A stretch of 28,687 nucleotides of DNA from Candidatus Zhuqueibacterota bacterium (GTDB taxonomy: Bacteria; BS750m-G25): contig JADHWK010000029.1 in assembly GCA_016783505.1 (NCBI GenBank), positions 1-28,687 of the forward strand, in the 5' to 3' direction. How positions within the stretch are numbered: position 1 is the stretch's first letter; each line of letters opens with the position of its first letter. The notes beneath the pieces are model-generated. The model saw only the letters and a list, made by a program, of their open reading frames with translations, ran no database searches and was not told where the DNA came from. Shown one piece after another: positions 1-28,687 of this stretch. A program made the position numbers and the translations under genes.

Positions 1-1496
1 TTTGCCCCATCGTCGCTGCCCAAGCTCAGGGAAATCTCCTTTTCTTTGGGTGAGTAAACATAGCTAAGGGCATAGGCCACAACGTGCTCATTTGGTTTAA
101 AAGCCCTATCCAGATTGATAAACCCGTTTTCCTCAGCGACATATTTTTGCCAGGAAACCTTTTGTCCCATGCTTTTGTAGCTCTTCTTAAGATTGATCTT
201 CTTTTCCGGTGGATATGCTTTATCAAAGCCTGGAGGGACCCCTTTGCTATCCGGGGTAATTGTACCCAGTTCAAAGGGACCGACGACCATCCATTCCCTG
301 ATGAACCAGTCATTTTTCAATTGCAACTTGGAATGGTGAGAGACAAGCAACCCGTTATCATCGGATACTTCACAATAGATTTCTGGTAAGGGAAAGGCCC
401 TCTGGCCATTACCCGATAACTGAAAGCTCAGTTCAAGATTCTCCCCTTCATCCAAGGTGAATTCACACCGGGAGGGGTTTGCCTTCCATGGACTTGCCCC
501 GGGAATATTCCAATTAATCTCACCCTTAATGGGAGTTGCAAAAGGGTTGCTGAGTGAAAGGGTGACTTTCTCGCTAAACTCCCCCCCTGAGGTGATCAAA
601 AGCCTTGGAGTGAGGCTCCTTTGGAACTTTTCTACCCTGACCACCATTTCTTCGGTAACCACATCCGCCGGGTGCAGTCCTTCAGGTCTGACCACCGCAT
701 ATTCTACTCCGTCCCCCACAGATACGTGCATAAAGTGGTAAAATCCACCCAAGGTTTCAGGGTCAACGATCTCAGCGCCCCCGCCACCGGTGATGAAGTA
801 CTTCACCCCGTCCCTTTCTTTTGACTTGGTGTAGACGTGCCAATGCCCGGCAAAAACGGCTCTGACTCCGTATCGGGCAAGAAGAGGGTGGACATCGGCG
901 TTCCAATTGCTTTCCTCATACCTCCATAAGGGTTTGTGCACAAAAACGAACATGTGATTCACTTCAGCATGGGCAGCAAGATCGCCTTCTAACCAACTTA
1001 GTTGTTCCCCCCCAATATTATTCATGGCATGGGTCTGTTCGGAGTCCAGGACGATGAAGTGGGAGCCGTTAAAATCGAAGGAATAATAGAGCTGACCGTA
1101 GCGCTCGTTATAAATCCGCTCGCTCTCTTCATTCCATACATCATGATTACCGACAACCATATGGAATGGCATCTTGAAGGCCGTGATGGTGTGGTCGAAA
1201 TCCTCCCACTCCCGGATAATGAGGTTGGGATCATCCGTATATCCCCTGATAAGGTCCCCTACATCAATCACGAAATCGGGCCTCAAAAGGTTAATAGCGC
1301 GGATATTTTCTTTGAACTGCGGGGGTTGGGTTATCGGGTCTTCACTATCCCCATGGGGCCGGGTATCACCCAATACCACGAAGCGAAATGTCCTGTCCTT
1401 AGGTTGGGGATAACTTAAATTAGCAAATAGGACAATTAAGACTGCACCGAATAAGAACAACTTGTAATATTTTTTAAAGATTTTAAAGAAATTCAT
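1..1496 (-). CDS. Calcineurin-like metallophosphoesterase, secreted or membrane-anchored, 3' end beyond the window
   Basis: The frame is open from an ATG at 1496 to the left edge, giving at least 498 residues. An AAGGGG motif lies upstream of the ATG. The N-terminus has a lysine-rich stretch and then a hydrophobic segment (about residues 11-28), so export or membrane anchoring is likely. The metal-binding motifs of calcineurin-like phosphatases follow in order: GDTR around D44, GD at 80-81, GNHD at 116-119, a VHKP histidine and GHWHVY near residue 220. After about residue 280 come beta-rich sequences, and the visible end resembles the start of a carbohydrate-binding-like or PA14-like module. 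The substrate cannot be read from the sequence. The gene lies 330 bases downstream of add on the same strand, with two hairpins between, so it is probably a separate transcription unit. Confidence 0.85.
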   Translation of the reverse strand, partial: MNFFKIFKKYYKLFLFGAVLIVLFANLSYPQPKDRTFRFVVLGDTRPHGDSEDPITQPPQFKENIRAINLLRPDFVIDVGDLIRGYTDDPNLIIREWEDFDHTITAFKMPFHMVVGNHDVWNEESERIYNERYGQLYYSFDFNGSHFIVLDSEQTHAMNNIGGEQLSWLEGDLAAHAEVNHMFVFVHKPLWRYEESNWNADVHPLLARYGVRAVFAGHWHVYTKSKERDGVKYFITGGGGAEIVDPETLGGFYHFMHVSVGDGVEYAVVRPEGLHPADVVTEEMVVRVEKFQRSLTPRLLITSGGEFSEKVTLSLSNPFATPIKGEINWNIPGASPWKANPSRCEFTLDEGENLELSFQLSGNGQRAFPLPEIYCEVSDDNGLLVSHHSKLQLKNDWFIREWMVVGPFELGTITPDSKGVPPGFDKAYPPEKKINLKKSYKSMGQKVSWQKYVAEENGFINLDRAFKPNEHVVAYALSYVYSPKEKEISLSLGSDDGA

Positions 1497-1536
1497 AGTA
1501 TTCCCCTTATAATTTCTCATGCTCGTCGAGGATTTT

Positions 1537-1554
1537 GTCCCGAAGGTTCGGGAC
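1537..1554. repeat. Hairpin with TCCCGAA/TTCGGGA arms
   Basis: A perfect 8-base inverted repeat, GTCCCGAA and TTCGGGAC, separated by GG. It lies about 40 bases upstream of the phosphatase start. The same core recurs at 1753-1784, 23211-23242 and 24901-24916, and a shorter relative lies at 28288-28303. Confidence 0.75.
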
Positions 1555-1752
1555 TATTATAATAAGACATCAATCGTTTTGGTCTCAGTACCTCTGTTCT
1601 TTCCAGGTTGAACCTTGTCGGCCCCAGAGGTCTTGGGAAAAGAAATATTTACCTTTAGGTTAACTACCTGACGGGATGTTTGATCTAAAGAAGGGTATTT
1701 CCAATATTTTATCACCCTACAGGTTTCGGTTATAAACTAAAGGTATTTGGAA

Positions 1753-1784
1753 TGCTTCAATCCCGAATATTCGGGATTGAAGCA
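1753..1784. repeat. Perfect 32-base palindrome
   Basis: Two 16-base arms with no loop: TGCTTCAATCCCGAAT followed by its exact reverse complement. It lies 43 bases downstream of the add stop codon. A second copy with few changes is at 23211-23242. There is no T-run on the minus strand side, so it is not a standard intrinsic terminator, although it could protect the 3' end of the operon transcript. Confidence 0.85.
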
Positions 1785-1826
1785 ACAAGAAATAACATCT
1801 ACCGGGAGCGAGGGAGCTCTGTTAGG

Positions 1827-2915
1827 CTAAGATATTAACCGCCGGGGTCTCAGTCCCATCTCCTCCATCTCCGTAAGCACCCTCCGGAGCAAAACGGTCT
1901 TGTCCTGATAGTGTAGAAAGGCGCTTTTGAAGCTGTTGATGATAAGGTTTTGGATGTCGTTCAGATCAAAACCCAGATGCACGGCCGCCAGATAGAGTTC
2001 CCTTGTCATGGTAGTCCCCGTCATGAGTCGGTTGTCGGTGTTCACCGTTACCCGGAGGCCGAAGTCATAGTAGAAACGAAGGGGATGGGACTGGTAGCTG
2101 TCCACCACTCCGGTCTGGAGGTTGCTGGTGAGGCAGATCTCCAGCGGGATGCGGTGGTCGTTGACGTAGTTTAGCAGGTCACCGTCCTCCTTTAAGCGAG
2201 TGCCGTGTCCCAGGCGGTGGGCATTCAGGTAGTGCAGGGCCTGGTGGATGGACTCGGGGCCGTAGTCCTCCCCGGCATGCACGGTGCAGTTAATATTATT
2301 GTTCAAAATAAGATAGAAGGCCTCCCGGTGGTCCTTGGCCGGGTATTGGTCCTCGGCCCCGGCCAGGTCAAACCCCACCACCCCCCGGTTCTTATAGGCT
2401 ACCGTCAGATCCGCCAGCCTCAGGGATGTCTCTGGATTGATGTTCCGAATTCCACAGACAATAACCCCGGTTTTTATTTCAAAATCCTTTTCTCCCCGTC
2501 CGAGACCATCCAGGACGGCGTCCATAACGGCGGTCAGACGGAGGCCCTTCTGGATGTGCAGGATGGGGGCGAACCGCACCTCCAGGTAGCGGACATTCTC
2601 GGAGGCAGCATCCTGGGCCAGCTCGTAGGCAACACGGGACAGGGCCTTCTCGGTCTGCATCACGCTGATGGGAATCTCAAACAGCTTTAAATAATCAGTC
2701 AGCTTCTGGGACCCCCCGGGCTGAAGCAGGGCCTTAAGCTCTTCCAGACTTTCAGCCGGCAGTTTGACATTATTCTTTTGGGCCAAATCCCAAACGGTCT
2801 CCAACCGCAGACTGCCGTCTAAGTGACAGTGAAGGTCTGCTTTAGGTAAGCTCTTTATTAGATCTTCAGTTAGTTCCAATGTTAAATATGGTAATTTCTT
2901 ATCGTTAGTATCCAT
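1827..2915 (-). CDS. add: Adenosine deaminase
   Basis: Zinc hydrolase of the adenosine/AMP deaminase family that converts adenosine or deoxyadenosine to inosine in purine salvage. With the start at 2915 it has 362 residues, close to family length. The HxH zinc motif is at H29/H31 (ADLHCHLDGSL), HAGED at 213-217, LGHG with H237, and the zinc-binding Asp is D294 in NTDNR. The classical motif there is STDDP, so the second Asp is Asn here; I believe a subgroup of bacterial enzymes shares this. An alternative ATG at 2927 has a G-rich stretch only one base upstream, so 2915 is preferred. The start overlaps the end of ggt by 11 bases, indicating translational coupling as the last gene of the operon. 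Confidence 0.9.
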   Translation of the reverse strand: MDTNDKKLPYLTLELTEDLIKSLPKADLHCHLDGSLRLETVWDLAQKNNVKLPAESLEELKALLQPGGSQKLTDYLKLFEIPISVMQTEKALSRVAYELAQDAASENVRYLEVRFAPILHIQKGLRLTAVMDAVLDGLGRGEKDFEIKTGVIVCGIRNINPETSLRLADLTVAYKNRGVVGFDLAGAEDQYPAKDHREAFYLILNNNINCTVHAGEDYGPESIHQALHYLNAHRLGHGTRLKEDGDLLNYVNDHRIPLEICLTSNLQTGVVDSYQSHPLRFYYDFGLRVTVNTDNRLMTGTTMTRELYLAAVHLGFDLNDIQNLIINSFKSAFLHYQDKTVLLRRVLTEMEEMGLRPRRLIS

Positions 2916-4638
2916 CCGCCTTACCATTCCCCCTGGGGTCAGTTACCCCGTAATAGGTTTGCCCCTTATCCTCAATCTGAATCCCATTCACCCGGCCCAT
3001 ATACCACCAGATCCTGATGCGATGACCCTTTTCTAATAGTCCTTCCAAGAACTCAGGCAGCAACTCCATAGGTTCGAAGCAGAGCTCATCCGGCAGCCAC
3101 TGGTGGTGAAACCGGGGGGCGTGGATAGCATCATTCAAATCCATGCCGTAGTCAATTACGTTGATGATAACCTGAGTCACAGTGGTGATGATCCGGGCAC
3201 CCCCAGGACTGCCCAGGATCAGGAAGGGTTTCTCATCTTTGACCACGATGGTAGGGGTCATGGAGGAGAGCATTCGCTTGCCCGGTTCGATGGCGTTAGC
3301 GGAACCCCCCAGCAGGCCGAACTGGTTGGGCACCCCGGCTTTAATGCTAAAGTCGTCCATCTCGTTGTTTAATAAAAATCCGGCTCCGGTAACCACCACC
3401 AAGGAGCCGAAGGATGAATTCAGGGTAGTGGTAACCGCCACCGCGTTCCCCCACCGGTCAACGACGGAAAAGTGGGTGGTTGCCTTCCCCTCTGGCCCGG
3501 GCAGCCTGCCAGCATAAACTTCTTTGCTGGGGGTGGCGCGATTCAGGTCAATGGCCTTCCGTAGGGTGTCCGCATATGCTTTGGATGTTAATCCTTCAAT
3601 GGGCATATTCGGGACAAAATCGGGATCCCCCAGAAAAGCGGCTCGATCGGCGTAGACCCTCTTTTCTGCTTCGGCGATCCGATGGACGGCCCCTACCGAA
3701 TAAAAATCTAGGGATTTCAGATTATAGCCCTCGAGGATGTTCAACAGCTCGATCAAACAGACACCCCCCGAGCTGGGGGGCGGCATGGATAGGATCCCGT
3801 AGCCCCGGTAGTCGCCCTGAATGACATTCCTTTCCACCGCTCTATAATCTGCCAGATCTTGTTCTGAAATAATTCCCCCGCCCCGCTTCATCTCGGCGAC
3901 GATCAACCGGGCGGTCTCCCCCTGATAGAACTCGTCGGGCCCTTGTTCGGCGATCCGTTTTAGGGTTCTGGCTAAATCAGGCTGGACAAACCGGTCACCT
4001 GCCTGGTGAGTGCTGTCCCCTTTTAGGTAAATGGCAGCGGTTTGGGGATAGCGTTTAAAGTCATCGATGGCCCACTCCCAACCTTCCGTCTGCCAATCCT
4101 CAAGGATGAATCCTACTTCGGCCAGGGATATGGCCGGTAAGACCAACCCCTTCCATTCCATGGTGCCGTATTTCTCTTGGGCCAGGGCCAGCCCGGCCAC
4201 CGTTCCCGGCACCCCGGCGGCCAGATGGCCATAAAGGGAAAGGTCTGGTATTACATTCCCGAGACTATCCAGATACATATCCCTGAAAGCGGCCAAGGGG
4301 GCTTTTTCCCGGTAGTCAATCGCTGTCTCCCTTCCGTCGGCCATCCGGATCACCATAAACCCCCCGCCCCCGATGTTGCCCGCCCGGGGAAGGACTACCA
4401 CCAGGGCAAAGCTAACCGCTACCGCCGCGTCAACGGCGTTGCCCCCCTGCTTCAGGACCCCTAAACCCACCTCGGTGGCCAGGGGATGGGCGGAGACCAC
4501 CATACCCTTCCGGCCCACTGCAACCCCGACCGGGTGTCGGGCACAGTTAAAAAACAAAATAATTAGTGCCGCTGTGAGAACCAATGTGCTTAGACCGACC
4601 AACATGCCAACTTGCAACTTACCAAAAGTTTGTTTCAT
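2905..4638 (-). CDS. ggt: Gamma-glutamyltransferase (glutathione hydrolase)
   Basis: N-terminal nucleophile hydrolase that cleaves gamma-glutamyl bonds, for example in glutathione, after self-cleavage into two subunits. The 577 residues begin with a hydrophobic export segment (about 11-30), so the enzyme is periplasmic or membrane-anchored; a cysteine at 32 follows LFFN, a poor lipobox. The conserved start of the mature large subunit is visible (GGNAVDAAVAVSFAL, GNIGGGGFM). The autocleavage site lies at T387 in KATTHFSVVD. The lid-like LNNEMDDFS and the GSPGGARI glycine pair of the oxyanion hole are intact. GAGG lies 8 bases upstream of the ATG. The gene starts 35 bases after thiL ends and overlaps add. 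Confidence 0.93.
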   Translation of the reverse strand: MKQTFGKLQVGMLVGLSTLVLTAALIILFFNCARHPVGVAVGRKGMVVSAHPLATEVGLGVLKQGGNAVDAAVAVSFALVVVLPRAGNIGGGGFMVIRMADGRETAIDYREKAPLAAFRDMYLDSLGNVIPDLSLYGHLAAGVPGTVAGLALAQEKYGTMEWKGLVLPAISLAEVGFILEDWQTEGWEWAIDDFKRYPQTAAIYLKGDSTHQAGDRFVQPDLARTLKRIAEQGPDEFYQGETARLIVAEMKRGGGIISEQDLADYRAVERNVIQGDYRGYGILSMPPPSSGGVCLIELLNILEGYNLKSLDFYSVGAVHRIAEAEKRVYADRAAFLGDPDFVPNMPIEGLTSKAYADTLRKAIDLNRATPSKEVYAGRLPGPEGKATTHFSVVDRWGNAVAVTTTLNSSFGSLVVVTGAGFLLNNEMDDFSIKAGVPNQFGLLGGSANAIEPGKRMLSSMTPTIVVKDEKPFLILGSPGGARIITTVTQVIINVIDYGMDLNDAIHAPRFHHQWLPDELCFEPMELLPEFLEGLLEKGHRIRIWWYMGRVNGIQIEDKGQTYYGVTDPRGNGKADGY

Positions 4639-4673
4639 TGTAAATCCTCACGATTAAGAATATGAGAAAGATA

Positions 4674-5741
4674 TTATCTATCTAAACTAACACCTTTCTT
4701 GAAATGATCAAACCCCTTCTGGGTTAGCGGAACATGTTTTGTCCCCACCAATAATCGGACCCCCTTCTCCTTGGGCACCATCTCTCCTATCTTGGTTAGT
4801 GCTGTCCCGGTATTATCAAACACCAGTTTCCCGGCCTTTGCAAAATCTTTATAATCCATAACAAATAAGAGCTCGTAATCCTCACCCCCAGAAAGGGCAT
4901 AGTCTAAGGGGCTGTTGCTAAATTTCCGGGCGGTTTGCTCCATTCCATTCATGAGCGGAATGGCCTTAGCATAAATCTCCGCCCCGGTTCCGCTCTCCTG
5001 GCACAGATGGTTAACCTCGGAGGCCAGCCCGTCGCTGATGTCAATCATGGCATGAATCATAAAATTTTCTACTAAAAGGCTGGCCTCTTCAATTCTGGGG
5101 AATGGCATCAGATGTTTCTTAATTAAATTTTGCCGATTTTTGCTACCCTCTGCTCGGCATTCGGCATTCGACGTTCGATATTCCTTACTAGCCTTTTCCA
5201 CCCTCTGTTTCGATTCCAGCAGCATCTGTCCCGCCTTGCTCCCCCCCAGGGTCCCCGTCACCCCGATGATGTCCCCGGTCACCGCCCCGCTTCGGGTTGC
5301 TAGCCTTGCCTCCTCCACCCCACCGGTGATGGTAACGCAGAGAACAAAATCGTTCTTTGAACCGGTGATGTCCCCCCCGACAATTTTCACATCAAATCTC
5401 TTGTTCAAATCTTCCATGCCCCGATAAAGCTCCTCAATGTCTGCCGATGAGATGCGATCGGGAATGCTTAGGGAAACAAGGGCATAATGGGGCTTTCCCC
5501 CCATAGCGGCGATGTCGCTCAAATTGACCGCCATGGCCTTCCAGCCCAACTGGTAGAAGGAGATGTAATCCAGGTTGAAATGGATCCCCTCAATCAGGGT
5601 ATCCGATGTAACCAGCGTGAGCAGACCGGGTTGGGTTTGGAAGGCAGCGGCATCGTCCCCGGGGCCGACGACCACTCCCCGGTGCCTTTGGCCGACCCAC
5701 CGCTTGATTTTCTCGATTAATTCAAGTTCGCTGAGTTCCAT
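4674..5741 (-). CDS. thiL: Thiamine-monophosphate kinase with a repeat-derived insertion
   Basis: ATP-dependent phosphorylation of thiamine monophosphate to thiamine diphosphate, the last step of the pathway. The start at 5741 (MELSELELIEKI) fits the family; the frame extends upstream only inside yjbQ. Motifs: VVVGPGDDAAAF near residue 22, SDTLIEGIHF, NLSDIAAMGG, VGGDITGSK, and the C-terminal DISDGLASE and SGGEDYELL. The protein has 355 residues against about 305-330 for characterised ThiL. The excess is explained by a segment near residues 183-205 (EYRTSNAECRAEGSKNRQN), encoded by a tandem heptamer array at 5152-5179. The start overlaps yjbQ by 20 bases. Confidence 0.92.
   Translation of the reverse strand: MELSELELIEKIKRWVGQRHRGVVVGPGDDAAAFQTQPGLLTLVTSDTLIEGIHFNLDYISFYQLGWKAMAVNLSDIAAMGGKPHYALVSLSIPDRISSADIEELYRGMEDLNKRFDVKIVGGDITGSKNDFVLCVTITGGVEEARLATRSGAVTGDIIGVTGTLGGSKAGQMLLESKQRVEKASKEYRTSNAECRAEGSKNRQNLIKKHLMPFPRIEEASLLVENFMIHAMIDISDGLASEVNHLCQESGTGAEIYAKAIPLMNGMEQTARKFSNSPLDYALSGGEDYELLFVMDYKDFAKAGKLVFDNTGTALTKIGEMVPKEKGVRLLVGTKHVPLTQKGFDHFKKGVSLDR
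5152..5179. repeat. Four tandem 7-base units inside thiL
   Basis: On the minus strand the units read ATCGAAC, GTCGAAT, GCCGAAT and GCCGAGC, flanked by AAGGAAT on one side. They encode part of the segment YRTSNAECRAE in ThiL. Similar arrays usually occur between genes, so this looks like an inserted repeat that kept the reading frame. Confidence 0.7.
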
Positions 5742-6126
5742 GGGTTTTGATATAGACCTTTCGTTGTCTGGGTCCGTCGAACTCACAGAAGAACACCGCC
5801 TGCCAGGTTCCCAGGGCCAGCCGCCCACCCTCTATCAGAACGGCGACCGAAGAACCCATTAAGCTGGCCTTGATGTGAGCCGGGGAGTTGCCCTCGGCGT
5901 GATGGTAGAACCGTCCCTCGGGGACCATTTTCGCCAGGGTTTCCTGAATGTCCCGGACCACGCTGGGATCGGCCCCCTCGTTGATGGTTACCCCGGCGGT
6001 GGTGTGGGGCACATACACCCAGCAAACCCCATCCTTGACATTGCTTTCTCTTACCGCCGCCCCAATTTCACGGGTAATATTGATGAATTCAACCCGGGAA
6101 CGGGAGCTTACAGAAATCTCTATCAT
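5722..6126 (-). CDS. yjbQ: YjbQ family protein (UPF0047), possible thiamin phosphate synthase
   Basis: Small conserved enzyme-like protein of 134 residues from the ATG at 6126. Conserved motifs: YVPHTTAGVTINEGADPSV, the HAEGNSPAHIKASLMG block and the LGTWQAVFFCEFDGPR block. Members of this family have been reported to show weak thiamin phosphate synthase activity and to complement thiE mutants. Direct overlap with thiL, which uses the same product, supports such a role. An ATG at 6144 is an alternative start; 6126 fits the usual N-terminal length and has GGGAT a few bases upstream. First gene of the operon, 36 bases after the inferred transcription start. Confidence 0.88.
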   Translation of the reverse strand: MIEISVSSRSRVEFINITREIGAAVRESNVKDGVCWVYVPHTTAGVTINEGADPSVVRDIQETLAKMVPEGRFYHHAEGNSPAHIKASLMGSSVAVLIEGGRLALGTWQAVFFCEFDGPRQRKVYIKTHGTQRT

Positions 6127-6168
6127 TTCACAATCCCATTTCATAAACAGAAAACATTTATTTTGATA

Positions 6169-6197
6169 AATATAAAGATTTTTGGGTTAATTGTCAA
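6169..6197 (-). promoter_or_regulatory. Sigma70-type promoter of the yjbQ-thiL-ggt-add operon
   Basis: On the minus strand TTGACA (6192-6197) and TATATT (6169-6174) are separated by exactly 17 bases. The predicted transcription start is about 6162, giving a leader of about 36 bases before the ATG at 6126. Confidence 0.8.
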
Positions 6198-6662
6198 AGG
6201 AAAAATGTTTTGCCGGTTGCCTTCGCTTTAAAAAAAAATCTGAATGTTTCCTGTTTTTGTAAAAAATTATATCCCGAACATCTGAGAAAAAATTCCAATT
6301 CCGAATGCTCGAGACCACAATTCAAAACCTTATTTTTTGACTTTCGTGTTTACAAATAAACTTAGACCTTGCCAATATTGAATTAAGGGATATTTTGTAA
6401 CCGCAGAAATTTTCTCAATGCAAAAGCTTCTGAACCTCCGATGACTAATCCAAATACTGAACAAATTCGTCTCACCATTCAAATTGAAATAATCCCCAGA
6501 ACTTGTGAGGCCTTACCCTTTGGGGTTTAGCGGCCAATTTACCTTTTCGCGGTTACAAGTAAACCAACCCCCATTTCAATTAAATACTATTCCCAGGGCT
6601 TAATGAACTCGGGAAGCATTGAATTAAAGGATATTTTATTTTCTCAGTAGTCAAAAAAACCC
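6198..6662. other. AT-rich spacer between divergent units
   Basis: No gene is visible in this stretch between the yjbQ promoter and the tmRNA promoter. It contains a direct repeat, ATTGAATTAAGGGATATTTT at 6377-6396 and the same with one change at 6618-6637. Both copies are followed by TTTCTCA within 35 bases. Their role is unknown. Confidence 0.5.
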
Positions 6663-6691
6663 TTGACTTTGGATAGATTTTCTATTAAATT
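6663..6691 (+). promoter_or_regulatory. Promoter of tmRNA
   Basis: TTGACT (6663-6668) and TAAATT (6686-6691) with a 17-base spacer. The tmRNA 5' end at 6704 lies 12 bases further on, within the expected distance after processing or direct initiation. Confidence 0.6.
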
Positions 6692-6703
6692 ATCTGATGA
6701 GTT

Positions 6704-7052
6704 GGGGACGAAAAGGTTTCGACGGGAAAGCTGGGGGTAAGGACAGCATACCGGGGTCTCAGCTACCCCGTAAAACAGCTGAACCAAAACTAAGTGCCAA
6801 CGATTATGCACTGGCTGCCTAACTGATTAGGTGGCCCGTCCCGAAGGCCTTGCTCGCTGGGTCTTCGTAGGGCGTCGGAAAGCGGGCTGGCCGGGTTTCA
6901 TCGTCCGGGGGAATCCGGTGAGATCCTACGGACTGGCTTCCTTTAGATCGTGTCTGTTCGGGTCTTCAGGGGGCGAGATCAATAAACAGACTATGTATGT
7001 AGAACCCCTTGGTCCCCTTTTCCGGACCCGGGTTCGATTCCCGGCGTCTCCA
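6704..7052 (+). ncRNA. ssrA: Transfer-messenger RNA (tmRNA)
   Basis: The 5' end GGGGACG pairs with CGTCTCC near 7045-7051 to form the tRNA-like acceptor stem; the discriminator A is 7052 and the terminal CCA is not encoded. The 3' T-arm GGGTTCGATTCCC and the 5' GGTTTCGACGGG are canonical. The tag reading frame begins at GCC 6796 and reads ANDYALAA before TAA at 6820-6822, so the tag has 8 residues and the conserved YALAA end. The molecule rescues stalled ribosomes together with SmpB, which is not in this window. Confidence 0.95.
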
Positions 7053-7058
7053 CAAAAA

Positions 7059-7088
7059 AGTCCGCTCTAAGAAGGGGCGGATTTTTTT
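7059..7088 (+). terminator. Intrinsic terminator of tmRNA
   Basis: Stem GTCCGCTC / GGGCGGAT with G-U pairs and a loop of about 7 bases, followed by seven T. It starts directly after the tmRNA 3' end. Confidence 0.8.
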
Positions 7089-7310
7089 ATATATAAAAAC
7101 TACAATTGTTAACTGATAAAAAATTATGGAGTGCGGTGACCGTGTTATCGCATAAAGAGACCCGGAGGTTTTACTCAAAAACAAAATTATTGTTTTGGGA
7201 CAAAAATTGCAAATCCGCTCAATCGCTTATGTATTCCCACCCATTAAAAATTCCCTTGCATTTAATATATTATTTTTACATATTCATATGATTAATGGGA
7301 GAATATAGTA

Positions 7311-8231
7311 ATGTTTTCAAAAAGGATTCTTGTTTTTTACATTTACTCCGCTGTTGCTTGGTCTGTTGTGGCGATAAGCGGGTGTGAGAAGGGGATATCC
7401 ATGGGCGAACTAGTGCCCCGCAGGATGCACGGGTGGAAGGCAGAGGGTAAGGACGAGATTTACAACCGGGACAGCATTTTCGATTACATTAACGGAGCCG
7501 GTGAGATTTATCGCGCCTATGGTTTTCGGGAGTTGTTGGTGCGCCTCTTTGTCAAGGCTGACCAGCCGGACATTGTGGTTGAGCTGTTCGATATGGGATC
7601 AGCAGGGGACGCTTTTGGGGTCTTTACCCATGGGAGGGGGGGTGAGGGGGGAGACATCGGACAGGGTTCAGAATACAGAGGGAGCCTATTGTGCTTCTGG
7701 AAGGGTAACTTCTTTGGGTGCGTCTTTGCCGAGCAGGAGACCGAGGCGGCAAAGGAGGCAGTACTGGATCTGGGCCGGGCCATTGCCGGGGCCATCAAGG
7801 TAATCGGGGAAAAACCGAGGCTGTTGGACTATCTACCGAAGGAGGGTTTAATGGAAAGAAGCGTCCATTACTTTCACACCTACCCTTCCCTGAACTATCA
7901 TTACTACCTCGCCAGCGAAAACATTTTAAACCTTGACGAAAGCACCGAGGCGGTGTTGGCCGGATACCAGCCCGCCGAAGGCAAAAGCTATCTTCTCCTG
8001 GTGCGTTACCCTGATGGGAAGCGGGCAAAGGGGGCGTTTGAACGATTCATAGGGGCTTATATTCCCGAAGCAGCTCATACGGGTATTACCCAGCTCGAGA
8101 ATGGTAAATGGACCGGGGCGAAGGTATATCAGGAATTTGTAATCGTGGCCTTCGATGCTCCTACCAGGAATTATGCAGAAGCTTGGCTTGAAGCGGTTAG
8201 AGAGAAGATAGCCACACAAGTCGAAGAATAG
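7311..8231 (+). CDS. DUF6599-like lipoprotein
   Basis: A predicted lipoprotein of 306 residues: hydrophobic N-terminus and lipobox AISGC with C25. The patterns YINGAGEIYRAYGF, VVELFDMGSAGDAFGVF and SLLCFWKGNFFGCVFA resemble the DUF6599 family, whose function I do not know. The second half has a related fold-like pattern ending in VIVAFDAPTRNYAEAWL. A GGGAGAA ribosome binding site lies 9 bases before the ATG. It stands alone between the tmRNA terminator and a MITE-like repeat. The family assignment comes from recognition of motifs and was not verified by search. Confidence 0.7.
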   Translation: MFSKRILVFYIYSAVAWSVVAISGCEKGISMGELVPRRMHGWKAEGKDEIYNRDSIFDYINGAGEIYRAYGFRELLVRLFVKADQPDIVVELFDMGSAGDAFGVFTHGRGGEGGDIGQGSEYRGSLLCFWKGNFFGCVFAEQETEAAKEAVLDLGRAIAGAIKVIGEKPRLLDYLPKEGLMERSVHYFHTYPSLNYHYYLASENILNLDESTEAVLAGYQPAEGKSYLLLVRYPDGKRAKGAFERFIGAYIPEAAHTGITQLENGKWTGAKVYQEFVIVAFDAPTRNYAEAWLEAVREKIATQVEE

Positions 8232-8323
8232 ATGCAGTGAAGCAAAAAGGGCAGGGGGTGAGGATGACGGTTTAACGTAGCCTCCTACCCTAGCCGGGCA
8301 CGGCGGATTGGATAATCAATTGT

Positions 8324-8466
8324 TGTAACAGTTCACCCCCTATTGTATTGTTGTCATTCTGAGTGAAACAAAGAACATTTTTCGTGGCTGATACAGCCGG
8401 TAAAGTAAAAAAAGAGATTCTTCACCCGAATCCTCGGGGTCAGAATGACGGGGTGTAAACTATTAC
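8324..8466. repeat. MITE-like element of 143 bases with terminal inverted repeats
   Basis: Outer ends GTAACAGTTCACCCC and, inverted, GTAATAGTTTACACCCC. Inside these lie GTCATTCTGA (8353-8362) and its inverse TCAGAATGAC (8440-8449). The central part has no coding capacity. Elements with GTCATTCTGAG ends are common in genomes of many uncultured bacteria. It ends about 55 bases before the DUF362 gene and may carry or displace its promoter. Confidence 0.7.
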
Positions 8467-8520
8467 ACCAGAACCTTATCTTTAGATAGGTTTAATATAG
8501 AGGAAACGAGGAGAGTGCCC

Positions 8521-9420
8521 ATGAGAGAGTCCGTGAAGGTCATTACTCGTCGTGATTTTATTCGGGGGACCGCCGGTGCCACTTTGGCATTGGCGATGGG
8601 CCTGGGGGCAGAAGGGCGAAAGGGGGTTAAGCCCGCCAGGAAGACAAGAGTGGTTCTGGTGCGGGATGCGGGGGCAATGGATGAGCAGGGACGCATCAAC
8701 ACCAGGGTGATTCAGCGGATGATGGATCAGGGGGTGGGGGCCCTGGTCGACAGGGAAGACACCGTCCAGGCCTGGAGGCTTCTGGTGAAACCCACCGATG
8801 TGGTGGGAATCAAAAGTAATGTTTGGGGCCCGCTTCCAACCCCCCCGGAGGTGGAGCAAGCCATCAAGGCACGGCTTATGGATGTGGGGGTGCCCGAGGG
8901 AAACATCGGTATTGACGACCGCGGGGTGCGGGGTAACCGCATCTTTAAGGACGCAACGGCATTGATCAACGCCCGGCCCTTAAGAACTCATCATTGGTCG
9001 GGGGTGGGCGGATGCATCAAAAATTACATTATGTTCGTCCCCAGAGCCTGGGCCTACCACGGCGACTCCTGTGCCGATTTAGGAGCCATATGGAACAAGC
9101 CCAATGTAAAAGGAAAAACGCGGTTGAATGTGCTAATCTTGCTGCGTCCCCTCTTTTATGGCATTGGTCCCCACCATTTTGACATGACATACTCCTGGTA
9201 CTATAAAGGTGTTCTTTTAGGAACCGACCCGGTGGCGGTGGACGCGGTCGGTCTGCACCTTTTCCGGGCCAAGCGGCTTATCCACTTTGGCGAAGAGAAA
9301 CCTTTCCGCCCGCCGCCCAAGCACATCGCTCTGGCCGATACCCGACACAAACTGGGTATCAGCAACTTAGAAGAGATTGAGTTGGTGAAGTTGGGTTGGG
9401 ACGAGGACATCCTGATTTGA
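8521..9420 (+). CDS. DUF362 domain protein with Tat signal
   Basis: 299 residues. The N-terminus TRRDFIRGTAGATLALAMG is a twin-arginine signal, so the folded protein is expected outside the cytoplasm. The patterns VVLVRDAG, KPTDVVGIKSNVWG and LLGTDPVAVDAVG are typical of DUF362, a family that often accompanies ferredoxin domains; no CxxC ferredoxin motif is seen here, so this is the bare domain. The start at 8521 is chosen because GAGGAG lies 7 bases upstream; a GTG at 8515 is too close to it. The stop TGA is followed in the same frame by a prmA remnant. Confidence 0.82.
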   Translation: MRESVKVITRRDFIRGTAGATLALAMGLGAEGRKGVKPARKTRVVLVRDAGAMDEQGRINTRVIQRMMDQGVGALVDREDTVQAWRLLVKPTDVVGIKSNVWGPLPTPPEVEQAIKARLMDVGVPEGNIGIDDRGVRGNRIFKDATALINARPLRTHHWSGVGGCIKNYIMFVPRAWAYHGDSCADLGAIWNKPNVKGKTRLNVLILLRPLFYGIGPHHFDMTYSWYYKGVLLGTDPVAVDAVGLHLFRAKRLIHFGEEKPFRPPPKHIALADTRHKLGISNLEEIELVKLGWDEDILI

Positions 9421-9648
9421 CCCCCTGACCTGATTGTGGCGAACATCCCCGGTGATGTCATACTATCTTTTGACCAGAAATTCCTACGTTTATTAAAACC
9501 CAGGGGTTTTCTGCTGCTGTCCGGGATTTTGGTTGAAAATCATTTCGAGGTGAAGAAAAGATTGGGGATGATGGGACTGGAGGTGTTGAAGTCCAGGATA
9601 CTGGAGGAATTCAGCACCCTGTTGTTTCAAGCGGAGAACCCGTCGTAA
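9421..9648 (+). pseudogene. prmA: 3' remnant of ribosomal protein L11 methyltransferase
   Basis: The frame reads DLIVANIPGDVILSF, then LLKPRGFLLLSGILVENHF, then VLKSRILEEFSTLLF. This matches the C-terminal part of PrmA (DLVVANI motif, LKPGG, LSGIL, and the end that normally reads GEW.AL). Only about 75 of some 300 residues remain; the glycine-rich SAM-binding motif is missing. The remnant begins directly after the DUF362 stop codon and in the same frame, so there is no start site of its own except a GTG at 9436. Probably a deletion or recombination scar. Confidence 0.7.
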
Positions 9649-9790
9649 CCCGGACTTGTCCCTTGAAGGGGTTTTATTTTTGTGCCTTGGTGTCTTAGTG
9701 GCTGAACCGTTACTTATTTTTCATTCAATGTTTCGACAAAAGCAATTGATACAAAGAAAACGATTGATATAAAGAGAAAATTCAAACAAG

Positions 9791-10300
9791 ATGTTCTCAA
9801 TAATAAAATCGGTTGTCATAAAAAAGAGCCCCCGGCGGAAAAGAACGGTATCGGCGAAACTGGTGGACGGGGTAATGGAGGTGTTAGCCCCGGCAAATAT
9901 CAGTAAAGCCGACCTGGATAAGGTCATAGAAAACCTCAAGCGAAGAATTGAAAACAAAAAGAAAAAGGCCGAGATCAACCGAGACAGCCAGCTTCCTCGC
10001 AGGGCGGAGGAACTTAACAAAAAATACTTTAAAGGCCAGCTCAGATTCAATCGTATTGAGTATTCCGTGATCCAGCGAAAGAGATTCGGCACATGTGAGC
10101 TCCGGAACGGAACCATCTACATAAACGAGTGCCTGAGGAAAATGCCCCAGTGGGTGGAGGATTACGTGATCATTCACGAGCTGACCCATCTGGTCTGCCC
10201 CGGCCACGACAGACGGTTCTGGCAACTGGTGAGGCGGTATCCAAAGGCGGAGAGGGCCATCGGCTACCTGATGGCCAAGGGCATTAAAGAAACCACATGA
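9791..10300 (+). CDS. YgjP-like (DUF45) metallopeptidase domain protein
   Basis: 169 residues. The zinc motif HELTH lies at 129-133, and the probable third ligand is H139 in CPGHDRRFW. The arrangement and the preceding MPQWVEDYVIIHE match the DUF45/YgjP group, related to SprT and M48 peptidases. YgjP proteins often stand with restriction or DNA-handling genes; no such partner is next to it here. No signal peptide, so cytoplasmic. The ribosome binding site is weak (only AAG near the ATG). Confidence 0.82.
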   Translation: MFSIIKSVVIKKSPRRKRTVSAKLVDGVMEVLAPANISKADLDKVIENLKRRIENKKKKAEINRDSQLPRRAEELNKKYFKGQLRFNRIEYSVIQRKRFGTCELRNGTIYINECLRKMPQWVEDYVIIHELTHLVCPGHDRRFWQLVRRYPKAERAIGYLMAKGIKETT

Positions 10301-10602
10301 ATCAAAGATCGGTGATAGGACTGATCGGAGGCTGATAGACTAATTAAAATGATTGGACCTTTTATTCAGCAAAATTGACATTAATTTCTTGTAAACTTTT
10401 GTCTTGGAAACAACATTGTTCCAATGCTTACTGTCACATATTTGAAATGTTAATGAGCTATTGTTTAAGGGAGTTTTATATCACATTGTGTATTGTTTAT
10501 TTTGGTATCATTCATTCTCATAGAAGGATGAATTACGCAATGCGGCTGACACTAATAGCTAAGCGAAAACGGGCAGCTAAAGTGTTTGTCTGACCAAATG
10601 TT
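10301..10602. other. AT-rich spacer without a supported gene
   Basis: A short repeat-like stretch near 10307-10340 (GATCGGTGATAGGACTGATCGGAGGCTGATAGAC) contains imperfect repeats of CTGATCGG/CTGATAG. The remaining sequence is low in G and C and has no ribosome binding site or conserved frame. It marks the left edge of an AT-rich island that includes the methyltransferase gene. Confidence 0.4.
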
Positions 10603-11538
10603 ATGGAAAATCTAACAATGTTGAGTATGAAAAACGACTTAAGGTCTATAATTGATGATAATATGGAGGAAATTATTAGAAAAGAGTATTGTGACCTATG
10701 TGAGAAACAAGGAGTGTTTTATGGAAAGAGGAAAAATTTTCGTATTCTAATATGTAAAAGATGTGGTCTAATGTGGGCAAATCCCTTTAAATACTTTGTT
10801 GCTGGGAAATCAACAAATTTTGATTATTGGGGCGAAGAAATATATCTATCTCATGCTGATTCTCAAAAAAAGAGATTCCACAAACAGTTAAAAACTTTCA
10901 TTAAAAAAGCTAATGTTTGGGACCCAAGGTCTTTAAAAATATTAGAAGTAGGCCCTGGTTTAGGTTTCTTTTTAGACACCTGTGAAGGACTTGGGATAAA
11001 GGCGGAGGGTTGTGATATTTCGGAACGATCTGTTAAATACGCCAATCGGGAACGAGAACGCGTCCGCTTGGGAACCTTGGACGGTTATTACCAATATGAA
11101 AGTTTTCACGCGGTCTTTGCATTTAATTTGATAGAACATCTTCCTTACCCGAAAAAATTCTTTTCGGAAGCACATAGAGTATTAAAATCAGGCGGAACAC
11201 TTGTCTTAGAAACACCTGTTCAAGAAAGTCTTTTTCACAGATTAGCAAGGATTGCTTATTTTTTTTCTAAAGGTAGGCTAAATTATCTTAGTGTAGAATC
11301 TGTGGGACACATTTATCAGTTCAGTAAAAAGACATTCAAATTAATTTGCCACGATATTGGGTTTAATTTTTTGTATCAGAAAAACATGAACTCCCCATTT
11401 GGTGAAATATGGAGTAAAAGCTCACTAGTATGTTTTGATTACAGACCTCTATATAGATTATCACTCCCGATACTCTGGGCTTTGGGAAAATTGACATCGC
11501 AAGGAAACAGACTGTTTATTCTTCTTCAAAAGCCTTAA
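10603..11538 (+). CDS. Class I SAM-dependent methyltransferase with N-terminal zinc ribbon
   Basis: 311 residues. Two CxxC pairs (C30/C33 and C51/C54) form a probable zinc-binding knuckle, followed by a Rossmann methyltransferase domain with motif I ILEVGPGLGFFLDTC, an acidic CDISERSV and FAFNLIEHLPYPKKFF, then LKSGGTLVLETP. This layout matches methyltransferases found in sugar or secondary-metabolite clusters; the substrate is unknown. The gene is clearly AT-rich compared with its neighbours and stands alone, which suggests transfer. No good Shine-Dalgarno is visible before the ATG at 10603; an ATG at 10663 is a possible shorter start. Confidence 0.8.
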   Translation: MENLTMLSMKNDLRSIIDDNMEEIIRKEYCDLCEKQGVFYGKRKNFRILICKRCGLMWANPFKYFVAGKSTNFDYWGEEIYLSHADSQKKRFHKQLKTFIKKANVWDPRSLKILEVGPGLGFFLDTCEGLGIKAEGCDISERSVKYANRERERVRLGTLDGYYQYESFHAVFAFNLIEHLPYPKKFFSEAHRVLKSGGTLVLETPVQESLFHRLARIAYFFSKGRLNYLSVESVGHIYQFSKKTFKLICHDIGFNFLYQKNMNSPFGEIWSKSSLVCFDYRPLYRLSLPILWALGKLTSQGNRLFILLQKP

Positions 11539-11631
11539 AAGGCCACAACAAATGTTAAAGGGGAAAGGATTGGGTCCATATCTGGACGACTCGTTTTCGA
11601 CTTATCAAGGGACCCTGCGTTTCTTTTTGAT

Positions 11632-11661
11632 GGCCTCCCCCAGCGGAGGTCTTATTTTTTT
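11632..11661 (+). terminator. Intrinsic terminator downstream of the methyltransferase gene
   Basis: Stem GGCCTCC / GGAGGTC (one G-U pair), loop CCCAGC, then TTATTTTTTT. Confidence 0.75.
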
Positions 11662-11662
11662 C

Positions 11663-11690
11663 TTGCAATTTTTAAAATAATTGCTAAATT
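11663..11690 (+). promoter_or_regulatory. Possible promoter of the M1 peptidase-barrel gene
   Basis: TTGCAA (11663-11668), 16 bases, TAAATT (11685-11690). It lies directly after the preceding terminator and 75 bases before the TTG start. The GCCGCACCC hairpin would be in the leader. Confidence 0.45.
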
Positions 11691-11694
11691 CTTG

Positions 11695-11737
11695 GGTGAG
11701 TAACCGCACCCGGAAGATTCGGGGTGCGGCTGCAATT
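11695..11737. repeat. GCCGCACCC hairpin repeat, copy 1
   Basis: GGTGAGTAACCGCACCC at the left end and TCGGGGTGCGGCTGCAATT at the right; CCGCACCC pairs with GGGTGCGG. Both ends are shared with 14999-15058, which has a longer middle. Confidence 0.7.
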
Positions 11738-11765
11738 GAACCAAAACCAAAAAAATGGAGTAAAA

Positions 11766-14700
11766 TTGAAGCTTAAAATTCTAGCAATTGGGTTTTTTGT
11801 TTTGTTCCCAGGAATATTTCACAAATGTTTTTCCTGGCAGCAAGAAGTCTCCTATAAAATCACAGTTTCTCTGGATGATAACCAAGAATTATTAAACGGA
11901 CATGAAGTTTTAACATATATCAATCGCTCTCCATTTACTCTTCACAAGATATATTTCCATCTTTTTCAGAATGCTTTTCAAAAAGGGAGTTATTTCGATT
12001 TAAAGAGACGTTCCTACAACAATTATTCCTTAGCTAGCTTGAAAGAAGAGGAAGAGGCCTACTGTAAAGTATCCAACGTAAGGGACAATCAGGGGAATGG
12101 GTTGTCATTTGAATTGGATAACACTATTCTTGCAGTTAGTTTGAATAAGCCATTACCGCCAGGTGAAAAGATAACCTTGGAAATGGATTTTATCACCAAA
12201 TTTGGAAAAAAGGCTTATCGGATGAAAGCTAAAAACGGGCAGTTCGTGGCATCCCAATGGTACCCCAAGTTCTGTGTTTTCGATGATCACGGCGGCTGGC
12301 ATTTAGATCAGCATTACGGACACGAATTTTACGGCGAATTCGGCACTTTTGATGTGGGAATTACCCTGGCTGCGGATTTCATCGTTGGCGCCACCGGAGT
12401 ATTAATGAATCGCCATGAAGTATTACCAGATAGTTTGATGCGTGAATTGGACATTGGCAATTTCAGGGATAAACCCTTGGGTCAGATGCCCAGTAAGATT
12501 ATCACGGCGAATCCCGGAGAGACCAAAACCTGGAAGTATCACGCCGAAAACGTTCATGATTTTGCCTGGACGGCTGATCGAACCTTCCGCATCGGAATTG
12601 CTCATTGGGAAGATGTGGTGGTTTATTCCTTGGCCCGGGAATCGAAAGCGGCTAAATGGCAAGATGCAGCAGAGGTTGGTGCCGAGACCATTCAACTCTT
12701 CTCCGAACATTTTGGTCGCTATCCCTATCCCCAGATGACCATTGCTGATGTTGATCAGGGGATGGAATATCCAATGATTGTCATGTGCGGTGGGGAAAGT
12801 CCCACTTATAATGGTCTATTCTATCATGAAATCGGTCACAACTGGTTCTACGGCGTCTTAGGCAGTAATGAAACAGCTTTTCCATGTATGGATGAAGGAT
12901 TCACCGTTTATCTTACCGATTTCGCCCTTGAAAATTTAGAAGACATTGAAGAATATAGCAGCCAAAGGGGAAGCTGGTATGCGCGCAAATTTTTTCGCAC
13001 TGATCCTAATTTCTGGAACTCTACCTCTCGAAGGTATCTCCAATTAGCTAAAACAGGTTATGAAAATAAAGTCCTTACACATTCAGATCACTGTATTGAT
13101 TATTACAGCTATCGCAACACTGCTTACTCCAAACCCGCTACTACCTTGCGGATGTTACAGGGAATCTTGGGGGACGAGGTATTTTTTAATGTGATGCGCA
13201 GTTATTTTGAACGTTGGAAATTCCGTCATCCATATCCCGAAGATTTTAAGCGGGTAGCCGAAGAGGTGAGCGGTCGTAATCTGGAATGGTTCTTTGAACA
13301 ATGGTGGAATAGTACCAAAACTTGTGACTACGCTGTGACTGGTCTACGGAATAAAAAGCTACCCGATGGTCGTTACCAGGCCCAAATTGAACTGAAGAGG
13401 AAGGGCGAAATTTATATGCCCATTGATTTGGAACTAATTCTAACAGATGGTTCCAAACAAATGTATACCATACCCATTGATGAATGGTGCAAACAGGTGG
13501 ATACAATTCAGGTGCTGCCGAAATGGTACGGCTGGGATGGCCTGAATCGAAAATACAGGGCCCAAATCATCGTTCCTCAAAAGGTGAAGAAAGTGGTAAT
13601 TGATCCCCGGTTAACCACAGCCGACATTAACTACCTCAACAATCGCAGTGGTCTTTTGCCTAAGATGGACCTCCACTGGGATAATTTAGCTCGGAACTTA
13701 GCACCGCTTGACGCTTACAATATTCTCTGGCGCCCTTCTTTCTGGTATAACGAAGTTGACGGCTTAAAAACGGGCTTGCATCTGGAAGGAAGCTATCTGG
13801 CGGGATATTTACCAGGCGATTACGCCACCCAACTGGGTCTTTGGTACGGTCCCATGAGCAAAAAAGTTAATTACGATCTGAATTTTGAGACTCCACTTCG
13901 TCGTTGGGGTAAATTAACAAGCCTAACTTTTACCAGTTCATTTTTAGAAGGTCGTACAGAAAAAACTTTTGGCTTCAAGAAAACGGTGAGAAAGTCCCTA
14001 TTCCGACAACCAGCATGGGATTTCGTTCTCAATTTCAGCCATTTTGATGTGTTGGATACTAATTACGTCCTAGATCCCTGGGAAAAAGGAAAAACCAATA
14101 CCGTTCAAGTCTCGCTTTCATATCGAACCCAAGATCGGGCGTTAAAAAGACATTGGCATCTCCAATATAGATCTACCACATTTGCAAGCGATTTTAACTT
14201 TGACAAAGTCGAATTGACCCTTAAAGAAGAGGTTGGAAGCCGAAGTGATTGGGGTCTGGCTATAAGATTTTATGGGGGTTATAGTGGTGGTCAATTGCCT
14301 TTGCAAGAAAAATTCTATCTCGCCGCGGCGAGTCCCCTGGAAAACTTTTACGATCCCTGGTATCGTTCGCGGGGCACATTGCCCACGAAGTGGCATGAGC
14401 AAGGGCACCTGCAGAAAGGCGGTGGTGCCAATTTGCGGGGCTATCTTGATAAGAATCAAGTGGGGCAACGGCTTCTGGCGGCGAATCTGCAATTAGCATA
14501 CCCTAATCCGCTTCGACCATTAATAAAAGCATTACCATTTGTAGGAAAGATTTTTTCCAGAATTAACACCTATGCATTTTTTGATGCCGGCGATGTGCGC
14601 GAGGACGATTTTGATTTTTCATTAAAATATGACGCCGGCCTGGGATTTTTATGGAAGTTTCCTTTTCTACCACCACGGCTGGATCCTGTATCAATCCGCG

Positions 14701-14789
14701 TAGATTTCCCAATCTATGTGAATAGACCTCGTTGGGATGAGAAGGCATTCGAATTCCGTTGGTTGGTGGGAACAGGGAAAAGCTTTTAG
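11766..14789 (+). CDS. M1-family metallopeptidase fused to an Omp85-like outer membrane barrel
   Basis: 1007 residues from a TTG at 11766, which has GGAG 5 bases upstream and yields a signal peptide (KLKILAIGFFVLFPGIF). A GTG at 11724 lies inside a repeat hairpin and is unlikely. The first half is M1-like: a beta-rich N-terminal domain, GMEYP in place of GxMEN, and the zinc site H354-E355, H358 with E377 (HEIGHNW, then MDEGF). From about residue 640 the sequence becomes barrel-like, with alternating polar and aromatic strands, GGGANLRGY with L890-Y893 like the VRGF/Y loop of Omp85 proteins, FFDAGDV and a terminal Phe, as in outer membrane proteins recognised by BAM. Likely a surface or periplasm-facing aminopeptidase tethered to its own barrel. 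Confidence 0.85.
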   Translation: MKLKILAIGFFVLFPGIFHKCFSWQQEVSYKITVSLDDNQELLNGHEVLTYINRSPFTLHKIYFHLFQNAFQKGSYFDLKRRSYNNYSLASLKEEEEAYCKVSNVRDNQGNGLSFELDNTILAVSLNKPLPPGEKITLEMDFITKFGKKAYRMKAKNGQFVASQWYPKFCVFDDHGGWHLDQHYGHEFYGEFGTFDVGITLAADFIVGATGVLMNRHEVLPDSLMRELDIGNFRDKPLGQMPSKIITANPGETKTWKYHAENVHDFAWTADRTFRIGIAHWEDVVVYSLARESKAAKWQDAAEVGAETIQLFSEHFGRYPYPQMTIADVDQGMEYPMIVMCGGESPTYNGLFYHEIGHNWFYGVLGSNETAFPCMDEGFTVYLTDFALENLEDIEEYSSQRGSWYARKFFRTDPNFWNSTSRRYLQLAKTGYENKVLTHSDHCIDYYSYRNTAYSKPATTLRMLQGILGDEVFFNVMRSYFERWKFRHPYPEDFKRVAEEVSGRNLEWFFEQWWNSTKTCDYAVTGLRNKKLPDGRYQAQIELKRKGEIYMPIDLELILTDGSKQMYTIPIDEWCKQVDTIQVLPKWYGWDGLNRKYRAQIIVPQKVKKVVIDPRLTTADINYLNNRSGLLPKMDLHWDNLARNLAPLDAYNILWRPSFWYNEVDGLKTGLHLEGSYLAGYLPGDYATQLGLWYGPMSKKVNYDLNFETPLRRWGKLTSLTFTSSFLEGRTEKTFGFKKTVRKSLFRQPAWDFVLNFSHFDVLDTNYVLDPWEKGKTNTVQVSLSYRTQDRALKRHWHLQYRSTTFASDFNFDKVELTLKEEVGSRSDWGLAIRFYGGYSGGQLPLQEKFYLAAASPLENFYDPWYRSRGTLPTKWHEQGHLQKGGGANLRGYLDKNQVGQRLLAANLQLAYPNPLRPLIKALPFVGKIFSRINTYAFFDAGDVREDDFDFSLKYDAGLGFLWKFPFLPPRLDPVSIRVDFPIYVNRPRWDEKAFEFRWLVGTGKSF

Positions 14790-14874
14790 AAAAAACAATT
14801 TAGAGTAGTTTTTCCAAAACAGCAATTTTCGCATTAAGGAGGTTTTCGCGGTTTAAAAGTAATCCCTTAACTCT

Positions 14875-14931
14875 AAAGCTCCCGGCGGATGTTGCCTGCC
14901 CGCCAATTTTTTGTGGCGGGTCATCCGCCGG
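14875..14931. repeat. CCGGCGGATG hairpin repeat, copy 1
   Basis: CCGGCGGATG (14882-14891) pairs with CATCCGCCGG (14922-14931), and inside it CCCGCCA (14899-14905) pairs with TGGCGGG (14914-14920). The first 30 bases from 14875 recur at 18182-18211 with two changes. Confidence 0.75.
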
Positions 14932-14967
14932 AACACACCATCCATCGGAAATCTATTATGACGTTTT

Positions 14968-14991
14968 GTCGGGGAAGACAACTTCCCCGAC
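14968..14991. repeat. 9-base perfect hairpin
   Basis: GTCGGGGAA, loop GACAAC, TTCCCCGAC. It sits between two other repeat elements. Confidence 0.7.
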
Positions 14992-14998
14992 GAGCCGA

Positions 14999-15058
14999 GG
15001 TGAGTAGCCGCACCCCGTCGGAACTATCTTGGGAAAGGCTCGGGATGCGGCTACAATT
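14999..15058. repeat. GCCGCACCC hairpin repeat, copy 2
   Basis: GGTGAGTAGCCGCACCCC on the left and CTCGGGATGCGGCTACAATT on the right; GTAGCCGCA pairs with TGCGGCTAC. Ends shared with 11695-11737; the middle is 17 bases longer. Confidence 0.7.
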
Positions 15059-15090
15059 TCTTCGGGAGAATTTAAAGAGAAAGGTACACT

Positions 15091-15675
15091 ATGAACGTTT
15101 ACGAAGCCCTAACTAAAAGAAGAACGATCAGGAAATTTCTTCAGCAAAAGATCCCCCATCAAATCTTGACCAAACTGGTCAATGTGGGGAGACTTGCCCC
15201 TTCCGGATCCAATCTCCAGCCGATTGAGTATGTCATCATTGAAGACGACATGTTGCTCCCCGGGGTCTTCTCCACCCTGTCCTGGGCGGGCTACATCGCC
15301 CCGGCAGGAAACCCCCAGCCGGGGGAAGAACCGGTGGCTTACATCGCGGTTCTGGTAAACAAAAAGATTAAAGAAAAGGATTACCAGCGAGATGTGGGTG
15401 CCGCTGTCCAGAACATCCTGCTTGCGGCTCTGGAGGAGGGGATCGGGAGCTGCTGGATCGGATCTGTGGCTAAGAACAAGCTTAGACTTCTATTGAACCT
15501 TCCCGGCCATCTGATAATTGATTCCGTCATCGCCCTGGGCTATCCCGCCGAAAGTCCTGTGGTGGAGGAGATGAATGACAGCATAAAATATTGGAAAGAT
15601 GAACAGGGAACCCTACATGTCCCCAAAAGGGGACTTGAGGACATTTGTCACCTGAACCGCTATGGAGTTAAATAG
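15091..15675 (+). CDS. Nitroreductase family protein
   Basis: FMN-dependent oxidoreductase of the nitroreductase superfamily, 194 residues. FMN-binding features: RRTIRKF (10-16), APSGSNLQP, and DVGAAVQNILLAALEEGIGSCWIG, which contributes to the dimer interface and flavin site. The natural substrate is unknown; members reduce quinones, nitro compounds or flavins. AAAGG lies about 8 bases before the ATG. The next gene begins 22 bases after its stop, so both may be cotranscribed. Confidence 0.88.
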   Translation: MNVYEALTKRRTIRKFLQQKIPHQILTKLVNVGRLAPSGSNLQPIEYVIIEDDMLLPGVFSTLSWAGYIAPAGNPQPGEEPVAYIAVLVNKKIKEKDYQRDVGAAVQNILLAALEEGIGSCWIGSVAKNKLRLLLNLPGHLIIDSVIALGYPAESPVVEEMNDSIKYWKDEQGTLHVPKRGLEDICHLNRYGVK

Positions 15676-15697
15676 GTATTTGATTAAAGGAACTATT

Positions 15698-16180
15698 ATG
15701 CTAACAAAATTTGAAGATGATCTCAGAAGAGGAAAGGTGGGGGAAAGAATTTTTGTGGAAGATTTTCTGAAGTTTTTAGGATTTAAATATGAAGATGTTT
15801 CAGACCGTCAATCATTCCGAATAGAGGGGGCTGATTTTCTCCTGCCGACAGGATTGGTAGATGTAAAAGCCAATTATAAAGATGATAAAAAAATAATCAT
15901 AGAGGATTGGGCAAATATCTTGACAGAAAAGAAAGGTTGGTTTTATACAAGCAGCGCTAAGCTCTTTATTTTTATCAGCACAAAAACCAGAACTATGATT
16001 ATACTACCCAATACGGGTGAACTTCACCATTGGTATGAAAGCTCTAAAGATAATTATGAATTGAAGAAAAACAAGGTTAGCGTAGATCGCCGGGGCAACC
16101 GGTGGCAATCTGCATTCAGAATTGTCCCCATTAAAGATATACCAATGGGGGTGGCCATATATAAGTTGCAAAGAATTTAA
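15698..16180 (+). CDS. Possible PD-(D/E)XK-fold nuclease
   Basis: 160 residues, not recognised as a named family. The order E16 (KVGER), D46 (EGADFLL), then D55-V-K57 (GLVDVKANY) fits the core of a PD-(D/E)XK nuclease: a helix glutamate, an aspartate on a strand, and a D-x-K about nine residues later. The following IIIEDWANI and a later strand-rich part are compatible with this. The ATG at 15698 has AAAGGA about 7 bases upstream; an ATG at 15662 overlaps the nitroreductase gene and has no binding site. Family unknown, possibly phage-derived or DNA repair related. Confidence 0.5.
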   Translation: MLTKFEDDLRRGKVGERIFVEDFLKFLGFKYEDVSDRQSFRIEGADFLLPTGLVDVKANYKDDKKIIIEDWANILTEKKGWFYTSSAKLFIFISTKTRTMIILPNTGELHHWYESSKDNYELKKNKVSVDRRGNRWQSAFRIVPIKDIPMGVAIYKLQRI

Positions 16181-16203
16181 TAATTTGTAACAGGAGTCCT
16201 ATT

Positions 16204-16665
16204 ATGGGCAATAAGAACGATTTTGAGTTTATAAAAAGGTCCCCCTTGTTCAGGGGGCTTTCCGAAAAAAAACTGGCGCGCCTGATTCAAATCGCCGGGG
16301 TGGAAACCTACGACCCGGGTAAGACCATCATCTTTGAAGGGACCTCCAGCGACAGGCTTTTCTTTCTGTTAAGCGGAACAGTGGAAATCATCAAGTGGAC
16401 CCCTGAGGGCAAGCTGAGGGTGTTGACCACCCTGGAAGAGAGAGGATTGTTTTTTGGCGAATTGGCCATTGTAGATGTCCTGCCCCGGAGCGCCACGGTG
16501 AGGGCCAAGACGAGGGTGGAGCTTCTGGTGTTCCATAGGGATAAGATGGTAGAGTTGTTCCGATCGGATCGGGAGATATTGGTTACGTTGGCTTTGAATG
16601 TAATCCGAGTTTTAAACCAACGGATCAAGGAGCTGAATGAATCAGTGGCTTCGCTATCGGTGTAG
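16204..16665 (+). CDS. Cyclic nucleotide-binding domain protein
   Basis: 153 residues consisting of one cNMP-binding domain of the Crp/Fnr type. The phosphate-binding cassette is visible as FGELA (84-88) and PRSAT (94-98), with the preceding glycine turn DRLFFLLSG. No helix-turn-helix follows the terminal helix, so it is not a transcription factor by itself; it may sense cAMP or similar and act through a partner. AGGAG lies 7 bases before the ATG. It follows the putative nuclease gene by 23 bases and may be in the same transcript. Confidence 0.88.
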   Translation: MGNKNDFEFIKRSPLFRGLSEKKLARLIQIAGVETYDPGKTIIFEGTSSDRLFFLLSGTVEIIKWTPEGKLRVLTTLEERGLFFGELAIVDVLPRSATVRAKTRVELLVFHRDKMVELFRSDREILVTLALNVIRVLNQRIKELNESVASLSV

Positions 16666-16713
16666 AATGGTAAAAGAGGATGGGGTGGAAACTTGAAGGA
16701 GGTCTTTAACATT

Positions 16714-16743
16714 ATGTTAACAAGGAAAATAATCCTGGGATAA
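16714..16743 (+). other. Nine-codon ORF with a strong ribosome binding site
   Basis: GGAGGT at 16698-16703 is followed 10 bases later by ATG and a 9-residue frame, MLTRKIILG, ending in TAA. The stop lies 18 bases before the start of the thioredoxin gene. It might be a leader that couples translation of the next gene, or a chance remnant. Confidence 0.35.
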
Positions 16744-16761
16744 ACTTCGAAACGAGGAAGG

Positions 16762-18171
16762 ATGAAACTGAACAAAGAGAAAAAACAGTGGTTGACACCG
16801 TTCATTTTTTATCTTATTACATTGTTGTTGGCAATTAATGGATGTGGAAAAAAGGAGCCGAAAAAACAGGAGGAAGCCGGCCCAAAAATCCAATGGTTAC
16901 ACGACCCTAATGCCGCACTGGCGCTGGCCCAGGAAGAGTATAAACCACTGATGATTGATTTTATGGCCGAATGGTGCCCGCCATGCCGGAGAATGGAGGA
17001 TTCCACTTTCAGCCATCACGACGTGATCCGGAAAGTTTCCTCTTTTATTCCCCTTAGAATAGATGTGGATAAACAGGGGAAAATCGCCAACAAGTATAAT
17101 GGCAACGCCCGGAAGTATGGTGGTGTGGGCATCCCCAACGTACTCTTCATGACCGGGGATGAAGTGAAGCTCAAGCATGTAATCGGATACCGGGGACCGG
17201 AAGCGTTTCTTGCTGTAATGGACTCTGCACTGGCAATTTTGATTGCAGAATATTCCATTGGGGAAGAGAATAAAATATTCATCAAAACAGTTGAAGAGCT
17301 TAAGAATGTGCAGGTCTTATACCAATTACCAGACCTGAGACATCCATCACTCCGTATATATGATAACGCTTCTTTTGATTCCGTTCTGAAGATAACAGAT
17401 GCATCAGATCTAACTAAATTCTCAGCATTTAACAGATATATGCTTGAAAAATATACAAAAAAGAAATTTTTTAAAAATAAAACCTTAATAAAAAGAATTA
17501 GAGAATCAGTCATCCTAGACTCTTTGGTATTATCCCTTACAGCAATCTATAATAAGAATAGTCTTGCTTATGGACGTTTTAGGGCTGATTTAATTCTATG
17601 GAGAAAGAGTTCATGGGGATACTCACTTGTGGCAATATATCCTGAAGCGGTTGGAGGTTCCTTATATTGTACACCAAAATTTTCGTACCAATCTCAGGAT
17701 ACTGTGGTGGTTGATTATGTAGTATTTGATGACGGAGATATATGGGGCGGAAAAAGTTTTTTTATTGTTTCTGAGGATTCAATTCGTCCGTTTATGCATG
17801 AATCGATTGAGGGTTCTTATCCAGGCTCTGAAGGCCATAGTAATCCAGTTGATGATGCAACCTCAAAGATCATAAAACGAAGTATCTATGATCAGAATGC
17901 TAGGGTTGTGGAAAGAAAGATATTATTTTACGCTAAGCATAAGGATGGTCGACCAGTTATGATACCTGCTGTTGTAGACTCATTAAAACTTTTTCAAGTT
18001 CCTGATAATTATCCATACGGTTCATCACCACCATTAAAGTATTTTAAAACAGTATTTGTAGGGGGAAAATCTGTGAGAGTTGGCCCAATCAGGGGGGGAA
18101 GCATAGCGGTATTCTGGGATAATAAATGGTATTTAGTACATAGAGAGGACTTTGGTTTTTCAAAACGTTGA
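16762..18171 (+). CDS. Thioredoxin-domain lipoprotein with a long unrelated C-terminal part
   Basis: 469 residues. Lipobox AINGC with C28 predicts a membrane-anchored protein. Residues 45-155 are a thioredoxin fold with active site W71-C72-PP-C75 (AEWCPPCRRME), RIDVDK, and a cis-proline in GIPNVLFM, close to the C-terminal domain of DsbD or to YyaL-like thioredoxins that use a reducing centre. From about residue 160 to the end there are some 300 residues of unknown sequence, rich in aromatic and charged residues, with no motif I recognise. Base composition drops to distinctly AT-rich from about 17230 onward. GAGGAAGG stands directly before the ATG. Confidence 0.82.
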   Translation: MKLNKEKKQWLTPFIFYLITLLLAINGCGKKEPKKQEEAGPKIQWLHDPNAALALAQEEYKPLMIDFMAEWCPPCRRMEDSTFSHHDVIRKVSSFIPLRIDVDKQGKIANKYNGNARKYGGVGIPNVLFMTGDEVKLKHVIGYRGPEAFLAVMDSALAILIAEYSIGEENKIFIKTVEELKNVQVLYQLPDLRHPSLRIYDNASFDSVLKITDASDLTKFSAFNRYMLEKYTKKKFFKNKTLIKRIRESVILDSLVLSLTAIYNKNSLAYGRFRADLILWRKSSWGYSLVAIYPEAVGGSLYCTPKFSYQSQDTVVVDYVVFDDGDIWGGKSFFIVSEDSIRPFMHESIEGSYPGSEGHSNPVDDATSKIIKRSIYDQNARVVERKILFYAKHKDGRPVMIPAVVDSLKLFQVPDNYPYGSSPPLKYFKTVFVGGKSVRVGPIRGGSIAVFWDNKWYLVHREDFGFSKR

Positions 18172-18181
18172 GTCAATAGCC

Positions 18182-18211
18182 AAAGCTCCCGGCAGATGTT
18201 GCCTGCCCACC
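18182..18211. repeat. CCGGCGGATG repeat, copy 2 (partial)
   Basis: 30 bases, 28 identical to 14875-14904. The right half of the hairpin is missing here; the next bases differ. Confidence 0.65.
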
Positions 18212-18331
18212 ATTGGCCAGGTCAGTCAGGTTCTCGATTAAATTGTTTGATGAGGGGCCTGAACGCTATTCAGAAGCTCTGGGATGGGCAGTTTATCCAT
18301 GAAAGTCTTTGTAAGTTTTTTTACTTTTAAC

Positions 18332-18360
18332 TTGATTTTATCTGAAAAAATCCATATTAT
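18332..18360 (+). promoter_or_regulatory. Promoter of the mntA-hepT pair
   Basis: TTGATT (18332-18337), exactly 17 bases, TATTAT (18355-18360). The predicted start is near 18367, about 17 bases before the ATG of mntA. Confidence 0.6.
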
Positions 18361-18383
18361 TAAATGAAATTTTTTGATGGGGG

Positions 18384-18851
18384 ATGATGGGATCGGAAAC
18401 AAAAAAATCTCTCAGGCGGATAAAAAATAGTGTATATCAAAACCTGGACGTTGAGATAGCCTATCTGTTTGGGTCCGGGGCTTCCAACAGGGCGGTCCCT
18501 GAAAGTGATGTGGATGTTGCCATCCTCTTTAAAGGGGATCATAAATCCCTGGAATTGTTCAGGAATACTGCGGTTTTACAAAGAGAATTCGCCAAGGAAG
18601 TTGAACGGGATATTGATATCACCATCCTGAATTATGGTTCCCCCTTATTACGTTATGAAGTTATCCGAAACGGGATGCTTCTTTACTGCAGCGATGACCG
18701 GCTTCGGGTGGAATTTGAACTGCGGACTTATCGGGAATACGACGATTACTGTCACCAACAGGACATATATTTTGAGCGCCTCAGAAAGAAATTAGAAAAA
18801 CTTAACTATGATAAACCAGCGAGTAATAAAAGAAAGGCTTATAGAAATTGA
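18384..18851 (+). CDS. mntA: MntA-type minimal nucleotidyltransferase (antitoxin)
   Basis: 155 residues. The signature GS-X10-DxD is exact: G30-S31, D42 and D44 (LFGSGASNRAVPESDVDV), with a later acidic strand ERDIDITIL providing D76/D78. Proteins of this type act as antitoxins of type VII systems by adding AMP units to the partner HepT toxin. The 3' end overlaps hepT by 44 bases, the normal arrangement. Two ATG codons stand together at 18384 and 18387; a G-rich stretch lies upstream, so the exact start is unsure. Cytoplasmic. Confidence 0.88.
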   Translation: MMGSETKKSLRRIKNSVYQNLDVEIAYLFGSGASNRAVPESDVDVAILFKGDHKSLELFRNTAVLQREFAKEVERDIDITILNYGSPLLRYEVIRNGMLLYCSDDRLRVEFELRTYREYDDYCHQQDIYFERLRKKLEKLNYDKPASNKRKAYRN

Positions 18852-19242
18852 TGAGAATCTCAGGATTCTTGAGGGGATTCGATTGATTTCCAAAGAAGAA
18901 TTTTGCCGGGAACCCAAGACATACAAGCTGGCTGAAAGATGCCTTCAACTCTGCATTGAATGTTTAATTGATATCTGTCATTATTTAATATCACAGTCTG
19001 ATTGGCAGAAGCCCGTCAATAATACGGAAGCAATTTTAAGATTAGGGGAACATGGGGTTATTCCGATGGACTTCGCCGAGCGAATATCAGGAATGGTTAA
19101 TTTTAGAAACATTCTCATCCATGCCTACTTGAAGATAGACGAGAATATCGTCTATGAGCATCTTACAACTATAGAGGACTTTCGGGTTTTTCAAAAACAC
19201 ATTTTAGAATATTTAAAAAAGTTACCCGATTCTTTTAGTTAA
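18808..19242 (+). CDS. hepT: HepT-like toxin (HEPN domain, DUF86)
   Basis: 144 residues, helical. The HEPN active site R-X4-H-X-Y is intact: R100, H105 and Y107 in VNFRNILIHAYLKID. In characterised systems this motif cuts RNA, and the tyrosine is AMPylated by MntA. The start at 18808 lies inside mntA, so translation is probably coupled. A hairpin with a T-run closes the unit downstream. Confidence 0.9.
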   Translation: MINQRVIKERLIEIDENLRILEGIRLISKEEFCREPKTYKLAERCLQLCIECLIDICHYLISQSDWQKPVNNTEAILRLGEHGVIPMDFAERISGMVNFRNILIHAYLKIDENIVYEHLTTIEDFRVFQKHILEYLKKLPDSFS

Positions 19243-19284
19243 TACTTTTTTGATAAATGCCGTTACCTAGTTATCATTCTTAAT

Positions 19285-19313
19285 GCCCAATTTTCATTTG
19301 GCTTTTTTGTTTT
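19285..19313 (+). terminator. Terminator of the mntA-hepT unit
   Basis: GCCCAA (19285-19290) pairs with TTTGGC (19297-19302), with one bulge or mismatch, followed by TTTTTTGTTTT. The stem is weak. Confidence 0.55.
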
Positions 19314-19318
19314 ATTCA

Positions 19319-19347
19319 TTGACAACAAATAAATTTTTAACTATATT
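19319..19347 (+). promoter_or_regulatory. Strong sigma70-type promoter directly abutting the next gene
   Basis: TTGACA (19319-19324), exactly 17 bases, TATATT (19342-19347). The gene's ATG is at 19353, where transcription itself should begin, so the mRNA should be leaderless. Confidence 0.8.
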
Positions 19348-19352
19348 TTAAT

Positions 19353-21650
19353 ATGCGTCGCCCTATCCTCTTATCCATCGCCATTGTAGGGTTCTCTTCA
19401 TTGATCGCCCAGGTGATCTTCCTCCGCCAGTTTACCGTTATCTTCTACGGCAATGAGCTTACCCTGGGGGTCATTCTCGGAAACTGGCTTTTGTGGACGG
19501 CGGCCGGGAGCGGGCTGGCTACCCTGTTTCTGAAAAGGATCTCCTCCCCCCGCCGGCTATTTTCCACCCTGCAGTTCCTCCTCGCCTTTATCCTGCCCGC
19601 CACCCTGTTTCTCCTGCGGGCCAACCGCCTTTTACTGGACAGATCCCTGGGAGAAATTGTGGGCCCCCTTCCCATCCTGTGGGTCTCGGCCATCACCCTT
19701 TTTCCCTACTGTCTCATAAACGGGATTCTGTTCGCCCTGGGGGTCCACATCCATGCCGCCGATACCGACGAGAAAGGACAATCGGTGGGCTGGGTTTACT
19801 TAGCTGAGGCGGCGGGGTCGGCCCTGGGGGGCGCCCTTCTGGGATTTTTCCTCATCCGGGTGCAGCCCCCCTTCCAGATCCTCTTTTTGACCTCCTGTCT
19901 TAATCTGCTGGGGGCCTTGACCCTCACTGGATTTTTCTGGCAGATAAAATCCGCCGGAAGATGGCTCATCTTCGCCGTTTTCCTGATTCTGTTCCCGGCC
20001 CTCTCGCTGACCATCATTCCCCGGTTGGAAACCCTTTCCCAGCGGATCCTCTGGCAGGGGTATGAACTTCTGGAGACTAATGAGACCATCTACGGCAACA
20101 TCGCCGTCACCCGGCTGGGGGAGAGCCGCAGCTTTTTCGAAAACGGCCTGTTGATGTTCACCAATCCCGACCTATTCTACGCCGAAGAGTCGGTTCACTT
20201 TGCCTTACTGGAACACCCGCAGCCCCGAAGGGTGCTCCTGATCGGGGGGGGAATAGGGGGGGGACTGAAACAGGTGCTGGCCCATCCCAGCATTGAAAGG
20301 GTGGATTATGTGGAGCTCGATCCGGGCCTGATCGAATTGGGAAGGGAACATCTGCCGCCGGAAGAGACAAATGCCCTGTCCGATCCCCGGGTGGCCCTGC
20401 ACCACCGTGACGGCCGGGCGTTCATCAAAGGGACCAGCCAGACCTACGACGTGGTTTTGGTCAACCTGCCCGACCCCCATACCGCCCAGTTAAATCGGTT
20501 TTATACCCTGACCTTTTTCCAATTGGTCAAAGAAAAGCTGAACCCCGGTGGAATTTTGGCCTTCAGTTTGACATCGGGCGAAAATTTCATAGGGAAAGAC
20601 CTGGGGTATTTCCTGACCTGCATTCTTAATACCCTCAAACAGGTCTTCCCCGACATCGTACTCATCCCGGGGGATACCAATTATTTTATTGCCTGCAAGA
20701 GCAAAGGGGTGCTGACTGAAGACCCCATGGTTCTGGTCCAGAGAATAAAAGAACGAGGTCTCCCCACCAAATTTGTGAGGGAGTATTACCTCCCTTACCG
20801 CATGTCCCCCGAAAGAATGAACTACCTTAAGACTAGATTGGCGGAATCTTCCAGTGAAGAGATAAATCAAGATTTCAGGCCGGTGGGCTATTTTTACGAC
20901 ATCGTCCTCTGGGACACCTACTTCCGAACCGGATTTAAGAATTTCTTCATGCTGATTTCAAAACTCAGTTTTGGGAGAATTGTACCTCTTCTCATCGGTC
21001 TTTTCCTGTTATATTTGGCCCTGTCTTATTTTCGCAGGAAAAAGAGGGGACTGGTCCTACCGGGGATTCGGCTTTCCGTGGCGGTGGTGGGGTTCTCCGA
21101 GATCGCCCTGGAGGTGATCGTTATTCTGGGATTTCAGATCGTCTACGGCTATGCCTACTACCTGTTGACCCTGATCATCGCCGGGTATATGGTGGGATTA
21201 AGCGGGGGGAGTTACCTGTGCACCCGGAAATTGGCGAAGATGGGAAGGCCCCTGCTTACCTTCAAAGCCCTGCAGGGAGCCATGGTGCTTTTGCCCCTGC
21301 TAATCATCGGCTTTCTGATGTTTAGTTCCCATCAGACGGGCATATTATCAACTATTTCTCTGGGTCTTTTCCCGGGATTGGCCATGTTGGCCGGGGGGCT
21401 GGGGGGATTCCAATTCCCATTGGCTAATCAACTCATTCAACGGGAAAATACTACCCAACGGGAAGCCGGGCAGACAGCGGGGCGGCTGTACGCCCTGGAT
21501 CTGGTGGGCTCCTGTCTGGGAGCCTTTCTGGTGAGTGCCTTTCTGATTCCTATCATTGGAATCAGTGAAACCTGTTTTTTGCTGGCCGTCTTGAATATTT
21601 TTCCCCTGATTTTGCTATGGTGGGGAACAAAAGAAACCCCCAAGGGTTGA
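19353..21650 (+). CDS. Membrane-embedded spermidine synthase-like protein
   Basis: 765 residues: about six N-terminal membrane helices (residues 5-220), a SpeE-like methyltransferase-fold domain (about 235-450) and about six C-terminal helices (from about 530). This is the common architecture of fused transporter/spermidine-synthase proteins. The nucleotide-binding glycine motif is GGGIGGG (298-304), whereas true enzymes have Asp or Glu at the fourth position. E321 and D323 of VELDP are kept. The catalytic loop reads N371-LPDP, where SpeE has an Asp first. Aminopropyl transfer is therefore doubtful; the natural substrate is unknown. There is no Shine-Dalgarno, in line with a leaderless mRNA. 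Confidence 0.8.
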   Translation: MRRPILLSIAIVGFSSLIAQVIFLRQFTVIFYGNELTLGVILGNWLLWTAAGSGLATLFLKRISSPRRLFSTLQFLLAFILPATLFLLRANRLLLDRSLGEIVGPLPILWVSAITLFPYCLINGILFALGVHIHAADTDEKGQSVGWVYLAEAAGSALGGALLGFFLIRVQPPFQILFLTSCLNLLGALTLTGFFWQIKSAGRWLIFAVFLILFPALSLTIIPRLETLSQRILWQGYELLETNETIYGNIAVTRLGESRSFFENGLLMFTNPDLFYAEESVHFALLEHPQPRRVLLIGGGIGGGLKQVLAHPSIERVDYVELDPGLIELGREHLPPEETNALSDPRVALHHRDGRAFIKGTSQTYDVVLVNLPDPHTAQLNRFYTLTFFQLVKEKLNPGGILAFSLTSGENFIGKDLGYFLTCILNTLKQVFPDIVLIPGDTNYFIACKSKGVLTEDPMVLVQRIKERGLPTKFVREYYLPYRMSPERMNYLKTRLAESSSEEINQDFRPVGYFYDIVLWDTYFRTGFKNFFMLISKLSFGRIVPLLIGLFLLYLALSYFRRKKRGLVLPGIRLSVAVVGFSEIALEVIVILGFQIVYGYAYYLLTLIIAGYMVGLSGGSYLCTRKLAKMGRPLLTFKALQGAMVLLPLLIIGFLMFSSHQTGILSTISLGLFPGLAMLAGGLGGFQFPLANQLIQRENTTQREAGQTAGRLYALDLVGSCLGAFLVSAFLIPIIGISETCFLLAVLNIFPLILLWWGTKETPKG

Positions 21651-21668
21651 TACCCTGCGGGGGTTTTT
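21634..21668 (+). terminator. Terminator overlapping the end of the coding region
   Basis: AAACCCCC (21634-21641) pairs with GGGGG followed by TTTTT (21659-21668); within the loop GGG pairs with CCC. The left arm codes for the last residues, and the TGA (21648-21650) lies in the loop. Confidence 0.8.
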
Positions 21669-21725
21669 ATCTTTTGGGGTTAGTCCCTGAGGGCCTTTGG
21701 CAAAAATAATCTCATGTTTTCATCT

Positions 21726-21754
21726 CCCGGGGCTATGCAGCGTTTAGCCCCGGG
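21726..21754. repeat. Perfect 10-base hairpin
   Basis: CCCGGGGCTA, loop of 9, TAGCCCCGGG, followed by CGGATGCG. No T-run. The flanking TCCCGG and CGGATG resemble the CCGGCGGATG repeat. Confidence 0.65.
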
Positions 21755-21827
21755 CGGATGCGTTAATGTTTGGACGTGATAACCAGAAACCAACTTTATT
21801 ATAAAAAGTTGATTTCTAAATTAACAT

Positions 21828-21939
21828 CTACTCCAGTTCTTCCTCCCCAAACACCTCAGCGGTGGAGGTTTCGATCGCCGTGTCCTTATCCTTCCAGGCA
21901 TCCGGGGGAAGTCCCGCCTTTGGGGGCACAGAGGTTGGA
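21828..21939 (-). pseudogene. Degenerate copy of the 3' end of the Memo-AMMECR1 gene
   Basis: About 112 bases match 23263-23374, the last part of the fusion gene. Read on the minus strand, it gives SNLCAPK, a one-base insertion, then AGLPPDAWKDKDTAIETSTAEVFGEEELE-stop in fragments nearly identical to the intact C-terminus. The match stops at about 21939, a few bases before the end of the mannosylglycerate synthase gene at 21945. Confidence 0.9.
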
Positions 21940-21944
21940 TCGGA

Positions 21945-23120
21945 TCACGGCCCTCCCTCTTTTTCAAAATAGCTAATCATATCATAAAGGCTTTGCATGG
22001 CATAATCGTATCCCTTAGCTGCGTAATGGATGGTGTGGTTGAGCACACGGGCTAGCCATAGATGAAACAGCAGTTCTTGCCATGGTTTTTTAGCTTCAAG
22101 GAAGTTTGCCAGTAAAATCTTATAGGCTTCATACCAGGCTTCAGGGCTTATGAAACGTACGTCGGGACGAGAGCTATTCTCACTGCAGGCTAGCATACCC
22201 TCACGGATATTGGTGGGGAACAGGTCTAATAATTCCACCTCTTCTTTAGTCCAGTTCTCTCGCAATAGGGGTATTGTGCCCTCAAGGTCAAATGCTTTTT
22301 TCTCCCTTATAGCTTTAGGGACATTGGCCACTGCATCTTTTTTATAGACCATACCAGCAGTATCTATTTTTAGCGATTGGTTTTCCTTTATGATCGAGAA
22401 ACATTCTATTAGCATTGTGTAAAGGTCGGTTAGCTTACCGTAGAGCTTGTGAAGTTTACCCTCCTCTATGTAAGATTCGTAAAGCGGGACTTTGTATCTA
22501 CAAAAGCCAAGCGTATAAGCAGTGTCAACAGCCCAATCGCTATAATTTAGTACCAGACTATCGTTCGCAAGCCTCAGCGCCACTTCTCTTTTTATGGCTA
22601 GTTCGCCGCCAAGTGGCTGCTCAACATTAGCCAGTATAGTATGCGGCCAACAAGAGGCAAGCCCACATTTGGTGATGTTCCAGGTGATCATGGCATCTGT
22701 TGAGACCCGTGGAAAGAAGAACCGTACCACATCAAAGCCATCTTTGAGCTTTTTCTCTGCACACGTAATCCAATCCTGACTAAAAGTTAGAATGTCAGCA
22801 TCATAAAAATGGATCGTCTGATAGGGGGTGCGGCTAATGAAGAAATTCAATGCAGTATTCATGCCATCACCTTTGCCGGCCCGTCGTTTGGTGCCCAGCC
22901 GAGTCTGAAGCATCAAATGCACCTTTTTGCTGTTTTCGTGTTCGATGGAAGGGATCGTTGCCTCAATCTCTTTGAAACAATCGTTCTTCTCATAACCGAC
23001 ACAGATTACAGCACCCACTTTAGGGTGCTTTATAACCTCCTTGATATTCTTGGTGAAGACTTGTACGTCTTCTTTTTTGAAGGGGAAACAAACTGCGCTT
23101 TTCGGATCTTCTCGGCTCAT
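21945..23120 (-). CDS. mgs: Mannosylglycerate synthase (family GT78)
   Basis: Retaining glycosyltransferase that makes alpha-mannosylglycerate, a compatible solute, from GDP-mannose and D-glycerate in one step. 391 residues from the ATG at 23120; the sequence follows the Rhodothermus marinus enzyme throughout. Key parts: KGDGMNTAL with K83, the metal-binding D107-A-D109 (HFYDADI), PRVSTDAMITW, EQPLGGELA, and H224 in LHKLYG, the extra metal ligand. A GTG at 23153 lengthens the frame but has no binding site and no homology. The gene is lower in GC than its neighbours and is bracketed by the AMMECR1 copy and the intact gene end, which points to insertion. Confidence 0.92.
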   Translation of the reverse strand: MSREDPKSAVCFPFKKEDVQVFTKNIKEVIKHPKVGAVICVGYEKNDCFKEIEATIPSIEHENSKKVHLMLQTRLGTKRRAGKGDGMNTALNFFISRTPYQTIHFYDADILTFSQDWITCAEKKLKDGFDVVRFFFPRVSTDAMITWNITKCGLASCWPHTILANVEQPLGGELAIKREVALRLANDSLVLNYSDWAVDTAYTLGFCRYKVPLYESYIEEGKLHKLYGKLTDLYTMLIECFSIIKENQSLKIDTAGMVYKKDAVANVPKAIREKKAFDLEGTIPLLRENWTKEEVELLDLFPTNIREGMLACSENSSRPDVRFISPEAWYEAYKILLANFLEAKKPWQELLFHLWLARVLNHTIHYAAKGYDYAMQSLYDMISYFEKEGGP

Positions 23121-23210
23121 ATGATAAAACAGTTGCCTCTCCCTATTTATCACAGAATGTCTTTAAAGAGAGGCAACCAGGGTCATAAAATTTAGACATT
23201 AGTCAACAGT

Positions 23211-23242
23211 TGCTTCAATCCCGAATGTTCGGCATTGAAGCA
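23211..23242. repeat. Second copy of the 32-base palindrome
   Basis: TGCTTCAATCCCGAA on the left and TTCGGCATTGAAGCA on the right, one mismatch in the arms and TG in the centre. The left arm matches 1753-1767 exactly. It lies 16 bases after the end of the Memo-AMMECR1 gene. Confidence 0.85.
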
Positions 23243-23258
23243 TTACAGTAGGGTAAGA

Positions 23259-24857
23259 TCACTCTAGCTCTTCCTCTCCGAACACCTCAGCGGTGAAGGT
23301 TTCGATCACCGTATTCTCATCCTTCCAGGCATCCGGGGGAAGTCCCGCCTTGTGGGCGCAGAGGTTGGACAGGAAGGTCTCCCGATCCCACCCCGTCTCA
23401 TCAGCAACCTGGGGCAAAAATACCCCCTGGTTTGGTCCCCGCTTTACGATCACCCCATGCTTGCCCATCACGATTTTAGCCACGTCCGTAACCCTCTGAG
23501 GGACCGACAGAACGGATATTTCAATCGAGATGTCCTTCAGTTCCTCCGGGCTGACCGGGGGGAAGCGGTAGTCGTTAAGGGCGGATGATTCGGCCATCTC
23601 GCGTACCGTTAAGCCGAGGGGCTTGACCGGCAGGATGTAACCGATGCAGCCCCGGAGCTGCCCGTGTTTGTGGATGGTCACAAACGCCCCCCGATCTTCC
23701 TTCAACACGCCAGAACTGACCTTAAATTCGGGCACCTTCTCCCCCTGGACCACCTTTTCGATGGTGGTGCGGGCGATGTGGAGAAGCTCCCGTTTTTCCT
23801 CTCTGGAAAGCCCCATAGTTTCTCCCTGATTTTTTTCTTCGTCTGAGTTACCACCCCTCTCTCCTTGGCTTGGGGGGGGCTGCGGCCATTGACCGGTGAA
23901 GCAGATAGAGGCGTAGCTCACCGAGCTGGAATAATCCCCGGTGAGGTCAATGGAGGTGTAATAGTCCAGCAGCTTCCCCTTGGCTCCCTCAGGCAGGAGC
24001 TTTAAAAGAACGGCGATGGGCATGCGGCCGCAGATGGTGATGCCGGTATTGGTTAGATAGTCCAGAAGCCCATCGAAATCTCCGGCAATAATCAGGTCAA
24101 TGGCCCCCTGATCCAGCTCCCCCAGACGGGCTTTCGTTCCCACCTCGGTGTCTTCCACAAAAGGCATGTAACCGAACCGCCGGCCGTAATGGGTAAAATC
24201 CGAGCTGGCAACCACCAGGGTTCTGGAATTCAGATGTTTAGCTATTGCCCCTGCGATCTTTCCATAGTCCTCATTAGTTAAAAATCCAATAAGAACCGGC
24301 ACGATCTTAAAATCACTCAGGACTTCCTGCAGGAAGGGGAGCTGAACCTCGATGGAATGTTCCGGGCCATGAGCCTGGGGGACGGTGGAAAAAAGCTCCT
24401 TCTTTAAAAGCGCTTTACAAATTTCAAGGTCAAGGGGAACTCTTCCCAGGGGGGTTTCATAATAATCAACTGCGGGAATGGAGGCTCCCCGGAAGCTGGC
24501 GTAATGAGTGGGCCCGAGGATGATAACCCGATTGAATTCTCGCCCCCCCAACAATTTGTAACCGTATGCTGCCGCCCGGCCCGAATAGGTGTAGCCGGCG
24601 TGGGGGGAGATCAGGGCGATGATATCCCCGGCGATGGAGGGGATCTCCACCCTCTTTAGATAGGAGTTCACTTGGCCTTTGAGGATTACTGGATCGGAGG
24701 GATAAAAGCCCCCCGCCTGAGCGGGAGGCCTGACCCTTTCAGTTATGATGGACTGGGTCGCCGTTTCTCCCCCCCCTTTTTCCGGGGATGGTTTTTGGCC
24801 CTTGCATCCGATAAGAACGGATGCGGACAGCAAAATCATTATTATGGATCTGATCAT
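23259..24857 (-). CDS. Memo-AMMECR1 fusion lipoprotein (AmmeMemoRadiSam proteins B and A)
   Basis: 532 residues from the ATG at 24857 with GGGGAT about 6 bases upstream; a TTG at 24869 is a weaker alternative. Lipobox LIGC with C18 predicts a membrane lipoprotein. Residues 44-320 are a Memo domain, the fold of non-haem iron dioxygenases. The residues matching human MEMO1 metal ligands are present: H86 (ISPHAGYTYSG), H118 (LGPTHYASF) and C276 (TGITICGRMP); EHSIEVQLPFL is also kept. A proline/acidic linker (322-347) leads to an AMMECR1 domain (348-532) with LRGCIGYILP, C404. The function of the system is not established. The radical SAM partner lies upstream. Confidence 0.93.
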   Translation of the reverse strand: MIRSIIMILLSASVLIGCKGQKPSPEKGGGETATQSIITERVRPPAQAGGFYPSDPVILKGQVNSYLKRVEIPSIAGDIIALISPHAGYTYSGRAAAYGYKLLGGREFNRVIILGPTHYASFRGASIPAVDYYETPLGRVPLDLEICKALLKKELFSTVPQAHGPEHSIEVQLPFLQEVLSDFKIVPVLIGFLTNEDYGKIAGAIAKHLNSRTLVVASSDFTHYGRRFGYMPFVEDTEVGTKARLGELDQGAIDLIIAGDFDGLLDYLTNTGITICGRMPIAVLLKLLPEGAKGKLLDYYTSIDLTGDYSSSVSYASICFTGQWPQPPPSQGERGGNSDEEKNQGETMGLSREEKRELLHIARTTIEKVVQGEKVPEFKVSSGVLKEDRGAFVTIHKHGQLRGCIGYILPVKPLGLTVREMAESSALNDYRFPPVSPEELKDISIEISVLSVPQRVTDVAKIVMGKHGVIVKRGPNQGVFLPQVADETGWDRETFLSNLCAHKAGLPPDAWKDENTVIETFTAEVFGEEELE

Positions 24858-24890
24858 TTTGATCCCCAATGCTAAATTTCAGTGTAAAAG

Positions 24891-24980
24891 TTCACCACGG
24901 TCCCGAGCATTCGGGATCACGGAACTGCACAGAAATCCTTTGCCCATTTCTAATCTTTTCCTGTGTTATTCTGTGGTGAA
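24891..24980. repeat. Inverted repeat element in the Memo-AMMECR1 promoter region
   Basis: Ends TTCACCAC (24891-24898) and GTGGTGAA (24973-24980), with an internal hairpin TCCCGA, GCAT, TCGGGA (24901-24916). The overall layout resembles common TTCACCACAG elements. It fills most of the spacer between the peptidase and fusion genes. Confidence 0.65.
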
Positions 24981-25018
24981 ATATTGCATTTCAGCAAAAT
25001 TTCTTGTTGCCTCGAAAT

Positions 25019-26671
25019 TTACTCCAGTTTCAGGCTACGCAGGTAAGCTGATGAGCCCAGGGGTCGGCCGGTGGCCTTTTCTATCCGCCGGGTCCACTCC
25101 TCTGTTTCCCCCGCTTCGTACAGGTTCTTCACCAGCCACTGGCCCACGCCGACGGAGTCCACTACCCCCTCCCCAAACTTTGCCACCATGGTTTCATGAA
25201 CCTGGGCGGAGATCAACGAGGACAGGAGATAATTTTGGAAATAAACCGGATAGGTGGTTAACAGGGTGTTGGCTGCCCAACTGGCCGGTTCGTCCTCGGA
25301 AATTTCCAAGAACAGGAATTGACGGATAAAGGCCTTATGGAGGCTGTCAAGATCGGCCCCTAAATTTCCATAGGCCTCTAGTTCAAAAGTAATAGTAGCC
25401 AATAGTGACCGGAGACCGTAGATTTTGGATTGGATTTTCGCCCTTTGGTAAACCGAGATCAAGCTATCCGGCACCTGAGTATAGGTTGTCAACCACAGGG
25501 GATCCTGGGTGTAATCAGCGATGATGTCGGCCAGTCCCTCGGAATAGCCGGGGCTAGTGTTGCCCAGCAGCCATTCGTACCCCTTGAGGATGGGCGGTTT
25601 CACCCGGGTATAGACCGCCTGGAGACCGTGCCCGTATTCGTGAAAGAGGATCCCGTAGAAGCGGTGGCCCTGCACCGGGCCGACCAAAAGCCGGTCATCT
25701 TCAGGGATGCGGACGGCCAGGTTGAGCCCTCCATAAGGGATGTCCTTGAACACCACCCTAATGGGGAGGGTTTCAATCGGGAAGCCGATGGCGTTCAAAA
25801 AACGGGTGAGGATGGGGAGGGCCTCTTGGGTAGTGAAATAGCTGTCGGGCAAGGAGGCCGTTTTATGTAAAAGATAATCCATATCCCAGGGATGGAGGGT
25901 CTCTACTTCCCATTGCCGCTTAAGGCTGTCCAGTAAGGTTTGGTAAGGCCGGCGGGTCTTTTCCTCCAACCCGGCCATAAGCTCCTCCAACCATTTCCGA
26001 TCAACCCCCTGCAGGCTTAAGCAGAGGCTGGCGTAATCGGGGAAACCCAGCGCCCGGGCCTTTTGGTTCCGCATGGCCATTAGCCTTAATAGATCCCCTT
26101 CCACCACCGATGAAAGCTGGGCGGCAACACCCCAGGCCCGGTGTCTTTTTCCCGGATCGTCCTCCAGACGCAGGATTTGGGAAATTTGGGCCCTGGATAT
26201 CGCTTCACTGTTTAAACGATAACTAAAATCAGCGATTATCTTCTCCAGTTTATTTTCCAGGGAGTAGATTTCCGGGTTATTATCCACCGTCGCCCCCAGG
26301 AAGCAGCGGTGCCAGAGCTCCAGCCGGCGGGCCAGGAGGGGGTTGTCCTGGGTCCCGATGCGACCCTGCCAAGTATCCACCGTCTTTTGGTACTCTTCGT
26401 TCAAAAGGATTTCGGCGAATTCCTTTTTTACCGAATCCAAGTCCGCCGGACCCTCACCTGTGTAGATATTCCAATTGGCCTCGCCCATATGAACAGAGGC
26501 CATCTCCAACTTAAGCTCGAGACTGTCAAGCATAGTGATCAACGCTTCAACTTGGTTGATATCAGTCCCGAAAAAGCCCTTTTCCCTCATGGTTCCGCAG
26601 CCGAGGATCATTATAATGATAAGAATAAAGATGAAATGGCTAAAAGGAAAATAATTAATTTTTTTATACAT
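25019..26671 (-). CDS. M3-like metallopeptidase lipoprotein
   Basis: 550 residues from the ATG at 26671. Long hydrophobic N-terminus ending in MILGC with C25, a lipobox. The zinc site HEYGH lies at 344-348 with a glutamate, E378, in YSEGLADIIADY some 30 residues later, the pattern of gluzincins of the M3 (oligopeptidase) and M2 type. The long helical first half fits that clan. An ATG at 26716 would add 15 residues before the hydrophobic part; the ribosome binding region is ambiguous (GGAGG at about 26703-26710). The substrate is unknown. The gene stands between the radical SAM and Memo-AMMECR1 genes on the same strand. Confidence 0.82.
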   Translation of the reverse strand: MYKKINYFPFSHFIFILIIIMILGCGTMREKGFFGTDINQVEALITMLDSLELKLEMASVHMGEANWNIYTGEGPADLDSVKKEFAEILLNEEYQKTVDTWQGRIGTQDNPLLARRLELWHRCFLGATVDNNPEIYSLENKLEKIIADFSYRLNSEAISRAQISQILRLEDDPGKRHRAWGVAAQLSSVVEGDLLRLMAMRNQKARALGFPDYASLCLSLQGVDRKWLEELMAGLEEKTRRPYQTLLDSLKRQWEVETLHPWDMDYLLHKTASLPDSYFTTQEALPILTRFLNAIGFPIETLPIRVVFKDIPYGGLNLAVRIPEDDRLLVGPVQGHRFYGILFHEYGHGLQAVYTRVKPPILKGYEWLLGNTSPGYSEGLADIIADYTQDPLWLTTYTQVPDSLISVYQRAKIQSKIYGLRSLLATITFELEAYGNLGADLDSLHKAFIRQFLFLEISEDEPASWAANTLLTTYPVYFQNYLLSSLISAQVHETMVAKFGEGVVDSVGVGQWLVKNLYEAGETEEWTRRIEKATGRPLGSSAYLRSLKLE

Positions 26672-26851
26672 CCTATAAATTCCCGGCCTTAAATTATTCT
26701 CAATTCCTCCTGCCATTTAAACGAATTTAGCCCCTTTTCGACAGAAAGGAAAATCGCCTTACCCTTGTCCCCCCCTCTCCTCCGCCTCCCTGCTCCTTTT
26801 GCTTTAATTTGAAACATCAGGGCCATTTCTTATCTTTACCAATCTGAGGCC

Positions 26852-28003
26852 CTATTTCCACACCCCGGGAATGACTTCCCCGCAAGAGGAACATTTTCCC
26901 CCGTTGAGCTTTACATCCAAAATGGTATACCCAATGCGGTGGATGATGGTTTCCCCGCACGATGGACAGGTGGTGCTCTCGCCGGGGTGGCCGGGAACGT
27001 TCCCGATGTAGACATAATGCAGCCCGGCCTCCAGGGCGATGTCCCTAGTTCTCTCTAAGGTGGATACTGGGGTAGGGGGGATGTTCTTTAGCTGATACTG
27101 GGGATAGAATCGGGAGAAGTGAAGGGGCACCCCAGGGCCCAGCTCAGAGGCGATCCAGCGGCACATGGCCTTCAGATCCCCCGGCTGGTCGTTCAGGGTG
27201 GGGATGATGAGATAGACGATCTCCGTCCACATACCCATATCCTTGAGAAGTACCAACGTATCCAGCACCGGTTTCAGTCCCCCCACCACGAATTCCCGGT
27301 AGAATTTCTCAGTGTAGGCTTTAAGATCTATCTTGACGGCGTCCAGCACCCGGCACAGCTTTTTCATGGGCTCCTTGCTGATGTAGCCGTTGGTGATCAT
27401 CACTGACTTTATCCCCTGTTCCCGCCCCAACTCGGCGGTATCGTACATGTATTCGTAGAAGATCACCGGTTCGGTGTAGGTGTAGGCGATGGTGGGGCAT
27501 TTTCGTTGGACGGCGAGGCGAACGATGGCTTCCGGGGGGCCGTCCAACCCCGGCTCTTGCTCGGGCCGGACCTGGGAGATCTGCCAGTTCTGACAGAATT
27601 TGCAGTTGACGTTGCAGCCCACGGTGGCGATAGAGAGCGCTTCGGTGCCCGGAAGAAAATGAAACAGGGGTTTCTTTTCAATGGGGTCGAGGTGGAGGGA
27701 GCAGGGTCGGGAATGGACCAGCGTCCAGTAGATTCCCCCCCGGTTCTCACGGACCCCGCAGTAGCCCCGCTCCTGGTCGTCAATGACGCACTCCCGGGGG
27801 CAGAGGGTGCACCGGATCTTCCGATGGGGTAATCTTTCGTAGTAGCGTGCTTCCACCAGAAATTCTTCGGCGGCGGATTCAAAATAGGGGGGGCGGGAGG
27901 CCAAGGCCTTTCTGGCTAAAGGAAAGACCCCGGCCCCTACGGCGCAAAAGGCCGCCGAGGTCTTTAGAAACTTCCGTCGGGATATGTGACCGGGTTTCAT
28001 CAT
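26852..28003 (-). CDS. amrS: AmmeMemoRadiSam-type radical SAM enzyme with Tat signal
   Basis: 383 residues. R9-R10 in SRRKFLKTSAAFCAV followed by a hydrophobic stretch is a twin-arginine signal. Next comes a cysteine cluster CTLCPREC (C65, C68, C72) and C82, then the radical SAM motif C130-x3-C134-x2-C137 (GCNVNCKFCQNW), typical of the PflA/AmmeMemoRadiSam branch. ITNGYIS and KIDLKAY follow. The C-terminus has two CxxC pairs (CPSCGE, CSSCGE), a zinc ribbon. A TTG at 28027 is a poorer start; ATG at 28003 or 28000 is preferred because it directly precedes the Tat motif. Confidence 0.93.
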   Translation of the reverse strand: MMKPGHISRRKFLKTSAAFCAVGAGVFPLARKALASRPPYFESAAEEFLVEARYYERLPHRKIRCTLCPRECVIDDQERGYCGVRENRGGIYWTLVHSRPCSLHLDPIEKKPLFHFLPGTEALSIATVGCNVNCKFCQNWQISQVRPEQEPGLDGPPEAIVRLAVQRKCPTIAYTYTEPVIFYEYMYDTAELGREQGIKSVMITNGYISKEPMKKLCRVLDAVKIDLKAYTEKFYREFVVGGLKPVLDTLVLLKDMGMWTEIVYLIIPTLNDQPGDLKAMCRWIASELGPGVPLHFSRFYPQYQLKNIPPTPVSTLERTRDIALEAGLHYVYIGNVPGHPGESTTCPSCGETIIHRIGYTILDVKLNGGKCSSCGEVIPGVWK

Positions 28004-28149
28004 TATCAACACATCACAATAAATCAAGGCTATATGGAATTGACTGAAATTCAGAGAGCTTAAAAATTATTGTATCAGTTCATTACTACATTCTATTTTC
28101 TGAATCTTTTTGCCCTTCTGAAAGTCCCCATTTGACCCCCCCTTTTATT

Positions 28150-28170
28150 CCCCCCTTTAATAAAGGGGGG
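28150..28170. repeat. CCCCCCTTTA palindrome
   Basis: CCCCCCTTTA and TAAAGGGGGG around a single A. Further C-runs and G-runs flank it on both sides (28135-28143, 28174-28179), making a larger imperfect palindrome. Similar C-tract elements are widespread in genomes of uncultured bacteria. Confidence 0.7.
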
Positions 28171-28287
28171 CTAGGGGGGTTAGTGGGTGGTAACCACCTT
28201 TAAAAAAAGAGGGGGAAACGAAACAGAATTAAAACAAAAGATCATCATATTAACTTTTTTTTACTTTGGTGATTTATCGCCAAGTGA

Positions 28288-28303
28288 CCCCGATACGTCG
28301 GGG
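28288..28303. repeat. CCCCGA/TCGGGG hairpin
   Basis: Six-base perfect stem with loop TACG, 19 bases downstream of the stop of the last gene. It is probably part of its 3' end; no clear T-run on the minus strand. Confidence 0.6.
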
Positions 28304-28322
28304 GTGGCTGAACTGTTACAGA

Positions 28323-28687
28323 TTATTTAATAAGCAGGATCTTTCTGATAGATATAAATTGGTTCGCCTGGAGTCGGGCGAAGTAGACCCCGGAAGGGAG
28401 GTCCCTAGCATCCCATTGGATGCGATAGTCCCCGGGGTTCTGAACATTATTGACCAAACTAGATACCCTTTGACCCCTGAGATTGTAAATCCACAAGGTC
28501 ACCTTAGCTTTTTCTGGGAGTCGGTAACGAATTATGGTTGTTGCGTTGAAGGGATTGGGGACGTTTTGAAATAGCGTAAAAGATTTTGGGCTGAACTCAT
28601 TTCTCCCTTGGTCACTAATCCCGACGACCACACAGGTGAACAGGCCATCCTCAGTTACCGCTGAGGGGTTTCCCCCGTTGAACACAA
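28323..28687 (-). CDS. C-terminal part of a secreted protein with a FlgD-like/type IX sorting-like domain, 5' end beyond the window
   Basis: The frame is open to the right edge, so at least 121 residues belong to a longer protein. The last 90 or so residues follow the pattern FTLFQNVPNPFNATTIIRY, VTLWIYNLRGQRV, GDYRIQWDARDLPSGVYFARLQ, ending in RKILLIK. This is the FlgD Ig-like or type IX secretion C-terminal domain that is abundant in FCB-group bacteria on secreted and surface proteins. In Bacteroidetes such domains direct passage through the type IX system; whether that machinery exists in this organism cannot be seen here. The catalytic or binding part is outside the window. Confidence 0.88.
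   Translation of the reverse strand, partial: VFNGGNPSAVTEDGLFTCVVVGISDQGRNEFSPKSFTLFQNVPNPFNATTIIRYRLPEKAKVTLWIYNLRGQRVSSLVNNVQNPGDYRIQWDARDLPSGVYFARLQANQFISIRKILLIK

Follow-up and report, generated by a model that had tools for sequence, protein, structure and literature searches.

A predicted exported variant of the AmmeMemoRadiSam system, with candidate sources of SAM and electrons outside the cytoplasm

Introduction

SAM, low-potential electrons, and the care of iron-sulfur clusters are all located in the cytoplasm, and radical SAM enzymes are therefore regarded as belonging to that compartment. A 28,687-nucleotide stretch of DNA from a Candidatus Zhuqueibacterota bacterium (contig JADHWK010000029.1, positions 1 to 28,687; the whole stretch is called the window below) raises the question of whether the AmmeMemoRadiSam system (TIGR04335, TIGR04336, and TIGR04337; enzyme annotated amrS) has a form that works elsewhere. 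A preliminary description of the window, based on its sequence, had reported export signals on a radical SAM enzyme, on a Memo-AMMECR1 fusion, and on a peptidase encoded between them, and had proposed a periplasmic system. Memo and AMMECR1 are conserved up to humans, and we know of no function for the cytoplasmic AmmeMemoRadiSam system. The literature searched, which covered few subscription papers and preprints, made only passing mention of AmmeMemoRadiSam and nowhere described a radical SAM enzyme as periplasmic, exported, extracytoplasmic, or secreted.

Export signals on the enzyme and the Memo-AMMECR1 fusion

The radical SAM enzyme (rSAM; positions 26852 to 28000, minus strand) scored 382 bits against TIGR04337 (NCBIfam; cutoff, 220). 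Its start is either of two adjacent ATGs, at 28003 or 28000, which gives the N-terminus M(M)KPGHISRRKFLKTSAAFCAVGAGVFPLARKALA|S, i.e., a Tat motif followed by a hydrophobic stretch and an AxA site; the sequence reads MKPGHISRRKFLKTSAAFCAVGAGVFPLARKALA|S. As read from the sequence, the predicted signal peptide (SRRKFLK ... ALA; 27899 to 28000, minus strand) thus combines the twin-arginine motif, hydrophobic stretch, and cleavage site of a Tat substrate at the real N-terminus. Pfam TAT_signal matched with an E value of 8e-4, under its gathering score, and TatC is encoded in the source genome. By sequence, the sole solved relative of the enzyme is pyruvate formate-lyase activating enzyme (3c8f; E value, 1e-4), with which it shares the CX3CX2C motif. 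Unlike that activase, the window enzyme has extra N- and C-terminal cysteine sets and a Tat signal, and it scored 51 bits against the activase model TIGR02493, for which membership takes 232.

The Memo-AMMECR1 fusion (23259 to 24854, minus strand) is a predicted lipoprotein with the lipobox LIGC18. Its Memo domain (residues 42 to 319; 23898 to 24731, minus strand) scored 248 bits against TIGR04336 (cutoff, 26). The AMMECR1 domain (residues 349 to 529; 23268 to 23810, minus strand), which was recognized by TIGR04335 and TIGR00296 and contains the LRGCIG motif, scored 182 bits against TIGR04335 (cutoff, 99), so that the three curated families of the system were all found above cutoff. Pfam detected both domains in the fusion. 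From the ATG at 24854 the protein reads MIRSIIMILLSASVLIGC18 (MIRSIIMILLSASVLIGC); the lipobox reported earlier is present from this start.

The Memo domain resembles human MEMO1 (E value, 2e-36), from which the window protein differs in being fused to AMMECR1 and in bearing a lipobox. MEMO1 binds iron or copper, its iron ligands being H49, H81, and C244 (PMC11081632). These correspond to H85, H117, and C275 in the window protein, and the three residues are invariant in all exported members.

Conservation of the signals across about ten phyla

The preliminary description had suggested a survey of related loci for export signals. With the three rSAM paralogs of the source genome as queries, we scanned 84,980 species genomes and examined the best 80 loci, which came from about ten phyla, among them Latescibacterota, KSB1, Calditrichota, Acidobacteriota, Aminicenantes, Zixibacteria, Myxococcota, Auribacterota, and Planctomycetota. 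Nearly all of the 80 rSAMs had an RRx[FL]-type signal ahead of the catalytic domain, and nearly all of the Memo-AMMECR1 homologs had Sec or lipoprotein signals. The strict Tat rule was failed by 14 of the 80 rSAMs, comprising one known signal-less paralog, one protein truncated by its contig, and others in which the motif was accompanied by a milder hydrophobic stretch. The case for predicted export leans on this conservation, which is better evidence than single-sequence motif rules; in shuffled N-termini, the Tat rule and the lipobox rule are each satisfied in approximately 0.8% of cases. Both the canonical twin-arginine signal of the enzyme and the lipobox of the fusion were upheld.

The peptidase fared differently. 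This M3/M32-like protein (25019 to 26671, minus strand) does have the lipobox attributed to it, reading ...FILIIIMILGC25 from the ATG at 26671. As no homolog was present in any of the best 80 related loci, we judge it to be incidental to the system, and it was dropped as a component. Mannosylglycerate synthase, encoded by an adjoining gene, was likewise set aside, since no homolog was found near any related locus.

Exported and signal-less forms occur side by side in the same cell. The source genome has three TIGR04337 genes: besides that of the window, contig C67 encodes another Tat-tagged enzyme, and contig C13 a signal-less protein of 340 amino acids that begins at the catalytic domain. Its two Memo genes encode the lipoprotein fusion of the window and a signal-less 275-amino-acid protein (contig C1). 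Exported and signal-less sets of rSAM and Memo were found together in most of 27 further genomes. Two plasmid-borne relatives were examined, and neither had a signal.

In a tree of rSAM domains (n = 59, signals trimmed), all 32 exported enzymes fell on one side of a single branch (SH-aLRT, 96), consistent with one change of compartment, against 20 needed with shuffled labels. Exported Memo proteins required five changes, at least two of them forced by starred branches of the tree, which rules out a single exported Memo clade. Since exported Memo is polyphyletic yet paired with exported rSAM, the partner has probably switched compartment repeatedly alongside the enzyme.

These patterns bear on whether the signals could be spurious, or mere anchors with the attached domains facing the cytoplasm. 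The signals are known from reading the sequences, and some of them have no clear AxA site, as this explanation would have it. Against it, they are conserved over about ten phyla and missing in the sister clade, and a domain that follows a Tat or lipoprotein signal ends up outside. We consider it highly improbable.

Catalytic residues in the exported enzymes

All 11 cluster cysteines of the window rSAM are conserved. Among exported rSAMs conservation is complete for the CX3CX2C cysteines and for the N-terminal four, and it is 97% for the C-terminal four; the resulting range, 97 to 100%, equals that of the cytoplasmic clade. An extra cysteine, C100 (RPCSLHLDPIEKKP), occurs in 91% of exported and in none of the cytoplasmic rSAMs. 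Cluster cysteines as strict outside as inside indicate that catalysis is under selection.

This weighs against an explanation in which radical chemistry has been lost and the exported proteins serve as metal or iron-sulfur scaffolds in the envelope. We know of no periplasmic SAM pool or SAM exporter, and none was found in the literature searched, which would fit such a loss, as would the binding of iron or copper by MEMO1 (PMC11081632). With catalytic and auxiliary cysteines kept as in the cytoplasmic clade, and with SAM-fold and electron-transfer neighbors linked to the enzyme (see below), we judge the scaffold explanation to be very unlikely.

Five linked gene families

All genes of the best 80 loci were clustered de novo, with no preselection of families. 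Five recurred: rSAM, DUF362, an MFS/spermidine-synthase-like membrane protein, Memo-AMMECR1, and DUF6599. Each of the five is present in the window, where each is predicted to be exported by a signal or embedded in the membrane, and the genes are scattered across 21 kb on both strands. The DUF6599 protein (7311 to 8231, plus strand; identified by neighbor clustering and signal reading) is a predicted lipoprotein with the lipobox ISGC25, and sequence searches found no solved relative. This protein, the DUF362 protein, and the MFS/spermidine-synthase-like protein are real components of the system, and the preliminary description had overlooked all three in the window.

The linkage is tighter elsewhere. 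The rSAM and Memo-AMMECR1 genes, which in the window have the one peptidase gene between them, lie next to each other in Acidobacteriota and KSB1 relatives, and in 60 of the 80 loci rSAM is followed within 60 bases, or with overlap, by Memo-AMMECR1 or the MFS protein, the overlaps being upper bounds as they come from longest reading frames. Of 64 exported rSAM genes, 57 had a DUF362 gene no more than 1.2 kb away, compared to 0 of 25 cytoplasmic ones. An even acidobacterial sample of 40 TIGR04337 genes, chosen irrespective of likeness to the window, contained 13 exported rSAMs (N-termini were judged by reading, overriding automatic labels); DUF362 or the membrane protein adjoined 10 of these 13 and none of the other 27. 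Sampled cytoplasmic members of the AmmeMemoRadiSam system differ from the predicted exported parts of the window in having neither signals nor DUF362, MFS-SpeE-like, or DUF6599 neighbors.

A periplasmic system, as originally proposed, is thus strongly supported by conservation, the contrast between paralogs, and gene clustering, with the peptidase excluded from it.

A DUF362 protein with a predicted LarA-like fold

The DUF362 protein (8515 to 9420, plus strand) has a predicted Tat signal (ITRRDFIRGTAGATLALAMGLG), as do its homologs in Acidobacteriota, KSB1, Calditrichota, and Latescibacterota. Signal-less DUF362 proteins occurred in about 20 of 65 loci, most of which belong to Aminicenantes and Zixibacteria, so that tagging of every part is not universal. 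Comparison with the PDB by sequence profile gave only a weak chance match, and the family was resolved by fold search. The predicted model (pLDDT, 87; pTM, 0.82) aligned to nine LarA-type entries with Z scores of 10.7 to 12.3, the next best match scoring 5.0 (VIA-align), and H159 and K169 (invariant) pair with H174 and K184 of LarA (hhalign; P = 2e-4). In Lactiplantibacillus plantarum LarA, H174 and K184 are catalytic, and K184 holds the nickel-pincer nucleotide. DUF362 and LarA also share a Pfam clan (PMC11770544).

Besides its predicted export, DUF362 differs from the lactate racemase superfamily in that none of 44 members scanned against Pfam matched Lar_N (PF09861) and no equivalent of LarA R75 was seen in the DUF362 alignment. 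LarC, which inserts nickel, was found in 22 of 28 genomes, among them four that gave no LarA match. Since LarC without LarA occurred in control genomes too, this is a weak pointer to a nickel-pincer nucleotide. Judging from the model, DUF362 has a LarA-like framework; we do not class it as LarA.

The strongest rival to chemistry outside the cytoplasm arises here. The rSAM could modify DUF362 in the cytoplasm, and the complex could then be exported folded, by analogy with the Tat hitchhiking of hydrogenase subunits, making SAM and electrons unnecessary outside. DUF362 is the tightest neighbor of the exported enzyme (57 of 64) and is often signal-less, as a hitchhiker would be, and Tat transports folded cargo loaded with cofactors. 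Such a scheme nevertheless leaves Memo-AMMECR1 aside: as the classical partner is Sec-exported, it would meet the enzyme only outside. The scheme also leaves unexplained both the MFS protein with its outward SAM-fold domain and the exported polyferredoxin described below. On balance we find it unlikely.

Candidate sources of SAM and electrons

The membrane protein (19353 to 21650, plus strand) scored 73 bits against NF037959, "fused MFS/spermidine synthase" (cutoff, 40). Its predicted model (pLDDT, 90; pTM, 0.91) consists of seven helices, a SpeE-fold domain, and seven further helices. The helices match the MFS transporters SV2A, sialin, and SLC15A4 (Z, 22 to 27), and the inserted soluble domain (20052 to 20960, plus strand) matches the SpeE fold (Z, 30). 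Over 50 homologs, the mean number of lysines plus arginines was 4.8, 3.2, 1.8, 2.2, 3.3, 4.4, and 2.1 in the inside loops and 0.0, 1.2, 0.0, 0.1, 0.1, and 0.0 in the outside loops, an alternation which predicts that the N-terminus is inside and the soluble domain outside.

This domain departs from spermidine synthase at the residues that define an aminopropyltransferase. The Asp of GGGDGG, which binds dcSAM, is lost, giving GGGI in the window and GGG[VAIL] in most homologs, and the catalytic Asp of DSxDP is replaced by N371 in the window and by Asn in 33 of 50 homologs. E321 and D353, the acidic residues that bind ribose and adenine, are kept. Spermidine synthesis was accordingly ruled out, and the pattern fits binding of SAM or a nucleoside on the outside rather than a polyamine synthase. 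We infer from it, tentatively, that the protein may transport SAM.

Alternatively, the protein might be a true transferase, moving an aminopropyl or aminocarboxypropyl group onto an envelope molecule, with the rSAM set modifying the product. The SpeE fold and the retained E321 and D353 would suit such an activity; loss of the dcSAM Asp in nearly all homologs, and the mostly substituted catalytic Asp, would not, and we think a transferase quite unlikely.

A possible electron donor was seen in some lineages. In ten loci, mostly acidobacterial, a NapGH-like polyferredoxin carries an internal Tat-like signal (LIRRKLLTGVAAG in locus L019) ahead of its second half. Its gene adjoins DUF6599 and is fused to it once. 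Most of the 80 loci do not have it, and the neighborhood of the window's genes revealed no counterpart. Two Fer4_5 proteins of the source genome were considered as donors and rejected, being unlinked and having no exported half that we could see. A CxxCH motif lies between the Tat signal and the rSAM domain in three sampled proteins, a weak indication as a single motif. Because c-type heme is attached outside the cytoplasm, it would fit an exported rSAM. The SAM and the electron donor that, according to the preliminary description, a radical SAM enzyme would need outside unless exported already loaded now have candidate suppliers, the MFS protein and the NapGH-like polyferredoxin.

Discussion

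Export signals, a single exported clade, a gene cluster, and intact catalytic residues, as read from the sequences, point to a variant of the AmmeMemoRadiSam system that is located outside the cytoplasm and has candidate supplies of SAM and electrons, a reading to which we assign a probability of roughly 0.6. That an exported AmmeMemoRadiSam variant exists we take to be real, and it is unreported in the literature searched.

The rSAM would fold and gain its iron-sulfur clusters in the cytoplasm and leave folded via Tat. DUF362 would leave by its own Tat signal or possibly, where signal-less, piggyback. Memo-AMMECR1 would be exported by Sec, to be lipid anchored or soluble, and its conserved ligands suggest that metal is bound outside. 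This division of routes is very probable. The MFS-fold protein may then deliver or handle SAM outside by means of its predicted outward SAM-fold domain; as an account of SAM supply this is tentative. The membrane would supply the electrons, which in some lineages, as gene neighborhood suggests, would pass via the NapGH-like polyferredoxin with its Tat-exported half. That the exported enzyme performs SAM chemistry outside is, on the evidence above, somewhat favored. It would generate a 5′-deoxyadenosyl radical and activate or modify a partner. The likeliest candidates are AMMECR1/Memo and DUF362, although the choice of these partners is itself doubtful, and the modified partner might act on some envelope substrate. 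Metals, envelope proteins, and peptides had been suggested as substrates, and the analysis singled out none of them.

The most far-reaching form of this reading is, in our estimate, rather unlikely: in some ten phyla, radical SAM reactions would take place outside the cytoplasm, with the MFS protein, which would bear an outward SAM-binding domain, moving SAM or a SAM product across the membrane, electrons of the quinol pool arriving via the exported polyferredoxin, and the LarA-like protein perhaps acting as a nickel-pincer partner. If this is true, both a radical SAM system outside the cytoplasm and a periplasmic pool of SAM would, to our knowledge, be without precedent. A monophyletic, conserved clade of Tat-exported enzymes with dedicated partners makes extracytoplasmic radical SAM chemistry directly testable. 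The exported version also narrows the question of function to a defined list, i.e., rSAM, Memo-AMMECR1, DUF362, the MFS-SpeE-like protein, DUF6599, and the NapGH-like polyferredoxin, together with a compartment and candidate cofactors.

Electron-transfer-type neighbors

DUF6599 and DUF362, both recurrent partners of the exported radical SAM enzyme, adjoin a NapH-NapG-like polyferredoxin at the genome loci L019, L033, L038, L042, L045, L054, L057, L064, L075, and L089, where the polyferredoxin is a single protein with an internal Tat-like signal (L019:6960-8915). In loci of the Aminicenantes type, the gene for the MFS/spermidine-synthase-like membrane protein (MFS protein) is immediately followed by a ferredoxin/Hdr-like/2-oxoacid oxidoreductase-like cluster; loci with such a cluster are L025, L029, L032, L036, L037, L039, L044, L050, L058, L059, L066, L067, L070, and L072.

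Exported radical SAM enzymes and their surroundings

The window's own genome encodes another Tat-tagged TIGR04337 (AmmeMemoRadiSam radical SAM) enzyme on contig C67, followed by its own MFS/spermidine-synthase-like gene (L007:7383-11104); neither Memo nor DUF362 was found near this TIGR04337 gene. The L007 enzyme and L162 form a basal pair within the exported clade of the radical SAM tree. At L213:1589-6300, overlaps of 4 bases each link the radical SAM, Memo-AMMECR1, and MFS protein genes, and the radical SAM proteins of L213, L217, and L222 carry a CxxCH motif between the Tat signal and the catalytic domain. Several genomes encode Memo proteins of a divergent third class that have a long N-terminal extension (L192, L193, and other Memo matches, 408 to 452 aa).

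Within the window, positions 25019..26671 encode a lipoprotein, an M3/M32-like peptidase with an HEYGH motif that scores weakly against all curated families. The compatible-solute gene at 21945..23153 encodes mannosylglycerate synthase (PF21969/PF21967). C100 of the window radical SAM enzyme, in RPCSLHLDPIEKKP, is a cysteine present in 91% of exported versus 0% of cytoplasmic TIGR04337 proteins, and it may possibly have a role in catalysis or substrate binding.
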